This document shows, piece by piece, positions 1 through 64,000 of a stretch of 64,000 bases of DNA. The notes below the pieces were generated by a model. The model saw nothing but the letters and a program-made list of their open reading frames with translations. It searched no databases and had not been told where the DNA came from. How positions within the stretch are numbered: position 1 is the first letter of the stretch; every line of letters starts with the position of its first letter. The position numbers were made by a program, and so were the translations under genes. The DNA lies in NCBI GenBank assembly GCA_016194975.1, contig JACQAM010000004.1, forward strand, positions 62,001-126,000, written 5' to 3'. The stretch comes from Bacteroidota bacterium (GTDB lineage Bacteria; Bacteroidota; Bacteroidia; Palsa-965).

Positions 1-114
1 TTCACCGCGCTTGAAAGCGATGTTGGAAATTTTACGATACGTAGTTGCGTCCTGTGCATTTGAAATGCAGGGAAACAATCCGAAGAGTAGCGGGAAAATG
101 AGGATGCGTTTCAT
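1..114 (-). CDS. Start of a secreted DUF3108-like protein (partial)
   Basis: The first 38 codons of a minus-strand gene lie here and the rest is beyond the window. The start is ATG at 114. The N-terminus has a Lys/Arg-led hydrophobic stretch ending in SNAQ, a Sec signal peptide with a likely cleavage site typical of this organism's exported proteins. The residues after it, including IAFKRGE, resemble the beginning of DUF3108 proteins, which often open with a phrase like 'F+.GE.L.Y'. DUF3108 is a periplasmic beta-rich family of unknown function. The family call rests on about ten residues, so it is tentative; the signal peptide is clear. Confidence 0.6.
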   Translation of the reverse strand, partial: MKRILIFPLLFGLFPCISNAQDATTYRKISNIAFKRGE

Positions 115-164
115 GATTCAATAGCGTTTGATGGTATAACTTCAAACCCTGTGCCATCGTGTTT

Positions 165-1670
165 TCAATGGGCGAATTTCAGAACAATTTGCTGCCCGTT
201 TATCACTCCTTTAAAGATATACAATCCTGCCGGGAGTTCGTTTACAGGCACTTGTATAACGTTCCCATTGGCAGAAAAAATACCTTCGTTTAATAAGCGG
301 CCGCTTAAATCAGTTATCTGGTACGATATCGCCGCATTCACAGGAAAACCAAAATCGATATTCAGAATGTCAATCGCCGGATCGGGCCACGCTTTAGCAT
401 GAATAAAATTAATTTCTTTTTCACCCAGGATCACCGACCAGTCGTTGGGAGTTCCCCATGTTTCTGTTCCTTTTGAAAAATAAAGTAAATAATAATCGAG
501 AAAACAAGTTGCAGATCCATCGTGCCCTGCCACTTGTCCTACACCATCTGCAAATGTCATATCGATCCCGTCACACATATCAGGATACACAGTAAAATCA
601 AAACAATGATCGGCAGAATTATATCCCCATCCCCACGCGCGGTCCGCGAATTCTTTTTGCATCCGGCCGTTGTACAAAGAATTATTGTAAGGAAAATCAG
701 GATATTTCCATTCGAAAAATCCGGCAGCAGTATCCGGCGGGTTCACCAATTCGATGGGTTGATCAGGAAAATAATTCAGGCTGTCGAGCTGCGATAAAAT
801 GTAAGTGACATTCACCGCTTGATTCATGTGCTGGCCCTGGATGACGTTCCCCATCTTCCTGCAATAATTTTCATTGAATGTGTAAGTGATCGTATCGTTG
901 TTGGCAGAAATATTTTTTGCAATAACAACTCGCGTGTACCATTGATCCAAATTCGGAAATTGTGTAGCATCTGTATTACTTGCGATAAGAAAATCAAACT
1001 GGTCGCCGATGTTGAAATTAAAAATATCCGCAGCCGTCACAATTCTAATTCCTTCCTGCGGATTGGTCATTCCTGCGAGACGATACGCATTTGTGTCATT
1101 GGGAAAATCGCGCCAGTTGTAACCGAGGATCATTCCATGATCTTTTGCCGACTGAATATATTTTCCGTTGAAGAGCGATGCGATCGGATTTCCGGCAGCA
1201 TCACGCAATTGCAGTTGCATTGTTTTTACAGAATCGGGAACGCCGATAATATTCTGCTGCGCAACAGAAATAATATTTCCGTGAAGCGTGTCGCCATTCT
1301 GGAATGGAACAATGAATCCGTCCTGTCCATTGGCCGCCGAAGGAAAAAACCAGATGCTGTCGCCGGCTGAACTTACAAAACAGGTTTTTCCGTTGCTCAA
1401 CTGAAAAATATTTTTTCCTGCCCAGCCGGTGTCGCTTATGTAAAGACAACCCATGGAAAGAAAATTGGCAATATCGCGCCGGTAATCGGTGTAGCAGGTA
1501 AAATTTCCCAGTGTGAAAGAGGTATCGGGCCGAATGGACTGAACATGATATTGCGTGGAATAATCATGCAGGAGAAAGAATGCAGTTCTACCGGGAACAT
1601 AAGCATTGTAATTCTGCGCAGAAATGCAGATGGAAACGAACAGGAAAATGAAGAGTAAATTTTTTTTCAT
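165..1670 (-). CDS. T9SS type A sorting-domain secreted protein (paralogue 1)
   Basis: A 501-residue exported protein of unknown function. It has a Sec signal peptide (MKKNLLFIFLFVSICISAQ) and a C-terminal domain of about 75 residues that begins near PDPAIDILNIDF and ends GQQIVLKFAH. That layout is the type A sorting signal used to cross the outer membrane by the type IX system and to be anchored at the cell surface. The middle contains motifs (KDHGM, FNIGDQFDF) shared with the gene directly upstream, so the two are tandem paralogues. It is preceded by only 12 bases, suggesting co-transcription with that paralogue. No catalytic motif was recognised. ATG at 1670 is the natural start because the signal peptide begins there. 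Confidence 0.85.
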   Translation of the reverse strand: MKKNLLFIFLFVSICISAQNYNAYVPGRTAFFLLHDYSTQYHVQSIRPDTSFTLGNFTCYTDYRRDIANFLSMGCLYISDTGWAGKNIFQLSNGKTCFVSSAGDSIWFFPSAANGQDGFIVPFQNGDTLHGNIISVAQQNIIGVPDSVKTMQLQLRDAAGNPIASLFNGKYIQSAKDHGMILGYNWRDFPNDTNAYRLAGMTNPQEGIRIVTAADIFNFNIGDQFDFLIASNTDATQFPNLDQWYTRVVIAKNISANNDTITYTFNENYCRKMGNVIQGQHMNQAVNVTYILSQLDSLNYFPDQPIELVNPPDTAAGFFEWKYPDFPYNNSLYNGRMQKEFADRAWGWGYNSADHCFDFTVYPDMCDGIDMTFADGVGQVAGHDGSATCFLDYYLLYFSKGTETWGTPNDWSVILGEKEINFIHAKAWPDPAIDILNIDFGFPVNAAISYQITDLSGRLLNEGIFSANGNVIQVPVNELPAGLYIFKGVINGQQIVLKFAH

Positions 1671-1682
1671 GCGAATGAATTT

Positions 1683-3152
1683 TCATTTCACAAAACGAAG
1701 CGTTGTTTTTCCCTGCGAGTTGATGATCGTAATAAAATAAGTTCCATTTGCCAGTGTAGAAATATCAAGCGGAAAATTATTTCCCGGAACAATTCCTGTT
1801 GCTACTCTTTCACCGAAAACATTTTCAAGTTCATAAATAGAATTTGTTGTACTTCCGTCGAAAGAAATATTGATCACACCGGTTGCAGGAACAGGATATA
1901 CATGAATATTATTTTTATGAATTGAAATTTCATTGGTTCCGAGCAGCACGCTCCAGTCGAAAGGTGTTCCCCATTGTTCAGGATTTTTCTGAAACCAGTT
2001 CATGTCTTCGTGATAACACCACGTTGGATCATCATTCGTTATTTTAATGAGGCCAAGTCCGGCAGCGTAGGTGCTCTCTTCGGAAACGCACAATCCAACC
2101 GGATAATAAACGCACGTGTCAGTGGAATTTCCGAAATAATACGGATCAACTCTTTTTTTCAATCTCGAATGATAAGTGGTGTCAATGTATTGCAGCGCAT
2201 AACCGGCGCCGGAGAATGGAGTGAACAACGGAGAATACGTGAGTGAATCGATGTAATCCTTTAGCGAAACGATTACATATTGTGTAACGGTATCGTGAAT
2301 GAAAGTAATGGTGCTGTCGTAATTGGGCGTGTACTGGTAAAATTTCTCAAGGTGCATTTCATCAAATTTGTAAATGGTGGTATCGGAATTTGCACTGATG
2401 TATTTTGAGATCACTTTCCACTCTTTGTAATCGTTGAAGGAACCCGACATCATCTGGTTCCATCCGCCGGTCCACTGAAAATCATCACCAACATTGAAAT
2501 TGTAAATGAAATCGTGCGTGAGTGCCGGCGTGCCCGCTGCGTTCATACCCGCGAGCGTGAATTCTGTAACGTCATTGGGGAAATCGAGCGTGGTGTAGAA
2601 TTTTGCCAGCCCGTGATCTTTACTCAGCCATATTTCGTTCCCATTGAAAATATTATTGATGTTGTTTCCCGATGAATTCTTTGCCTGCAGGGAAATAATT
2701 TTTACACTGTCCATCGCGGTGACCACATTCTGAAAAGAAATAGAACTCAGTGTCGCCTCCAGGTAATCTCCATTTGGAAAATTGAAAAGATGCCAGGCGT
2801 CGCCGACCGATGCATTTCTTTTAACCAGTATCGTATCATTCCCCGCATTGAAAAAGAGAAGATCTCCATTGTTCCGCAAAACCACTTTATCTGCAACGAC
2901 ATTCGTGTCGTGCGTACTCGCGCAATACATATTCGTGTAATCAAACGTGCGGTAATTCCGGTAAATGGTATCTGTTCCCTGCGTGTACATCGTATCTGCC
3001 CGGAACATGTGGTAATACGTAGGTGTGGAATTGAAATTGTAAATGATCCCCCGCTGGTAAACGCTCGTCTGCGAAAAAACAAAAGGAGAATAATTCTGTG
3101 CAGAAAGATGTACGCAGAAAAAAATAAATAACAGGGCGAAACTTTTTCTCAT
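1683..3152 (-). CDS. T9SS type A sorting-domain secreted protein (paralogue 2)
   Basis: A 489-residue exported protein of unknown function, tandem paralogue of the gene at 165-1670. The signal peptide is MRKSFALLFIFFCVHLSAQ. The body shares the KDHGLAKF and FNVGDDFQW blocks with its neighbour. The C-terminal region from about residue 415 (HVYPVPATGVINISF) to the terminal TTLRFVK is a T9SS type A sorting domain with the usual NPxxG-like start (YPVPATG) and a final Arg/Lys. It is probably displayed on or released from the cell surface. The two genes are likely one transcript starting upstream of 3152. No enzyme signature is visible. Confidence 0.85.
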   Translation of the reverse strand: MRKSFALLFIFFCVHLSAQNYSPFVFSQTSVYQRGIIYNFNSTPTYYHMFRADTMYTQGTDTIYRNYRTFDYTNMYCASTHDTNVVADKVVLRNNGDLLFFNAGNDTILVKRNASVGDAWHLFNFPNGDYLEATLSSISFQNVVTAMDSVKIISLQAKNSSGNNINNIFNGNEIWLSKDHGLAKFYTTLDFPNDVTEFTLAGMNAAGTPALTHDFIYNFNVGDDFQWTGGWNQMMSGSFNDYKEWKVISKYISANSDTTIYKFDEMHLEKFYQYTPNYDSTITFIHDTVTQYVIVSLKDYIDSLTYSPLFTPFSGAGYALQYIDTTYHSRLKKRVDPYYFGNSTDTCVYYPVGLCVSEESTYAAGLGLIKITNDDPTWCYHEDMNWFQKNPEQWGTPFDWSVLLGTNEISIHKNNIHVYPVPATGVINISFDGSTTNSIYELENVFGERVATGIVPGNNFPLDISTLANGTYFITIINSQGKTTLRFVK

Positions 3153-3230
3153 AGGGTTTGATCAGAATAAAAGTAACAACTGGTAAGTGAAACAGAAAGG
3201 TAAACGAAAAAGCTCTTACGTGTTCAGATT

Positions 3231-3370
3231 AGGGGAGCGGAATGCGGAAAGTGCGGACATGCGAAATTCTAATAGTGCGTTGGTTATTGCGAGCCGGAAT
3301 TTATTCGGGAGAAGCAATCTTGCGGGAAGGTTTCTTCAGCAGATCCGCACCTTCCGCATTCCTTTCCCTA
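3231..3370. repeat. MITE-like inverted-repeat element next to leuS
   Basis: The gap between the T9SS pair and leuS is flanked by inverted repeats. GGAATGCGGAAAGTGCGGA at 3239-3257 matches the reverse complement of 3344-3362 at 18 of 19 positions, and the match continues weakly outward (AGGGGAGC against AGGGAAA). The outer end TTCCCTA includes the CTA that is the leuS stop codon on the minus strand. The core contains 'attgcgagc...gaagcaatctt', which looks like a dispersed environmental-genome repeat. A related, shorter copy lies at 41050-41121. No coding potential is seen. Confidence 0.6.
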
Positions 3371-6300
3371 TAGAACTATATTCACGATCCTCTTCGGTAC
3401 CACAATAACTTTTTTCGGTGTTTTTCCTTCGAGCCATTTCTTCGCTTCTTCGCTCGAGAGAATTTCTTTTTCAATTTCCGCAGGCGCGAGCGCAAGAGAA
3501 ATACTGAAATTGAAACGCACTTTTCCGTTGATCTGTACAGGATAATTGAACGAATCATCCACGAGATATTTTTCATCGATCTTCGGGAATGCCGCGATCG
3601 TCACGCTTGTTTTGTTTCCAAGTTGTTCCCACAATTCTTCAGCGATATGCGGCGCGAATGGAGAAAGAGCGATGACAAGCGGCTCAAGAATTCCACGCTT
3701 GCTGCATTTCAGTTCCATCAACTCATTCACGCAGATCATGAACTGGCTCACGCAAGTGTTGAATGAATATCGTTCGATGTCTTCGCGGATTTTCTTCAAC
3801 GTGCGATGCAAAACTTTTAGTTCAGCTTCGGTGGGATCCGAATTTTGAACTTTGAATTTTGAATTTTGAATTTCATCCTGCCTGTTTTCTTCGTAGAACA
3901 TTCTCCAGAAACGTTTCAGGAATCCATGCACGCCGGTAATTCCATTGGTGTTCCAGGGTTTCGATTGTTCAAGCGGACCGAGAAACATTTCATACATGCG
4001 GAGGGTGTCGGCGCCGTAGGAATCGCAAATAGAATCGGGTGTGACAACATTATACTTAGACTTCGACATTTTTTCGACTTCACGTGAACAAATATATTTT
4101 CCATCTTCCTCAAGAATATACTCTAACACTTCATTAATACCTTGAAGTGAAGGCCAACTACTTCTCCACTTTGTGTATTCCTCCGTATTAAGTTCATCCT
4201 TTTCCAAAATAAATTTTATATCGACGTGTCGAAACAATATTGAATTCTCGAAATTATTTGCATCGTAAATCAATTCATAATGTACGTTTCTAATTAGTGA
4301 ACTCCATTCTGAACTTTGCTTCTTCAAAAAAACCAAATCATAAATATGTAGCATTTGTGCCCTAACTTGTTCATCACCGTTTAGGAAGCGTTCTGCTTTT
4401 TGTTTCGAAATAATGAACACTGTCTTTGAATTAAATTTGGGTAACACTGTTTTGCCAAGTGGCTTAACCCAAATAAATGGAGCCCAAATCTGAGTAAATG
4501 CACTGACCCCCTGAATCATCCCCTGGTTGATTAGCTTCTGCGCCGGCTCTTCGAACGGAATAATTCCGCGGTCGAATAAAAACTTCGTCCAGAAGCGCAC
4601 ATAGAGTAAATGTCCGGTTGCGTGTTCTGTTCCGCCTATGTAGAGATCCACATTCTTCCAGTAGTTCACGGCATCTTTCGAAACGAGTTCTTTTTCATTG
4701 TGCGGATCCATGTAGCGGAGAAAATACCAGCTGCTGCCGGCCCATCCGGGCATGGTGGTGGTTTCCAGCGGGAGTTTTTCGGCTTGTATGCTGACCCCAC
4801 CTAAATCCTCCCCGGTGGGGAGGACTTCCCTCGTGGCCAAGGCCTTGATTACCTTTTCTACTACAGCGGAAGAATTTTTTGTGACTTCGTCGTTCTGAAA
4901 ACGAATTACTTCGTAGCCCAATTGATTCAGAACAAAAGTTCGAACGTCGTCATATTCCTTCTGCTCTGGAGAATCATGATAACCGCCATCAACTTCAATC
5001 ACAAGTTTTTTATCAAGACAAACAAAATCAACAATGAAGGTTTCAATAGCGTGTTGTCTCCTTATTTTAAATCCAGTATTCTTATTGCGTAATTCTTGCC
5101 ACAAAATATTTTCTGCCTCGGTTTGATTCTTTCTCAGGTCACGGGCTCGTTCCTTCAGCAACTTCCATTTTTCGGGCGAAGCAGTAAAAATTTCGCGATA
5201 GCGATTCTCAGTCACTGTTTTCTTCACAGTTCCTTCACGCGCCAGCGTACCCCCCTCTCCAGCTTGCCCTGAGCCTGTCGAAGGGGAGAAGGGCCGGGGT
5301 TGAGGTGAATACACCCAATCCTCCGCTCGTGCCAACGGCGGTTCCCCACTTTCTGTCGGCAAATATTTATCTACTTGCGGAAGCACAAGCGGAAGATCTT
5401 TTTCATCCACCGGCTTCGGAATTCCATTTTCATAATAGATCGGAATAGGTTCTCCCCAATAGCGTTGTCTTCCGAAAGCGGCATCGCGCAAACGATAATT
5501 CACTTTTCCTTTCCCGATATTTCTTTTTTCAATTTCAGTAATTATTTTTTTCATCGCATCTTTCACTTCCATCCCATTCAGAAAATCGGAATTGATGCAT
5601 TTCGTGTCTTTCGAATCGTAACTCTCTTTCGAGAAATCCCATCCAGCAGGACCTTCGATCACTTGTGCGATCTTCAAACCGAAATGTTTTGCAAAAGAAA
5701 AATCGCGCGAGTCGTGCGCGGGAACCCCCATCACCGCGCCTGTTCCGTATCCCGCAAGCACGTAGTCGCCTATCCACACGGGAACTTTTTCATTGGAGAA
5801 AGGATGAATGACGTAAGCGCCCGTAAAAACTCCGGTTACTTTTTTCACATCGGCCATGCGCTCGCGTTCACTGCGGTTCTTGGCCATCGTAACATATTCA
5901 TCAACGGTTTTTTTATTTTCAGGCGTTGTGATCTGCGAAACCAATTCATGTTCCGGCGCAAGCGTAACGAAAGTCACACCGAAAATTGTATCAGGACGCG
6001 TAGTGAAAACCTCAATATCAAATCTTGAATCTTGAATCTTGAATCGAAGCGAAGTTCCTTCGCTTCGTCCAATCCAGTTCCGCTGCGCTTCTTTCATCGA
6101 TTCCGTCCAGTCGAGTGCATCAAGATCTTTCAGTAATCGATCGGCGTAAGAAGTGATGCGCATACTCCATTGCGGCATTCGTTTTCTTTCCACAGGATAT
6201 CCGCCCCGCTCGGAAACTCCGTCTTTCACTTCATCATTCGCCAGCACTGTTCCCATTGCCGGACACCAGTTCACCCACGCTTCACCGAGATAAGCCAAAC

Positions 6301-6922
6301 GGAAATTCATCAGCACATCCGACTTTTCTTTTTCAGAAAAATTTTTCCACTGATCTGCTGTGAAAGATTTCAGATCATTTTCAATATCAACATTTGTCAG
6401 TTCGAGCGAAGTCGAGAACCCTTCTTTCTCAAAAATGGAAATGAGTGTTTCAATATTTTCTGCGCGATCCGTTTTTTTATTGTACCACGATTTGAATATC
6501 TGCAGGAATATCCACTGCGTCCATTTGTAATAATCAGGATTACTCGTCCACACTTCACGGTCCCAGTCGAACGAGAAACCGATCTTATCCATCTGCTCTT
6601 TGTATCGTTTAATATTTTCTCTCGTGGTTTTATCCGGATGCTGCCCGGTTTGTATCGCGTATTGTTCTGCCGGCAATCCGAACGAATCGAATCCCATTGG
6701 GTGAAGCACATTGTATCCGCACAATCTTTTGTAGCGCGAAACAATATCACTCGCAATATATCCGAGCGGATGTCCCACATGCAATCCCGCACCCGAGGGA
6801 TAAGGAAACATGTCGAGCGCATAATATTTCGGTTTCGCAGAATTATTTTCCACGCAATACGTTTTCCGTTCTTTCCATAGCTGTTGCCACTTTTTTTCAA
6901 TATCGCGGAAATTGTATTCCAT
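3368..6922 (-). CDS. leuS: Leucyl-tRNA synthetase with an in-frame DUF559 insertion
   Basis: Charges tRNA-Leu with leucine in the cytoplasm. ATG at 6922 (MEYNFRDIEKKWQ) is preferred over an upstream TTG at 6934 because it matches the usual Bacteroidota start. Class I signatures are intact: HVGH at residues 48-51, the editing-domain entry FTTRPDTIFGVTF, the GWAGSSWYFLRY block and KMSKS near residue 950. At 1184 residues it is clearly longer than the 900-950 expected. Most of the excess is a DUF559 nuclease-like domain inserted at about residues 536-714 (nt 4780-5315), between PPLARAEDW and PLETTTMPGW, in the loop before the second half of the catalytic domain. A further unusual segment covers about residues 800-945. 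Two heptanucleotide repeat tracts (3840-3874 and 6024-6045) are also translated within it. The reading frame is open throughout, and since no other leuS is visible it is presumably functional. Confidence 0.95.
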   Translation of the reverse strand: MEYNFRDIEKKWQQLWKERKTYCVENNSAKPKYYALDMFPYPSGAGLHVGHPLGYIASDIVSRYKRLCGYNVLHPMGFDSFGLPAEQYAIQTGQHPDKTTRENIKRYKEQMDKIGFSFDWDREVWTSNPDYYKWTQWIFLQIFKSWYNKKTDRAENIETLISIFEKEGFSTSLELTNVDIENDLKSFTADQWKNFSEKEKSDVLMNFRLAYLGEAWVNWCPAMGTVLANDEVKDGVSERGGYPVERKRMPQWSMRITSYADRLLKDLDALDWTESMKEAQRNWIGRSEGTSLRFKIQDSRFDIEVFTTRPDTIFGVTFVTLAPEHELVSQITTPENKKTVDEYVTMAKNRSERERMADVKKVTGVFTGAYVIHPFSNEKVPVWIGDYVLAGYGTGAVMGVPAHDSRDFSFAKHFGLKIAQVIEGPAGWDFSKESYDSKDTKCINSDFLNGMEVKDAMKKIITEIEKRNIGKGKVNYRLRDAAFGRQRYWGEPIPIYYENGIPKPVDEKDLPLVLPQVDKYLPTESGEPPLARAEDWVYSPQPRPFSPSTGSGQAGEGGTLAREGTVKKTVTENRYREIFTASPEKWKLLKERARDLRKNQTEAENILWQELRNKNTGFKIRRQHAIETFIVDFVCLDKKLVIEVDGGYHDSPEQKEYDDVRTFVLNQLGYEVIRFQNDEVTKNSSAVVEKVIKALATREVLPTGEDLGGVSIQAEKLPLETTTMPGWAGSSWYFLRYMDPHNEKELVSKDAVNYWKNVDLYIGGTEHATGHLLYVRFWTKFLFDRGIIPFEEPAQKLINQGMIQGVSAFTQIWAPFIWVKPLGKTVLPKFNSKTVFIISKQKAERFLNGDEQVRAQMLHIYDLVFLKKQSSEWSSLIRNVHYELIYDANNFENSILFRHVDIKFILEKDELNTEEYTKWRSSWPSLQGINEVLEYILEEDGKYICSREVEKMSKSKYNVVTPDSICDSYGADTLRMYEMFLGPLEQSKPWNTNGITGVHGFLKRFWRMFYEENRQDEIQNSKFKVQNSDPTEAELKVLHRTLKKIREDIERYSFNTCVSQFMICVNELMELKCSKRGILEPLVIALSPFAPHIAEELWEQLGNKTSVTIAAFPKIDEKYLVDDSFNYPVQINGKVRFNFSISLALAPAEIEKEILSSEEAKKWLEGKTPKKVIVVPKRIVNIVL
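3840..3874. repeat. Heptanucleotide tandem repeat inside leuS (GAATTTT units)
   Basis: Five consecutive 7-bp units: GAATTTT, GAACTTT, GAATTTT, GAATTTT, GAATTTC. In the leuS frame they encode part of IQNSKFKVQNS near the anticodon-binding region. Gain or loss of one unit would shift the frame; three units equal seven codons. Confidence 0.85.
4780..5315 (-). mobile_element. DUF559 (Vsr-like endonuclease) module inserted inside leuS
   Basis: Within the leuS frame about 175 codons have no counterpart in ordinary leucyl-tRNA synthetases. The core, about leuS residues 586-694, reads as a DUF559 domain: LRKNQTEAENILWQELRN, then FIVDFVCLDKKLVIEVDGG, then VIRFQNDEV. DUF559 belongs to the restriction-endonuclease-like/Vsr fold, and the D...EVDG pattern fits its metal site. 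Both ends are low-complexity, repeat-like DNA. One side encodes STGSGQAGEGG and includes CTGAGCCTGTCGAAG at 5269-5283. The other encodes PTGEDLGGV. It carries no start or stop of its own and no intein splicing motifs. Confidence 0.75.
6024..6045. repeat. Heptanucleotide tandem repeat inside leuS (CTTGAAT units)
   Basis: Three perfect CTTGAAT units plus one base. They are translated within LRFKIQDSRFDIEVF, just before the editing-domain motif FTTRPDTIFG. Same 7-bp period as the tract at 3840-3874. Confidence 0.85.
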
Positions 6923-7207
6923 AATTTTTGCCAATGAAAATGAGGAACGAAATTACGGAAAATCATGGCGCTTTTTTGGCTGCCTTTTCGCGCTATCCGC
7001 TTGTAGTCCTCGCCCGCCACTGTCATCCTGAGCGCGAGTCGAAGAGCAGTGGCGGCCTGTGGGCTACCGCTTCTATCGCGGGCAGAAAATCTTTTCTCTC
7101 CAGCTTCTGTCTTTCGACATTGGACTTCACTTTTTCATTGTTAAATTGTTCAAATCCCCATTGGGCAAAGCGCATGGCTCATTTCTAAATTCGTACTTTC
7201 GCTCGCA
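6923..7207. other. Divergent intergenic region between leuS and ftsX with a nested inverted repeat
   Basis: No convincing gene. It holds the leuS promoter side and the ftsX upstream region. CCGCCACTG at 7014-7022 and its exact complement CAGTGGCGG at 7047-7055 flank CTGAGCGCGAGTCGAAG (7028-7044), a dispersed repeat type also seen at 5269-5283 and 10963-10977. TACTTTCG at 7194-7201, six bases before the ftsX ATG, resembles a Bacteroidota -7 box. Confidence 0.55.
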
Positions 7208-8086
7208 ATGACAGATGTTTCTGTAAAACGCCGTTTCCGCACTTCTTCCGTTACCATCATCATCAGCATAGCACTGGTGCTGGTCATGCTCGGACTGTTG
7301 AGTGTGCTCGTGCTGAAAGCGAGAGATGTTTCGAATTGGGTGAAAGAGAATATCAAGATCACTGTTTTCCTCGATCAGAATATCGGCAAAGAAGATAAGG
7401 ACGCATTGCAGAAATCGATTGACGTGGAAAAATGGCGCAAGACTACAGAATTTGTTTCGAAGGATGAGGCAGCACATCGGTTGGAAAAAGATCTCGGTGA
7501 AAATTTTATCCAGACGCTCGGTTATAATCCGCTGCAGCCATCCATCGAAATCCGCATCAAAGCAGAATATGCCGATAGCGCGAGCATGGCGAATATTGAA
7601 AAACAACTGCGGCAGGATTCAAGAGTGAAAGATGTTTATTATCAAAAAGATCTTGTGAGTGAAGTGCACGACAGGATGGGGTCGATCAGTCTCGTGATCC
7701 TCATTTTCAGCGGCGCATTATTATTCGTCGCAGTCGGACTCATCTTCAACACCATTCGCCTTTCCATTTATTCGCAGCGATTTCTGATCCGCACTATGGA
7801 TCTTGTTGGCGCCACACAGTCGTTCATCCGTAAACCGTTTGTGATGAAAGGGATCATCAACGGAATTATCGGCGCATTCATTGCCATTCTCATCACCACC
7901 GGTATTGTGATCGCGCTCGACCGGAATTTCAAGGATCTCGATCTGATCCGGTTTGACGATATAAAAACGCTCGCAATTCTCTGTTCATTCCAGATCGCGC
8001 TCGGCGTTCTCATCACCTGGCTGAGCACAGCGCTCGCCGTAAGAAAATTTCTGCGTCAGAGTACGGACGCATTGTACAGTAATTAA
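7208..8086 (+). CDS. ftsX: Cell division protein FtsX
   Basis: Integral inner-membrane partner of the FtsE ATPase; the FtsEX complex controls peptidoglycan hydrolases during division. At 292 residues the size is usual. One membrane segment lies at about residues 14-36 (VTIIISIALVLVMLGLLSVLVL). An extracytoplasmic domain follows (NIKITVFLDQNI to about residue 160), with a C-terminal FtsX permease domain of three further segments. ftsE is not adjacent, as is common in Bacteroidota. It is followed at 12 bases by the DUF3098 gene, the usual neighbour in this phylum. The ATG at 7208 is well supported because the short basic N-terminus leads into the first membrane helix. Confidence 0.93.
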   Translation: MTDVSVKRRFRTSSVTIIISIALVLVMLGLLSVLVLKARDVSNWVKENIKITVFLDQNIGKEDKDALQKSIDVEKWRKTTEFVSKDEAAHRLEKDLGENFIQTLGYNPLQPSIEIRIKAEYADSASMANIEKQLRQDSRVKDVYYQKDLVSEVHDRMGSISLVILIFSGALLFVAVGLIFNTIRLSIYSQRFLIRTMDLVGATQSFIRKPFVMKGIINGIIGAFIAILITTGIVIALDRNFKDLDLIRFDDIKTLAILCSFQIALGVLITWLSTALAVRKFLRQSTDALYSN

Positions 8087-8091
8087 CTTTG
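8084..8091 (+). promoter_or_regulatory. Bacteroidota -7 box overlapping the ftsX stop codon
   Basis: TAACTTTG matches TAnnTTTG exactly. It starts with the TAA stop of ftsX and ends seven bases before the ATG of the DUF3098 gene. No TTTG was found at the expected 19-bp distance upstream, so only half of the promoter signal is present. Confidence 0.4.
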
Positions 8092-8098
8092 CACCATC

Positions 8099-8410
8099 AT
8101 GGCTAAAAAACCAATCGTTAAGGAAAAAGAAAAAGTGCAGCCGAAAAAAGCTGTTGCTTCTGAAAGCAGAAAAGAGATCACAGAAGCTTCTTTCGCATTC
8201 GGAAAAGAAAATTACATGATCATTCTCGCCGGCATTGTCGTGCTCGTGATCGGTTACCTGCTGATGATAGGTGGCGGCGCTGACAAACCCGAAAATTTCA
8301 ATCCCGAAATATTTTCTGCGCGCAGAATCACCATCGCACCGGTAACCCTATTGGCAGGTTTCGCGATCGTGCTGTATGGCATCATGAAAAAACCAAAGGA
8401 GCAGGAATAA
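8099..8410 (+). CDS. DUF3098 family membrane protein
   Basis: A 103-residue protein of unknown function. It has a charged Lys-rich N-terminus, the family block FAFGKENYMIILAGI, one membrane helix at about residues 41-58, the loop NPEIFSARRITIAPV, a second helix and a short Lys-rich tail. This two-helix layout with the EIFS.RR.T.AP signature is typical of DUF3098. Its position just after ftsX suggests a link with division or envelope work, which is inference from gene order only. ATG at 8099. Confidence 0.88.
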   Translation: MAKKPIVKEKEKVQPKKAVASESRKEITEASFAFGKENYMIILAGIVVLVIGYLLMIGGGADKPENFNPEIFSARRITIAPVTLLAGFAIVLYGIMKKPKEQE

Positions 8411-8533
8411 GCGGGTACTGATTAAGAATTGTCCGCAGGCATACGCGTCGCGGATTCAAATTCTCAATTTGTTCTTCTTACGCAACACCCTCATCAGTAA
8501 TCTGTATATCCGTAAAATCTGTAATCCTCCCCA

Positions 8534-9337
8534 GTGAATTTTTTTCAATCCATTTTACTCGGCATCATTGAAGGCGTTACAGAATTCATTCCCGTTTCTT
8601 CTACAGGTCATCTTGTGATCGCTTCTTCGGGAATGGGAATTGCCACACAGGAATTCACAAAAACATTTACGGTTGCCATTCAGCTCGGCGCTATTCTTTC
8701 GGTGGTCGTTCTCTATTGGAGAAAATTTATCAAACTGAATGATTACAGATTTTATTTAAAACTTGTTCTCGCCGTTATTCCCGCTCTTGTTTTCGGAAAA
8801 TTACTGAATGATTTCATTGACGAAAAACTCGGCAATCCTGTTTTCATTGCAGGATCGCTCATCGGCGGAGGAATTATTCTGCTCTTCGTCGACAATTGGT
8901 TTAAAAATCCGGTGATCAAAGAAGAAAAAGAAATTTCATTTGTAAAAGCAATCATCATCGGGTGCTGGCAGGTGCTCGCGATCGCGCTCCCGGGCACGAG
9001 CAGAAGTGCGGCGAGTATCATTGGCGGAATGCAGCAGAAACTCACGCGCAGTGCGGCGGCAGAATTTTCTTTTTTTCTTGCAGTGCCCACTATGCTGGCT
9101 GCAACGGTTTACAAACTTTATAAATATGTAAAGCTGAACGGAATGTTCACGCATGACCAGATCAAACTACTTGCGGTGGGAAATATTGTTGCATTCCTTG
9201 TTGCGCTCTTCGCGATAAAAATTTTCATCGGGCTCGTGAAACGTTATGGTTTCCGCATGTGGGGAATGTACCGCATTGTTCTCGGAACAGCGGTGATCGT
9301 GATCAATTACTTTTTCTTCAAGCTCACTGTTCTCTGA
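8534..9337 (+). CDS. uppP: Undecaprenyl-diphosphatase UppP (BacA type)
   Basis: Removes a phosphate from undecaprenyl diphosphate so the lipid carrier for peptidoglycan and polysaccharide synthesis can be reused; overproduction gives bacitracin resistance in relatives. A polytopic membrane protein of 267 residues. Both family motifs are present: EGVTEFIPVSSTGHL at residues 13-27 with the catalytic Glu residues, and PGTSRSAASIIGGM at about 153-166. The start is GTG at 8534, since the family N-terminus begins there. The stop TGA shares one base with the ATG of truB, so translation of the two is probably coupled. Confidence 0.95.
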   Translation: MNFFQSILLGIIEGVTEFIPVSSTGHLVIASSGMGIATQEFTKTFTVAIQLGAILSVVVLYWRKFIKLNDYRFYLKLVLAVIPALVFGKLLNDFIDEKLGNPVFIAGSLIGGGIILLFVDNWFKNPVIKEEKEISFVKAIIIGCWQVLAIALPGTSRSAASIIGGMQQKLTRSAAAEFSFFLAVPTMLAATVYKLYKYVKLNGMFTHDQIKLLAVGNIVAFLVALFAIKIFIGLVKRYGFRMWGMYRIVLGTAVIVINYFFFKLTVL

Positions 9338-10065
9338 TGCAGCGCAAATTCGATTTTGCCGAAGGAGAAATTCTGCTCATCGATAAACCTCTAAAGTGGA
9401 CTTCTTTCGATGTGGTGAACAAGATCCGCTGGCTTATAAAAAATAATCTGAAACTACTTACCCGCGATGGCGGGAAAATAAAAGTCGGGCACGCGGGAAC
9501 GCTCGATCCGCTCGCAACAGGATTGCTCATCATCTGCACAGGAAAATTCACGAAGCGAATTGAAGAATTCCAGCAACAGGAAAAAGAATACACCGGAACA
9601 TTCTGCATTGGCGCCACTACTGCATCGGCCGATCTTGAAAAGGAAATTGATCAGTATTTCCCGACAGAACATATTTCAGACGAAATGATCCGTGATGCAA
9701 CAAAAAAATTTATCGGCGTCATCGATCAGAGTCCACCGTTATTTTCTGCGATCAATGTAAATGGAAAACGCGCTTACAAACTTGCGCGCAAAGGAGACGA
9801 GACGATTTTACCAACCAGAAAAGTGGAAATACGGAAATTTGAAATTTCTGAAATTAAAAGACCAGGTAAATTCATTGACGTAAATTTCCGTGTCGTGTGC
9901 AGCAAGGGCACTTATATCCGCGCGCTCGCACGAGATTTTGGTGTTGCATTGAATTCAGGTGCGCATCTGACTGCGTTGAGAAGAACGGCAATCGGGGAAT
10001 ATAAAGTGAGTGACGCGATGACGGTGGTTGACTTTGAAACGATATTGGCAAACTCGGATCAATGA
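9337..10065 (+). CDS. truB: tRNA pseudouridine(55) synthase TruB
   Basis: Converts U55 of the tRNA T-loop to pseudouridine. ATG at 9337 overlaps the uppP stop (TGATG) and gives the natural N-terminus MQRKFDFAEGEILLIDKPLKW; a longer frame from 9259 would lie inside uppP. The catalytic Asp is D57 in GHAGTLDPLATGLL, followed by the family blocks KEYTGTFCIGATT, SAINVNGKRAYKLAR and CSKGTYIRALARD. At 242 residues it lacks the C-terminal extension of the E. coli enzyme, as usual for Bacteroidota. uppP-truB is a common pair in this phylum. Confidence 0.95.
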   Translation: MQRKFDFAEGEILLIDKPLKWTSFDVVNKIRWLIKNNLKLLTRDGGKIKVGHAGTLDPLATGLLIICTGKFTKRIEEFQQQEKEYTGTFCIGATTASADLEKEIDQYFPTEHISDEMIRDATKKFIGVIDQSPPLFSAINVNGKRAYKLARKGDETILPTRKVEIRKFEISEIKRPGKFIDVNFRVVCSKGTYIRALARDFGVALNSGAHLTALRRTAIGEYKVSDAMTVVDFETILANSDQ

Positions 10066-10104
10066 CCAATGTGTCAATTACCAATTGGCAATGCATTTCA
10101 ATTT

Positions 10105-10443
10105 TCAGTCTTTCTGAACTCTACGGTTTAAAATTCTCCAGATGATCGCAACAAGAAGCAGCAGAAGTAATTCAAAGAAAGAAAGTATCATATAACCCGC
10201 TCCCGGGCCAAAATTCGGGGCGTATGGGATCGGTCTCCAATTAAATGCGATCAGAAAGTGAATGAAGTTGCCAACCAAAAAAAATGCTGCCAGTATCTTA
10301 GCAAGCTTCCTTCCCTTTTTTGTTTTTTTCATTAAGAGATAGCAACAGAAACTCCATCCAAAGAGAAAAAGATAAATGCCGATCCAGTATGGCCATAGAC
10401 CATGCATGAATTCGGAATCTGAATGATCTAAAGTGTTGAACAT
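10105..10443 (-). CDS. Small hypothetical membrane protein
   Basis: A 112-residue protein with three predicted membrane helices: about residues 18-37 (PYWIGIYLFLFGWSFCCYLL), 48-67 and 84-104. A Lys/Arg-rich loop (KKTKKGRKLAK) lies between the first two, placing it on the cytoplasmic side. No family was recognised. It sits 8 bases downstream of another minus-strand membrane protein, so the two probably form one transcript. ATG at 10443. Confidence 0.6.
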   Translation of the reverse strand: MFNTLDHSDSEFMHGLWPYWIGIYLFLFGWSFCCYLLMKKTKKGRKLAKILAAFFLVGNFIHFLIAFNWRPIPYAPNFGPGAGYMILSFFELLLLLLVAIIWRILNRRVQKD

Positions 10444-10451
10444 GGCGATTT

Positions 10452-10928
10452 CTAATTTATTATTTCTGCTTCAATCAATTCGGCAAACGATTGTTTGGCT
10501 TTTTTCACTTCCAGTTTAAAGGAAATTCTCGAAACAAATATCATCAGAGCCATTATCAGTGGAATGGCAAATACAAATAAAATAACCTCCCTGTTTACAA
10601 AGCAAGCCCAAATTCCAGCCATGAAAACAAAGAATGCAAAAACACAAAAAATTATCATGAAGACTCTTACCGCAGTGAACATCTTCATTTCAACCTCAAT
10701 GAGTATGCTAGCTGAATTTGAAATTATTTTCCCATTCAATTCCGGAAGAAAAGAATTCCTGTACCAGATCAACCGGTGAATTCGGAATTCATTACCGGAA
10801 ATTCTACCATCAAAACTTTTTCCCCAATTCAGATCTTTAGAATTTATAGTCTTCACAATTCTATACTTTACTTCCTTTTCTCGAAGTTTTGTCCTGAATA
10901 TCACTTTTTCGAAGGGGAATAAATTCAT
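10452..10928 (-). CDS. Hypothetical two-helix membrane protein
   Basis: A 158-residue protein. The first 85 residues look like a soluble beta-rich domain (WGKSFDGRISGNEFRIHRL, RNSFLPELNGKI). They are followed by two adjacent membrane helices at about residues 86-106 and 112-132, then a charged amphipathic C-terminus. The RNSFLP...G.I pattern recalls uncharacterised Bacteroidota membrane proteins, but no named domain can be given. It lies directly upstream of the 112-residue membrane protein and is probably co-expressed with it. Confidence 0.6.
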   Translation of the reverse strand: MNLFPFEKVIFRTKLREKEVKYRIVKTINSKDLNWGKSFDGRISGNEFRIHRLIWYRNSFLPELNGKIISNSASILIEVEMKMFTAVRVFMIIFCVFAFFVFMAGIWACFVNREVILFVFAIPLIMALMIFVSRISFKLEVKKAKQSFAELIEAEIIN

Positions 10929-10953
10929 TGCGAAATCACATTAAACAATTCTG

Positions 10954-10985
10954 ATTGTCAGACTGAGCTTGTCGAAGGCGACAAT
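10954..10985. repeat. Nested inverted repeat at the end of the TonB receptor gene
   Basis: ATTGTC at 10954-10959 and GACAAT at 10980-10985 form an inverted repeat around CTGAGCTTGTCGAAG (10963-10977). The element ends on the receptor's stop codon. It has the same plan as the element at 7014-7055: a CTGAG..GTCGAAG core inside a short inverted repeat. Confidence 0.6.
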
Positions 10986-13393
10986 TAAAATTTCAGCACC
11001 ACCTGCATCGCAAAATTCCGCGGTGGCTGCACGTCGGCCGGGCGCTGCGTGTACTCACGATTGAAAATATTATTCGCGATGAACGAAATTCTCGTTACAT
11101 CATTCAACTGGTACATGATGCGCGTATCGAAAACAAGATCGCCGGTGTGAAATTTTTCGCGGTAGGCGGCAATGCCGGGAACAGCAACAAGAAAAATTTT
11201 GTCGATATTTTCCATGTAGGAATTGTAACGCATACTGGCGCCGACTGAGAATTTTTTATAAGAAACTTCCCCGTCGAATTTTGCAATGTGTTTGTAACGA
11301 TACTTGAGAATATTATAATACGCCGTTCCTGCACCGGGATTTGCAATGTTTGTGTCTTTCGCCGCTGTCCATGTAAGCGAGATTGGATCCATGTAAGTGT
11401 AACCTGCAAGAAGAGAAACTCCGAATTTTCCGATCTGTCCTTGTCCCATCACCGACATATCGACTCCGCGAATTCTGGTTGTTCCCACATTGAGCGATTT
11501 AAAACCGAAACCGAAAAAAGGATCAGTCATCGGGTTTCCCCATTGGTGAAAAGCAAATTCCATCATGTTGTGATATTGCATCCAGTAAATGGCGGCATCG
11601 CCATATCCTTTCCAGTTTTTCGTGATGCGGAATCCCTGCTTCACTCCTATTTCCGCACTCTGTCCGTCTTCGGGTTGCAGATTCAGATTCGGATAAATTT
11701 CCAGTCCGGATGTTTCGGTGCGAATGAATTTTTCTGCGATACACGGAAAACGATATCCCTGTCCATAAGAAATGCGCAGATAAGTTGCTTCTGCAATCTG
11801 ATAATTCACACCGATGCGCACCACGGGGCGGAACGGAAGATGTAGCGTATCGCTTTTCGAAATTTTCAGATCGTAATTTGTTTTTGCCGTATCGAGTTTG
11901 AAATATTCTCCGCGCACACCGATCGTCACAAATAATTTATCGAAGAATTTTTTATCGGCCTGGAAATAACCGGAAAGATTCGTGGACGTGTGCGTGACCG
12001 AATCACCGAGAAATAATTTTCCGTACCAGGGTGTTTGTTCTGAAGTGGCGCCCGGGTACAATTCTGCGCGCACGAGTGTGCGTGTACCCACAGCGCCCGC
12101 CGTGAACGTAACGCCACAATTGAATCTGTATTGATATTGATATTCGGCGTAATAGAATCCTGCTGTTGCGCTCTGCTTCGTGTCGTTCAGATTTTTTGTT
12201 TCGAAATAACGCGTGCGCAAGGCGTGATGATGTCCTTTCGGTGTTGCCCACACAATGAACGGATCCACGTTCCAGCGGTAATTCGTGTAATGCTGCAGCG
12301 TGTTGCCTGAAGGAGTGTATGCAAGCGAATCGTTGTACCAGATAATGAAAAGCCCGCCGGTGGTGCGCATCATATTCGTGTTGATGCCTGCGGAAAGCCC
12401 GGGGATTTTTTTAAAACGATAACGCGTATTCACATTCAAACGTTCGCGCTGTTCTGTTTCGAGATAACGATAACCCTGGTCGTTGTACAAATGTCCGCCG
12501 ATGACGAGATCGAAATTCCCCACCTGTCGCAGGTGCGAAAAATTTATTCCGTTGAAAACAGGATTGTTCGCGCCCCACCATTTTAAACTTGCACGTTCGG
12601 GATCGCCGTAAAATCCATTGATGAGAGAAATAGTTGTTTGCGGATGATCGGTTGGATAGGCCGTGCGGAAATGAATGACACCATTGAGCGCCGATGAACC
12701 GAACAAAGCGGATGATGCCCCTTTCATCACTTCCACCTGCGAAACATTTTCTATTGGTAAATAATTCCATTTCACATCGCCCGCATCACCGGAAAGCAGC
12801 GGCATATCATCAACAACCAATAACACGCGCGAACCCGAACCATAACTGTAACCACTTCCTCCACGAATATTCGCCTGCCCGTCAGTCATGGAAACACCGG
12901 GCACCTGGTCCATGATCGTTTCCATTGTGGTAGTTCCTTTATTCTCGATAAGTTTTGGTTTTAAAACTTCCATCGACACCGGAACTTCACCGATGTTCTG
13001 CTCATAACGCCCGGAAGAAACGACGACAATGCCCATCGTCTTCGAATCATTCACCATCAGCAGATCGAGCTTTACGGTTTCTCCTGCATTCACATGAACC
13101 GTTTTTTCTTCATTGCGATAACTCACGTACCGGAAAGAAACTTTTATTTCGCCGGAATCTGCTTTCAGAGAATAATTTCCTCCCACATCTGTAATTGCCC
13201 CGGTGCTTCCCGCTTGCACAACCACACCAATGAGCGCTTCGCCCGACAAACTATCTTTCACCATTCCGGTGATGTACGCCTGTTGCGAATGAATCCGGTA
13301 TCCCCAGAAAGAAAAGAGGATGAAAAAAACAAATGAAACTTTTTTTAGCCGACTGCTTTTGTATTTTTGTCGCCCTGATCTGTTAAAGGTCAT
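10985..13393 (-). CDS. TonB-dependent outer-membrane receptor
   Basis: An 802-residue outer-membrane active transporter whose substrate cannot be told from sequence. After the signal peptide (ends IHSQQ, residue about 39) comes a CarboxypepD_reg-like domain (ITGMVKDSLSGEALIGVVV). A plug domain follows (VSMEVLKPKLIENK, GGSGYSYGSGSRVLLVVDD, IEVMKGASSALFGSSALNGVIH-type block), then a beta-barrel of about 560 residues ending in RNFAMQVVLKF with the terminal Phe typical of barrel proteins. The plug and barrel resemble vitamin B12 or siderophore receptors, but there is no linked SusD and no riboswitch was seen. ATG at 13393. Confidence 0.92.
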   Translation of the reverse strand: MTFNRSGRQKYKSSRLKKVSFVFFILFSFWGYRIHSQQAYITGMVKDSLSGEALIGVVVQAGSTGAITDVGGNYSLKADSGEIKVSFRYVSYRNEEKTVHVNAGETVKLDLLMVNDSKTMGIVVVSSGRYEQNIGEVPVSMEVLKPKLIENKGTTTMETIMDQVPGVSMTDGQANIRGGSGYSYGSGSRVLLVVDDMPLLSGDAGDVKWNYLPIENVSQVEVMKGASSALFGSSALNGVIHFRTAYPTDHPQTTISLINGFYGDPERASLKWWGANNPVFNGINFSHLRQVGNFDLVIGGHLYNDQGYRYLETEQRERLNVNTRYRFKKIPGLSAGINTNMMRTTGGLFIIWYNDSLAYTPSGNTLQHYTNYRWNVDPFIVWATPKGHHHALRTRYFETKNLNDTKQSATAGFYYAEYQYQYRFNCGVTFTAGAVGTRTLVRAELYPGATSEQTPWYGKLFLGDSVTHTSTNLSGYFQADKKFFDKLFVTIGVRGEYFKLDTAKTNYDLKISKSDTLHLPFRPVVRIGVNYQIAEATYLRISYGQGYRFPCIAEKFIRTETSGLEIYPNLNLQPEDGQSAEIGVKQGFRITKNWKGYGDAAIYWMQYHNMMEFAFHQWGNPMTDPFFGFGFKSLNVGTTRIRGVDMSVMGQGQIGKFGVSLLAGYTYMDPISLTWTAAKDTNIANPGAGTAYYNILKYRYKHIAKFDGEVSYKKFSVGASMRYNSYMENIDKIFLVAVPGIAAYREKFHTGDLVFDTRIMYQLNDVTRISFIANNIFNREYTQRPADVQPPRNFAMQVVLKF

Positions 13394-13406
13394 TTTTGTT
13401 TTTTAG

Positions 13407-13424
13407 TCCCGATAGCTATCGGGA
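13407..13424. repeat. Perfect 18-bp REP-like palindrome
   Basis: TCCCGATAGCTATCGGGA, a perfect palindrome between the divergent TonB receptor and dprA genes. It is the same CCCGAT-N4-ATCGGG family as 62994-63011 and the imperfect copy at 34985-34998 beside the REP-type transposase. Confidence 0.75.
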
Positions 13425-13462
13425 GAGTTTGCAATGTATATAATAAGCTTTGTAGTTACAAT

Positions 13463-14575
13463 ATGGATTTCGACGAAAGAGTATTTCAGGTCGCTTTAAA
13501 CATGTTACCGGGCATCGGGCCCGTCACCGCAAAAAGATTAGTGGCCAGTTGCGGATGTGCTTCCGCTGTATTCCGCGAGAAGAAAAACAACCTGCTGCAG
13601 ATCCCTTACGTGGTTCCGGCAGTGGTGAAAGCGCTGCGCGACCAATCAATACTGTTCCGCGCAGAAAAAGAAATTTCATTCTGCAAAAAGAATGGAATAG
13701 AAATTCTTTTTTATGCTGATGCAAAATTCCCGAATCGTTTAAAACAATGTTACGATTCTCCCGTTGTGCTTTACTTCGAAGGGAACACTGATCTTTCTCA
13801 CACGCGCACGGTGGGTATTGTGGGTACGCGCAATGTGACGGAGTATGGAAAAATGCTGACGGAAAAATTAGTGGATGATCTTAAAGCAAATGAGGTGATC
13901 GTCATCAGCGGGCTTGCTTACGGTGTGGATGTGCTTGCGCACAAAGCCGCATTGAAAAATGAAATTCCCACGATCGGCGTTCTTGCTCACGGACTCGATG
14001 AACTTTATCCGGCGGCGCATAAAAATGTGGCGCGTAAAATGACGAAGTGCGGCGGGTTGCTCACTGATTTTCCAACCGGGACAAAACCTGACAAGGAGAA
14101 TTTCCCAATGAGGAATCGTATTGTTGCCGGGTTGTGCGATGCGATCGTGGTGGTTGAATCCGGTGCGAGCGGCGGATCAATGATCACGGCAGAGTTTGCA
14201 AATAATTATAACCGTGATGTGTTTGCATTCCCGGGAAGAGTGAACGATGAATTTTCTGCGGGATGCCACAAACTGATCAAGAATCACAAAGCTTCACTCA
14301 TTGATTCGGCAGCCGACCTGGTGAAATTCATGGGTTGGGATGACGAAACAAAAAATCAAAATCCAAAATCCAAAATCCAAACTTCTTTGCCGCTGGATCT
14401 TTCACAGGAAGAAATGAAAATTGTAGAACTGATGCGCGACAAAGGAAATGTGTACATCGATGAGATCTGCGTGGCGAGTGAACTCGGGATGGGAAAAGTT
14501 TCCGCGCTGCTTTTGCAAATGGAATTTTCGGGAGTGATAAAAAGTTTGCCGGGAAAATTTTACAGGTTGAATTAA
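13463..14575 (+). CDS. dprA: DNA-processing protein DprA
   Basis: Binds incoming single-stranded DNA during natural transformation and loads RecA onto it. 370 residues. A helix-hairpin-helix-like N-terminus (LNMLPGIGPVTAKRL) is followed by the Rossmann-type DprA core: GTRNVTEYG, VISGLAYGVDVLAHKAAL, NFPMRNRIVAGL, ESGASGGSMITAEFA, FAFPGR. A C-terminal winged-helix domain occupies about residues 310-370. Between core and winged helix the linker contains a translated heptanucleotide repeat (14350-14382, NQNPKSKIQT). TAAGCTTTG at 13444-13452 resembles a -7 promoter box. ATG at 13463. Confidence 0.94.
   Translation: MDFDERVFQVALNMLPGIGPVTAKRLVASCGCASAVFREKKNNLLQIPYVVPAVVKALRDQSILFRAEKEISFCKKNGIEILFYADAKFPNRLKQCYDSPVVLYFEGNTDLSHTRTVGIVGTRNVTEYGKMLTEKLVDDLKANEVIVISGLAYGVDVLAHKAALKNEIPTIGVLAHGLDELYPAAHKNVARKMTKCGGLLTDFPTGTKPDKENFPMRNRIVAGLCDAIVVVESGASGGSMITAEFANNYNRDVFAFPGRVNDEFSAGCHKLIKNHKASLIDSAADLVKFMGWDDETKNQNPKSKIQTSLPLDLSQEEMKIVELMRDKGNVYIDEICVASELGMGKVSALLLQMEFSGVIKSLPGKFYRLN
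14350..14382. repeat. Heptanucleotide tandem repeat inside dprA (CAAAATC units)
   Basis: Three CAAAATC-type 7-bp units with degenerate ends, translated in the interdomain linker of DprA. It has the same period and the same Asn/Gln/Ser/Lys-rich coding outcome as the two tracts in leuS. Confidence 0.8.
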
Positions 14576-14638
14576 GCCGAGGATTTTCGCGGATAGAATT
14601 TTTCTCCCTGAGAAAATAAGGGAAATCAGTATGAAAAT

Positions 14639-15235
14639 TTATCGGATCACATAAGGTCTTCCGTCGGGACGTTGCGGCCAATTACCTGTAGTAAGATTTT
14701 TCGAAGGTTTATCGAATTTCTTTTCGGTCATTTCTCCTGTGCGTTTGTAAGTTTCAATCTTCAATAATTTTCCGTCTTCATCATAATATCTCCACCGGCC
14801 TCTTTTTTTTCCGTTATGATAACGTCCCGTGACCTTGGGAAGAGAATTCTCAAAATACTCGGCATAACCTCCGTCGAGAACTTTTTCCCGGTTGTAAACA
14901 GAAACACAGGTGAAATTGCCGTTCTTATAATAGGTGGCGAAATTATATTTCCCTTTCAGCAAACCGAATCCGCGGAATTTCAATACGGATTGTGCGAATT
15001 TTGTTGTGTCGTCTTTGAACAGTGTGAAATAATATTTCCCAAAGGGAAACCGAAGCGGCAATGTGTCGACACCGTTCATTACCTGCTGATCTGTAAGTGA
15101 AGAATCGTACAAAGCAGGATAGATCCGAATGGTAAAACGGGTGGAGTCATTCCGGACAACCGTTTTTGTTTTTATTTTTTGCGAATAGGTCGCTGAAAAA
15201 ATAAAAAAGAATACTGGTAAAAGAACTCGTTTCAC
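14639..15235 (-). CDS. Secreted MORN-like repeat protein
   Basis: A 198-residue exported protein of unknown function. GTG at 15235 is chosen because it opens a clean signal peptide (KRVLLPVFFFIFSATYSQ). The longer frame starting at TTG 15286 runs into a transposon-like inverted repeat. The second half carries MORN-like units (KGKYNFATYYKNGNF, DGGYAEYFENSLPKVTGRY, HNGKKRGRWRYYDEDGKLL), a pattern common in Bacteroidota periplasmic or outer-membrane lipoproteins and in 'toxin-antitoxin YwqK' annotations. No lipobox is present. Function cannot be inferred. Confidence 0.7.
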   Translation of the reverse strand: MKRVLLPVFFFIFSATYSQKIKTKTVVRNDSTRFTIRIYPALYDSSLTDQQVMNGVDTLPLRFPFGKYYFTLFKDDTTKFAQSVLKFRGFGLLKGKYNFATYYKNGNFTCVSVYNREKVLDGGYAEYFENSLPKVTGRYHNGKKRGRWRYYDEDGKLLKIETYKRTGEMTEKKFDKPSKNLTTGNWPQRPDGRPYVIR

Positions 15236-15258
15236 TTTTTTATGATTTATTAATAGAA

Positions 15259-15363
15259 GGGCATCTCTAAAAACACAGAAATGCAAGGCGGGATTTACTA
15301 TTCGTAAATGAGGATTTTGAGGACGTAGCCCAACGCTGCAGTTCGAAGTTATTAGAGATGCCC
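15259..15363. mobile_element. 105-bp MITE with perfect 12-bp terminal inverted repeats
   Basis: GGGCATCTCTAA at 15259-15270 is the exact complement of TTAGAGATGCCC at 15352-15363. AGAA occurs directly outside both ends, consistent with a 4-bp target duplication. There is no open frame inside. The ends resemble those of IS5-type elements, so this is probably a non-autonomous derivative mobilised by a transposase elsewhere in the genome. It sits between purT and the MORN-like gene. Confidence 0.75.
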
Positions 15364-15395
15364 AGAATTGATTTGTTCATAGTCGGTGTAATTTT

Positions 15396-16577
15396 TCAGA
15401 CACTCACTTTCGCCGCTATGGCCTTCGCCTTTTCCACGAGTTGTGTTATATCACAACCCACTTCATCCCACGCCAGCGCCACTGCCATGCGCCTGTACGG
15501 GCGCGTGACCGGTTTCCCGAATACTTTTACATCCGCATTTTTTTCGCCGAGCGCTTCTGCCAGCCCCGAGATCATTGGAACTCCTTCTTTCGCGGCGAGC
15601 ACCACCGCGCTAGCGCCTGCGCGCAGTAGCGAAAGATCGGGAATGGGCAAACCGAGAATGGCGCGCAGATGCAATTCAAATTCATTGAGGGGAACCGTGT
15701 TCGCAAGCGTGACCATGCCCGTGTCGTGCGGGCGCGGTGATAATTCGGAAAAATAAACAGAACCTGTGCCGAGCCCGGTCGAGGCATCTTTCGCGAGAAA
15801 AAATTCAACGCCCCATATTCCATAACCGGAAAGTGCGCGTGTTACTTTATCGGCCATGTGCTGCGCTTCTTCAAGATGCTTTTCTCCCATGGGGTGTGGC
15901 ATCCAGCTTTCACGATAATCGCCACGCTCCTGCCGGTGCCCGATAGGCGGACAGAAAAGTGTTTTACCATTTTTTTGTGTAATCGTCAATAGAGTTATCT
16001 CTGATTCAAATTTTATGAATTCTTCCACGATCACTTCCACAAGATCACCGCGCGATCCGCTCATGGCATAATTCCACGCTTTGTCAATTTCCGATTCTGT
16101 TTTCACGACGCTTTGTCCTTTGCCCGACGAAGACATGAGGGGTTTCACCACGCAGGGAATTCCGATGGCATCAATCGCCTCGCGGAATTCTTCCAGCGAT
16201 TTTGCATACGCATATTTTGCGGTGCGCAAACCAAGTTCATTCGCGGCGAGATCGCGGATTGCTTTGCGATTCATTGTATAATTGGCCGCACGAGCACTCG
16301 GCACCACCTGGATGTGCTGCTTCTCGTAATCGTAAAAACGTTCCGTGCGTATCGCCTCAATCTCGGGAACAATGATATCGGGTTTGTGTTTTAACACAAC
16401 CGCATCGAGCGCATTACCGTCGAGCATGGAAATGACCTCGCGCTCATCCGCCACCTGTTGTGCAGGAGCATCGTTGTACGAATCGACCGCGATCACGTAT
16501 TGCCCAAGGCGTTTCGCCGCAATCACGAATTCTTTTCCGAGTTCGCCGGAGCCGAGGAGTAAAATTTTCTTTTTCAT
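15396..16577 (-). CDS. purT: Formate-dependent GAR transformylase PurT
   Basis: Makes formylglycinamide ribonucleotide from GAR, formate and ATP in purine synthesis. 393 residues, matching the 392 of the E. coli enzyme when started at ATG 16577 ([16 protein letters not shown]); the frame is open to 16640 but the extra residues have no family support. It has an ATP-grasp layout: an N-terminal preATP-grasp domain with GSGELG, central blocks [16 protein letters not shown] and [14 protein letters not shown], and [14 protein letters not shown] with [16 protein letters not shown] for metal and phosphate binding. A single-gene unit on the minus strand. Confidence 0.95.
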
Positions 16578-16657
16578 TGATTCCGAATTATTCCGAACAA
16601 GTTCGGGACGAATATACGAATTGCGAATCGGCAGATTCATTTACACAATATCCATTT

Positions 16658-16690
16658 CAAAAAAAGCCGCCTCTTTTCAAAGGCGGCTTC
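16658..16690 (-). terminator. Intrinsic terminator of the SprB-repeat gene
   Basis: On the minus strand AAGCCGCC pairs with GGCGGCTT (plus positions 16682-16689 and 16664-16671) around a 10-base loop, followed by a run of Ts. It lies 20 bases past the stop at 16711 and just upstream of purT, separating the two transcripts. Confidence 0.85.
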
Positions 16691-16710
16691 TCATCCCAGC
16701 AAAAATAATT

Positions 16711-19365
16711 CTACTTGTTTACCACTACTCGTTGCGAGCTTCGATGACCATCGGCAGTAACAACAGTAACCATAAAGACACCGGGCTTAGCGATATTGAG
16801 TTGCTGCTGAACTCCCGGCTGAACTTTCTGAGCATTCACCAATTGTCCCAATGCATCATAGATCATCACATCGGCGCTTTCATTCGACTGAAGAACAAAT
16901 GTGAATGTTCCATTATTAGGATTCGGAAGAATACTGAAATTATCATTAACGGAAATTGCAGAATTTATTCCTGTGCATGCATCCACAAAAATATTTCCGG
17001 TAGAAGTTCCGGTACAACCCGTAACACCGTCGGTGTAAGTGTAAGTGATCGTATTGTTTCCCGCATTGGCAGCAGAAGGATCAAATGATCCGGCACTCAC
17101 GCCCGTTCCCGAATAAGAACCGCCTGCAGGAGAACCACCGCTGAGTGCAAAAATTCCATCAGCAGCACAAACCGTATCAACAGCAAGTGCAAGCGTAACT
17201 GAAGGAGGATTCGGATCGGTAAGATCAACACTGATGAAAGTTGTGCAGCCGTTTGTATCCGTTACGGTATTTGAATAAGTTCCTGCGCTCACTCCGGAAA
17301 TATCTTCTGTTGTTACTGATGTATTCCAGAGATACATGTAACCGGGAGTTCCGCCGGTAACGGTAATGTCGATTGCTCCATCAGTTCCTCCACATGTAGA
17401 TGCATTGGTAGCAGAAGTAATTGTTGCAACGAGGGCAGGAGGTTCAGTGATGACCACGATTCCTGCATCAGTACAACCATTCGCATCTGTAAGCACACCT
17501 GAATAAGTTCCTGCTGTTAACCCGGAAAGATTTTGCGTGAAATATGTTCCGCTGTTCCAATTGAATGAATACGGAGGGGTTCCCCCACTCACCGTAAGAG
17601 TAATAGAACCATCTGAACCACCATTGCAAGAAACATTCACCTGTGCAACAGAAGTAGAAATTGCAGTTGGCTCTGCAACAGTTGCAGAAGTGGAACTGGT
17701 ACAACCATTCGCATCTGTTACGATATAAGAATAAGTTCCGGCAGTAACTGAGAAAACTCCAGTGCCGGTATAGGGTGCAGTTCCACCCGAAGCAAAAACG
17801 GTGATCGTTCCATTTCCTCCATTGCACAATGCATCTGTTGCAGAAGAAGAAACTACCAGCAAGGTCGGTTCAGTAACCGTAATATTTGTTGTGCTGGTAC
17901 ATCCGTTGGCGTCCGTCACTAAATAAGAATACGTTCCAGCGCTAACCGTAAATGTGCCCGTGCCGGTGTAAGGAGCAGTTCCGCCGGAACCAGTAACTGT
18001 TACCGTGCTTGTTCCCCCGTTGCATGCAATTGAAGTAGCAGAAGAAGCGGAGCTGAGCGCCGAAGGTTCGGTGATCGTGAACAGTTGTGTTGCAGTACAA
18101 CTGTTGGCGTCTGTAACCGTGCAGGTCCAGGTGCCTGCTGCAAGACCGGTAACACCTGTGGTGCCATCCCCTGCCGGAGTTCCGGGCGTCCAGTCATAAG
18201 AATAAGGGCCGATACCACCGCTGGCGGAATTTACTGAGGCAGATCCATTCATTCCGCCATTGCAGTTCACATTCGTTTGTGAGGCAGCCGACATTGTAAC
18301 CGGGGTCGGTTGTGTGAGTGCAAATGTTTGAGTGGTGACATTCATCGATGCATCAGTAACTGTTACGGTGTAAGTTCCGGCTGGTAATCCGCTTGCGGTT
18401 GCAGAAGTTCCTCCTGTAGGTGACCAGGAATAAGTATAAGGGCTTGTGCCTCCACTGGGAGTTGCAGTGAGTGATCCTGTAGATTGTCCGTTGCAGAGAA
18501 TAGGTGCTGTTTGTGTGATCGTCGCGTAATAGAGAATGGAAATAATGATTTGCCCATTGCCGTTTCTTATTCCCTGTGAAAGTGTAACGCTCGTAACAGT
18601 TCCATTGGTGAAACTGCTACCACCGCCACCACCCATCCACGCTCCACCGCCGCCGCCATAATATCCGCCGCCGCCGCCGCCGCCGCCGGAAGGACTGCAT
18701 CCACTTGCTCCGCTACCAAAAATTCCTGAACCTGCAGAACACCATCCTGTATAACTTCCACCCATTCCACCGGCAGATTGAGTTCCACCAGTAGAAGAAT
18801 TATTCGGTGTACCACATGCAACCGCAGGAGTTCCTCCAATCAATCCACCACCAGCTCCTCCGTTATATCCAGTTCCTGAACAGGAAGCCGCGCCGCCACC
18901 GCCGCCTGCAACCGCTGCTCTGTCACTCAAAGCATACGGGGTGCGCCTGATATCGGAAGCACCGCCGCCGCCGCCGCCTGCTTGTCCATCGGTATAATTT
19001 CCGCCGTTTGCTCCGCCATTATATCCTGCTGATCCACCAACAGAACTGAATGCATTGCCACCAACGCCGCCAACATTGATCTGTAAAACTTCTCCTGGCG
19101 TAACAGACAAAACACCTTGTGTTCTTCCTCCGAGTCCGCCAGTGCCTACAGGCGATGTGTAGTAGGCAGCGCCGCCTTGTGCTCCATTAACATCAATGCC
19201 GATGCTGGTCACTCCAACTGGTACGGTGTAAGTTTGCACACCACCGGTATAGTTGAAAGTTGTTTGCGCGTGAGTGCTTGAATAAAAAAGATGAGCTGCT
19301 ACAACAGCAGATAATTTTAAACCGCCGGATAGATTTCTTTGGTAAAGGGTAGTTGGTTGTTTCAT
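16711..19365 (-). CDS. Glycine-rich SprB-repeat T9SS surface protein
   Basis: An 884-residue exported adhesin-like protein. The signal peptide ends near THAQ (about residue 34). Residues about 35-280 form a glycine-rich domain (GGGGGGGYYGGGGGAWMGGG) of the kind found before carbohydrate- or wall-binding modules. Six SprB-type repeats of about 70-80 residues follow, each with a (L/N)xCNGG start, SGGT.PY in the middle, AGTY...VTDANGCT and an EP end. Then come an Ig-like module and a type A sorting domain (ILPNPNNGTF to SSQRVVVNK). SprB is the mobile surface adhesin of gliding Flavobacteria, so adhesion or gliding is plausible but not shown. The repeats make the underlying DNA repetitive. Start ATG 19365. 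Confidence 0.88.
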   Translation of the reverse strand: MKQPTTLYQRNLSGGLKLSAVVAAHLFYSSTHAQTTFNYTGGVQTYTVPVGVTSIGIDVNGAQGGAAYYTSPVGTGGLGGRTQGVLSVTPGEVLQINVGGVGGNAFSSVGGSAGYNGGANGGNYTDGQAGGGGGGASDIRRTPYALSDRAAVAGGGGGAASCSGTGYNGGAGGGLIGGTPAVACGTPNNSSTGGTQSAGGMGGSYTGWCSAGSGIFGSGASGCSPSGGGGGGGGYYGGGGGAWMGGGGGSSFTNGTVTSVTLSQGIRNGNGQIIISILYYATITQTAPILCNGQSTGSLTATPSGGTSPYTYSWSPTGGTSATASGLPAGTYTVTVTDASMNVTTQTFALTQPTPVTMSAASQTNVNCNGGMNGSASVNSASGGIGPYSYDWTPGTPAGDGTTGVTGLAAGTWTCTVTDANSCTATQLFTITEPSALSSASSATSIACNGGTSTVTVTGSGGTAPYTGTGTFTVSAGTYSYLVTDANGCTSTTNITVTEPTLLVVSSSATDALCNGGNGTITVFASGGTAPYTGTGVFSVTAGTYSYIVTDANGCTSSTSATVAEPTAISTSVAQVNVSCNGGSDGSITLTVSGGTPPYSFNWNSGTYFTQNLSGLTAGTYSGVLTDANGCTDAGIVVITEPPALVATITSATNASTCGGTDGAIDITVTGGTPGYMYLWNTSVTTEDISGVSAGTYSNTVTDTNGCTTFISVDLTDPNPPSVTLALAVDTVCAADGIFALSGGSPAGGSYSGTGVSAGSFDPSAANAGNNTITYTYTDGVTGCTGTSTGNIFVDACTGINSAISVNDNFSILPNPNNGTFTFVLQSNESADVMIYDALGQLVNAQKVQPGVQQQLNIAKPGVFMVTVVTADGHRSSQRVVVNK

Positions 19366-19788
19366 TTGAATTGCGTTAGGTTTAAAATTTTATTAAATGA
19401 TTTTTTTCAATAACTGATCCGATCTTATCAATCGAAAATGATCTCATCGGAAAACTTCCGTATGTTGTGAACAAAAATATTCGGAACGGACTCCTTTACG
19501 GAGTTAAAGAATGGATCGGGATTCAAGCGATTGGGGTTTCAGCGAATTTAGTAAAAATGTGGACGTCGCTGAATTTTGTTTACGAATGTTGAAAGCGAAT
19601 TTTTTAATAGCGATCCATAAAAGAGAAAAATCGACTGGCAAAAAAAAACAGCGTGGTCGAAAAATTTTTCCTGATTATTTGAAGTGATGCAGGAAATTTT
19701 TCAGGGTGTGAATTTGAAGAACCGGCGATACGCTCCTCATCACCCTAATTTTTAACTTTGAACCTTAAACACTGAACCCGAAACTATC
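19366..19788. other. Divergent promoter region between the SprB-repeat gene and kbl
   Basis: 423 bases without a supported gene. TAACTTTG at 19753-19760, 28 bases before the kbl ATG, matches the -7 consensus. Small hairpins (CGGAA-aac-TTCCG and ACTCC-ttta-CGGAGT types around 19450-19500) are weak. No RNA gene was recognised. Confidence 0.4.
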
Positions 19789-20988
19789 ATGTACAGCCAC
19801 TACAAAGAATTTCTCCGGCAAGAATTAAGATCCATCGAAGAAGCCGGGCTCTTCAAACACGAACGCGTGATTACAACTCCGCAGGGAGCTGTGGTCACGG
19901 TCAACGGAAAAGAAGTAATTATTTTCTGCGCGAATAATTATCTCGGACTTTCTTCTCATCCAAAAGTAATTGCTGCTGCGCACAAAACGCTGGACGAACA
20001 CGGTTATGGAATGTCAAGCGTGCGTTTCATTTGCGGAACACAGGACATTCACAAAACGCTGGAAGAAAAAATTGCGAAGTTTCATCAGACGGAAGATACA
20101 ATTCTCTACGCCGCTTGCTTCGATGCGAACGGCGGAGTGTTCGAACCGCTCTTCGGGGAAAACGACGCGATCATTTCTGATGAACTCAATCACGCTTCTA
20201 TCATCGACGGCGTTCGTCTCTGCAAATCGCAGCGTTTCCGTTATAAGAATTCCGACATGAGTGATCTTGAAACGCAGTTGAAAGCTGCGGCGAATTGTCG
20301 TTTTAAAATAATTGTGACCGACGGCGTTTTTTCCATGGACGGATTTGTGGCGCCGATAAATAAGATCTGTGATCTCGCTGACAAATACAATGCGCTGGTG
20401 ATGGTGGATGAAAGTCACGCGACCGGTTTCATTGGGAAAACAGGGCGTGGTGCAACCGAAGCAAGTGGTGCAATGGGAAGAGTGGACATCATTACCGGAA
20501 CTTTAGGAAAAGCATTGGGCGGTGCGATGGGAGGATTCACCACCGGGAAAAAAGAAATTATTGAAATGTTGCGACAACGTTCCCGTCCGTATTTATTTTC
20601 CAATTCACTGGCACCTTCCATTGTGGGCGCATCCATTGCCGTGTTCGATATGCTGAGTGAAACCACAGCACTGCGCGACAAACTGGAAGGAAACGTGAAT
20701 TATTTCAAAGCGGGAATGGAAAAAATAGGTTTGGAATTCAGAAAAGGAGATTCAGCAATTGTTCCGGTCATGTTGTACGATGCAAAACTCGCGCAGCAGT
20801 TCGCCGAAAAATTACTCGACGAAGGAATTTACGTAATCGGATTTTTCTACCCGGTGGTTCCGAAAGGACAGGCGCGCATTCGCGTACAACTGAGCGCCGC
20901 GCACGAGAAAGAACATCTCGATAAAGCGATCGCTGCATTTGAGAAAGTTGGGAAAGAACTTTCGGTGATCAAGGAAAAAGTGAAATAG
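19789..20988 (+). CDS. kbl: Glycine C-acetyltransferase (2-amino-3-ketobutyrate CoA ligase)
   Basis: A PLP enzyme that cleaves 2-amino-3-ketobutyrate with CoA to glycine and acetyl-CoA in threonine breakdown. 399 residues. Alpha-oxoamine synthase hallmarks are present: [31 protein letters not shown] (the VRFICGTQ wording favours Kbl over BioF), [12 protein letters not shown], and the PLP lysine in [13 protein letters not shown] near residue 240. The C-terminus [19 protein letters not shown] is also Kbl-like. tdh is not adjacent. ATG at 19789. The same fold includes serine palmitoyltransferase, which is less likely given these motifs. Confidence 0.9.
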
Positions 20989-21085
20989 TTTTCTGTTGTC
21001 GGTTTTCAGTGCGCTCGCATTCGCAACAAAACAGAAAACAGAAAACCAATACGAACAACTTGACCAACCTTTCCTACTTTTACCT

Positions 21086-23089
21086 GTGATCCGCCGCATT
21101 CTTATTTTTCTTTTCCTCCCTGTTTTTCTTCACGCAGGAAAAACAGATACGCTCTCCGTTTTTTTTCAGAAAATTCCTCATGATACTTCCGGCGTGCGTT
21201 CGCTCATTAACATAGCAGAAGAAAAATCGCATACCGATAATGACGTTGCATTCCGTTGCTCGCAACAGTCGGTGCAATTGGCTTATGAACTGAACGAGCC
21301 CCGCGCAAAAACGGAAGCGCTTTTTTCACTGGGCGTCCGCTATATGAATGAAGGCGATTATGTGAATGCATCGAAAGATCTTTTTCCGGCGCTGAGTCTT
21401 GCCGACAGTATTCATTATGATGCGGGATTACTCATAGTGAATAACGGCATTGGTAATCTTTACGCACACCAGGATCTTTTCGCTGCTGCGGCTCCGTATT
21501 ATGAAAAAGCACTCACACTCTCGAGAAAATTGCACAATCGCATTAAGGAAGGAGTCATTCTCGGAAATCTCGGGAACATTTATTACATGCAGATTGATGA
21601 TCATCCCGAATATCTTCCGAAAGCAAAAGATTATTACGAGCAATACTTAAATATTGCTGTCGAAGAAAAAAATACTTCGCGAATGATCAGCGCGCTCAAC
21701 AATCTCGCTCTTGTTTACGGCGACATGGATAAATACGATACGGCGATCGCGCTCACAGATTCTGCAATGAAATATATTCTTGCGCTGAACGATAGTTCCA
21801 ATCTCGCTTATTCTTTTTCCAATTACGGACGATTTTACAGAATGAAAAACGAATTCGTCAAAGCGATCGGTTTCGTGAACAAAAGTATTGAGGTGTGCCG
21901 GAAACTTGAATTGAGTGATCTGCTCGCAACGAATTACCAGAGTCTGGCAATTTGTTATGAAGGAATGGGCGATTATAAAAATGCTTACCTGAATTCAGTC
22001 CGGTACGATACGCTTGAATTCAGTCTCATCAGTACTGCGAATGCAAATACGATAACCGATCTCAAGAATAAATTAGAAAGCGACCGGCAGCAGAACCAGA
22101 TCGATGAGCTGAAACAGAAAAATGAGATCGGCGATCTGCGAAACGGCCGTCAGAATCTTTTTCTCGCGATCGCTATTGGAGGATTCGTGCTGCTTGCCGC
22201 ATTTGCATTCCTGCTCTACAACCGTTACCGTGTAAAATCGGAATCAAATAAAAAACTGGAAGTGCAGAATGAGATCATCGCGGAAAAAAATAAAGACATT
22301 ACTGATAGCATCAACTATGCAAGCAAAATTCAGAATTCATTACTGACCAGTGAAGAGACGATGAAACTTCTGTTCAATGATTTTTTTGTTTTGTTTCTTC
22401 CACGCGATATTGTGAGCGGCGATTTCTGGTGGGTCACGAAAAAAGAAAATAAAATTTTTCTCTGCGCTGCCGATTGTACCGGGCACGGCGTTCCGGGCGC
22501 TTTCATGTCGCTGCTGAGCATTTCTTTTCTGAATGAAGCCGTGAATGAAAAAAATATCAATTCGCCCGCTGAGATATTCGGTTATGTGCGTGACCGCATC
22601 ATAGCATCACTCGGAACAAAAAGTAATTCGCAGAACAGTGATGGCATGGACGCCGTGCTGTGCTGCATTGACGAACAAACCCATGAAATTTCATTTGCTG
22701 CGGCGAATAATCCGCTGTGGATCGTGCGCAATGGAAAATGCATCGAATACAAAGCAGATAAAATGCCGGTGGGAAAACATTATGGTGAATCGCAGCCCTT
22801 CCGGCTCCAGCGATTGACTCCCGAAAAAAATGATGTAGTCTATCTTTTTTCCGATGGTTACGCCGATCAGTTCGGTGGTGAGCGCGCCCGCCTGACCGAT
22901 AAAAATAAATTCGGTTCATTCGGGCAGGGAAAAAAATTCAAGTACAAACCATTGCAGGAATTGCTGCTGAAAATTTCTTCACAACCTTTCGAAGAGCAGA
23001 AAAAAATTCTTGAACGGAACCACCTCGAATGGAAAGGAGAACTTGCGCAAGTGGATGATATTCTCGTGATGGGTTTCCGTATTTCCTGA
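21086..23089 (+). CDS. TPR sensor with SpoIIE/PP2C phosphatase, array member A
   Basis: A 667-residue signalling protein. GTG at 21086 opens a signal peptide (IRRILIFLFLPVFLHAG); the frame from 20996 adds 30 residues without family character. Periplasmic TPR units at about 45-330 (YDAGLLIVNNGIGNLYAHQ, MISALNNLALVYGDM, YSFSNYGRFYRM) lead to one membrane helix at about 356-376. A coiled coil with the linker EKNKDITDSINYASKIQNSLL follows, then a SpoIIE-type Ser/Thr phosphatase domain at about 425-667. Metal-binding motifs are intact: DIVSGDFWW, ADCTGHGVPGAFMSLL, DGMDAVLCC, YLFSDGYADQFGG and QVDDILVMG. Such proteins usually dephosphorylate anti-sigma-factor antagonists. First of five same-strand paralogues. 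TACTTTTA lies three bases before the start. Confidence 0.88.
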   Translation: MIRRILIFLFLPVFLHAGKTDTLSVFFQKIPHDTSGVRSLINIAEEKSHTDNDVAFRCSQQSVQLAYELNEPRAKTEALFSLGVRYMNEGDYVNASKDLFPALSLADSIHYDAGLLIVNNGIGNLYAHQDLFAAAAPYYEKALTLSRKLHNRIKEGVILGNLGNIYYMQIDDHPEYLPKAKDYYEQYLNIAVEEKNTSRMISALNNLALVYGDMDKYDTAIALTDSAMKYILALNDSSNLAYSFSNYGRFYRMKNEFVKAIGFVNKSIEVCRKLELSDLLATNYQSLAICYEGMGDYKNAYLNSVRYDTLEFSLISTANANTITDLKNKLESDRQQNQIDELKQKNEIGDLRNGRQNLFLAIAIGGFVLLAAFAFLLYNRYRVKSESNKKLEVQNEIIAEKNKDITDSINYASKIQNSLLTSEETMKLLFNDFFVLFLPRDIVSGDFWWVTKKENKIFLCAADCTGHGVPGAFMSLLSISFLNEAVNEKNINSPAEIFGYVRDRIIASLGTKSNSQNSDGMDAVLCCIDEQTHEISFAAANNPLWIVRNGKCIEYKADKMPVGKHYGESQPFRLQRLTPEKNDVVYLFSDGYADQFGGERARLTDKNKFGSFGQGKKFKYKPLQELLLKISSQPFEEQKKILERNHLEWKGELAQVDDILVMGFRIS

Positions 23090-23126
23090 CCCCAAAATTC
23101 ATTTTTTGTTTTCTTATCTTGCCGTT

Positions 23127-24356
23127 ATGTATTTCTCCGTTGAATGGCTGGAAGAACAGCTGAAGGCAACAAAGGATGAACGTGACCAGATCGATCTCGT
23201 ATGTGGGTTTGCTTTCAACGCTATCGATTTTCTCCTCGAAGAATGTAATTCATACGCGAAGAAATATTATGATGTTGCATTGAAGATCGGAAGTACGCGC
23301 GGGCAGGCGATGATGCTCATGTGCATGTCGTATTACCAGCGCGAAACCGGCAACATTACGGAGGCAGACCAATTGCTCGATCAGACAGAAGCACTGTTTG
23401 AATCGGACAGCGAAGGAGACTTTGGGCCTGCGCTGAGTTATTTTGCTGTGCATAACTGGATCCTCGGTAAAAGAGAAAAAGCTTTTAAGCAGGCATTTCA
23501 TTCCCGGCAGTTTGCAGAAAAAAATAATTCGAATTACGATCTGACGTGGTCTTCCTACCAGTTCGGCGTTTTTTATACCGATCTTAAAAATTATGAAGTG
23601 GCGCTGCAACATTTCAGGGAAGCCGAATTACGCGCACGCTCGCAGGGTGATACCTACGCACTTGCGCGATGTCTTTCGGGAATTGCGTTCATCGAAATTC
23701 AGCAGGGGAATTTTGAAGAAGCGCTCCAGATCAACGCGGAGTCGCTGGAGAATTATAAAAAATGCGGGCACAAAACCGGCGAGAGCCGTGCGCTCAATGA
23801 CCTCGGTGTATTGTATAAAAAACTGAAGCAGGATTCGGAAGCAGAAAAATATCTTACTCAAGCGCTGGAGCTGAGAATGGAATTGAAATACATCCAGGGA
23901 ATAATTACTTCTCAATTGGAACTTGCTGAACTTCACCTGCAGAATGGGAAAACGGGTGAGTCGAAAAAATTGCTTGAGTCTGCCCTGAAACTTTCTGAGG
24001 AAAGCGGCGCCAAATTAAAAGAGAGCCGCTGCAATAAAATGTTGTATGAAGTTTATAAAAAAGAACATGATGCAGAGAAAGCTCTTTTTTATTTCGAAAA
24101 ATTCTTTGAGGTGGAATCGCTGATCTCGGGCGAAGCAACTTCCAACCGTATCAGTTCTCTTCAGCAGAAATATGCAACGGAGAAAAGTGAACAGGAGGCA
24201 GAGATCCATCGCCTTAAAAATGTGGAATTGAAAAAACTGAATGAAGAGATCGAAGAAAAAAATAAAAATATTCTCGATTCCATTCATTACGCAAAACGCA
24301 TACAGGATTCTTTATTGCCGAATATGAAATACATTGAGCGGAACCTGAAAAAATAA
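23127..24356 (+). CDS. Cytosolic TPR protein ending at the phosphatase linker, array member B
   Basis: A 409-residue paralogue without signal peptide, membrane helix or phosphatase. ATG 23127 is chosen over TTG 23106. TPR units fill about residues 15-330 (ALARCLSGIAFIEIQQGNFEEAL, GESRALNDLGVLYKKL). A long coiled coil follows (SLQQKYATEKSEQEAEIHRL, then KKLNEEIEEKNKNIL). The last 25 residues are the signalling linker, with DSIHYAKRIQDSLLPNMKYI, that precedes the SpoIIE domain in members A, D and E. The protein then stops. The next gene starts 7 bases later, so no phosphatase remnant exists. It may pair with, and modulate, the phosphatase members through the coiled coil (inference). Confidence 0.8.
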   Translation: MYFSVEWLEEQLKATKDERDQIDLVCGFAFNAIDFLLEECNSYAKKYYDVALKIGSTRGQAMMLMCMSYYQRETGNITEADQLLDQTEALFESDSEGDFGPALSYFAVHNWILGKREKAFKQAFHSRQFAEKNNSNYDLTWSSYQFGVFYTDLKNYEVALQHFREAELRARSQGDTYALARCLSGIAFIEIQQGNFEEALQINAESLENYKKCGHKTGESRALNDLGVLYKKLKQDSEAEKYLTQALELRMELKYIQGIITSQLELAELHLQNGKTGESKKLLESALKLSEESGAKLKESRCNKMLYEVYKKEHDAEKALFYFEKFFEVESLISGEATSNRISSLQQKYATEKSEQEAEIHRLKNVELKKLNEEIEEKNKNILDSIHYAKRIQDSLLPNMKYIERNLKK

Positions 24357-24363
24357 TTTCTCC

Positions 24364-25803
24364 ATGCGTCGTATTTTATTTTTTTTATTTTTCCCGGTTC
24401 AACTGTTCTCCCAGCAGTCGAAGATCGATTCGCTTCAACGATTGATCGCGCACGACAAAGAAGACACGATGAAAGTGTTGCATCTCGATCGATTGAGCTG
24501 GCAACAACAGGAAATTGGCGCAATAGACAATGCAGTGAGATCGGGAAAGGAAGGCCTGGCGCTCGCACAAAAACTAAATTACACTTATGGAAAGATCAGT
24601 TGCCTGGTCGCAATCGGCGCGGTGAGTTATGTACAGAGCGATAATGCGACTGCACTTCTTTATTTCGATAAAGCATTTCATATTGCTGATTCCGCAAAAA
24701 ATAAAAAAGGGATTTCACTCGCCACAGCCGATCTCAGCATGGTTTACTACGACCAGGGCGACTATGCCCATGCGCTCGATTATATTCTGCGATCGGTGAA
24801 AATTGATGAAGAATCTCACGATGCTTCGGGCCTTGCAGTGAATTACGGGAACATCGGAAATATTTATCACCGGCAGGGCGATTCACGCAATGCACTTGCT
24901 TATCACCTGAAAGCGCTTCACCTCGATGATTCGCTGAAAGATGAGGAAGGATCCACTGCCGATCTTATCAATATTGCAATTGTGTATTCCGACATGAAGG
25001 ATTACGCGCAATCGAAATCATACAATGAAAAAGCGCTGAAGCTTGCAGAGAAAACAGACGATAAGAATGCTACTGCATCAGTGCTTGCAAATCTCGGCGA
25101 GAATTATTTTCATCTCGGGAATATTGACACCGCACTCACTTTCTATTTCCGTGCGCGTGACATTGATATTTCTATAGGCCAACTCGAATATTATTCGCGC
25201 ATCGAACAGAACATCGGTGAAGTTTATATGAAGAAAAAAGATTTTGCGGGAGCAGAAAAAACTTTTCTTTTTGCGCTGCATCTCGCCGACAGTCTCGGAT
25301 CGAATGAAGACATTAAAACAACAGATGAAATGCTCAGCGAATTATATTCGCAAACAGGTCAGTGGGAAAAAGCATTCAACGCGTACAAAAATTATTCAGC
25401 AGCTAAAGATTCGCTCGTGAATGAAGAGAAAAGCCGGGAGATAGGGCGGCTTGTTGCCAAATCTGATTTCGATAAACAACTTGCCGTTCAGCAGGAAGAT
25501 GCAAAACGGCTGCAGGATATTTCTGCGGAAGAAAACAAACGCCAGCGAATCTTATTGCTTTTCATTGCGGCGGTCGCACTGCTCATTACTTTCATTGCTG
25601 TCATCATTTTCAGATCGCTGCGAATTTCACGCAGGCAGAAATTGCTGATCGAAAAACAGAAACTCGCCGTGGAAGAGCAGAAATCACTGGTGGAAGAAAA
25701 AAACAAAGAGATTATTGACAGTATTCATTACGCAAAACGCATACAGGATTCTTTATTGCCGAATGAAAAATACATCGAGAAAAATATTTCACGGAAGAAC
25801 TGA
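24364..25803 (+). CDS. Membrane TPR sensor ending at the phosphatase linker, array member C
   Basis: A 479-residue paralogue: signal peptide (MRRILFFLFFPVQLFSQQ), about seven periplasmic TPR units (LAVNYGNIGNIYHRQGDSRNAL, ASVLANLGENYFHLGNID), a membrane helix at about 397-417, and a basic coiled coil (ISRRQKLLIEKQKLAVEEQK). It ends with the linker, DSIHYAKRIQDSLLPNEKYI, and a stop 6 residues later. It has the architecture of A and E minus the phosphatase. The 3' ends of B and C share the unusual stretch encoding SIHYAKRIQDSLLPN almost base for base, suggesting recent duplication or conversion. Seven bases separate it from B, so they are co-transcribed. Confidence 0.82.
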   Translation: MRRILFFLFFPVQLFSQQSKIDSLQRLIAHDKEDTMKVLHLDRLSWQQQEIGAIDNAVRSGKEGLALAQKLNYTYGKISCLVAIGAVSYVQSDNATALLYFDKAFHIADSAKNKKGISLATADLSMVYYDQGDYAHALDYILRSVKIDEESHDASGLAVNYGNIGNIYHRQGDSRNALAYHLKALHLDDSLKDEEGSTADLINIAIVYSDMKDYAQSKSYNEKALKLAEKTDDKNATASVLANLGENYFHLGNIDTALTFYFRARDIDISIGQLEYYSRIEQNIGEVYMKKKDFAGAEKTFLFALHLADSLGSNEDIKTTDEMLSELYSQTGQWEKAFNAYKNYSAAKDSLVNEEKSREIGRLVAKSDFDKQLAVQQEDAKRLQDISAEENKRQRILLLFIAAVALLITFIAVIIFRSLRISRRQKLLIEKQKLAVEEQKSLVEEKNKEIIDSIHYAKRIQDSLLPNEKYIEKNISRKN

Positions 25804-25826
25804 ACCTTTCTATTTTTTCATTGCGA

Positions 25827-28151
25827 ATGAGAACTTTTTTAGCGGCACTATTATTTTTTCAGTTCACAGCGTTCCTGCAGGCGCAGCAGGATAAAACCGA
25901 TTCGCTGGAAGCGGCGGCAGAAAAAATGCCCGACGGGACCGCGCGCGTGGATGCGTGGAATCAGCTCAGCCGCGAATTGCTTTACACGGATGAGTATAAA
26001 TGCGCCGATTATTTTTCGCAGGCCGGACAACTTTCAAAAAAAATAAATTATAAGAAAGGCCTCGCACGTGCAACCACCCTGCGTGCAAACCTGTATCTCG
26101 TGAAGAACAAATCAGACAGCGCGCTTTCTTTTTATCTCGACGCGTTGAAAATTTACGGAGCCATTAATGACAAAGACGGGGAAGCATCTGTTTACCAGGA
26201 TATCGGTTTGCTCGATTATTACCAGGGCGATCTGAAAAATTCTTCCGACAATTTCAATCTCGCCCTCGGTATTTATTCCAGTACCGCAGATTCGGCCGGC
26301 ATGTGCGAGGTCATGAATAACATGGGCGTTGTTCAGTTTGCAACTCATGATAATGCAAATGCGCTGAAAAATTATTTTGCTGCACTGGCTTTAAGTGAAC
26401 GCATCGGCAATACCGACGCGCAATTGAATTCACTGAACAATATCGGGAGTTATTATAAAGCAGAAGGAGATTTTGAAAAAGCGATCTCCTATTACCAGCA
26501 GACGGTTAACATCAGCCAAAAAAAATCGGACAACAGGGGAATTGCATTGGCGCTGGTAAATCTTTCTTCTGTTTACGGCGATCAGAAAAATTATGACAAG
26601 AGTATTGAGTTTGCACTGAACGCCGAAAGCTATGCGGAAAAAGCCAACGCTACCGATCTTAAAAAAAATATCTACCAGTCGCTTGCCATGTCCTACGCTT
26701 TCAAAGGCGATTATGAAAAAGCGTTCGGCGCACAGCAGGATTATACAAACGCTTCGGAAAAATTATTGAACGAAAAAAATCTTCAGCTCACGCGCGACCT
26801 CGAAGCAAAATATAAAAGTGAGCAGAATAAAAAACAAATTTCGGAACTGAATAAAGAAAATAAAATCGGTACGCTTACCATTTACATCATCTCAGCCGGA
26901 CTCATCCTGCTCTTCATTATCGCCCTTTTCGTTTACACCCGTTATCGTGCCAACAGGAAAACTGCTTCCATTCTCGCAGCACAGAAATCACTCATCGAAG
27001 TAAAGAATACCGAACTCGAACGATTGTCCATCGTGGCGCGTTCCACCGAGAATATCGTTCTCATCATGAATGCGCAGGGAGAAATAGAATGGGCGAATGA
27101 AAGTTTTGCGAGATGGAACGGCATCACGATCGAAGAACTGAAAGCGAAAAAAGGGAAAACAATTTTCGAGATCAGTAATAATCCGCGGGTAAGAGCTATC
27201 GTGGATGAAGCAGTACGCGAAAAAAAATCGATTGTGTACGAGTCACTCAATAAAAATCCGGAAGGCGGATCCATCTGGGAATCATCAACACTCACTCCTG
27301 TATTCGGTGAAAACGGAATGCTCCAGCGACTGATCATCGTGGATACGGATATTACACAGCGAAAAAAAGACGAAGAGATCATTCAGCAGAAAAATAAAGA
27401 CATCACCGACAGCATCACGTACGCGCGGCGCATACAGGAAGCCATTTTGCCGCCGGAAAAAATTATCAGCCGGCTGCTTCCCGAATCATTCGTTCTCTAT
27501 AAACCGAAAGATATTGTGAGCGGAGATTTTTATTGGATTGAACAATGGGGTGATGCGGTTCTTGTTGCTGCAGTGGATTGCACGGGCCATGGCGTTCCCG
27601 GCGCATTCATGTCGCTGTTGGGATATAACCTGATGAACCAGGCGCTGAACGAATTCGGGTTGAACAAACCTTCGCTGATGTTGAATGCCGTGAGTAAAAA
27701 TCTCTCTAAAATTCTGCGTACTGCAGGCGACGGAACTTCCGTGAAGGATGGTATGGATATCGCACTCTGTTCCATTGACCGGAAAAAAATGATCCTTGAA
27801 TTTTCAGGCGCATACAATCCTGCGTGGATCATACGCGATGGAAAAAGAATTGAACTGGCAGGCGATAAATTTCCGGTCGGTGCTTTTGTGAATGACGGAA
27901 ATCTTTTTTCGAATAAGGAATTCCCATTGGAGAAAAACGATTGCATTTATATTTTCACCGACGGTTACGCCGATCAGTTCGGTGGGCCAAGGGGGAAAAA
28001 ATTCAAATACAAACAACTTGAAGAATTATTACTGAAGATCCACCGCGAAAAAATGAGCGAGCAGAAAAGGATACTTGAAAAAGAAATTCTTGAATGGAAA
28101 GGCGGACTGGATCAGATCGATGATATTCTTGTCATCGGTATCCGCTGCTGA
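25827..28151 (+). CDS. TPR-PAS-SpoIIE/PP2C phosphatase sensor, array member D
   Basis: A 774-residue signalling protein. ATG 25827 (MRTFLAALLFFQFTAFLQAQ) is preferred to TTG 25821. Order: signal peptide, periplasmic TPR units (about 50-315), membrane helix at about 350-370, coiled coil, a PAS domain at about 395-515 (STENIVLIMNAQGEIEWANE, GITIEELKAKKGKTIFEI, VDTDITQRKKDEE), linker DSITYARRIQEAILP, then the SpoIIE phosphatase to the C-terminus. DIVSGDFYW, VDCTGHGVPGAFMSLLG, KDGMDIALC, IFTDGYADQFGG and QIDDILVIG keep the metal ligands. It is the only array member with a PAS domain, so it may integrate a second, cytoplasmic signal. Confidence 0.88.
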   Translation: MRTFLAALLFFQFTAFLQAQQDKTDSLEAAAEKMPDGTARVDAWNQLSRELLYTDEYKCADYFSQAGQLSKKINYKKGLARATTLRANLYLVKNKSDSALSFYLDALKIYGAINDKDGEASVYQDIGLLDYYQGDLKNSSDNFNLALGIYSSTADSAGMCEVMNNMGVVQFATHDNANALKNYFAALALSERIGNTDAQLNSLNNIGSYYKAEGDFEKAISYYQQTVNISQKKSDNRGIALALVNLSSVYGDQKNYDKSIEFALNAESYAEKANATDLKKNIYQSLAMSYAFKGDYEKAFGAQQDYTNASEKLLNEKNLQLTRDLEAKYKSEQNKKQISELNKENKIGTLTIYIISAGLILLFIIALFVYTRYRANRKTASILAAQKSLIEVKNTELERLSIVARSTENIVLIMNAQGEIEWANESFARWNGITIEELKAKKGKTIFEISNNPRVRAIVDEAVREKKSIVYESLNKNPEGGSIWESSTLTPVFGENGMLQRLIIVDTDITQRKKDEEIIQQKNKDITDSITYARRIQEAILPPEKIISRLLPESFVLYKPKDIVSGDFYWIEQWGDAVLVAAVDCTGHGVPGAFMSLLGYNLMNQALNEFGLNKPSLMLNAVSKNLSKILRTAGDGTSVKDGMDIALCSIDRKKMILEFSGAYNPAWIIRDGKRIELAGDKFPVGAFVNDGNLFSNKEFPLEKNDCIYIFTDGYADQFGGPRGKKFKYKQLEELLLKIHREKMSEQKRILEKEILEWKGGLDQIDDILVIGIRC

Positions 28152-28179
28152 CCGGAAGAAACGCACAGTTTTGTTTTGC

Positions 28180-28187
28180 TACTTTTG
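28180..28187 (+). promoter_or_regulatory. -7 box just before array member E
   Basis: TACTTTTG matches TAnnTTTG and ends four bases before the ATG at 28192. If it is used, the mRNA would start at or next to the start codon (leaderless). No TTTG stands at the expected 19-bp spacing upstream, so the promoter is only partly supported. Confidence 0.35.
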
Positions 28188-28191
28188 ACGC

Positions 28192-30132
28192 ATGCGTATC
28201 GCATTTTTTTCTTTTTTACTTTTCTTTCCGATCATTGTGAATGCACAGGAAAAAGACCGGCTGCACAGGAATCTCGTACTGATAAAAACAAATATTGAGG
28301 ATACTACGCGTGCGGTTGCGCTGAATGATATTGGCTGGGATACGAGTTATGAAAATCTTGCTGTGGGTTTGAAATACTGCGAAGAAGCGCTTGAACTTTC
28401 ACGGAAGATCAATTTTCCGAAGGGAATGATACTTGCTTACAATAGTCTTGGAACGATTTACGAAGACATGGGCGAATACAATAAAGCCATTGACTCACAC
28501 AATCGTTGTTTGCAGATCGCCGATTCTATTGGCAACCGTTACAACCAGGCCACTTCGTGGATGAATCTTTCATTGGTGTACAAAACACTCAGGGAGAAAA
28601 AAAAGGCGTACGACTGTGCGAGCCGCTCGCTCAGTATTTATCTTGAATTGAAATCGAAACGCGGGCTGGCTGTTGTCTATAATAATCTCGGTTCAATTTA
28701 TCTTGACATTGACAGTCTTGATAAAGCCATTGATGCATTTACAACTTCACTTCGTTATGCGCGCGAATTAAAACGTCCCGATTATGAAGCGCACGCGCTT
28801 AGCGGACTTTCTTCCGTTTACATTCAGAAAGGAGATTCTGTTCGTTCGGAGATGCTCATCAACCGCTGTATTGCTATTCTTGATTCCATGCAGGATGATT
28901 ATGATAAAGCGCAGGCAATTTACGATCACGGTTACCTGCTTTTCCGTTTTCATCATTACAAGGATGCAGAAACAAAATATATGGAAGCGATGGATCTTTT
29001 CCGGATGATCGGGATGACGGAACAGGAAAAGGAAACATGGCTGAGTCTTTCTGATTTGTATGAAGCGATGAATGATCCGCAGCGATCACTCGATGCTTTG
29101 AAAAAATATGATGCGATGAAAGATTCACTTCTCAATGAAAAAGTGCTGCGCCATCAGCGCGAACTCGAAGCGCTTTATGACAGCGAACGATCGGCGAGCC
29201 GCATCCGTCAGCTGGAAGCCGATGGAAAACTCACGAATACTTATGTAACTGCTTTGGTTGCCGGCGTATTTTTATTGCTGATCATACTTTTCATTCTTTA
29301 CAACCGGAATAAACTGCGAAGGAAAACCAATGATCAACTCACGGAAAAAAATGCGATCATCGGTGAAAAAAATAAAAATATTACCGACAGCATCACGTAC
29401 GCGCGCAGGATACAGGAAGCTGTTTTGCCCGATCCCGACCTGCTTCTCAAAAATTTTAGCGATTCATTTATTTTCTATTTACCGCGCGATATTGTGAGTG
29501 GCGATTTCTGGTGGTTCACGGAGAATGAAGGAAAATTTTTTCTTGCGGTGGCCGATTGTACCGGGCACGGTGTTCCCGGTGGATTCATGAGTGTAATGGG
29601 TGCTGCATTTCTTTCGGAGATCATCGTCGAAAAAAAAGTGACGGATCCCGGCGGAATACTGAATGCGCTGCGCGATAAAGTCATTCGAGCGCTGCATCAC
29701 GAGGGCGATGAGAATAAATCGGTGCGCGATGGAATGGATATGGTGATGTGCATTTTCAATTCCGATAAAACAAAAGTGGATTTTGCATGTGCGAATAATC
29801 CGTTGTGGCTGGTGCGTGATGGAAAACTAACTGCATTTGAAACGGATAATTTTCCTGTGGGCGTTCATGAAGGAGAAATGAAATCATTCCGTTCACATTC
29901 TGTTTCACTTTGCAAAAATGATATGCTGTATATGTTCACCGATGGATTTGCAGATCAGTTTGGTGGCAAAGACGGAAAAAAATATAAGTACAGGCAGATG
30001 AAAGAACTCGTTGTTCATCTTTCGGAAATGAATGGAAAAGAACAACACGAAAAAATTGAAACTGAATTCCATGATTGGAAAAATGAACTCGAACAGGTAG
30101 ATGATGTATTGGTTGTAGGAATAAGGATTTGA
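28192..30132 (+). CDS. TPR sensor with SpoIIE/PP2C phosphatase, array member E
   Basis: A 646-residue member of the array: signal peptide (MRIAFFSFLLFFPIIVNAQ), periplasmic TPR units at about 45-315 (GMILAYNSLGTIYEDMGEYNKA, LAVVYNNLGSIYLDIDSLDKA), a membrane helix at about 347-367, linker DSITYARRIQEAVLPDPDLL, then a complete SpoIIE phosphatase. Metal sites are intact: DIVSGDFWW, ADCTGHGVPGGFMSVMG, DGMDMVMC, MFTDGFADQFGG and QVDDVLVVG. It is the last gene of the array; 154 bases separate it from the rplM operon, with a bulged hairpin at about 30138-30176 that could be a weak terminator. No kinase or anti-anti-sigma target lies nearby. Confidence 0.88.
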   Translation: MRIAFFSFLLFFPIIVNAQEKDRLHRNLVLIKTNIEDTTRAVALNDIGWDTSYENLAVGLKYCEEALELSRKINFPKGMILAYNSLGTIYEDMGEYNKAIDSHNRCLQIADSIGNRYNQATSWMNLSLVYKTLREKKKAYDCASRSLSIYLELKSKRGLAVVYNNLGSIYLDIDSLDKAIDAFTTSLRYARELKRPDYEAHALSGLSSVYIQKGDSVRSEMLINRCIAILDSMQDDYDKAQAIYDHGYLLFRFHHYKDAETKYMEAMDLFRMIGMTEQEKETWLSLSDLYEAMNDPQRSLDALKKYDAMKDSLLNEKVLRHQRELEALYDSERSASRIRQLEADGKLTNTYVTALVAGVFLLLIILFILYNRNKLRRKTNDQLTEKNAIIGEKNKNITDSITYARRIQEAVLPDPDLLLKNFSDSFIFYLPRDIVSGDFWWFTENEGKFFLAVADCTGHGVPGGFMSVMGAAFLSEIIVEKKVTDPGGILNALRDKVIRALHHEGDENKSVRDGMDMVMCIFNSDKTKVDFACANNPLWLVRDGKLTAFETDNFPVGVHEGEMKSFRSHSVSLCKNDMLYMFTDGFADQFGGKDGKKYKYRQMKELVVHLSEMNGKEQHEKIETEFHDWKNELEQVDDVLVVGIRI

Positions 30133-30199
30133 AGTGCCGGAAGGCGATTTTCCATTGCTGTAAATGGCTTCTTTTTCAAGCTATTAATGTTGTATAAAA

Positions 30200-30230
30200 T
30201 TTGTCAGGTAATAAATTGTCATTATCTTCG
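30200..30230 (+). promoter_or_regulatory. Bacteroidota-type promoter of the rplM operon
   Basis: TTTG at 30200-30203, a 19-base spacer, then TATCTTCG at 30223-30230 followed by CACCCC. This is the -33/-7 pattern of the phylum's primary sigma factor as seen at ribosomal genes. The leader to the GTG of rplM is about 52 bases. Confidence 0.75.
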
Positions 30231-30286
30231 CACCCCCATAAACGGGACAATTCAGTCGAAACAATCAATATTTAACTGATAACCAA

Positions 30287-30751
30287 GTGGATACCTTGTC
30301 ATACAAAACGATTTCTGCTAATAAAGCAACTGTGCAAAAAGGATGGTTGCTTGTTGATGCAGAAAATGAGACTGTAGGCCGCCTCGCTTCTAAAGTGGCG
30401 TACCTCGTTCGCGGAAAACACAAAACTTCCTATACACCACACGTGGATTGCGGAGATAATGTGGTGATCATCAATGCCGATAAAGTTCGTTTCACCGGTA
30501 AAAAAGGATCAGAAAAAGTTTATACACGCTATACCGGATATCCGGGTGGACAGCGATTCGCAACTGCGAAAGAATTATTCGCATCCAAACCTGAACGTAT
30601 TCTTGAACTCGCGATCAATCGCATGTTGCCGAAAACGCGTCTCGGGGAAAAACTCCAGCGCAATGTTTTCATTTACGCTGGAAACGAACACATGCAGGAA
30701 GCGCAGAATCCAAAAAAAATAGATCTCAAGACAATTAAAGAGCGCAAATAA
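30287..30751 (+). CDS. rplM: Large-subunit ribosomal protein uL13
   Basis: 154 residues; binds 23S rRNA early in 50S assembly. GTG at 30287 gives MDTLSYKTISANKATVQKGW, the usual N-terminus of the phylum. Family blocks GRLASKVAYLVRGKHKT, NADKVRFTGKK, RYTGYPGG and INRMLPKTRLGEKL are present. First gene of rplM-rpsI-rpsB-tsf; its stop shares a base with the rpsI ATG. Confidence 0.97.
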   Translation: MDTLSYKTISANKATVQKGWLLVDAENETVGRLASKVAYLVRGKHKTSYTPHVDCGDNVVIINADKVRFTGKKGSEKVYTRYTGYPGGQRFATAKELFASKPERILELAINRMLPKTRLGEKLQRNVFIYAGNEHMQEAQNPKKIDLKTIKERK

Positions 30752-31137
30752 TGGAAGTCATCAACACACTCGGTCGTCGCAAGACAGCAATCGCACGCGT
30801 TTACATGGAACGCGGAAAAGGAACGATCACTATCAACGGTCGTGATCTGAAAGAATATTTTGCAACGGCAATTCTCCAGAATAAAGCCAGGCAAGCACTC
30901 ACACTCACGGGTAATGCCGAGAATTTCGATATCACTGTGAATGTAGAAGGCGGCGGGGTAACCGGCCAGGCCGAAGCGATTCGTCTCGGCATCGCCCGCG
31001 CACTCGTGCAAACTGATCCTGAACTGAAAAGCAAACTCCGCGCTGAGGGTTTGATGACCCGCGATCCGAGAATGGTGGAGCGCAAAAAATTCGGCCGTGC
31101 AAAAGCACGTCGCCGTTTCCAATTCAGCAAACGTTAA
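30751..31137 (+). CDS. rpsI: Small-subunit ribosomal protein uS9
   Basis: 128 residues. The N-terminal block EVINTLGRRKTAIARVYMERG and the C-terminal basic tail RKKFGRAKARRRFQFSKR, which reaches the P-site tRNA, are complete. The ATG overlaps the rplM stop (TAATG), indicating coupled translation. Confidence 0.97.
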   Translation: MEVINTLGRRKTAIARVYMERGKGTITINGRDLKEYFATAILQNKARQALTLTGNAENFDITVNVEGGGVTGQAEAIRLGIARALVQTDPELKSKLRAEGLMTRDPRMVERKKFGRAKARRRFQFSKR

Positions 31138-31171
31138 TCCGAAAATCAATCAATTCTATCCTTCGAAGTAC

Positions 31172-32062
31172 ATGTCAAGAACTTCTTTCAACGAACTCCT
31201 CGAGGCCGGCTCACATTTCGGTCACCTCAAACGCAAATGGAATCCTTCAATGGCTCCGTACATTTTCACAGAAAAGAACGGGATCCATATTATTGATCTC
31301 AATAAAACTGTGATCAAAATTGATGAGGCCTGCACCCTTATGAAAACGATTGCACGCGGAGGGAAAAAAATACTTTTTGTTGCTACAAAAAAACAGGCAA
31401 AAGACATTGTTGCTGAACGCGTGAAAAATGTGGGCATGCCTTATGTAACGGAACGCTGGCCCGGCGGAATGCTCACTAATTTTGCTACCATTCGTAAAGC
31501 GGTGCGCAAAATGTCGAGCATCGATAAAATGGCAACTGACGGAACATTTGACAATCTTTCCAAGAAAGAGAAACTCATGCTTGGCCGTGAGCGTGCGAAA
31601 CTGGAGCACAACCTTGGCTCCATTGCCGACCTTACCCGTCTTCCTGCAGCTTTGTTCATTATCGACATCATGAAAGAACACATCGCTGTTGCAGAGGCAA
31701 AACGCCTTGGCATTCCGACTTTCGCTATTGTTGATACGAATGCTGATCCCAATTCAGTGGACTATTCTATTCCTGCGAATGATGACGCTTCAACTTCCAT
31801 TAAACTCATCACAGAAATTGTTTGTAAAGCAATTGCGGAAGGACTCGAAGAGCGCAAGCTTGACAAAGACAAAGCAGACGAAGAGAAAGAAAAAGAGGAA
31901 GCACTCGCCGAAGAGAATCGCCAGAAAAATTATGCCGTCGATGAGGATGAAACCAAAGTCGATATCAAAGGTGCACCTAAACGCGGTGCTGCAAAAAGTT
32001 CTGCTACAGGTACAGGTAAGCCAGGAAAAGCTGGTGGAAGAACCCGTACCACGCGCGCGTAG
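31172..32062 (+). CDS. rpsB: Small-subunit ribosomal protein uS2
   Basis: 296 residues from ATG 31172 (MSRTSFNELLEAGSHFGHLKRKW); the frame opens earlier at 31097 but those residues overlap rpsI and have no family support. S2 motifs include GSHFGHLKRKWNP, RWPGGMLTNF, ALFIIDIMKEHIAVAEA and IPANDDASTSIKLI. The last 60 residues are a charged, Ala/Gly/Lys-rich tail (EEKEKEEALAEENRQK, then a segment ending GRTRTTRA), a common Bacteroidota extension. Confidence 0.97.
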   Translation: MSRTSFNELLEAGSHFGHLKRKWNPSMAPYIFTEKNGIHIIDLNKTVIKIDEACTLMKTIARGGKKILFVATKKQAKDIVAERVKNVGMPYVTERWPGGMLTNFATIRKAVRKMSSIDKMATDGTFDNLSKKEKLMLGRERAKLEHNLGSIADLTRLPAALFIIDIMKEHIAVAEAKRLGIPTFAIVDTNADPNSVDYSIPANDDASTSIKLITEIVCKAIAEGLEERKLDKDKADEEKEKEEALAEENRQKNYAVDEDETKVDIKGAPKRGAAKSSATGTGKPGKAGGRTRTTRA

Positions 32063-32094
32063 AATCCAGAAAATAATTTTTAATAAAAATTTTT

Positions 32095-32916
32095 ATGACA
32101 ATCACAATCACAGCTGCTGACGTGAACAAACTCCGCAGCATGACCGGTGCCGGAATGATGGATTGCAAAAAGGCACTTACTGAAACCAACGGAGATTTTG
32201 AAGCGGCTATTGATCTTCTTCGCAAGAAAGGGCAAAAAGTTGCTGCGAACCGTAGTGACCGCGATGCGAAAGAAGGATTGGTCATTGCAAAAACAAATGG
32301 CACCCGCGGTATTCTCGTTGTGCTGAATTGTGAAACTGATTTCGTCGCTAAGAATGAAGATTTCGGAAAAGTAGCTGACTCATTTGCAAACATTGCTCTC
32401 GATAAATCACCTGCTGATCTTTCTTCATTACTTAATCTTGCTTACGAAGGAGTGACCATTGCGGAAAAAATTACGGAACTCGTTGGCAAGATCGGCGAGA
32501 AACTTGAACTCTCCCGTTACGAGCAGATCAACTCTTCAAAAACGGTTGCCTATAATCACCCCGGAAATAAACTTGCCTGCATTGTTGGATTCAATAAAAC
32601 TTCTGATGACGAGGTGACGAAAAATGTGGCGATGCAAGTTGCAGCAATGGCCCCCGTAGCTGTAGACAAAACAGATGTGGATACTTCTACTCTCGAACGT
32701 GAACTGGAGATCGCACGAGAACAGGTGCGCGCAGAAGGAAAACCGGAAGACATGGTGGAGAAAATAGCGCAAGGAAAACTGAATAAATTTTATAAAGAAT
32801 CAACATTGCTGAACCAGGAGTTCATCAAGGACAGTAAAAAATCAATTCGCCAGTATCTGCAGGATTCCGACAAGGAACTTACAGTTACCGGATTCAAACG
32901 AATTATTCTTGGATAA
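32095..32916 (+). CDS. tsf: Elongation factor Ts
   Basis: 273 residues; nucleotide exchange factor for EF-Tu. The N-terminal UBA-like domain has the signature LRSMTGAGMMDCKKALTE, followed by CETDFVAKNEDF in the first core subdomain and NHPGNKLACIVGF. It is the last gene of the operon, ending 7 bases before a strong terminator. ATG 32095. Confidence 0.97.
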   Translation: MTITITAADVNKLRSMTGAGMMDCKKALTETNGDFEAAIDLLRKKGQKVAANRSDRDAKEGLVIAKTNGTRGILVVLNCETDFVAKNEDFGKVADSFANIALDKSPADLSSLLNLAYEGVTIAEKITELVGKIGEKLELSRYEQINSSKTVAYNHPGNKLACIVGFNKTSDDEVTKNVAMQVAAMAPVAVDKTDVDTSTLERELEIAREQVRAEGKPEDMVEKIAQGKLNKFYKESTLLNQEFIKDSKKSIRQYLQDSDKELTVTGFKRIILG

Positions 32917-32922
32917 TTTTCC

Positions 32923-32953
32923 TCCCCCCGTTAAATTCGGGGGGATTTTTTTT
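32923..32953 (+). terminator. Intrinsic terminator after tsf
   Basis: TCCCCCCG (32923-32930) and CGGGGGGA (32938-32945) form an 8-bp stem with loop ttaaatt, followed by eight Ts. It separates the rplM-tsf operon from pyrH. Confidence 0.95.
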
Positions 32954-32973
32954 GCTCAACAAAAACCGAACCT

Positions 32974-33681
32974 ATGAAGTACAAACGTATCCTGCTCAAA
33001 TTAAGTGGCGAGTCCCTGATGGGCGAAAAACAATTCGGGATCGATCACGACATACTCAATGTGTACGCGAAGGAGATCAAAGAAGTAAACGATGCCGGCG
33101 TGCAGATCGCGATCGTTATCGGCGGAGGGAATATTTTCCGCGGCATACAAGCTACCGACGGTGGAATGGATCGTGTGCAGGGAGATTATATGGGAATGCT
33201 TGCAACCATGATCAACAGTATGGCATTACAGGCAGCCCTCGAAAAACTGAATGTACAATCGCGATTGCAATCGGCAATAGAAATGAATAAGATCTGCGAA
33301 CCTTTTATTCGCCGCCGCGCAGTACGTCATCTCGAAAAAAACCGTGTCGTCATTTTCGGCGCAGGAACCGGCAATCCTTATTTCACGACTGATACCGCAG
33401 CATCACTCCGCGCAATAGAGATCGAAGCGAATGTTGTACTCAAAGGAACACGCGTTGACGGAATTTATTCTGCCGATCCGGAAAAAGATAAATCCGCAAC
33501 ACGATTTGAAACCATTTCATTCGAAGAAGTGTATAGAAAAAATCTGAACGTGATGGACATGACGGCCTTCACACTCTGCAATGAGAATAAACTTCCGATC
33601 ATCGTTTTTGACATGAATAAACCCGGCAACCTGAAGAAAGTTGTTTTGGGCGAACGCGTAGGAACACTTGTTGCATTTTAA
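32974..33681 (+). CDS. pyrH: Uridylate kinase
   Basis: Phosphorylates UMP to UDP with ATP. 235 residues of the amino-acid kinase fold: [14 protein letters not shown] at the N-terminus, IGGGNIFRG for phosphate binding, [13 protein letters not shown], and [12 protein letters not shown]. The tsf-pyrH-frr order is the standard bacterial one, here interrupted by a terminator after tsf. ATG 32974. Confidence 0.96.
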
Positions 33682-33739
33682 TTTTCGGAAAGAGAAAAGG
33701 CATGGAACTTTTTCTATTTTTACAAAAACAACTTCCATC

Positions 33740-34303
33740 ATGAACGAAGATCTGCAACTCATTATAGAAACAACCGAAGAATCGATGCAGCAATCTGTCT
33801 CGCATTTAGAAACAGAACTGGTAAAAATTCGTGGCGGGCGCGCCAATGCAGGGATGCTCGATGGAATAAGTATTGATTATTACGGAGTGAATACGCCACT
33901 CACGCAGGTTGCGAATGTGAACACGCCTGACGCACGAACCATTTCTGTCCAGCCCTGGGAAAAATCGATGCTCGATCCGATCCTGCGTGCTATCCAGGCA
34001 GCGAATCTCGGATTCAATCCCACGAATAACGGAACCATTCTCATTTGTTCAATTCCTTCGATGACGGAAGAACGCCGGAAAACGCTGGTGAAAAAAGCGA
34101 AAGAAGAAGGAGAAAATGCGAAAGTCGGAGTGCGCACTGCACGTCGCGATGCGAATGAAGAAATAAAAAAACTTTCCAAATCGGGATTGCCCGAAGATGA
34201 AGGAAAAGAAGGGGAAGCAAAAATTCAGCAAATAACGGACTCTTATATTTCGAAGATCGATAAACATCTTGAAGCAAAAGAAAAAGAGATCATGACGGTG
34301 TGA
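33740..34303 (+). CDS. frr: Ribosome recycling factor
   Basis: 187 residues; splits post-termination ribosomes together with EF-G. ATG 33740 gives the normal N-terminus (MNEDLQLIIETTEESM); the frame from 33668 is not supported. Blocks KIRGGRANAGMLDGI, DARTISVQPWEKSML, LGFNPTNNGTIL and RRDANEEIKKL are typical. TATTTTTA about 17 bases upstream resembles a -7 box. Confidence 0.96.
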   Translation: MNEDLQLIIETTEESMQQSVSHLETELVKIRGGRANAGMLDGISIDYYGVNTPLTQVANVNTPDARTISVQPWEKSMLDPILRAIQAANLGFNPTNNGTILICSIPSMTEERRKTLVKKAKEEGENAKVGVRTARRDANEEIKKLSKSGLPEDEGKEGEAKIQQITDSYISKIDKHLEAKEKEIMTV

Positions 34304-34393
34304 TTCAAAATTCAATCCCGAGTATTCAGAGCAAAAAAATTGACTCAACAGATAATGGTGAGTTTTTTCCTTTAGTCGATTGAACGAATAATT

Positions 34394-34978
34394 TTACGCT
34401 GCCTTCTTCCACTTTTCGTTCGCAGGATTTTCTTCATCTTCATCCCAATCAGAAGGATTTGCTTTGATGTATCGCCTGAATTTGTCAAGCTCATTCTGAT
34501 TCCGGATAATCCTCTCATAATAATTTCTTTGCCATACATTTCCCTCATACCCTTTTTTTCGAAGTATCGAAGTGACAGATGATTTGAATCCGCGCACGAT
34601 CGAAGCAAGATTGTGCGACTGCGGTCCGAATTTATTCCGGTACCCTTCCGGAAAATGCAGATAAGTCCCCCGTGTCCTAAGTTGTTCCGGCTCATCACTG
34701 TATTTATGAATGAAAAGTATTCCATGGAAATGATTCGGCATGATCACATATTCATCCGTTGTTATATAACCTCTTACCATCGGCGTTCGCTCCCATTCCC
34801 TTTTGATAATTTCACCTATCTCGGATAATTCAGTTTTTCCGTTTCTGATGTTCGAGAAAAGTTCGAGCTGATGATGACTGCAGATGGTAAGATAATAAGC
34901 GCCGTCGGTTCCATAATCATATCCTTCGAAGCGGATTGAATCGTCGCGATATTTTCCTTTGAATTTTTTTGTTTGCAT
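34394..34978 (-). CDS. REP-associated tyrosine transposase (RAYT, Y1 HUH family)
   Basis: A 194-residue single-domain HUH endonuclease. YYLTICSHH and the HUH motif in YVIMPNHFHGILF coordinate metal. The catalytic Tyr is in VWQRNYYERII, and the tail ANPSDWDEDEENPA is usual for the group. RAYTs cut and rejoin single-stranded DNA at REP palindromes and are domesticated single-copy relatives of IS200/IS605 transposases. Directly upstream of its start lies an imperfect CCCGAT..ATCGGG palindrome (34985-34998), and a perfect 32-bp palindrome lies at 35094-35125. The gene is intact, standing alone between frr and recJ. Confidence 0.88.
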   Translation of the reverse strand: MQTKKFKGKYRDDSIRFEGYDYGTDGAYYLTICSHHQLELFSNIRNGKTELSEIGEIIKREWERTPMVRGYITTDEYVIMPNHFHGILFIHKYSDEPEQLRTRGTYLHFPEGYRNKFGPQSHNLASIVRGFKSSVTSILRKKGYEGNVWQRNYYERIIRNQNELDKFRRYIKANPSDWDEDEENPANEKWKKAA

Positions 34979-34984
34979 AGTGTT

Positions 34985-34998
34985 CGATAATTATCGGG
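34985..34998. repeat. REP-like palindrome beside the RAYT start
   Basis: CGATAATTATCG (34985-34996) is a perfect palindrome followed by GG, an imperfect version of CCCGAT-N4-ATCGGG. It lies 6 bases upstream of the transposase ATG, the position where RAYT genes usually carry their cognate REPs. Confidence 0.6.
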
Positions 34999-35093
34999 AT
35001 TGTTTTTGTTACCAGATGTTGAATGCTATTCCAGAATAAGAATGAATTTCTTTCCCGCCGCCACATAAATTTCTTTCAGCTTATATTTTTTGG

Positions 35094-35125
35094 TGGTAGA
35101 GACACGTTGCAACGTGTCTCTACCA
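35094..35125. repeat. Perfect 32-bp palindrome
   Basis: A perfect palindrome centred on GTTGCAAC with arms TGGTAGAGACAC and GTGTCTCTACCA. This sequence type (GTAGAGAC...GTCTCTAC) is a dispersed repeat in many environmental bacteria. It would form a long hairpin in either strand. Confidence 0.85.
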
Positions 35126-35368
35126 AAAGTACCGGGGATAAAATAAATTTCCGAGTATGTTGGTAAATAATTCCTCCGTACAGATTTTTTCGACGTATGG
35201 ATTCTCCGGAATCTTTTTCCGTTTTCTTATTCCATTCTTCATGGTATATGTATTGCCCTATATGATCTTCGGGATATTTTTCTCCGGATCCTCTCTTTTT
35301 TCAAAAGTTTTTTCTATTATAAAAAAATTGCCCGGATTTTTTAAGACACCCCGTTTGTAATCTTCATC

Positions 35369-37111
35369 TCATTTCAATCCGGATGCCCTCATATCTTTCA
35401 AATTCAATTGTAAGTTTACTTTCCCATTCCATTCATTTTCCTCAATAGTATAGCAAGTTTCAAATTCATTTTTGTTCATGGTATCCGGCAAAAATTCACC
35501 AAGTCCAAAACCAATTGCAGGAAAGATCCGGTTCGGTTGATTAGATTCAATGAGATCACATTTAAGGTGATTCTCGCCTACCACTCGCGCCCACCCGCGA
35601 TCGCACACACGCTTAGTGAGAAATACCGGCGACATATTTCCCGGACCGAACGGAGCGAATTTTTTCAATACGTCATGAAATGCCTGATCAATTTCGCTGA
35701 ATGTGATTTCAGAATCAATATCGATCTCGGGAACGCGTTGCTCTTCCGTGATACGAATTGAGACTTCCTGTTCGAATTTTTCGATGAACGCCTGAACATT
35801 TTTCTTTTCCATTGTCAATCCAGCAGCATATTTATGTCCACCGAACTGAATTAGCAGGTCACTGCATGCTTCAATGGCTTCGTAAACATCAAAATCTTTT
35901 ACGGATCGGGCACTTCCTGTGACTTTCCCATTCGATTCAGTAAGAACGATAGTTGGGCGATAATATTTTTCGATGAGTCGCGAGGCAACAATCCCAACCA
36001 CACCTTTATGCCAGTTTTCATCAAACACCACAGTAGAGCGAAGTGAATTTACTTCGGGGTGATTTGCAATTTTTTCCAGTGCCTGGAAAGTAATCATTTT
36101 ATCGAGGTCCCGGCGGTCGGTATTATTCCTGTTCACATTCTCTGCGGCTAGATCTGCTTCGTTCTCTGTTTGTGTTGTAAGTAATTCCACTGCAAATTTC
36201 CCATGTTCAATTCTTCCTGCGGCGTTAATGCGCGGGGCAAAAATGAAAACGATATCACTGATCGAAATTTTTCTTTTCAGGTTGGCAAGTTTCATCATTG
36301 CGCGAAAGCCAGGTCGCGGTTGCGCGTTCATGCGTGCGAGGCCGAACGTAGCGAGTACACGGTTTTCCCCGGTGACCGGAACAATATCTGCTGCGATGGC
36401 GACCACGACAAGATCAAGCAGTTGTTCGATTTCTGAAAATGGAATTCCGTTTGAGTGCGCGAGCGCCTGCACGAGTTTGAAACCGATTCCACAACCGCAG
36501 AGTTCGTCATAAGGATAATTGCAATCCGTTCGTTTCGGATCGAGCACGGCAACTGCTGCCGGAAGGCGTTCACCCGGACGATGATGATCGCAGATGATAA
36601 AATCAATTCCTTTCTTTTTTGCGTAGTCCACTTTTTCATTCGCTTTTATTCCGCAGTCGAGTGCGATGATCAGCGAATATTTTTCTCTTGCGGCAAAGTC
36701 AATTCCGTCGAAAGAGATGCCATATCCTTCCGAGTAACGATCCGGAATATAAAATCCCGGTTTGGCGGGTTGCGAAGTGTTCTTTGAATTAAGTGATAAC
36801 AGAAATGTGTAAATCAATGCAACAGCTGTTGTTCCGTCCACATCATAATCGCCATAGACTAAAATTTTTTCGCCCGATAAGATCGCTTTTTGAATTCTCG
36901 AAACTGCTTTATCCATATCCTTCATCAGGAAAGGATCGTGCAGGCTATCCAGCGTTGGAGAGAAAAATTGATTTGCTTTTTCAGCGTCGTCTATTCCGCG
37001 TTGGAAAAGCAATGAAGCGACGGATTCTTTTACATTCAGTTCACGGGCAAGTGCGGAAATTTTTCCTGCATCGCCTTTTTCTTTGATCGTCCACCTCTTG
37101 TTCGTTCTCAT
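35369..37111 (-). CDS. recJ: Single-strand-specific exonuclease RecJ
   Basis: 5'-3' single-stranded DNA exonuclease in RecF-type recombination and mismatch repair. ATG 37111 (MRTNKRWTIKEKGD, 580 residues) matches the family start; the frame is open to 37246, but there it would overlap the ORF6N gene. DHH motifs are complete: VYGDYDVDGTTAVAL, ALDCGIKAN, FIICDHHRPGERLP, CGCGIGFKLV. The DHHA1 region has QFGGHKYAAGLTM, and there is a C-terminal OB domain. TTAACTTTAG shortly upstream could be part of its promoter. Confidence 0.93.
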   Translation of the reverse strand: MRTNKRWTIKEKGDAGKISALARELNVKESVASLLFQRGIDDAEKANQFFSPTLDSLHDPFLMKDMDKAVSRIQKAILSGEKILVYGDYDVDGTTAVALIYTFLLSLNSKNTSQPAKPGFYIPDRYSEGYGISFDGIDFAAREKYSLIIALDCGIKANEKVDYAKKKGIDFIICDHHRPGERLPAAVAVLDPKRTDCNYPYDELCGCGIGFKLVQALAHSNGIPFSEIEQLLDLVVVAIAADIVPVTGENRVLATFGLARMNAQPRPGFRAMMKLANLKRKISISDIVFIFAPRINAAGRIEHGKFAVELLTTQTENEADLAAENVNRNNTDRRDLDKMITFQALEKIANHPEVNSLRSTVVFDENWHKGVVGIVASRLIEKYYRPTIVLTESNGKVTGSARSVKDFDVYEAIEACSDLLIQFGGHKYAAGLTMEKKNVQAFIEKFEQEVSIRITEEQRVPEIDIDSEITFSEIDQAFHDVLKKFAPFGPGNMSPVFLTKRVCDRGWARVVGENHLKCDLIESNQPNRIFPAIGFGLGEFLPDTMNKNEFETCYTIEENEWNGKVNLQLNLKDMRASGLK

Positions 37112-37232
37112 TTTTTCTAAAGTTAATGTAGCATTCATATTGGTTGTTGTTTTAATTGATAATATTTTTTTCAATGATTTATTGCGGTGTTCCTTTCCTG
37201 AATTAGAGGCCGCAAAATGTGCCTTCAAAATT

Positions 37233-37772
37233 TCAGGCGTTTCCATTTGTTTTATAACCGATCTTCTTCATTGGCTTTTTCGGTTTCGAAAGTAGTTTGC
37301 GGATGACTGAAAATATAACGTTGATCTCTTCGCCGTTCTTACCAACTCTTCTTTCCAGTTGTTCCAGTTTGTGAAGTACTTCTTTGTTTGTGCCCATCAT
37401 TTCCCGAAGGCGGATAAAAAGACGCACAACCCGGATATTCATTTCTATAGCCCGCTTGCTGTTGAGAACAGAAGACAGCATAGTCACCCCTTGCTCCGTA
37501 AAACAGAAAGGCGGATAACGCAATCCCATTTTATCAGAATTGGAGGTCACAAACTGTGACCTCCAATTTTCAAACTCTTCCACACTCATTTCGAACATGA
37601 AATCTTCCGGAAATCTGAATGGATTTCTTTTGACAGTTTGCTTTAAGACTTTTGTTTCCACCCTGTACAATTCAGCGGGATCTCTATCCAACATTACTTT
37701 TTGTCCGCGGATGAAATAGATCTTGTTTACCAGTAATTCGTCAGGAACGATTGTTTGTTTTTTCAAATTCAT
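37233..37772 (-). CDS. ORF6N domain protein (phage-type DNA-binding)
   Basis: 179 residues. The ORF6N domain spans about 10-95: ELLVNKIYFIRGQKVMLDRD, LYRVETKVLKQTVKRNPFRF, then FCFTEQGVTMLSSVLNSKRA and MNIRVVRLFIRLRE. A coiled coil and the common tail KPKKPMKKIGYK follow. Such proteins are phage-derived DNA-binding regulators that occur singly in many Bacteroidota genomes; no other phage gene is nearby. The stop is about 120 bases upstream of the recJ start. Confidence 0.88.
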   Translation of the reverse strand: MNLKKQTIVPDELLVNKIYFIRGQKVMLDRDPAELYRVETKVLKQTVKRNPFRFPEDFMFEMSVEEFENWRSQFVTSNSDKMGLRYPPFCFTEQGVTMLSSVLNSKRAIEMNIRVVRLFIRLREMMGTNKEVLHKLEQLERRVGKNGEEINVIFSVIRKLLSKPKKPMKKIGYKTNGNA

Positions 37773-37932
37773 AAATCATAAAATATAAATCGTAACCAGC
37801 TTGCATATAATGATCGGGAGGCAAATGTAAAATTGTGTTTCTGATAAAAAGTGGATGTTAGTAAGTTTTTTTCCGGGAAAGAAAAAAAACCGGCAAGCAG
37901 TAAAGACAAAAAAATAAATTTCGGAACTGTTT

Positions 37933-38643
37933 TTACAGCCCGATCTGCATTTTTCTATCGCCGTCCTGCAGGTAAATTCTCAATGGGGGAAGATCGATTT
38001 CTTTTCCACCGGGCCCTATCGCTTTTATATCATCGAAAATGAGGACGCCTCCTTTATTTTTTACATCGATCTTATCCACATGCTGCTTCATGTCGAGTGT
38101 CATTTCACCCGAAGTTGACTTCAATGTGTCAAGTTTATTTCCATTGCGGAAATACATGGTGAATGAAACGACCTGGTAATAATCATTTCCGTAACGTTGC
38201 TTCGCTCTTAATTTTCCCAATGCGATCGTCGTCATTTTATCGGCGAAAGAATCGTTCGGAGTTCCGTCGAGCGTTACAACGGGAATTTCTCTCGAGAATA
38301 ATTTGTAGGTCCAGGTGTACAATTGCTTTTCAGAACCGTCTTTCATTTTTTCATACACAACGAGAATTCCGCTTACGCCTGTTGTTGTTTTGAAATCATA
38401 CAAAGAATCTTTTTTCGAAACAGTTCCGCCGCGGAATTCAATACGCCCCATTTTATTTTTTCCTGAATATTTTATTTTAAACCAATTGTCTTCATTCAGG
38501 TAAAGAAAATATTTTTCGGGAGCTACTGTAATTTTCGAAACCACCTGTTTCACCACGAAAGTATCTGTAGATGTAGATTGCGCACCCAAATGCACACTCA
38601 AAAGGGAAATAGAAATGGCTAAGAAAAAAATTCCGCGCTTCAT
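37933..38643 (-). CDS. Secreted protein with a GldM C-terminal-like region
   Basis: 236 residues. Signal peptide MKRGIFFLAISISLLSVHLGAQ. The rest resembles the last two domains of GldM, the periplasmic shaft of the type IX secretion and gliding motor: SKITVAPEKYFLYLNEDNWF, then YTWTYKLFSREIPVVTLDG, and at the end FDDIKAIGPGGKEIDLPPLRIYL, close to the GldM closing phrase. The N-terminal membrane anchor and first two domains of true GldM are missing and no gldK/L/N is adjacent, so it is not the motor protein itself. It may be a substrate or accessory in the periplasm (inference). Confidence 0.55.
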   Translation of the reverse strand: MKRGIFFLAISISLLSVHLGAQSTSTDTFVVKQVVSKITVAPEKYFLYLNEDNWFKIKYSGKNKMGRIEFRGGTVSKKDSLYDFKTTTGVSGILVVYEKMKDGSEKQLYTWTYKLFSREIPVVTLDGTPNDSFADKMTTIALGKLRAKQRYGNDYYQVVSFTMYFRNGNKLDTLKSTSGEMTLDMKQHVDKIDVKNKGGVLIFDDIKAIGPGGKEIDLPPLRIYLQDGDRKMQIGL

Positions 38644-38785
38644 GTTCTTAAAGATAGGGATTGGTTGAATAAGTTGGTTGAGTTGCTTTTGTTCGTTAGG
38701 TTTGTTGACTCAATGCCCAGAACAATAAATTTTATTATTGCGATTCAAACAAACTTAACCAATTCAAGCAACACAACAAACCAAT

Positions 38786-40366
38786 TTATATTCCCAGAAA
38801 ATCCTTCGCCTGCGCACCCGAAACAAGACTCACATCGGAAACTTCCATTGGTAAAGTGCCCGATTTTTTTCCGGAGATATTTTTGAATGCATCCGATTTT
38901 ACTACTGCTAATTTTCCATCCGACGTCACTGCCCATCCAAGATTCTCCGCATCGGGATTGAACTGGAATCGCACAAAATCGGAAGCGTAATAAGTGAAGA
39001 TCGCATTCTTCCCTTTTTCCACGAGGAAAATATGATTAAGTGTAAGTTCTTTTCCTGTTTTCTCGTCTGTGAATTTCACGATCATCGCAGGGCCTTGCGG
39101 TAAACTTGCGGGACAATCGGAATTCCAGATACCGAAATCGCGGATCACGAATTCACGCATCACCATATTTTCTTTTTCATCGCCCACGTTCGCGCGCCAC
39201 ATGCGCATTGCACAAGCCATCACCGAATCATTCACAAAAATTCTTCTCGCATCGGCGGTCATAAGACTATTTTCATGTTGCTGCTGCAATTTATTTTCAC
39301 GATCCTGTTTTACTTTCAGCGCTGCTTCGTATTGTGCATAACGCTTGTCATACATTTCTTTTGCACCTGCAAAATCTTTTTCTGAAACCACCACATACGT
39401 TTCATACGAGCGCGTGGTTTCTCCCTTAGTGAACGTAACGAGATAAGATGAACTCGCTCCGCGCTTAATGCTCACATCTTCCCAATCAATATTTTTATCG
39501 GAACGTTTGTACGGAGTTTTCGCTGTGTCCACTTCAAAACGCATTCCTTTGAACGGAAGTAATTCGGGATAATCTTTCTGATCGAATTTGATAGCGAAGC
39601 TTGGCCGGCCGGAAGCTTGCAAAGGCATTACCGGTTTCGCGATCACAATAGCACCGGCAGAAGAAGTATCTGCAACAAATCCAACTTCGACCGCTTTATC
39701 CTTTGCAATAAAATTCCAGTTCTTCTTCGCCGTGTCGAGATAATAGACATTGAATTTCCCTGCGTCATTATCACTTTCCATTGCTACATTGATATTCGCA
39801 GCAGGATTTACTTTAAGTGGTTTTCCATTCTGCCACGCCGTGATCTGCAGCATTCCCGCCGATTCGAAATGATAACGGGCGCCTGCAGAATCATACGTCA
39901 TCGGAATTCCTGCGAAGAAAATGGAGGAAGGATCATGAAATTCGCGATAATGAATTTCCACTTTCCCATTCACCACATTTCCTTTATCATCCGTGAATGC
40001 ATTCGCCGGAACATTCACCAGCGACCCGGTGTTATAGATAAATTCATTTCCTTTCGCGGCATCCACCGTCCACACGGTATCTTTTTCATTGAGGTTACTG
40101 AAAGGTGCGGTTACAAAATTAGTTTGAGTACGGTTTTTTTCATTGGTAGAATTATTGGTTACTGAATCATTGTTCTTCAGCACGGCCCACGTTCCAACTA
40201 CTGCCACTACTCCAACTGTCGCGATACTGAGGTAGAATTTACCCGATCCGGTGAAAGGTTTCGGCCGCGCCGAATACGCTTTCATGAACTGGTCGAAATT
40301 CTTTCCCTTCTCCACGTCTTCCGGCGTGAGCTTCCCGCGATTCCGGTTTATGTTATACTTGTCCAT
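38786..40366 (-). CDS. Membrane-anchored protein paired with an ECF sigma factor
   Basis: 526 residues. A cytoplasmic N-terminus of about 43 residues (KLTPEDVEKGKNFDQFMKAY) is followed by one membrane helix (FYLSIATVGVVAVVGTWAVL) and a periplasmic domain of about 460 residues (NVPANAFTDDKGNVVNGKVE, IHYREFHDPSSIFFAGIPM) with a coiled coil at about 345-375. It lies five bases downstream of an ECF sigma gene, the place of an anti-sigma factor. The short cytoplasmic segment lacks a recognisable zinc or ASD motif. The NxPANAFxD..G..V.G.V pattern recurs in uncharacterised Bacteroidota surface proteins. Confidence 0.65.
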   Translation of the reverse strand: MDKYNINRNRGKLTPEDVEKGKNFDQFMKAYSARPKPFTGSGKFYLSIATVGVVAVVGTWAVLKNNDSVTNNSTNEKNRTQTNFVTAPFSNLNEKDTVWTVDAAKGNEFIYNTGSLVNVPANAFTDDKGNVVNGKVEIHYREFHDPSSIFFAGIPMTYDSAGARYHFESAGMLQITAWQNGKPLKVNPAANINVAMESDNDAGKFNVYYLDTAKKNWNFIAKDKAVEVGFVADTSSAGAIVIAKPVMPLQASGRPSFAIKFDQKDYPELLPFKGMRFEVDTAKTPYKRSDKNIDWEDVSIKRGASSSYLVTFTKGETTRSYETYVVVSEKDFAGAKEMYDKRYAQYEAALKVKQDRENKLQQQHENSLMTADARRIFVNDSVMACAMRMWRANVGDEKENMVMREFVIRDFGIWNSDCPASLPQGPAMIVKFTDEKTGKELTLNHIFLVEKGKNAIFTYYASDFVRFQFNPDAENLGWAVTSDGKLAVVKSDAFKNISGKKSGTLPMEVSDVSLVSGAQAKDFLGI

Positions 40367-40371
40367 GACTT

Positions 40372-40959
40372 TTATCCTAATGAGGTGTAAATTGTTTTTA
40401 GTTTTTCGAGCAGGCGATAGACACGTGCTTTCGCTGCTGTTTCTGAAATTTCCAGGATATCACACACCTCTTTGAACGGACGCTTTTCAAAGAAGCGCAT
40501 TTCGAGCAGCACTATTTCATCCTGTTCCAGTTGCTGCATCGCTTTCATCAGCCGCGCATCGGTGACTGCAGAATTTTCTTCCCCGAGCTCCGTGAGAATA
40601 TCCTCCACCTGCGTGTCATCGATACTGATCGCCTGGCGAACTTTTGAACGGCGATAAAATCTATTTAATTCATTAATTGAAATCCGGAATAACCACGCTG
40701 AAAACGGAACGCCCTGCGATTTGTATTTGCCGATATTTTCAAGCGCGGCAATGAACGTTTGTGAAGCAATGTCGTACGCGTCGTCTTTCGTGTTTACTCT
40801 TTGATAAATGAATCCAAGAATTCTTGCGTAATAGCGATTGTAAAGCGGGGCAAATTTCGCCGGGTCGCGCCGTGCTGCTTCAATTTCGGCCATCTCGGCT
40901 GTCATTTCAGCTTCACTAACGTGGTATTTCGATTCGATATTCATAATGGCGGTGAACAT
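40372..40959 (-). CDS. ECF-type RNA polymerase sigma factor
   Basis: 195 residues. Sigma-70 region 2 covers about 30-100 (FAPLYNRYYARILGFIYQRV, DAYDIASQTFIAALENI, FSAWLFRISINELNRFYRR). Region 4 covers about 135-190 (LEQDEIVLLEMRFFEKRPFK, ISETAAKARVYRLLEKL) with the helix-turn-helix. Region 3 is absent, as in ECF sigmas. ATG 40959, with MNIESKY at 40944 as an alternative. The following gene encodes a one-helix membrane protein that may control it. Confidence 0.92.
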   Translation of the reverse strand: MFTAIMNIESKYHVSEAEMTAEMAEIEAARRDPAKFAPLYNRYYARILGFIYQRVNTKDDAYDIASQTFIAALENIGKYKSQGVPFSAWLFRISINELNRFYRRSKVRQAISIDDTQVEDILTELGEENSAVTDARLMKAMQQLEQDEIVLLEMRFFEKRPFKEVCDILEISETAAKARVYRLLEKLKTIYTSLG

Positions 40960-41049
40960 GGCCCTTTGGCTTTACTTTCGCAAGCATAAGACCATGGGGG
41001 AATAAAAGTCACACGAAGATGGGATTATTTTTTATGCCCGTCTGCTAAT

Positions 41050-41121
41050 GGGAAGTGAATGCGGGCATTGCGGACTTGTTTTATTTTCCGCATATCTGCA
41101 CTTTTTGTATTCCGTTCCCTA
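41050..41121. repeat. Short relative of the leuS-side inverted-repeat element
   Basis: GGGAAGTGAAT (41050-41060) pairs with ATTCCGTTCCC (41109-41119) at 9 of 11 positions, and inner TGCGGA (41069-41074) pairs with TCCGCA (41087-41092). As at leuS, the right end TTCCCTA contains the stop codon of the minus-strand gene that abuts it. Confidence 0.5.
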
Positions 41122-41535
41122 TTTCGCGAGCTCCCACGATTCCCTCAACCACTTCACTAATTGCTTATCCACTTCTTTCACGGATGAAACAGGAACTACG
41201 TGCACAATTTTTTTCTGCGTGTACTGAAAAGTTTTTTCCACGGGGAATGCATCGTATTTCTGTTTCAGAAAAAATTCCACTTTCAGATGATCCTTCCGGA
41301 AAGCGATCATGGCGAATGTGCCCGCCTTCTTGAAAAAAATTCCGCCTTTGATCGGCTCTACACTCACCTCTCCGAAATCACAAACCGCATGTTCGAGTTT
41401 ATCATAGATCTTTCTCAGAACCGGGAGTTTATTTTTAAAATGTGTGTCAACAGAAATTTTCACACATGAATGTTCCTTCGTGCGATGAGGAAATTTTCGT
41501 TTGCATTCGGGGCAGATCCACATTTCAATGCGCAA
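41119..41535 (-). CDS. DUF5655 domain protein
   Basis: 138 residues. The N-terminal WICPECKRKFPHRTKEHSC looks like a small Cys/His metal site. The DUF5655 body follows (HFKNKLPVLRKIYDKLEHAV, VEPIKGGIFFKKAGTFAMI, RKDHLKVEFFL). DUF5655 is a small cytoplasmic family of unknown function, sometimes next to nucleic-acid enzymes. ATG 41535, or 41523 if started at MWICPEC. The stop codon TAG lies inside an inverted-repeat element. Confidence 0.8.
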   Translation of the reverse strand: MRIEMWICPECKRKFPHRTKEHSCVKISVDTHFKNKLPVLRKIYDKLEHAVCDFGEVSVEPIKGGIFFKKAGTFAMIAFRKDHLKVEFFLKQKYDAFPVEKTFQYTQKKIVHVVPVSSVKEVDKQLVKWLRESWELAK

Positions 41536-41545
41536 ATTAAGAAAT

Positions 41546-41630
41546 GGGAGAATGCGGAAATGGTTGTTTGTGATTTTGTTGATCGTTGGTGGTTGCCTGT
41601 CGTTTTATCAAACCACGAACAACCACGTAG
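41546..41630. repeat. Imperfect hairpin element between the DUF5655 and T9SS genes
   Basis: GGGAGAATGCGGAAA (41546-41560) resembles the ends of the elements at 3231 and 41050. About 20 bases from 41560 (TGGTTGTTTGTG...) are imperfectly complementary to CAAACCACGAACAACCACG near 41610-41628. It fills the whole 98-base gap. Confidence 0.45.
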
Positions 41631-41633
41631 GCT

Positions 41634-42536
41634 TTACCGGGAAACAATAATCCTCCTGGTAATCTTATCTCCATCCACCGTAGCCATTTCCACAAAATAC
41701 ATTCCCGGCTCCTGGGCAGTGAGATCAATCTTATCCGGGATCGGCTGATCGGAAGTAGCGAGATGTGTTTCCACTGTTGTGCCGAGCATATTGTAAACGA
41801 TGAGACTCGCCAGTTCAGTGGTGTCTGAATTCACGCGAAAAATTCCTTCACTCGGATTCGGATAAAGTTCGGGCGAATGCGAAACAACTGTCGCTGTATT
41901 TTTATTTACGGCAACTGTATTTTTTGACGGCTCATTGTGCGACGTCATCACCACATTATCCGGAACAAAAACCGCATTCATTTTAAAAGCATCAAGCCAC
42001 ACTCCTGAATTGGTATTCGGATTCACCGCACGCACCGAAATATATTTTCCATTATTCGGCGCCGTGAAACGCAAAGTGATCTGCGTCCAATCGGTACCAA
42101 TGGAATTTGCAGAAGCAGTATAGAAAATTTCTCCGGAAGTAGAATCGCTTGTACTCTGTCCGATTTCAATATCGGGTGCGAATGCGCGCTTGCGCGTCCA
42201 GAAATTCAGCGAATAATTATTTCCTTTTACCAATGGAGCATTCAGTTCGAGCGTGATCGCTTCCGAACGTACTTCGCCCTGCACATTCGTTGCAAGGCCT
42301 ACAAACCAGTTGCCGTCCTTCGCATCACCGAAGCCGCAATCGCTGCTGGCAATATCCGGTTTACGAAAACTGCCGAACGCATGCACGTTCTTCATGTTCG
42401 CATTGAACACCGTGGTCGATGCATTGATAAGACAAAGATTTCCGTTCTGTTCGAACGAGCCGTTAACAAAATCCTGCGCGCTCATTACAGCGGGGAGGAA
42501 AGTAACGGCAAGGGAGAAATAGTGGAGTTGTTTCAT
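41634..42536 (-). CDS. T9SS type A sorting-domain secreted protein with a jellyroll-like domain
   Basis: 300 residues from ATG 42536 (MKQLHYFSLAVTFLPAVMSAQ); the longer frame from 42566 would put a charged stretch before the signal peptide. The middle (FVNGSFEQNG, SDCGFGDAKDGNWFVGLAT, GKYISVRAVNPNTNSGVWLD) reads like a galactose-binding or carbohydrate-binding jellyroll domain, often placed on secreted Bacteroidota proteins. The C-terminal 75 residues (LYPNPSEGIFRV to KITRRIIVSR) are a type A sorting domain. Exported and surface-attached or released. Confidence 0.85.
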   Translation of the reverse strand: MKQLHYFSLAVTFLPAVMSAQDFVNGSFEQNGNLCLINASTTVFNANMKNVHAFGSFRKPDIASSDCGFGDAKDGNWFVGLATNVQGEVRSEAITLELNAPLVKGNNYSLNFWTRKRAFAPDIEIGQSTSDSTSGEIFYTASANSIGTDWTQITLRFTAPNNGKYISVRAVNPNTNSGVWLDAFKMNAVFVPDNVVMTSHNEPSKNTVAVNKNTATVVSHSPELYPNPSEGIFRVNSDTTELASLIVYNMLGTTVETHLATSDQPIPDKIDLTAQEPGMYFVEMATVDGDKITRRIIVSR

Positions 42537-42988
42537 GTCGTGTGGTTTTATTCGCCGCATTTTCATTTGGCGAAGAGTGGTTTAAAGACGAAACTTCCTT
42601 GGGCCGCCGTAGGCCCTTTTTATTATAACTGTGCAGGAACAAAAAAGTTACAGTCCCTTACCGGAAATATTTTTGCAACTCGCGTGCCAGTTTCCGGATG
42701 TGAACGTAATACGCTGGTATGCACGACTCTTCCCTGCCGGGAATGCCCTGCTATAGAAGAACGCAGGTGTGTGTTAAAAATTGTTGGGCGTATGGCAGAT
42801 GTCTTATCGGTGACAAATTGGAACTGCTTCTGAATAAAAAAAATCAGTGCTAATCAGTGGCAATATTTCCACATGTAAAACAAACAAACGTCATTCCGGC
42901 CTATAGCACCGATTGAATCACTGATTCTAACGAAGATTTCCAATTACAAACATTTAATACCTACTCTTTCTCCTGACTGAAATTACAT
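42537..42988. other. Intergenic region between divergent units, with a terminator-like hairpin
   Basis: About 450 bases without a supported gene; open frames here have no signal peptide, family or codon character. GGGCC (42601-42605), loop gccgta, GGCCC (42612-42616) and five Ts form a terminator-like structure on the plus strand, although no plus-strand gene precedes it. 'atcagtgctaatcagtgg' near 42846 resembles a dispersed repeat. Confidence 0.4.
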
Positions 42989-43018
42989 TTGCCATCCACA
43001 AATTTTTTCAGCAAAAAC

Positions 43019-45298
43019 GTGTTTCGCTTTATTCCTTTTTTTTCTGAAACCGCTGCAGCAAAAAACTGCCGCCGCCGGTTCTCGTTCTTCAGCAAGTTCA
43101 GGAACGCCCGAACGGGTAGAAATTTTTCCTATAGACTACCGCTGAAAACTGCCGCTACCTTTTGTTTCCTGTTTCCCTTCTCACTTCTCTCCCAAACTTA
43201 TCCCGTTCAACTCAACCTCCAACTCGTTCCTCCTTTTTCAGGTTACATCAATGATTATGCTTCTCCGGGAAATGAAAATCTCCGTGCATTTGTTTTGTTC
43301 ACTGATTTCTCGCGACCGTCGTACGATATTAAATTCAAAATAAAATTAGAAGGGCAAGGCATCACTATTCAGTCACAGAGTTATTATTTCTCGGGGCCGG
43401 TGAATGTGCAACCCGGAATTCCCCTGATGATGAGCGGCAATGATCTATCCGGATTGCTCAATGAAAATCATCTTGATTTTTCCGGCATTACGCGTGCGCA
43501 ATATGACGCACGTAAAGTTTTGCCCGAAGGATTTTACACGATCACACTTACCGCTTACGATTTTGCAAATCCTGTTCCCATACAAGTGAGCAACGAAGCC
43601 GTTACACAGGCGTGGATGGTTTTAAACGATCCTCCTTTTTTGAATCTTCCTTCCTGCACTTCTTCTGTAACACCCACCACTCCGCAGCAAATTACTTTTT
43701 TCTGGACGTCGATGAACCTGCTCGCGCTGTATTCCACGGCTCCCACTGAATTCACTTTCGAACTCTGGGAAATTTTTCCCGCCAACCAGTCGCCGGGCAA
43801 CATCATTGCCACCACGGCACCGTTGTATTCCAACACAACCACGCTCACGATGATCAGTTACGGCATCACCGAACCCCCGCTCGTGGTGGGGCGCACGTAC
43901 GTGTGGCGTGTGACTGCGCACGATCCCGGCAACCGGGAATATTTCCGCAACAACGGAATTTCCCAATGGTGCACGTTCACTTACGGCGACAATTTCGACC
44001 TGCTCGGTAACTCCGCACAACTCACGCTGCACGCGCAGGCGCTCACGTACCGCATGGCGCGCTGCTGGTGGGACTCGCTTTCTATTTACAATTCCTACAA
44101 TTTTCAGTTCCGTAAAGTGGGAACACTGAATTGGTTTTCTTCAAACACGCAGCACGCTGCCATTCGTATTCCCGATCTCGAACCGAATACGGATTATGAA
44201 GCAGAAGTAACAGGAACTTCCTCGGATGGAAACGGGCCGGTAAGTAATCTCGTCACGTGGCACACGCCGCAGCAAACCATTCTCAATTGTGGTGAATCTT
44301 CTGCTCCACCGGCGCAACAGAATTTTCATCCGCTCACGCAGGCAAATACCGGGATGATCTGGCAGATCGGGCAATTTGAAATGAATGTGACTTCGCTCAA
44401 TAATACTTCGAGCGGAGGCGGATGGTATTCCGGTTTGGCAAAAGTTGTATTGCCATTTGGTTTCACGCTCAACTGCACGTTCAGCGGAATACAAGTGGGC
44501 GATGATCACATTGTGTATTCGGGAGAAGTGAAAGCGATATCAGAAGGTATGACACAGTGGATGGAGCAATACACGCTTGCACACCTGATGGAATTCATTG
44601 ACACGACTATCACTTCTTCGATCGACACAGTAATTGTAAATGGAGATCTCATAACGATTCAAACGAACGACGGACAATTTCAGATTTCATCGGATGATCG
44701 CCCATACGTGATCCAGGACGGGAATGGCACGACTTACATCATCAATGCCGATGGTAGTGTTACAATACAACAGCTTGTCCCCCACATTCCGCTTACAGAC
44801 CAGCAAATTCTCATTTACAAACTTGCTTTACAGAAATTGCGTGATGAGAATTCCACACAACTCATTACCCAGAAACAAAATGAACTTGAGCATGCAAGAA
44901 CAGATTATTCAAATTACCTGCAAAACAATATTGGCATTGATCTTTCGACTTCATCTGGAACCGTTCCGGAAAATGTTGCTTTCACTGCCATGACTGTTGA
45001 TACAACCGCGGCATCCGGTATTTCTCCGAAAGAATCGGCAGTGAAAAATGCCGAATACGATTTTTTTCGCGCCAAAGTCTGTCTGGCATTTGCCAAAACA
45101 AATCCTACTACTGCCGACCTCGACCTACTTGCAAATTACCTGTTCACTGACAATTTAGCTTCTTACCTGTACATCGCCGAACAAATTGCTGCCGGAACAA
45201 ACAACGATACCATTGGCGAAGCAGTGAAGAACAGCATGTATGTTTTCATTGATGGAATGCTGCACTCACAGGTTTTCATCCAACCCGTAATAAAATGA
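43019..45298 (+). CDS. TANFOR-type / fibronectin-III exported protein
   Basis: About 760 residues. The start is uncertain: TTG 42989 and GTG 43019 are in frame, but the signal peptide (LKTAATFCFLFPFSLLSQ) begins only near 43142, where the codon is CTG. The mature N-terminus (YPVQLNLQLVPPFSGYINDY, QPGIPLMMSGNDLSGL) and following blocks (LNLPSCTSSVTPTTPQQITF, VVGRTYVWRVTAHDP, NNGISQWCTFTYG) match the TANFOR group first noted in Tannerella. A fibronectin-III-like module follows (LEPNTDYEAEVTGTSSDGNG). The last 250 residues are helical and Gln/Asn-rich, with no T9SS signal. It overlaps the toxin-like gene by four bases (ATGA). It may be a carrier or surface partner of that protein. Confidence 0.72.
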   Translation: MFRFIPFFSETAAAKNCRRRFSFFSKFRNARTGRNFSYRLPLKTAATFCFLFPFSLLSQTYPVQLNLQLVPPFSGYINDYASPGNENLRAFVLFTDFSRPSYDIKFKIKLEGQGITIQSQSYYFSGPVNVQPGIPLMMSGNDLSGLLNENHLDFSGITRAQYDARKVLPEGFYTITLTAYDFANPVPIQVSNEAVTQAWMVLNDPPFLNLPSCTSSVTPTTPQQITFFWTSMNLLALYSTAPTEFTFELWEIFPANQSPGNIIATTAPLYSNTTTLTMISYGITEPPLVVGRTYVWRVTAHDPGNREYFRNNGISQWCTFTYGDNFDLLGNSAQLTLHAQALTYRMARCWWDSLSIYNSYNFQFRKVGTLNWFSSNTQHAAIRIPDLEPNTDYEAEVTGTSSDGNGPVSNLVTWHTPQQTILNCGESSAPPAQQNFHPLTQANTGMIWQIGQFEMNVTSLNNTSSGGGWYSGLAKVVLPFGFTLNCTFSGIQVGDDHIVYSGEVKAISEGMTQWMEQYTLAHLMEFIDTTITSSIDTVIVNGDLITIQTNDGQFQISSDDRPYVIQDGNGTTYIINADGSVTIQQLVPHIPLTDQQILIYKLALQKLRDENSTQLITQKQNELEHARTDYSNYLQNNIGIDLSTSSGTVPENVAFTAMTVDTTAASGISPKESAVKNAEYDFFRAKVCLAFAKTNPTTADLDLLANYLFTDNLASYLYIAEQIAAGTNNDTIGEAVKNSMYVFIDGMLHSQVFIQPVIK

Positions 45299-48150
45299 AA
45301 AAAATATTTTTCTTCCTTCTTTTTGTTTTTCAAAACACGTTTTCATTTGCCATCACGCGCGCGGCGCTCATTGATTCGGCCGTGAGCGAAGGAACAAAAA
45401 AAATAATGCTGAGCCGTTTTCTGCTCAATGAAAGAAATTCAATTGAGCCATCTTCCCTCGATGGAAAAGTGCAGGGAAGTTTCAACATCGTCATTGATTT
45501 TCAGAAATGGGTTCCGGCTTTCGAGGACAATTCCTTTTACTATTCTCACAACGCTGCACAAACTACATGGCTGCCGTTGAATCCTTCCGGAAATCATCTC
45601 GAAGACAGCATCAATATTTTTAATATTCATCATCGCGATGACACCAATTATGTGGCGTTTTATACGATCGTCCTCATTGATTTTCCCTTTCAGCTTTTCA
45701 AAGATGTTTCATCCTATAATTCAAATGAGAATACAAGTTCTTTCAATACGCTAAAAGACATTGGCGCGATCAAAGATGAAGACTGGAAAAATTCCATCGA
45801 CGCATTTCACACCATCATTGCTACGATCGCCGCGAATTACACCGTGGTGTATCCCGGAAAAAAAGCGGTCGTGTACGGCAATGCGCACCTGCGCGGACAG
45901 TATGACACGAAGAGTGCGCACGTGGCTGCATTTCTTGCACAGGATGTGGAAACGGCCGGACTTGAAAATGCAGAATGGAATGCGGACCTAAAACATCTGC
46001 CGAAATTGCTTACTACCGGTGAAATTCTTCATTATGATCAGTACGATGCACAAATAACCACCGTTGCACTCGCTGTGAGAAATTACATTGACTGCAACGC
46101 TTATGGCCATTGTTATTTCGATGCCGCTTCATTCGGAAATCCGCAGGCGCGATTTCTTTTTGACAACCTGAAAAATGAAACCAGCATCAGCAAACCGAAA
46201 CTGATCACAGTTTGCACGCAGATGAATGCACTGAGCGCATACACGGCCTGGTGCGTGCTCACGATAAAGAGTGAAGCGCAAGCAGTAGCAGCATGCAACG
46301 ATCCTGTTTACGATCTGTATCCTACCGTCACCAATGCTGATCTGGATCAATATTCATTTCTCATTGGGAAAGCAACACGCGCAGAACATTATCTCACTTC
46401 CACTTCTTTGCTCAATCGCGATTCGGCGCTTTACTACGGATGGATACTTTACCGCAATACAGATTTTGTAAAAACAATTCCGGTCGATCAGAAAATTCAA
46501 TTGATAAAAAGCATCACGCTCTCTTCATGCGCAGACATCGCCGGCGGAGGCGATAATTTGAATTATGAAAATCATTGTGAGCGGATCGTGGTTGCGTTAT
46601 ATCACAACCTCAATTCCGGTGACGAACGATCTTTTCTTGAACAACTGCGCAGCGCCGGCCTTCTTGCAAACATCACCTGGCGGCTCGACAACAGCACCTT
46701 CGGATTTTTCGGCAATGATAATTACACCGATTTTATTGTCACGATCAGCAACTACTGGAAAAAAGCATTTCCTGAAAAAATTTCCGCAGGTAAAAATTCC
46801 GGCGTGAATTTCAATACGTTTAAGTGGGAAGAAAGTTATTTCAATAATAATTCCTGGTTCGTTGCTGACCTGGCGAATAACCGAATCGTTGCAACCGACA
46901 TTTTCCGTTCCGGTTTTCTCAATGGAAATGCAACGGTAGTGCCCATGGATGTTTACGATCCTGTACTCATTGATCCGGTCGGGCACAGTGATATTCTTGC
47001 TTTGAACACCGGACAGAAATTACTTGTGCCTGCCATCTTTCTCGACTGGCTCAGTCAGAAAAAAATGTTGTCGGATGTGAACACGGCTGTACAGGTTTCA
47101 CTTGCCGCACTCGCGCTAACTACGGGCGCAGGCGAACTCATCCAGGCTGGATCGGTTGCCTGTACTATCGTCGCAGGATTACAGGTAACGATTGCCGCTT
47201 CCGATCTGCTGCTGCTGAACGATAATGTAAAAAGCAGCATCATTAATCTCTTCAGCGATCCGAATCAAGGGCAAGCATTCGTGGCCGCCTACCAGAACAT
47301 CACAATGTTCATCAACGGCGCCGTGGGATTAAAAAGTCTTGTTGTTTCATTCACAAGCGACGCCCAACTCTACACAAGCCAATTCGCAGAAAAAGAATTG
47401 CAATTGGAAACTGCGCTGGGAGAAAATAGCGCAGAGTTTAAAGGGATGAAGAAGTTGGAGACGGAGTTGGGAGAGGCGGGGGAAAGTACTGCCGTTGCAA
47501 CTGGCCAATACGGCGAGGAATTTATTTCTTCTCTCAATGGATTTTCAGATAACGTAAGTAATCTTGCGGCGCAACAAGGACTCACGCTCCAGGAATTCGA
47601 AACACTCGAAAGTAAAGTTGCCGCAGATCTTACGCAGAGCGAGCGCGTAAAAATAAATGCAATCCGAAATCAAATTCCGGCGCTCAATTCAAATACACTT
47701 TTACAGAAATGCGTTCCCGAATCGGATATATCTAAATATCTTTCGGGACAATATACCAGCGTGAAAGGATACGTAACCACAGCAGCAGACGCAAAACATT
47801 TATCTTCTTATGAAGATATTTACTACGGCGTTCGACTGGATTACACCGATTCAAAATATTCGCTTGCCGATGGCGAATGCGGTGTAATTCGTTTCCGCGC
47901 ATCCAATGCTGGCGATGCATATATTCCAAAGAGCCCTGCAAATGGTGGAAGTGATTTAGACTCACCCCCATTTACCGGGCACGGATTTACTTCGGGGAAT
48001 AATGGAAGGTTGGGGGTGCCGGAATGGAAAATGGATGCTCCGTTTGAAATTTATGATGGAGCAGAATTATGGCGGATTAATTCCGCAGGACAAGAATCAT
48101 TATTAGCAATTTATGATGTCAGTGTTGGTAAATTTGTTCCGTTACATTAA
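45295..48150 (+). CDS. Large exported polymorphic-toxin-like protein
   Basis: 951 residues. Signal peptide MKKIFFFLLFVFQNTFSFA. A long N-terminal region (about 25-570) has no named domain but contains phrases such as IVVALYHNLNSGDERSFLEQL and FGNDNYTDFIVTISNYW that recall the helical segment of Bacteroidota polymorphic toxins. A hydrophobic segment at about 600-645 (VSLAALALTTGAGELIQAGS) looks like a pre-toxin transmembrane region. A low-complexity Glu-rich linker follows, then a C-terminal domain of about 145 residues (EDIYYGVRLDY, SPPFTGHGFTSG, VPEWKM, YDGAELWRI) that I do not recognise. An immunity-like gene follows 4 bases later. This 'long carrier, variable tip, immunity gene' plan defines polymorphic toxins. 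The toxic activity is not assigned. Confidence 0.7.
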   Translation: MKKIFFFLLFVFQNTFSFAITRAALIDSAVSEGTKKIMLSRFLLNERNSIEPSSLDGKVQGSFNIVIDFQKWVPAFEDNSFYYSHNAAQTTWLPLNPSGNHLEDSINIFNIHHRDDTNYVAFYTIVLIDFPFQLFKDVSSYNSNENTSSFNTLKDIGAIKDEDWKNSIDAFHTIIATIAANYTVVYPGKKAVVYGNAHLRGQYDTKSAHVAAFLAQDVETAGLENAEWNADLKHLPKLLTTGEILHYDQYDAQITTVALAVRNYIDCNAYGHCYFDAASFGNPQARFLFDNLKNETSISKPKLITVCTQMNALSAYTAWCVLTIKSEAQAVAACNDPVYDLYPTVTNADLDQYSFLIGKATRAEHYLTSTSLLNRDSALYYGWILYRNTDFVKTIPVDQKIQLIKSITLSSCADIAGGGDNLNYENHCERIVVALYHNLNSGDERSFLEQLRSAGLLANITWRLDNSTFGFFGNDNYTDFIVTISNYWKKAFPEKISAGKNSGVNFNTFKWEESYFNNNSWFVADLANNRIVATDIFRSGFLNGNATVVPMDVYDPVLIDPVGHSDILALNTGQKLLVPAIFLDWLSQKKMLSDVNTAVQVSLAALALTTGAGELIQAGSVACTIVAGLQVTIAASDLLLLNDNVKSSIINLFSDPNQGQAFVAAYQNITMFINGAVGLKSLVVSFTSDAQLYTSQFAEKELQLETALGENSAEFKGMKKLETELGEAGESTAVATGQYGEEFISSLNGFSDNVSNLAAQQGLTLQEFETLESKVAADLTQSERVKINAIRNQIPALNSNTLLQKCVPESDISKYLSGQYTSVKGYVTTAADAKHLSSYEDIYYGVRLDYTDSKYSLADGECGVIRFRASNAGDAYIPKSPANGGSDLDSPPFTGHGFTSGNNGRLGVPEWKMDAPFEIYDGAELWRINSAGQESLLAIYDVSVGKFVPLH

Positions 48151-48154
48151 TGAA

Positions 48155-48586
48155 ATGAGAAAATTTGGAACGTATACAAATTATGAAGGCCTTGAATGCG
48201 AATTGGCTTTGATGCGAAATGGAGAATTTCATTTAATTTATCGTGCCGTTGAATGTCGATTTAACAATTTTATATTAGAACACCCCGGTGTTTTCGTATT
48301 GCCGATAGAAAAATCAAAAATTACAAATTCATTTTTTTTAAATACAAAAGCAATTTACAAGAATTTTAATTTTGAAGTTGACCGTTTTCAAAACGGGAAA
48401 TATCGTCTAAGTACCGCTGATGAGAACGCTTACAAAACTCTTCACTTGAATATGGTTGATCGCGGCTGGTACGACATAGAAGTTCCGCGCGAAGAAATCC
48501 AAAAAATGTGGGAAGAGCGAAAACCTTCAGGATACGGTTTTCCTTTTCCGGAAGGGATGAAGGAAGTGGAGGAGATAGAGTTTTGA
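48155..48586 (+). CDS. Putative immunity protein of the toxin-like gene
   Basis: 143 residues from ATG 48155, 4 bases after the 951-residue gene; an earlier ATG at 48150 is followed immediately by a stop. No signal peptide, mixed alpha/beta character, acidic C-terminus (WYDIEVPREEIQKMWEERKP, GFPFPEGMKEVEEIEF). The DNA is more AT-rich than the operon upstream, as often seen for exchanged toxin tips and immunity genes. The role is inferred from size, position and composition; no family is recognised. Confidence 0.65.
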   Translation: MRKFGTYTNYEGLECELALMRNGEFHLIYRAVECRFNNFILEHPGVFVLPIEKSKITNSFFLNTKAIYKNFNFEVDRFQNGKYRLSTADENAYKTLHLNMVDRGWYDIEVPREEIQKMWEERKPSGYGFPFPEGMKEVEEIEF

Positions 48587-48589
48587 ATT

Positions 48590-48730
48590 TTACATTTTAC
48601 CAATAAATTCTTCGTTGGTTTTCAGCAACTCAACATCATCGTAATTCTGCTCTCTTTCTCCGAAACATGTGGTGAGCATTTGGATACTGAACAGCATCCA
48701 GTCTTCCCTTAGAGAATCCATATTATCCAT
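48590..48730 (-). CDS. 46-residue ORF at the end of the TAC-like operon
   Basis: ATG at 48730 overlaps the stop of the SecB-like gene (TGATGG), and TAA is at 48590-48592. The product begins MDNMDSLREDWMLFSIQML and ends EEFIGKM. It is helical and acidic with two Cys/Phe-rich turns. The start-stop overlap matches the other three gene joints in this operon, which is the main evidence that it is translated. It converges on the immunity gene with 3 bases between the stops. No family recognised. Confidence 0.5.
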   Translation of the reverse strand: MDNMDSLREDWMLFSIQMLTTCFGEREQNYDDVELLKTNEEFIGKM

Positions 48731-49227
48731 CAAATCTTATTGATGCCATCAACCAGAATCTTTGGATCGATCACCGGAATTATTGCATTATTGAATTTTG
48801 TTTTTTCAACTTGAATAGCCAGCATTCCTCGTGATGTTGAAAGTGTTATTCCATAGGTGAGAATATACAGATGCTCCGGAACACCTTTTTTACCTCCAAT
48901 TTCAATTGTGATCTCATCCAGATTTACAACGTTGAAAACTACAAGCGCTTTAAGCTGACCTAATTCCACGCGGGCTTTTTCGCCCGTTTTTAAAAGAACG
49001 GTTGTTGTCATAATAACGGTCATCTTCTTTTCTTTATCAGAAATAGCAGATGCAACTTCAAATCTGAATTCGTATTGATCAGCGGTAGGCGTGTGCTTGA
49101 GATTTATTCCACCTTCGGCTTCCACAAATGAAATAAATTTCACCTCAGAAATGCCAATGGTAACCTGCACGGGCTTCGCCGGAGTTGCCGCCGTTTTTGA
49201 TTTGGGTTTTGTTTTTACTGCAGACAT
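48730..49227 (-). CDS. SecB-like chaperone (TAC-type)
   Basis: 165 residues. After a Lys/Ala/Thr-rich leader, the body alternates beta strands like SecB: ISEVKFISFVEAEGG, QYEFRFEVASAISDKEKKMTV, KARVELGQLKALVVFNVVNL, and near the end YGITLSTSRGMLAIQ and PVIDPKIL, which parallel the SecB closing helix with its 'ARG...' strand and 'P.INP' turn. In toxin-antitoxin-chaperone modules such a protein protects the antitoxin from degradation. Its start overlaps the XRE gene by 13 bases. Housekeeping SecB is usually absent from Bacteroidota, which favours a TAC role (established for the mycobacterial system, inferred here). Confidence 0.65.
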   Translation of the reverse strand: MSAVKTKPKSKTAATPAKPVQVTIGISEVKFISFVEAEGGINLKHTPTADQYEFRFEVASAISDKEKKMTVIMTTTVLLKTGEKARVELGQLKALVVFNVVNLDEITIEIGGKKGVPEHLYILTYGITLSTSRGMLAIQVEKTKFNNAIIPVIDPKILVDGINKI

Positions 49228-49667
49228 AATTCAGAAGGATTGACTTGTGCGGTTTGATCACTTACTGATGTTACTGTATTCGCCTTACCTCCGGCATTCG
49301 CAATGCGCTTTAGTTTTTTGCCTGTGTATTCTACTTTTTCTACACAGAAATCAAGTGTAAAACTTACGCGTCTTTGCCCTTTCATTCCAGTCTCGCGAAT
49401 AAGCCAATATTCATGCTTGTCAACAAAATCAAGAAGAGGAACTTTATCAATGAGAAGTGCAAGCTCGATAAGTTTTTTCAAAGTGAAATTGAATTCACCA
49501 TTCAACACCTGGCTGATGTATGCATCACTCACCTCAAGCGCTTTTGCTACATCACGCTGAGAGAGATTGTTTTTCTCCATGTAATCTGCCAGCTGACGGT
49601 AGATCTCATTCTGATATCTCGCCAGCAGATAGTTTGGCCGTTTGAGTAATTGCTCTTTACTTCTCAT
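49215..49667 (-). CDS. XRE-family antitoxin-like regulator
   Basis: 150 residues. The helix-turn-helix is at about residues 28-80 (NNLSQRDVAKALEVSDAYIS, VLNGEFNFTLKKLIELALLI). The C-terminal 60 residues (KGQRRVSFTLDFCVEKVEY, then SVSDQTAQVNPSELCLQ) form an extension that could be the chaperone-addiction segment which makes TAC antitoxins depend on their SecB-like partner. It overlaps the upstream toxin-like gene by 11 bases and the SecB-like gene by 13. It probably represses its own promoter through the palindromes at 50103-50129. Confidence 0.8.
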   Translation of the reverse strand: MRSKEQLLKRPNYLLARYQNEIYRQLADYMEKNNLSQRDVAKALEVSDAYISQVLNGEFNFTLKKLIELALLIDKVPLLDFVDKHEYWLIRETGMKGQRRVSFTLDFCVEKVEYTGKKLKRIANAGGKANTVTSVSDQTAQVNPSELCLQ

Positions 49668-50097
49668 GACTTCTTCTTTTTTTTCTGTTCTCTCTTTTCA
49701 ATTCGAGTTTCCAGGCGCTGTATTCTTTTATTATTTTTTCAACCCGTTCAAGGTCTTCATCCTGCTCACCTTTCGTTCCTCCGCAAACTATTACCTGACC
49801 CGTCTCGCTATCATGAAACATGTATGCACGCAGGTGGTGAGTTTTAGCTTCATAAGGTGTGTACTGCAGTTTACTACTTATATGCAACTTCCTGTATTTG
49901 TTTTTCGGTAGGAGCTCGTTGTTTGCCACATCTTCAATATTGGCAAATAACTCATCGAGTTCAGGTTCCAGGTTGTCGTCCTTTGAAATTTCTGCAGTGA
50001 ATTCGGTATAAAGACATTTACCATTCCGGAACAGTTTGAATACTTTCTGTTTGGTATTATCAAACTCCTCTATCTGTTCAACGCTAAATGTAGCCAT
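49657..50097 (-). CDS. RelE/HigB-like toxin of the TAC-type module
   Basis: 146 residues. The segment ELLPKNKYRKLHISSKLQYT, then PYEAKTHHLRAYMFHD and GQVIVCGGTKGEQDEDLERV followed by a closing helix (KIIKEYSAW), follows the RelE/HigB mRNA-interferase fold: basic strand, LRVY-like strand, I-V-GG strand, Lys/Gln turn, helix. The N-terminal 60 residues are longer than in minimal HigB. The gene order toxin, XRE antitoxin, SecB-like chaperone is that of the mycobacterial HigBA-SecB module. ATG 50097. Confidence 0.65.
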   Translation of the reverse strand: MATFSVEQIEEFDNTKQKVFKLFRNGKCLYTEFTAEISKDDNLEPELDELFANIEDVANNELLPKNKYRKLHISSKLQYTPYEAKTHHLRAYMFHDSETGQVIVCGGTKGEQDEDLERVEKIIKEYSAWKLELKRENRKKRRSHEK

Positions 50098-50434
50098 TGA
50101 GTTTTAAGCTATAACTTAAATATATTTAATTTTCCCTAAATAACTGACAGGCAAGGGCATAATTTTGGGTTTTCCCGCTCAATTCTACGAAGGAAATAAT
50201 GGATAGCCGGTTGTAAACGGATAAACTGGTAAGAAGCTATTTCTCCCCCTCAAACCCCTCCCGCAACATCGCCTGCATCAATTGCTTCGACTATTTCTTC
50301 GATGTTTTTACCTCCATCTTATAAAAAGCAGGAAAAAATCCTGCCATCAACAAAATCCATTTACAAACCCTTAATACCGGCTAATTGAAGGCAGAGTGGT
50401 TACGTTTGACGAAACCAATTCTAATCTCTCAATT
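50098..50434. other. Divergent spacer between the TAC-type operon and an exported protein gene
   Basis: About 340 bases. Apart from the palindromes at 50103-50129 I see no gene or RNA. The region is AT-rich near both starts and contains short homopolymer-rich stretches. Confidence 0.4.
50103..50129 (-). promoter_or_regulatory. Candidate operator of the TAC-type operon
   Basis: Two overlapping palindromes just before the first gene: TTTAAG-ctataa-CTTAAA (50103-50120) and the perfect 14-mer TTAAATATATTTAA (50116-50129). The position 6-32 bases upstream of the toxin-like ATG suits autorepression by the XRE protein. Binding is inferred. Confidence 0.5.
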
Positions 50435-51271
50435 ATGAAAAAAGAAATATTGACCACCGTGCTTAGTTTATCAGCAACTTTATTTGTTTCCGCGCAACAG
50501 ATAATTCCGATTGTACCTAAAGCTCCGGTAAAAACGGCTGAAGCAAGTTCTTTAACTGACTCCAGTAATACAGAATCAAACAGCGAAGACAAAGTTCTTA
50601 TTTATGGTGTTGGAGGAACAGATGCTCTGGATTTTAAAAAGTTTTCCGCTGCTGGTGCAATTTCAGTTGGCTTTCGTTTCAGGCCCAATGTATTTTTTGC
50701 CAGTTCAGTTAATGTAGGAACGAGACTTGAAACGAAAAATGCCGATTCTGTTAGCATTAGCGAATTATATTTCCCCGACGTTTCAAATGCGGCCGCAGCT
50801 GGTAGTTTAGAATGGGATGTTTTTAATTCTTATCTGGCGTATAAAAATAAAACGGCGAAAGATCCGAATCACGGACTTATTATTGGCTTTGATGGATCTC
50901 TTCAGAATAAATCGATCAGTAAGGATTCTGTCAATTATAAACTGGGCATTTTCAATTGGAATGCAGGGCTGAAATATCGCTGGCAATATCACAGCTCGAA
51001 AGGCCTGGACGCAAATTTCATGTGCGGTATCATGTATAATTATATTCTCATCTCCGATAACAGTCATTCTAATTTCAATTCCATTTTTAATGATTACACG
51101 GTGCCGGTTACCTCGAAGGTCAAGCCGTTCTTTAATGGATTCAGCACCGTTTTTTCATTTCAGATAAATGATTCTGTTTTTTATGTCAGGACCTATACAG
51201 ATTCAAAAAACGCAAGGGATCTGTCATTTGATGTTGGAATAAAAGAAGCGATTAAGTTCAGATCCTTTTAA
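50435..51271 (+). CDS. Exported beta-barrel-like protein of unknown function
   Basis: 278 residues from ATG 50435 (MKKEILTTVLSLSATLFVSAQQ signal peptide). A Ser/Thr/Asn-rich linker (about 25-50) is followed by strand-rich sequence with alternating hydrophobics (FSAAGAISVGFRFRPNVFFA, NHGLIIGFDGSL, GIFNWNAGLKYRWQYHSS, DANFMCGIMYNYI) ending in AIKFRSF, whose terminal Phe fits an outer-membrane barrel. No named family was recognised. A terminator follows at 51314. Confidence 0.65.
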   Translation: MKKEILTTVLSLSATLFVSAQQIIPIVPKAPVKTAEASSLTDSSNTESNSEDKVLIYGVGGTDALDFKKFSAAGAISVGFRFRPNVFFASSVNVGTRLETKNADSVSISELYFPDVSNAAAAGSLEWDVFNSYLAYKNKTAKDPNHGLIIGFDGSLQNKSISKDSVNYKLGIFNWNAGLKYRWQYHSSKGLDANFMCGIMYNYILISDNSHSNFNSIFNDYTVPVTSKVKPFFNGFSTVFSFQINDSVFYVRTYTDSKNARDLSFDVGIKEAIKFRSF

Positions 51272-51313
51272 AAAATATTATCGCTGTGTTAAAACTTCCA
51301 GCGATGGAAAACG

Positions 51314-51336
51314 CCCGCCTCACCAGCGGGTTTTTT
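51314..51336 (+). terminator. Intrinsic terminator after the barrel-like gene
   Basis: CCCGC (51314-51318), loop ctcacca, GCGGG (51326-51330), then six Ts. It lies 42 bases after the stop at 51271. Confidence 0.85.
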
Positions 51337-51445
51337 ATTTCCACTCCTCATGATGTTAGCAACTCCTTTCGTTTTCAAATGCTTAAAACCGAGTCGTGTG
51401 TTTTGTGATTTGCACATTCGCGGAAACTTTTAAAACTAAAATATT

Positions 51446-52081
51446 ATGAAAAAATTATTCTCTCTCCTTTTATTCTTCCCTCTTTTTGCTCACGCGCAGG
51501 TGCCCGATGCGCACGACTATGAAGAAATAGAAATTAAAGATTCCGGTGTGGTGTTTATGCGCAATGGCGATACGCTAACGGGTATCATTGATTATGTTCC
51601 AAGCGCCGATTCCAAAATTTGGTTTTTTAAAACGGCGGCAACGCGCAAAGGTGAATTATTTAAAGCCGGAAAAGTAAATGCATTCTTTTTGAAGAGTGGC
51701 CGCAAATATGAAAGTGTCGGCGAATTCAATCGCAAAGATGAACCTTCTGATACTTTATTTTATCAGTTAATGAACTACGGAAACAATGCGATGAAAATAT
51801 ACCGGCGATTTGATTCTGGCGGAACAATCGTCGGCGGAAAACTCCAGGGATTTTTCTCTATCATGTACGTGATCCCCGGAAAAACGAAACCCGAATCGAT
51901 CGATGATATTAAAATGAAACCCTTCAAAGAAAAAATGGGAGATGCTGTTTCCGATTGTTCTGCGCCAAGCGATAAAATCCGCAATGAGGAAAAAGGTTAT
52001 AAGATGGGGATGATGACCACGAAAGATATGAAGCTGGAAATTATGCTTCGCATTGCTAATGAATACGCGAATTGCAAATAA
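51446..52081 (+). CDS. Exported protein of unknown function
   Basis: 211 residues. Signal peptide MKKLFSLLLFFPLFAHAQ. The mature part starts with a short strand region reading RNGDTLTGIIDYVPSADSKIW, a 'GdTl.G.I' phrase common in Bacteroidota periplasmic proteins. The C-terminus is helical and Met/Lys-rich (GYKMGMMTTKDMKLEIML). No domain name can be given. Single gene with its own terminator. Confidence 0.65.
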   Translation: MKKLFSLLLFFPLFAHAQVPDAHDYEEIEIKDSGVVFMRNGDTLTGIIDYVPSADSKIWFFKTAATRKGELFKAGKVNAFFLKSGRKYESVGEFNRKDEPSDTLFYQLMNYGNNAMKIYRRFDSGGTIVGGKLQGFFSIMYVIPGKTKPESIDDIKMKPFKEKMGDAVSDCSAPSDKIRNEEKGYKMGMMTTKDMKLEIMLRIANEYANCK

Positions 52082-52100
52082 AGCCGTTTCGAAAAAAAAG

Positions 52101-52127
52101 CGCTGGTTGATCGCCGGCGTTTTTTTT
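52101..52127 (+). terminator. Intrinsic terminator of the 51446-52081 gene
   Basis: CGCTGG (52101-52106) pairs with CCGGCG (52114-52119, one G-T pair) around ttgatcg, followed by eight Ts. Confidence 0.75.
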
Positions 52128-52141
52128 ATTTATTGAATCAC

Positions 52142-52173
52142 AAAAAAAAATCCGCCACGTTCCGCAGCAGATT
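52142..52173 (-). terminator. Intrinsic terminator of the glutaryl-CoA dehydrogenase gene
   Basis: On the minus strand AATCTGC pairs with GCGGATT (plus 52167-52173 and 52149-52155, one G-T pair), followed by a run of nine Ts. It lies 43 bases past the stop at 52216 and back to back with the plus-strand terminator. Confidence 0.75.
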
Positions 52174-52215
52174 TTAAGATCCGTATTTAATTCGTAATCC
52201 GAATATCTGCCCCCC

Positions 52216-53394
52216 CTATTCAAACGCATTCAATCCCGTCACATCCATTCCGGTAATCAGCAAATGAATATCGTGTGTGCCCTCGTACGTGAGTACGCTC
52301 TCGAGGTTCATCATGTGGCGCATGATCGGGTATTCGCCGGTGATTCCCATTCCGCCAAGCATTTGTCGTGCTTCGCGCGCGATGGTGACCGCGGTATAAA
52401 CAGAATTTCTTTTTGCCATGGAAATCTGCGCCGGTGTTGCGCGGTTCTCATTTTTTAAAACGCCGAGTCGCCAGCACATGAGTTGCGCTTTCGTGATCTC
52501 GGTGATCATCTCCGCTAATTTTTTTTGCTGCAACTGAAATCCTCCAATGGGTTTTCCGAATTGAATTCTTTCTTTAGAATACCGCAGTGCTGTATCGTAG
52601 CAATCCATTGCTGCACCGATCGCTCCCCAGGAAATTCCGTAACGCGCGGAATTCAAACATCCGAGCGGGCCTTTCAATCCTTTTACATTCGGAAAAATAT
52701 TTTCATTCGGAACTTTTACATTATCAAAAACCAATTCGCCGGTTGCACTCGCACGCAAACTCCACTTGCCATGCGTTTCGGGCGTGGTGAATCCGGACAT
52801 TCCTCTTTCCACGATCAGTCCGTGAATTTCTCCCGCATCATCTTTCGCCCACACCACAGCAATATCTGCGAATGGAGAATTCGAGATCCACATTTTTGCA
52901 CCGTTGAGAATAACGTGATCGCCTTTTGTTTTGTAATTCGTGATCATGCCCGAAGGATTGCTTCCATAATCGGGTTCTGTTAATCCAAAACATCCTACGA
53001 GTTCTCCTGTTGCGAGTTTGGGTAAATATTTTCTTTTCTGCTCTTCGCTTCCGTAAGCAAAAATGGGATACATAACCAATGAACTCTGCACAGAAGCAGT
53101 AGAACGAATTCCGGAATCGCCGCGCTCAAGTTCCTGCATGATGAGTCCGTAGGAGATCTGATCGAGACCAGGTCCGCCGTATTCTGCAGGAATGTAAGGA
53201 CCGAATGCACCGATCTCGCCGAGTCCTTTTAAAATCTGTTTTGGAAATTCTGCTTTCTGCGCATACTCTTCGATGATGGGAGAAATTTCTTTTTTCACCC
53301 ACGCACGCGTGGTGTCGCGCACGAGTTTGTGTTCATCGGAAAGAAGTTCATCGACCTGGTAATAATCCGGTGCCTGGAAATTGTCGGTAGCCAT
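52216..53394 (-). CDS. gcdH: Glutaryl-CoA dehydrogenase (acyl-CoA dehydrogenase family)
   Basis: An FAD enzyme that oxidises and decarboxylates glutaryl-CoA to crotonyl-CoA in lysine and tryptophan breakdown. 392 residues from ATG 53394 (MATDNFQAPDYYQ); the frame is open to 53424. GcdH-like wording includes ELERGDSGIRSTASVQSSLV with the substrate-side Arg, GCFGLTEPDYGSNPSGM, KMWISNSPFADIAVVWAK, GCLNSARYGISWGAIGAA and the catalytic-Glu block TYEGTHDIHLLITG. These separate it from short-chain acyl-CoA dehydrogenases. Monocistronic, with a terminator at 52142-52173. Confidence 0.9.
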   Translation of the reverse strand: MATDNFQAPDYYQVDELLSDEHKLVRDTTRAWVKKEISPIIEEYAQKAEFPKQILKGLGEIGAFGPYIPAEYGGPGLDQISYGLIMQELERGDSGIRSTASVQSSLVMYPIFAYGSEEQKRKYLPKLATGELVGCFGLTEPDYGSNPSGMITNYKTKGDHVILNGAKMWISNSPFADIAVVWAKDDAGEIHGLIVERGMSGFTTPETHGKWSLRASATGELVFDNVKVPNENIFPNVKGLKGPLGCLNSARYGISWGAIGAAMDCYDTALRYSKERIQFGKPIGGFQLQQKKLAEMITEITKAQLMCWRLGVLKNENRATPAQISMAKRNSVYTAVTIAREARQMLGGMGITGEYPIMRHMMNLESVLTYEGTHDIHLLITGMDVTGLNAFE

Positions 53395-53700
53395 AATAGA
53401 AAGTGTTCGTTTATTGAGGTGCAAAAATAGTTAAAACATGGTCTTGGATTTTATAGTATGTTTTGGAAGGAGTGTCTCTCTATTGATAATTCTTCGCGGT
53501 TAACCAGAAGAGTGCTATTGAAACCGCAAAGGCGCGAAGTGAGATAACCTGAGGGGAAAAATGAAAAATTACCGAAATGAGTGATCTTTAGCCGGGTATA
53601 TGAGCAGAAACATATATTTGTATCCCGCTCCTGCACTGCCGTAAAATTTTTTCCGGGAATGGCAGGGAAATTGCAATCTACATTTCAAAAACAAAACAAA
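53395..53700. other. Divergent spacer between gcdH and the YceI gene
   Basis: 306 bases without a gene. 'aaccgcaaaggcgcgaag' near 53521 is a dispersed-repeat type, with GCGGTT/AACCGC as a short inverted repeat. TATATTTG at 53613-53620 matches the -7 consensus and may drive the YceI gene with an 80-base leader. Confidence 0.4.
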
Positions 53701-54252
53701 ATGAAAAGATCCGCTCTTCTTCTCGTTACTGTCCTCGGGTTTGTCGCTGCCATGCACGCACAGATCTACCAGGGCAAAAAAACAAAAATTGATTTCTTCT
53801 CCGTTACCGCATTGGAAAACATCAGTGCAACAGATACGGTTGCAACGATGATCCTCAACGCTGCGACCGGCGATGTGGTGGCAAATATTTCCATCAAGAG
53901 TTTCGTATTCCCGAGCCCGCTCATGCAGGAACACTTCAACGAAGATTATATGGAGAGTGATAAATTCCCCAAAGCATCTTTCGTTGGAAAAATAAATGAG
54001 AAGATCGATTACACCAAAGATGCTGTGATCCCGATCACCATTACCGGAACTCTCACCATTCATGGTGTTGCAAAACCACGTACACTTCCCGGCACGTTGA
54101 CGATCAAAGGTGGAATGGTGACCATTGATTCTAAATTCACCGTGTTGCTGGCGGATCACAACATTACCATACCGGAAGCGCTGGGAACGAAAGTAGCGGA
54201 GAGCATCGCGGTGACCGTTCACACAGAAATGTCAACCACCAAACCAAAATAA
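53701..54252 (+). CDS. YceI family periplasmic protein
   Basis: 183 residues from ATG 53701 (MKRSALLLVTVLGFVAAMHAQ). Lipocalin-like YceI domain: KTKIDFFSVTALENISATD, ANISIKSFVFPSPLMQEHFN, EDYMESDKFPKASFVGKI, ITGTLTIHGVAKPRTLPGTL and a final strand DSKFTVLLADHNI. YceI proteins bind polyprenoid or lipid ligands; here the role is unknown. Only 15 bases from the next gene, so probably co-transcribed. Confidence 0.9.
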   Translation: MKRSALLLVTVLGFVAAMHAQIYQGKKTKIDFFSVTALENISATDTVATMILNAATGDVVANISIKSFVFPSPLMQEHFNEDYMESDKFPKASFVGKINEKIDYTKDAVIPITITGTLTIHGVAKPRTLPGTLTIKGGMVTIDSKFTVLLADHNITIPEALGTKVAESIAVTVHTEMSTTKPK

Positions 54253-54267
54253 GCAGAAGTAATTTCA

Positions 54268-55077
54268 TTGAGGAAAGTCCCTGTTATAGCAGGGATTTTT
54301 CTTTTTCTGTTTGTTGCTTTCAATACCTTTACTGAAATTTTTTTCTGCATGCATCGTCATTTACTTCTTCAGCTGAATGAATTAAGTGGCGGAAATTTTT
54401 CACCGGAAGTGATCGCGCACGGAGATCACAACTGGTGGATCGCCCTTTTGCTTTTCAGTTGCTTTACGATGATCGTGGTGCTGCGCGTTTTCGATTCACG
54501 AAGACTCATTTCTGTTCTCAGCGGATTTATCCGTCCTTCATCGGTGATGGTTGTTTATCGTGATGAAGTTTCTTTCGGCTCGCGCGTAACACTTTTGCTG
54601 CTGCTGAATTATTTATTGGTGATGGGACTCTTCGCCTGGAAAAGCGCAGGATTGGCGGGAATAAATGCTGATGGAATAAAAAGTATTGGCTGGATCATCC
54701 TTGCTTTGACAAGTGCTTACGTGGTGAAAATTTATTTCATCCGTTTATTCGGAAAAATTTTCGATCTGAAAGAGGCGGCGAAAGAATATGAGGCAAATGT
54801 CCTTCTGTTCAATGAAGTGATCGGCCTTGTACTGTTCCCATTAGTGCTGCTTATCGCTTATGCCCGGCAAATACCCCAGGAATGGCTCGTTTGGTGCGGA
54901 ATAACAGCAATTATCAGCGTTTTGATCTATAGATTTTTACGGCTGATATTGATAGGAATAGCCAACTCATCAGTTTCCTTTCTGTATTTAATTCTATACC
55001 TTTGCACCCTTGAATTATTGCCTTTTGTCGTACTAATAAAGGTATTCGTTGTCAAATTTCACCCGTTTCACCCCTAA
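54268..55077 (+). CDS. DUF4271 membrane protein
   Basis: 269 residues. TTG at 54268 gives MRKVPVIAGIFLFLFVAFNT; ATG 54349 would remove the first hydrophobic segment. About six membrane helices are visible, with HGDHNWWIALLLFSCFTMIV, VFDSRRLISVLSGFIRPSSV, YVVKIYFIRLFGKIFDLKE and LLFNEVIGLVLFPLVLLIAY typical of DUF4271. The family precedes hemD in many Bacteroidota, as here with 11 bases between. Function unknown. Confidence 0.85.
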   Translation: MRKVPVIAGIFLFLFVAFNTFTEIFFCMHRHLLLQLNELSGGNFSPEVIAHGDHNWWIALLLFSCFTMIVVLRVFDSRRLISVLSGFIRPSSVMVVYRDEVSFGSRVTLLLLLNYLLVMGLFAWKSAGLAGINADGIKSIGWIILALTSAYVVKIYFIRLFGKIFDLKEAAKEYEANVLLFNEVIGLVLFPLVLLIAYARQIPQEWLVWCGITAIISVLIYRFLRLILIGIANSSVSFLYLILYLCTLELLPFVVLIKVFVVKFHPFHP

Positions 55078-55088
55078 CGAAAAACAGA

Positions 55089-55859
55089 TTGGCCGCAACG
55101 AAAAATACAGATCTCCGCGTAAAGAGCATCCTCGTTACGCAGCCCCGGCCCGAAACGGATAAAAATCCATATGCGGACCTGGCTAAGAAGTACAGTCTCA
55201 AGATAGATTTCCGCGAGTTCATTCATGTGGAAGGCGTTCCTGCCCAGGAATTCCGCCAGCAGCGGGTGAATATCAATGATTACACAGCCGTGATCCTCAC
55301 CAGCCGCAATGCGGTCGATCATTTTTTCCGCATTTGCCAGGAAGTTCGTTTCACAGTTCCCGATACGATGAAGTATTTCTGCATTTCAGAATCCACTGCT
55401 TATTATCTTCAGAAATATGTACAGTACCGCAAGCGGAAAATTTTTCATGGCAAAGCCACTTTCAATGACCTGATCGAGATCATCCGCAAACACAAGGAGG
55501 AAAAATTTCTTTATCCATGCACAGACGTGCACAAGGAAGACATCCCGGAAATTCTCGAAAAATACAAGATCAATTACACGAAAGCAGTTCTTTATCGCAC
55601 GGTATGCAGCGACCTGAGCGACCTGGCCGATGTGTTCTATGATGTTCTTGTTTTCTTCAGCCCGTCGGGCATCACTTCGCTCTTCAAGAATTTTCCGAAG
55701 TTCAAACAGAACAAAACACGTCTCGCCGCTTTCGGCCCTACGACTGCAAAAGCCATTGAAGAAGCGAGTCTTCGCGTCGATATTCATGCACCCAAGCCCG
55801 GTACTCCTTCTATGACCATGGCGCTCGAAGAATATATCCGCAAAGCAAACAGAAAATAA
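55089..55859 (+). CDS. hemD: Uroporphyrinogen-III synthase
   Basis: 256 residues; closes hydroxymethylbilane to uroporphyrinogen III in heme synthesis. TTG 55089 gives MAATKNTDLRVKSILVTQPRPE. HemD features: ILVTQPRPETDKNPYADLAK, TAVILTSRNAVDHFF, KFLYPCTDVHKEDIPEIL, YRTVCSDLSDL, VLVFFSPSGITSLF and AFGPTTAKAIEEASLRV. HemD is poorly conserved and some Bacteroidota copies were annotated only by these phrases. It sits after DUF4271, the usual arrangement of the phylum. Confidence 0.88.
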   Translation: MAATKNTDLRVKSILVTQPRPETDKNPYADLAKKYSLKIDFREFIHVEGVPAQEFRQQRVNINDYTAVILTSRNAVDHFFRICQEVRFTVPDTMKYFCISESTAYYLQKYVQYRKRKIFHGKATFNDLIEIIRKHKEEKFLYPCTDVHKEDIPEILEKYKINYTKAVLYRTVCSDLSDLADVFYDVLVFFSPSGITSLFKNFPKFKQNKTRLAAFGPTTAKAIEEASLRVDIHAPKPGTPSMTMALEEYIRKANRK

Positions 55860-55919
55860 CCGAACGGAAATTCATCAACACCCGGTCCGCTCCATTTGAA
55901 AAGCGGATCTTTTTATTTC

Positions 55920-56327
55920 ATGACACAGACCTTTCACAAAACAGAACGAATCTCGGGCAGGAAAAAATTTTCTATGCTCCTGTCAAAAGGAAATTCATTT
56001 TTCATTTTTCCTTTCCGCGTGATCTGGATGGAAACCGATGAAGATCTTCCTAAACCGGCACAGGTAGCATTCGCCGTTCCGAAAAAAAATTTCAAGCGCG
56101 CCGTAGACCGCAATCATATCAAAAGGATCCTGCGGGAAACTTATCGCAAAAATAAATCTGCGTTTTATTCTTCACTTTCCGAACGCGGAAAAAAGCTTAA
56201 CATACTTTTCATTTTTACCGCGCATTCTCCAATGGAATTCGCCGAAACCGACGCTAAAATTATCCTAACTTTACAAAGACTGATAAAACAAATTGATGCA
56301 GCCGGATCTCACGCAAAAAAAACCTGA
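55920..56327 (+). CDS. rnpA: Ribonuclease P protein component
   Basis: 135 residues from ATG 55920 ([20 protein letters not shown]). The RNR motif region reads [22 protein letters not shown], here shown in part as [15 protein letters not shown]; it contacts the RNA subunit. [14 protein letters not shown] precedes it. It overlaps yidD by 32 bases, the standard rnpA-yidD order. rpmH is not adjacent. Confidence 0.93.
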
Positions 56328-56553
56328 TCTCATTTCACGCTCCATCGGTTATCTCTTCATAGGGCTTATCCGTTTTTATAAAGGTGCTATCTCCCCTCTT
56401 TTTTCTTCCTCTTGCCGTTACACACCCACCTGCTCCACTTACGGAATTGAAGCCATCCGCAAACATGGCGCATTCAAAGGAGGATGGCTCACACTGAAAA
56501 GGATCGGGCGCTGTCATCCCTGGGGCGGACACGGGCATGATCCTGTTCCGTGA
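56296..56553 (+). CDS. yidD: Membrane protein insertion efficiency factor YidD
   Basis: 85 residues from ATG 56296 (MQPDLTQKK). The family block [20 protein letters not shown], then [20 protein letters not shown] and [17 protein letters not shown], includes the conserved Cys residues. It assists YidC-dependent insertion of membrane proteins. It overlaps rnpA upstream and ends 28 bases before the protease start. Confidence 0.95.
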
Positions 56554-56581
56554 AAAATATTTTAAAAAAAATTTTTATCGC

Positions 56582-58297
56582 ATGAAATTCATTCTTCGAA
56601 AACTGAAATCATTTGCTTTGCCGCTTGCTCTTCTCACCGGGGCAATGATCGGTTTTTCATTCGACAAAGAAGACGATCACCTGTTCGAAATTTCGAAGAA
56701 CATGGAGATTTTCAGTTCCGTTTACCAGCAGCTGAATAAACTTTACGTGGACGAACCGCAACCCGGTCGATTGATGAAAACCGGAATTGATGCCATGCTT
56801 GCTTCACTCGATCCTTACACCGTTTATTATCCCGAAGAAATGGTGGAACAATACAAATATGAAACTTCAGGAGAATATGGCGGCATCGGAGCATCGGTGA
56901 GAATTATAAATGGACAATTTTTTATTTCTGATCCGTTCGAAGGATTTCCCGCAGACAAAGCCGGAATAAAAGCAGGAGATATTTTACTGGAGGTAAATGG
57001 AAGTCCCTGTAAGGGAAAAACGTATGACCAGGTTGGAAAACTTTTAAAAGGAATTCCGAAAACAACCGTGAAACTAAAAATTCAACATGCAGCCGACGGG
57101 AAAACCGAAGAGATCACACTGGCGCGCGAAGAGATCAAGAAAAAAAATGTGACGTATTACGGAATGCTCGATAATAAAGTCGGTTACATTCACCTCGAAC
57201 AATTTCTCGAAAATTCTGCGCTCGAAGTTCAGCAGGCATTGCTTGATCTGAAACAACAAGGCGCAACTTCCATCGTTCTCGACCTGCGCGAAAATCCGGG
57301 CGGACTTCTCATTGAAGCAGTAAACATCGTAAATCTTTTTGTCGATAAGAAACAACTCATCGTGAGCATGCGCGGGCGTGTGAAAGAATGGGACCAGGAT
57401 TTCCAGACGCAATTCGATCCGGTGGATACAAAAATTCCATTGGTGGTGATGGTGAATGCGTGGAGCGCTTCTGCTTCCGAAATTGTTGCCGGTTCATTAC
57501 AGGATCTTGATCGTGCAGTGATCGTCGGGCAACGTTCATTCGGAAAGGGACTCGTGCAGAAAACAGTTCCGCTTCCTTACGGCGCGATCTTCAAAGTGAC
57601 CGTTGCAAAATATTATATCCCGAGCGGAAGATGTGTGCAGTCCATCGATTACTCCAGCAGAAGAGCAGACGGAACACTCATCCGTTTTCCCGACTCGCTC
57701 ATCACTCCTTTCAAAACAAAAAATGGCAGAATGGTTTGGGACGGACTCGGAATAATTCCGGATGATGAAGTAGCAGCAAGAAAACACAGTGTGCTTGCTG
57801 ATACGCTGATGAGCCGTTCGCTCATTTTCAATTACGCCACACAATTCGCAGTTAAAAATCCTTCCATCGACAAAGCGGAAATTTTTCATCTCACCGATGC
57901 GCAGTACGATGCATTTGTAACGTGGGTGAAAACGCAGGATTATACTTACGTGACGAAAGAAGAAAAAGATCTCGCCGATTTCAAAAGGCATGCTCAGAAA
58001 AATAATTCGTTCGCGAATGTGACCGTAGAATACGATGCGTTGCAGAAAAAAATAGATGCCGGCAAAGAAGATGATTTCACGGAAAACAAAAATGAAATAA
58101 AACTCCTGCTCGAATCGGAGATCGCTTCCCGCTACTACCACGAAGGCGGACGCGTAGCTGCAACACTCAAGGATGATACGGATCTGAATGAAGCAAAATC
58201 CATTCTTGCCGATAAGAAAAAATATGAAGGAATACTGACTACGGTTGTCAAAAAAGAAAAACCGAAACAGCGCGCCGACCTCGAGAATGACAACTGA
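56582..58297 (+). CDS. S41 family C-terminal processing peptidase
   Basis: 571 residues from ATG 56582 (MKFILRKLKSFALPLALL, an N-terminal signal anchor). PDZ domain at about 90-175 (GGIGASVRIINGQFFISDPF, GIKAGDILLEVNGSPCKG). S41 peptidase core: VLDLRENPGGLLIEAVNIV, catalytic Ser near 296 in NAWSASASEIVAGS, Lys near 322 in RSFGKGLVQ. A C-terminal helical extension from about 405 is charged. Such proteases trim periplasmic proteins at their C-termini. It is often next to yidD in the phylum. Confidence 0.92.
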   Translation: MKFILRKLKSFALPLALLTGAMIGFSFDKEDDHLFEISKNMEIFSSVYQQLNKLYVDEPQPGRLMKTGIDAMLASLDPYTVYYPEEMVEQYKYETSGEYGGIGASVRIINGQFFISDPFEGFPADKAGIKAGDILLEVNGSPCKGKTYDQVGKLLKGIPKTTVKLKIQHAADGKTEEITLAREEIKKKNVTYYGMLDNKVGYIHLEQFLENSALEVQQALLDLKQQGATSIVLDLRENPGGLLIEAVNIVNLFVDKKQLIVSMRGRVKEWDQDFQTQFDPVDTKIPLVVMVNAWSASASEIVAGSLQDLDRAVIVGQRSFGKGLVQKTVPLPYGAIFKVTVAKYYIPSGRCVQSIDYSSRRADGTLIRFPDSLITPFKTKNGRMVWDGLGIIPDDEVAARKHSVLADTLMSRSLIFNYATQFAVKNPSIDKAEIFHLTDAQYDAFVTWVKTQDYTYVTKEEKDLADFKRHAQKNNSFANVTVEYDALQKKIDAGKEDDFTENKNEIKLLLESEIASRYYHEGGRVAATLKDDTDLNEAKSILADKKKYEGILTTVVKKEKPKQRADLENDN

Positions 58298-58358
58298 TTT
58301 TTAAAAGCTCTTCACGCTTTATCTTTCGTAATTTCGTCGCTCACTATTACACCTCATT

Positions 58359-59978
58359 TTGCTCTTCGGGGAAAAGTACCATCGCTGGATCTACATCTTC
58401 GGCCTGTTTCTCATGGCTGCGGCCATGTCGCTTGGAAAATTTTTTATCGGCGGTTCTCTATTCCTCATTGGCATCAACTGGGTGGCGGAAGGAAATTTTC
58501 CGACTAAATGGAGATTGCTCCGCGCAAGAAAATCCATCCTCGTACTCATCCTGCTTTTTATTCTTCATTTAATAGCCGTTGCGTGGGCGGCAGATAAAGC
58601 AAATGCGTGGCACGATGTGAAGATCAAATTGCCATTGCTCATCATTCCTCTTGTTATCGGAACTTCTGATCCGCTGGAAAAAAAATTCTTCGAGCCGCTT
58701 ATTTTTGTTTTCATTCTTTCTGTCTTCACCAGCTCACTCATCACCATTCTTGTCGCTTATGGTTACGTTCACCCGACAAACCCGGTGAATGATCTGCGCG
58801 ATTGCTCGCTCTTCGTTCCACTCATGCGTCTCGCGCTGATGGTGGTGTTCAGTATTTTTCTTCTCGTGCGATGGACCGTGCGCATGAAAAATATTTTCAT
58901 TCGTTCCGGCTGTCTCCTTTTCATGCTCTGGTTTATGTGGTTTCTCCAGCGAATGCAATCGCTCACCGGGATGGTGATCCTCGCTCTTGGCGGCGCAATA
59001 TTGCTTTTGTCCATGGCTTTTATTTATCGCAGAAAAAAACTCGCCTTCGTTTTATTGCTCATTTATCTCGGCGCTTCAATTTCCGGAATATGGATTCTGC
59101 GAAAAGCATACAACGATCTTTTTGCTGTAGTTCCTGTTGACGTAAAAAAAGTGGATTCGCTCACTGCACACGGAAATCCGTACACGAACAAGATCAATTA
59201 CCCGATGATCGAGAACGGGAACCAGGTGATGATGTACGTCTGTTGGGGCGAACTTGATTCGGCATGGAACCGCAAAAGTAAAATTGTTCTCAACGGCGGA
59301 ACAGATAAAAACGGGAATTCTGTTTCCATTACGCTATTGCGTTATCTCGCATCAAAAGGTTTGCGGAAAGATGCCGATGCACTTGCAACACTTTCTGAAA
59401 ATGAAATTCATGAAATAGAAAATGGGGTGACGAATGCGAAAGACAAAGAACGTTCACCGCTCGAAAAAAGAATTTACCAGGTGTTCTGGGAATATTATCA
59501 TTACATGAATGGTGCGAATCCAAGTGGAAATTCATTTACGATGCGGCTCGAACTTGCGCAAACTGCGTGGTCGTGCATCAAAGATCATCCCTTCGCCGGG
59601 ACGGGAACCGGTTCGCAGGAAAAAGCTTTCGGAAAAAAATATTCTGAAGAAGGAACCAAACTCGGAAAAGAATGGCAGTGGTTGCATTCGCACGATCAGT
59701 TTCTCGCTATCGGCGTTACACTCGGAATTCCCGGAATTATTTTTTTTCTCTTCATGCTTTTCTATGCGCCGTGGTCTATGAAACGCTGGAGAAGTTATCT
59801 GTATCTCGCATTTTTTCTCGTCTTCTTTCTTTCCATGTTCGACGACGATACACTCGAAACCGAACAGGGTGTGAATTTTTTCGCCTTCTTCAATGCACTC
59901 CTCCTCTATGCAATGCCGAGAAAAAGCGCGCTCAACACCGAGATGAAGATCATGGATGAAATAAAAACTGAAAACTGA
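58359..59978 (+). CDS. O-antigen ligase-like membrane protein (Wzy_C type)
   Basis: 539 residues. TTG 58359 gives MLFGEKYHRWIYIFGLFLMAA. About eleven membrane helices surround a large periplasmic loop at about 255-445 containing NYPMIENGNQVMMYVCWGEL. The Wzy_C-type block before the last helices has FAGTGTGSQEKAF and WLHSHDQFLAIGVTLGIPGI, in which the His is typical of ligases and polymerases that move polymer from lipid carriers. Ligation of O-antigen or a related polysaccharide is likely. Followed at 9 bases by a glycosyltransferase. Confidence 0.82.
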   Translation: MLFGEKYHRWIYIFGLFLMAAAMSLGKFFIGGSLFLIGINWVAEGNFPTKWRLLRARKSILVLILLFILHLIAVAWAADKANAWHDVKIKLPLLIIPLVIGTSDPLEKKFFEPLIFVFILSVFTSSLITILVAYGYVHPTNPVNDLRDCSLFVPLMRLALMVVFSIFLLVRWTVRMKNIFIRSGCLLFMLWFMWFLQRMQSLTGMVILALGGAILLLSMAFIYRRKKLAFVLLLIYLGASISGIWILRKAYNDLFAVVPVDVKKVDSLTAHGNPYTNKINYPMIENGNQVMMYVCWGELDSAWNRKSKIVLNGGTDKNGNSVSITLLRYLASKGLRKDADALATLSENEIHEIENGVTNAKDKERSPLEKRIYQVFWEYYHYMNGANPSGNSFTMRLELAQTAWSCIKDHPFAGTGTGSQEKAFGKKYSEEGTKLGKEWQWLHSHDQFLAIGVTLGIPGIIFFLFMLFYAPWSMKRWRSYLYLAFFLVFFLSMFDDDTLETEQGVNFFAFFNALLLYAMPRKSALNTEMKIMDEIKTEN

Positions 59979-59987
59979 TCCTGTTCC

Positions 59988-61040
59988 ATGCGCATACTCG
60001 AGGTCAATACAGAAAAAACGTGGAGAGGAGGAGAACGCCAGACCTGGTACAACTGCAAAGGTTTCCGTGATGCCGGTGAAGAAGTGGAATTGCTCTGCAG
60101 GGAAAATTGCCCGCTGAGTGAAAAAATTTCTTCGCTGGAAATTCCTGTTCATCGAATTCATTCTGCATGGCAGACTTTTTTATTCCTTGCAAAAAAAGGT
60201 TCTTCGTTCGATATCATTCATGTGCAGACAGCGCGCAACCAGTTTCATGCTTTACTCGCGCGCCCGTTTCACAAGCGCCCCGTGGTGTACACGCGCCGCG
60301 TGGATTTTGTTCCTTCCGGATTTTTCACGAAAAGAAAATACCGCCGCACGGATAAAATCATTGCTATTTCTACAGTCATAAAAAATATTCTTGAAAAGAT
60401 CGGCGTGAAAAACGTCGGACTCATTACCGAAATCGCTGAAGAAAAAAAACTGAACGCAGAGCGGGCAAAAAAATTCATTGCTGAAAATAATTTCTCCGGG
60501 AAAAAGATCATCGCCACTACTTCTGCTATCGTGCAGCACAAAGATCCGCTCAACATGGCAGCGACGATCGCGGAGCTTTCGAAAAAAAGAACTGATTTTG
60601 TGTTCCTTCATTTCGGCGATGGTGTTTTGAAAAATGTTCTTGAAAATAAAATTTCTGAATTGAAAATTTCCGATCGCTATAAACTGATGGGCTTTGTGGA
60701 AAATGTGGAAGATTTTTTTTCAGTATTCGATGTTTTTGCAATGAGCTCGGAAGAAGAAGGTCTTGGCAGCAGCGTGCTCGATGCTTTTCTCTATAACGTT
60801 CCCGTCGCCTCCACCGAAGCAGGCGGACTCAAAGAAATCATCGGCGATGCGGGACTCGTTTGCAAAATAAAAGATCCCGTTGCGCTTGCGGAGAATATCG
60901 ATCGTTTGCTGAATGATGAAAAGTTGCGGAACGAACTCACGATGAAAGCAAATAAAAAAGTGAAGGAGAATAATTCCATTGAAGCGGTAACAAAAAAATA
61001 TCTCGTAGAATTCAGAAAACTCATCGACCCCGGTTGCTGA
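59988..61040 (+). CDS. Family 4 glycosyltransferase
   Basis: 350 residues with two Rossmann-like halves (GT-B). The N-terminus ILEVNTEKTWRGGERQTW carries the glycine-rich acceptor loop. The C-half has VFAMSSEEEGLGSSVLDAFL and PVASTEAGGLKEIIGDAGL, the E-x7-E motif of GT4 enzymes. The protein is cytoplasmic, with sugar and acceptor unknown. It is probably in one transcript with the ligase-like gene and serves cell-surface polysaccharide or LPS synthesis. ATG 59988. Confidence 0.9.
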   Translation: MRILEVNTEKTWRGGERQTWYNCKGFRDAGEEVELLCRENCPLSEKISSLEIPVHRIHSAWQTFLFLAKKGSSFDIIHVQTARNQFHALLARPFHKRPVVYTRRVDFVPSGFFTKRKYRRTDKIIAISTVIKNILEKIGVKNVGLITEIAEEKKLNAERAKKFIAENNFSGKKIIATTSAIVQHKDPLNMAATIAELSKKRTDFVFLHFGDGVLKNVLENKISELKISDRYKLMGFVENVEDFFSVFDVFAMSSEEEGLGSSVLDAFLYNVPVASTEAGGLKEIIGDAGLVCKIKDPVALAENIDRLLNDEKLRNELTMKANKKVKENNSIEAVTKKYLVEFRKLIDPGC

Positions 61041-61062
61041 CGTTCGCCATCGCAAGTTGGGA

Positions 61063-61827
61063 TTACCCGCGCCCCAACTGCTTCAGCTTTTTATATTTCA
61101 TGAACGTTGCCTTCGCCGAAATTTTCGAAATGACAAAACCGTAGTAGCCATCGAGAAACCCCAATTGCAGAAAATAACATTTCAGAAATTTTGCCGGCGG
61201 CGAAAAAATCAGGTTCATTACCGATCCTGTTTTTTTTTCAGCAAACATCGCCTTCGCAGAAATAGTTGTAAAATATTCCACCTGCTTGTAATGATCGGAA
61301 ATGGAATAAAAACTGTAATGCAGAATATTTCCGTCAATATGTTTCACCTTCGCATTCTTCTCCGTCATTTTATATTCATCATGCGGATTGATGCCGCCCC
61401 ACTTTCCCTTGCGCGAATCCCACAAACGTAATTTCCTGTCCGGGTACCAGCCACAATGTTTGATCCACTTGCCGCAATAATTGGTGAGCCGGTTCATTTC
61501 ATATCCGTCGTGCGTCCAATCGTTTTTTATTTTCAAAATTTCCGTTTGCAGTTTTTCATCGGGTGCCTCATCCGCGTCGAGCGAGAGCACGTGCGGGTAT
61601 GTCGCGTGCGTGATCGCGCGATTCTTCTGTTCAATATGTCCGTCGAATTTGTGCTGGAAAAATTTCGCGCCTTTTTCCCTGCAGATCTTCTCCGTCGCAT
61701 CCGTAGAAAAAGAATCAAGCACCACGATCTCATCGGCAATCGGCTTCACCGCATCCAGGCAACGGCCGATGTTTTTTTCTTCGTTGAACGTGATGATAAC
61801 GACGGAAAGTTTTATTGGAGAAGACAT
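61063..61827 (-). CDS. Family 2 glycosyltransferase (WaaE/KdtX-like)
   Basis: 254 residues from ATG 61827 (MSSPIKLSVVIITFNEEKNI); TTG 61833 is less likely. GT-A fold: SVVIITFNEEKNIGRCLDA, DEIVVLDSFSTDATEKIC, EQKNRAITHA, LSLDADEAPDE with the DxD metal site, RLWDSRKGKWGGINPHDEY, and a membrane-associated C-terminus. The wording is that of LPS core beta-1,4-glucosyltransferases. It converges on the GT4 gene with 22 bases between the stops. Confidence 0.9.
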   Translation of the reverse strand: MSSPIKLSVVIITFNEEKNIGRCLDAVKPIADEIVVLDSFSTDATEKICREKGAKFFQHKFDGHIEQKNRAITHATYPHVLSLDADEAPDEKLQTEILKIKNDWTHDGYEMNRLTNYCGKWIKHCGWYPDRKLRLWDSRKGKWGGINPHDEYKMTEKNAKVKHIDGNILHYSFYSISDHYKQVEYFTTISAKAMFAEKKTGSVMNLIFSPPAKFLKCYFLQLGFLDGYYGFVISKISAKATFMKYKKLKQLGRG

Positions 61828-61974
61828 TCTCAAACAAAGGTAATCAGTTGGAGGGTTTACGGTTTTTCAGTTTATCGCTTTTAGAGGCTGTTTAAAATTC
61901 ATTTTTTGGAATTGTTATGATGCCATTTGTGCGCGGGTCATCGCAGGCAAATCACAGGAAACGCACAAACTAAC

Positions 61975-61982
61975 TACCTTTG
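61975..61982 (+). promoter_or_regulatory. -7 box upstream of meaB
   Basis: TACCTTTG matches TAnnTTTG exactly and ends five bases before the meaB ATG, leaving room for almost no leader. No TTTG at the 19-bp spacing was found. Confidence 0.35.
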
Positions 61983-61987
61983 AAAAA

Positions 61988-62887
61988 ATGTCTCTGGAAA
62001 TTCTAAACCAACTCCGCTCCGGCGACCGCAAATCCCTCGCACGCGCCATCACGCTCGTGGAAAATGAAATGCCCGGTGCGGAAGAATTGCTGGCTTCGCT
62101 TGAGATGGAAAAACTGGCTCCCGTCATCGGCATCACCGGCCCTCCGGGCGCTGGAAAAAGTACGCTCATCAATATGTTGCTTTCAAATTTGACCGCGCAG
62201 AGAAAAAAAATTGCAGTCATCGCAGTCGATCCTACTTCTCCTTTCAGTTTCGGTTCTGTGCTCGGCGATCGTTTGCGCATGTCGGAACATTTCAACAATC
62301 CCGATGTTTTTATCCGTTCACTCGCCACGCGCGGATCGCTCGGCGGACTTTCTGCAAAAGCAATTGAAGTGAGCGACATCATCCGCTCTGCAGGATTTGA
62401 TCTTGTCATTATAGAAACGGTCGGTGTCGGGCAAAGTGAAGTGGAAATTGCAGGACTTGCCGATACTACCGTACTCGTTCTCGTTCCTGAATCGGGTGAT
62501 GATGTGCAGGCATTGAAATCGGGCATCATGGAGATTGCCGATATTTTTGTGATCAACAAATCCGATCGTCCGGGCGCGAATACATTTGAAAAAAATATTC
62601 ATCAGCATCTTCACAAAAAAAATAATTCCGACTGGGCGCCGCGTCTCGTGAAAACCGTTGCAACTAAAAATGAAGGCGCAGAAGAATTACTCGCTGCTAT
62701 AGCGGCACATTTATCTTCCGGAAAAAATAATTCCCGTAAAGCATTTTTGTTCGCCGACAAAGCGCTCCGTCTCATCCAGCAGAAAAAAATGAAAGACATC
62801 CGCAAAGAAGAAATGGTGAAAGAAATAAATACGCTGCTCGATAAAAACAGTTTTCAATTGTATCGTTACGTCTCTTCAAAATCTTGA
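61988..62887 (+). CDS. meaB: Methylmalonyl-CoA mutase-associated GTPase MeaB
   Basis: 299 residues. G3E-type GTPase that protects and reloads the B12 enzyme methylmalonyl-CoA mutase. Walker A GITGPPGAGKST at about 48-59, DPTSPFSFGSVLGDRLRM, RSLATRGSLGGLS, FDLVIIETVGVGQSEVE and base-recognition NKSD in IFVINKSDRPGAN. The mutase genes are not in this window. ATG 61988. Confidence 0.93.
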   Translation: MSLEILNQLRSGDRKSLARAITLVENEMPGAEELLASLEMEKLAPVIGITGPPGAGKSTLINMLLSNLTAQRKKIAVIAVDPTSPFSFGSVLGDRLRMSEHFNNPDVFIRSLATRGSLGGLSAKAIEVSDIIRSAGFDLVIIETVGVGQSEVEIAGLADTTVLVLVPESGDDVQALKSGIMEIADIFVINKSDRPGANTFEKNIHQHLHKKNNSDWAPRLVKTVATKNEGAEELLAAIAAHLSSGKNNSRKAFLFADKALRLIQQKKMKDIRKEEMVKEINTLLDKNSFQLYRYVSSKS

Positions 62888-63328
62888 TTGAGAATTCTAC
62901 TGTGGACTTTGCTTGTTTTTTTCAGGAGCGCAACTGCAACACTTCTATTTTCCTTTCCTCCCGCTGTCGCTATTGCGCCGCCTGCCAGCCGAATCCCGAT
63001 TGCAATCGGGAACAGGCGGGGCAAAGCGCTTCCATCGGGGCTGGTGTTGTTTCTTCAGTTCGTCAAATTCACATCAACATTTCCCCAAATAGAAATCAGA
63101 ACACAGCACAGAAATTTTGTCACACCCGCCTGCCGCAGGAAAGGATTTGCACGGATTAAGCACCGATTACTTCACCGATTATTTTCGACGGCCCGCTTCG
63201 GTCGAACGGACGGCTGTCGTTATAAAACTGCCCGCCCGGATGACCCGGTCGGACGGGCCGATGACAACTGCCTTCTAAAATAATTTGCCCATCTACCACG
63301 ACCTCCCTATATTGCTGTAGTATAACCC
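62888..63328. other. Repeat-rich spacer between meaB and the LytTR regulator
   Basis: 441 bases without a supported gene; frames in it are proline/arginine-rich and unlike genes here. The region holds a nested palindrome (62978-63019) and several GC-rich phrases with short inverted repeats (CGCCCGCCTGCCGC, GGCCCGC...GCGGGCC-like). No RNA gene recognised. Confidence 0.5.
62978..63019. repeat. REP-like palindrome nested in a second inverted repeat
   Basis: TCCCGATTGCAATCGGGA (62994-63011) is a perfect 18-bp palindrome. It is flanked by CCGCCTG (62978-62984) and its complement CAGGCGG (63013-63019). Same family as 13407-13424. Confidence 0.75.
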
Positions 63329-64000
63329 ATGAATTGCATTATTATAGATGATGACGAGATCGCACGGCTTGCTGTAAAGCATTGCGTGGAGCGCACCGAC
63401 TTTCTCACGCTTGCGGGCACATGTGCTTCCGTACCTGAGGCGTTGAAGATCATCCGAGAAAAAAAAATTGATCTTATTTTTCTGGATGTGGAAATGCCCG
63501 AGATGACCGGCATCGATTTTCTGCGCACGTTCCATGAGATCCCGCAGATCATTCTCATCACAGGGAAAAAAGAATATGCAGCAGAAGCATTTGATTATGA
63601 AGTGACGGATTTTCTGCTCAAGCCCATCGACTATGCGCGGTTTCTGAAAGCAGCGAACAAAGCGCATGTCATTCATACGAACATGCATGTGAGTCCCGAA
63701 GAATCGGGCGCGTTGTTCGTGAAAAAAGAAGGAAGCCGTTTCATCCGCATCGAAGCAAAAGATATTCTTTACATTGAAGCGCTTGCCGATTATGTGAATA
63801 TTCATGCGAAGGATGGAAGGCATACACTGCTTGCTACTATGAAATCCATAGAAGCAAAACTTCCGCCAAAAGAATTTGTACGCATTCACCGTTCCTACAT
63901 TGCGCGCATCGATCGTATCTCCGAGATCGAAGAAAATTCTGTGATCATTGAAGGAAAAGTTTTACCGGTTAGCCGCTCTCACAAAGATGATCTTTTCAAA
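63329..64000 (+). CDS. LytTR-family response regulator (partial, runs off the end)
   Basis: 224 codons are present and no stop is reached. ATG 63329 (MNCIIIDDDEIARLAVKHCV). Receiver domain: acidic pocket D7-D9, phosphoacceptor D53 in LIFLDVEMPEM, T78 and K98 (FLLKPI). From about residue 130 a LytTR DNA-binding domain: LFVKKEGSRFIRIEAKDILY, EALADYVNIHAKDG, FVRIHRSYIARIDRI and LPVSRSHKDDLF. The partner is usually a 7TM or TPR-type histidine kinase of the LytS/HisKA_5 kind, presumably beyond the window. It must be read from the sequence because the frame is open at the end. Confidence 0.93.
   Translation, partial: MNCIIIDDDEIARLAVKHCVERTDFLTLAGTCASVPEALKIIREKKIDLIFLDVEMPEMTGIDFLRTFHEIPQIILITGKKEYAAEAFDYEVTDFLLKPIDYARFLKAANKAHVIHTNMHVSPEESGALFVKKEGSRFIRIEAKDILYIEALADYVNIHAKDGRHTLLATMKSIEAKLPPKEFVRIHRSYIARIDRISEIEENSVIIEGKVLPVSRSHKDDLFK

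Follow-up and report, generated by a model that had tools for sequence, protein, structure and literature searches.

Linker-terminated TPR sensors and a free-standing catalytic domain suggest a split SiaA-type phosphatase in Bacteroidia

The closest described relative of the proteins considered here is SiaA, the PP2C phosphatase that serves the threonine phosphorylation pathway SiaABCD in Pseudomonas aeruginosa, a single polypeptide in which the same linker (KKIGDSLDYASLIQRAILP in SiaA) is followed by the same PPM domain, and whose dimer interface is formed by helices alpha1, alpha2 and alpha3 (PMC7647112). Control by linker dimerisation is also described for the RsbU-type phosphatases, and the likeness to the RsbU/RsbT and RsbP/RsbQ systems of Bacillus subtilis lies in the dimerising coiled coil of the linker as control element (PMC12143880). 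In these systems the linker is covalently attached and a partner protein binds it, and the prevailing view of linker-dimerised PPM phosphatases places their activation in a single polypeptide. A free-standing, small, single-domain PPM devoid of a sensor is exemplified by RsbX, but we know of no family of linker-only sensors that accompanies it. We found no published description of an arrangement of split sensors and a free PPM in the searchable literature, and nothing relevant on TPR-SpoIIE proteins in Bacteroidota or on split PP2C phosphatases.

The window, a stretch of 64,000 nucleotides of a Bacteroidota genome, contains five open reading frames on the same strand (A to E, Table 1), all present as originally predicted. 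A starts with a GTG at 21086 in a frame open from 20996, B with an ATG at 23127 in the frame 23106-24356, and D with an ATG at 25827, a TTG at 25821 being possible. All five encode TPRs, while SpoIIE (PF07228) is recognized by Pfam in A, D and E, where alpha1-alpha2 are fused N-terminal to the catalytic domain, and is absent from B and C; D additionally possesses a PAS domain. According to a simple hydropathy scan, A, C, D and E each have a TM helix, A and E also a hydrophobic N-terminus, and B lacks any hydrophobic stretch; judged by eye, the N-termini of C and D resemble signal peptides as well. The modular architecture originally proposed is supported. In the AF2 model of E, a helix (2-72) is followed by alpha2 (76-82) and beta1 (86-91). 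The sensor part of C matches the model of FimS, a TPR sensor kinase of Bacteroidota, with 116 bits, so that the sensor type is the same but the output differs, no histidine kinase domain being encoded in A to E. A promoter scan for co-transcription revealed a clear -7 element for E alone among the five. Pfam sees a large group of these Bacteroidota proteins as TPR proteins only.

Table 1. Array genes, their linkers and catalytic domains, and the flanking genes, in window coordinates (for the linker of A, contig C4 coordinates minus 62000)
Feature	Position	Strand	Basis
KBL-like aminotransferase gene, left edge of variable receptor locus	19789..20988	+	
Gene A: hydrophobic N-terminus, TPR, TM, coiled coil, linker, PPM phosphatase	21086..23089	+	
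Linker of A (alpha1-alpha2)	22259..22384	+	linker HMM
PPM catalytic domain of A	22445..23086	+	
Gene B: TPR, no TM helix, C-terminal end = orphan linker, no phosphatase	23127..24356	+	
Orphan linker, C-terminus of B	24231..24353	+	linker HMM
Gene C: signal-peptide-like N-terminus, TPR, TM, coiled coil, terminal orphan linker, no phosphatase	24364..25803	+	
Orphan linker, C-terminus of C	25672..25800	+	linker HMM
Gene D: TPR, TM, PAS, linker, PPM phosphatase	25827..28151	+	
Linker of D (alpha1-alpha2)	27363..27488	+	linker HMM
PPM catalytic domain of D	27552..28148	+	
Gene E: hydrophobic N-terminus, TPR, TM, coiled coil, linker, PPM phosphatase	28192..30132	+	
Linker of E (alpha1-alpha2)	29341..29466	+	linker HMM
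PPM catalytic domain of E	29527..30129	+	
rplM (ribosomal protein L13), right edge of variable receptor locus	30287..30751	+	

The linker motif is found in all five proteins, with 12 invariant positions. Each linker scores 83-87 bits with an HMM built from these linkers, and they are 47-84% identical to each other, versus only 18-28% for the sensor parts, so this likeness is not due to chance. A census of the source genome, based on genome searches and fetched stretches, counts 31 SpoIIE domains and 53 linkers, 29 of them ahead of a PPM domain and 24 at the terminus of the protein, with 0-9 residues to spare (orphan linkers), so the types in the array are not rare ones present in single copy. 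With arrays found in relatives as well, the original statement that TPR-SpoIIE proteins occur singly in Bacteroidota is not supported. The orphan linkers are mostly joined to TPR sensors, but also to 7TM and MORN ones. Beyond the linker helix they retain, across sensor families, a tail motif of their own, (T/N)EKYIxKNL, each of the EKYI positions carrying 3.5-3.9 bits among 51 orphans versus 0.9-1.7 in 58 linked linkers, and identity past the LP is 55% in orphans versus 17% in linked linkers. B and C belong to an extensive group of their own, made up of proteins that end with the linker; the loss originally noted in them reflects this membership and not local decay.

The source genome also encodes a single separate catalytic gene (contig C9:5039-5782), whose domain starts at beta1. 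Such free PPMs are present, exactly one per genome, in 25 of 396 Bacteroidia genomes, as frames of 236-277 aa scoring 395-481 bits, the next matches reaching at most 362 bits and lying nearly all within long multidomain frames. They start at beta-strand 1, with which the AF2 model of the free PPM also begins, and lack the linker helices, so the two architectures are exactly complementary in their cut: the SiaA model of NCBIfam is covered at 377-430 by B, at 437-657 by the free PPM and at 389-657 by E. The motifs SGDF, DCTGHG, DG and DD, which A, D and E also have, are invariant in 26 free PPMs, which are separated from 72 linked domains by a single tree branch, with modest support for a single origin (SH-aLRT 70, quick tree). 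All 25 genomes with a free PPM possess orphan linkers, while in 12 inspected genomes without one, the linker-rich G104 included, the inspected linkers (only the best or shortest-frame loci) were all joined to a PPM (Fisher 4.8e-9 for the co-occurrence). In 12 of 26 cases, a metagenome-assembled genome (L010) among them, the free PPM is immediately preceded, on its own strand, by an orphan gene; in the source genome the free PPM adjoins no orphan gene. Nearly every genome in which orphan linkers were seen has a free PPM, but none was found in one draft genome (G375), which has an orphan-linker frame of 94 aa. The distribution is patchy, as in a draw of 393 genomes over the phylum only the source genome encoded a free PPM. 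A frame of 24,677 aa ending in SpoIIE on contig C5 was dismissed as containing masked sequence (8000 N in the 18001 bases retrieved).

As to the relationship with SiaA, its structure (PDB 6K4E) is the top match at 227 bits, versus only 25-32 bits for SpoIIE, RssB and RsbX (PDB 3w40, a weak match), the latter thus being much more distant in sequence even if similar in build. The NCBIfam SiaA model is the best for both E and the free PPM, SiaA ranks first in a fold search, and its metal-coordinating residues (D457, D474, G477, D600, G601, D653) are represented by the four motifs named above. However, E (170 bits), the free PPM (116) and a linked phosphatase encoded on contig C7 (211) all remain below the cut-off of 700 of the SiaA equivalog (NF038263). 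As judged by sequence, the catalytic domains of the array and the free PPM are homologous to the domain of SiaA, without being the same protein; and since SiaA carries alpha1-alpha2 in the same chain as the PPM, neither B and C, which have no PPM, nor the free PPM, which has no such helices, are filed as SiaA. The source genome encodes SiaB (NF038262, 165 bits, cut-off 85) and four SiaC genes (PF09345, 150 bits), with SiaB and SiaC genes close to the linked phosphatase gene on C7. SiaC is present in 31 of 35 genomes, missing in the 4 without linker hits. With phosphatases resembling SiaA and with both SiaB and SiaC encoded, phospho-SiaC is the likely substrate, a link resting on homology and co-presence. 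Thus the output, originally left open for want of an adjacent anti-sigma factor or STAS target, is suggested by the relation to SiaA, with SiaB and SiaC elsewhere in the genome.

Exactly one free PPM per genome, the orphans invariably accompanying it and the frequent adjacency of the two suggest a split phosphatase. We consider it probable (about 70%) that two layers of a single SiaA-type phosphatase signalling network come together in the array, with B and C as sensor subunits of the split enzyme; their likely partner is the free-standing PPM on another contig, either instead of A, D and E or in addition to them. In this reading A, D and E are self-contained receptors, with a periplasmic TPR sensor (plus the PAS in D), a TM helix and a single continuous coiled coil carrying alpha1-alpha2 ahead of the PPM domain. 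B and C have alpha1-alpha2 and terminate at the loop ahead of beta1, while the gene on C9 codes for the complementary catalytic part. In the docking that we infer, an orphan-linker sensor, dimerised through its coiled coil, would offer alpha1-alpha2 to two free catalytic subunits, rebuilding a SiaA-like dimer interface (alpha1-alpha2-alpha3); ligands binding at the TPRs would shift the coiled coil and hence the activity, presumably by activation rather than inhibition, and the enzyme would dephosphorylate a protein of the SiaC family, itself the target of a kinase of the SiaB family. The linker would thus be supplied by a different protein, unlike in RsbU or RsbP. Unlike SiaA, about 24 sensor genes are found here per one catalytic gene, and alpha1-alpha2 and the catalytic part also occur as separate genes, so many different sensors may address one common enzyme. 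That in Bacteroidia tens of interchangeable sensors supply dimerisation and activation helices in trans to one shared, otherwise incomplete PPM is a view we favour somewhat less firmly.

Alternatively, the orphan-linker proteins may act on the linked phosphatases: B and C would pair through their coiled coils with A, D, E and the other linked receptors, and these mixed dimers would damp or retune the receptors, with the orphans serving as decoys or additional inputs. The free PPM would then be a separate enzyme. The core linker common to all, the known role of linker dimerisation in control (PMC12143880), the position of B and C between A and D and the 29 linked partners at hand all fit such a role; however, it does not predict the pattern in genomes such as G104, G202 and G390, which have many linked receptors, no free PPM and, at the inspected loci, linked linkers only, and the EKYI tail is specific to orphans, making this reading rather unlikely. 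It is very improbable that B and C are what is left of TPR phosphatases after truncation and decay, with no purpose in signalling. While some orphan frames are short or broken (74 aa in L037, 95 aa in G266 and that of G375) and genes at the receptor loci are rapidly gained and lost, intact frames of 400-600 aa make up the majority of orphans, with a mean identity of 69% in the linkers versus 32% in the sensors and with their own motif kept. The gaps between B and C (7 bases) and between C and D (roughly 17-23 bases) leave no room for a phosphatase remnant, and the nearest relatives of the sensor part of C are linker-only genes elsewhere, which also speaks against local descent from A, D or E.

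An output through a classical partner switch of the RsbV/RsbW type, in which the array would dephosphorylate STAS proteins, draws on a single clear RsbW-like protein that stands alone and on two STAS proteins whose phosphorylation site is a Ser/Thr, all encoded on contigs other than that of the array. It is distinctly unlikely, as the similarity to SiaA is far stronger, SiaB and SiaC homologues adjoin a linked phosphatase, and the RsbU-type enzyme of the source genome seems to be another protein, with a GAF-SpoIIE architecture.

The gap between the KBL-like aminotransferase gene and rplM holds 0-5 such receptor genes, with 0 to 4 counted in relatives, which have positional orthologues of A and E but none of B and C, which occupy this locus in the source genome only. 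Receptor loci gain and lose genes fast. A to E are therefore not a conserved five-gene module: the original idea of a multi-input module assembling through its linkers holds in general, but not for the five as one joint unit.

If true, the split system would be a Ser/Thr-phosphatase counterpart of the many chemoreceptors sharing one CheA, allowing for a cheap expansion of inputs by duplication of sensor-plus-helix genes addressing one enzyme. As control helices and catalytic domain would be mixable at will, the natural split at the alpha2-beta1 loop would offer a direct test of the single-chain model of activation. A large group of Bacteroidota proteins would also be assigned to a likely pathway, that of SiaB and SiaC.

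Genes A to E (window positions 21086-30132, same strand) had been described as five open reading frames of modular make-up, and this is confirmed by ORF reading and by Pfam, which recognizes TPRs in all five, a SpoIIE/PPM phosphatase domain in A, D and E and a PAS domain in D, with no phosphatase domain in B or C. The helical linker common to the five has 12 invariant positions in the alignment and is 47-84% identical among them, the sensor parts being 18-28% identical; for B and C the values are 84 and 24%. The TPR sensor of C is matched by the model for the FimS histidine kinase of Porphyromonas (window 24364-25800, 116 bits), which suggests one sensor type common to kinases and phosphatases. 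The element TACTTTTG is found at window 28180-28194, its end 4 nt 5' of the ATG of E, with looser matches at the same place in A, B and D; leaders would then be very short or absent.

The five genes are not conserved as a unit: gene number at the locus, which is bounded by the aminotransferase gene KBL and by rplM, varies among relatives. Of the comparison genomes (G numbers), G003 and G007 have three phosphatase genes in this gap, G006 and G008 one, and G011 none; G005 has two, plus another ahead of KBL, together with several other genes; and G001 has a different gene before rplM. The E-like gene of G002 is broken into three frames (L119:11912-13507), through either receptor decay or faulty assembly. 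Positional orthologues of A are present in G003 and G007, and those of E in G003, G005, G006 and G007. B and C have none at this locus in the relatives compared, and the C sensor part has its nearest relatives among linker-only genes, both in other families and in an array on contig C22 of the genome studied (G000). Together, these patterns point to a site of tandem receptor gain and loss, which linker-only genes may have entered.

Linkers that end a protein (orphan linkers) are not limited to B and C. A whole-genome profile search recovered 53 strong linker copies in G000, 29 preceding a PPM domain (linked) and 24 ending the protein within 0-9 residues. Orphan linkers are also found on proteins with a weak 7TMR-DISM match, on multi-TM proteins and on a MORN-repeat protein, and so are not tied to TPR sensors. 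After the common core, DSIxYAxRIQxxLP, orphans keep a tail, (T/N)EKYIxKNL. The information content per position at EKYI is 3.5-3.9 bits for orphans (51 sequences) versus 0.9-1.7 for linked linkers (58 sequences), and identity across the post-core segment is 55% versus 17%. Linker-only proteins form a separate class, their tail more than a cut-off linker.

Location of orphan linkers and of the free-standing PPM (C, contigs of G000; L, stretches read)
Feature	Location	Remark
Orphan array	C22:129-138 kb	eight frames
Orphan array	C7:65.6-69.8 kb	four frames
Orphan array	C20	two frames
Orphan array	window genes B and C	two frames
Orphan linker as C-terminus of 7TMR-DISM-like, multi-TM and MORN-repeat input proteins	L043:5051-6616, L047:3552-4373, L048:6919-7605, L049:2942-3811	
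Free-standing PPM of G000	C9:5039-5782	
Orphan directly 5' of free PPM	G001, G317, G266, G018, G292, G100, G067, G128, G044, G379, G177, MAG contig L010	same strand

The counterpart is a single linker-less PPM in G000, whose N-terminus, MSTTATATETRNFFILYKPKDIVSGDF, lies directly at beta1. Among 21 genomes searched, short-frame orthologues were present only in G001, G018 and G026, genomes in which orphans had already been seen. Profile searches detected one free PPM apiece in 25 of 396 Bacteroidia genomes (frames of 236-277 aa, 395-481 bits), the next scores, from 362 bits downward, falling nearly all inside long frames; in a phylum-wide draw of 393 genomes only G000 was positive. Beta1 (FFI) lies within 5-19 residues of the free-PPM starts, catalytic motifs are retained, and F13, H33, E41, E98, E102 and C110 are conserved privately. 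In a quick tree, a single branch (support 70) separates the 26 free PPMs from 72 linked ones.

Both parts are homologous to SiaA, the phosphatase of the Pseudomonas aeruginosa threonine phosphorylation pathway. The linked linker-PPM profile scores 227 bits against SiaA-PP2C (6K4E), linker included, and only 25-32 bits against SpoIIE, RssB and RsbX; 6K4E is also the closest fold to the models of both E and the free PPM. The NCBIfam SiaA model is covered at 389-657 by E, 437-657 by the free PPM and 377-430 by B (a weak match, 18.6 bits), the cut thus being complementary. In the AF2 model of E (residues 340-646, pLDDT 94), the TM segment, coiled coil and alpha1 form one helix, followed by a short alpha2 (PDLLLKN, at the position of the orphan EKYIxKN) and beta1, with which the free PPM model (pLDDT 82) starts. 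As the SiaA homodimer interface consists of alpha1, alpha2 and alpha3 (PMC7647112), orphans hold alpha1 and alpha2, and the free enzyme holds alpha3. Studies of RsbU demonstrate that phosphatases of this kind can be switched through dimerisation of the linker, a mechanism proposed there as general (PMC12143880).

Of 35 genomes tested, 31 encode the phosphoprotein SiaC, among them every one of the 25 free-PPM genomes; the four in which it was not found are also without linker hits. In G000, a propeller-linker-PPM gene is followed by one lipoprotein-like gene, then by genes for a SiaB-family kinase and SiaC; by eye, a SiaB-like gene also adjoins a second SiaC gene, and two more SiaC genes (L272:5041-5433, L271:4536-4907) have no obvious SiaB neighbour. 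As to classical partners, G000 has a single classical-looking GAF-SpoIIE phosphatase lacking the DQFGG motif (C11:18083-18649; L025:4075-5319), near an elongation-factor-P-like gene, one clear stand-alone RsbW-like kinase (L029:1456-1881; C22:98286), adjoining ybeY, and two STAS genes, in fur-like/STAS/purA-like and pyrB-like/STAS neighbourhoods (L035, L036), the phosphatase being a possible partner of the RsbW-like and STAS proteins. A giant gene at C5:78072-78740 (L051), with SpoIIE in an apparent 24,677-aa frame, is an artefact of a masked run of 8000 N.

Orphans and the free PPM co-occur. Orphan genes were read in 25/25 free-PPM genomes, and the best orphan-linker scores among the 396 Bacteroidia genomes are in these same genomes. 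For genomes without a free PPM, linkers were checked at best or shortest-frame loci: all best linkers of G104, G202, G390, G017 and G280 and all inspected ones of G003, G005, G008-G011 and G037 are PPM-joined, the sole exception, in G375, being an orphan frame of 94 aa. For the inspected genomes and loci, with genomes taken as independent, Fisher's exact test (25, 0; 1, 12) yields 4.8e-9. An orphan frame lies immediately upstream of the free PPM in 12 of 26 cases (probability about 1e-17, taking the chance for each gene as 1%), being short in G266, G177 and G292, and G044, G379 and L010 have orphans 3' as well. The main alternative is that orphan-linker proteins form mixed dimers with linked receptors, but this leaves unexplained why inspected loci yielded no orphans in genomes that have plentiful linked receptors and no free enzyme. 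In the reading we prefer, orphan sensors would dock onto the free PPM, the sensor signal would alter its activity, and phospho-SiaC would likely be the substrate.
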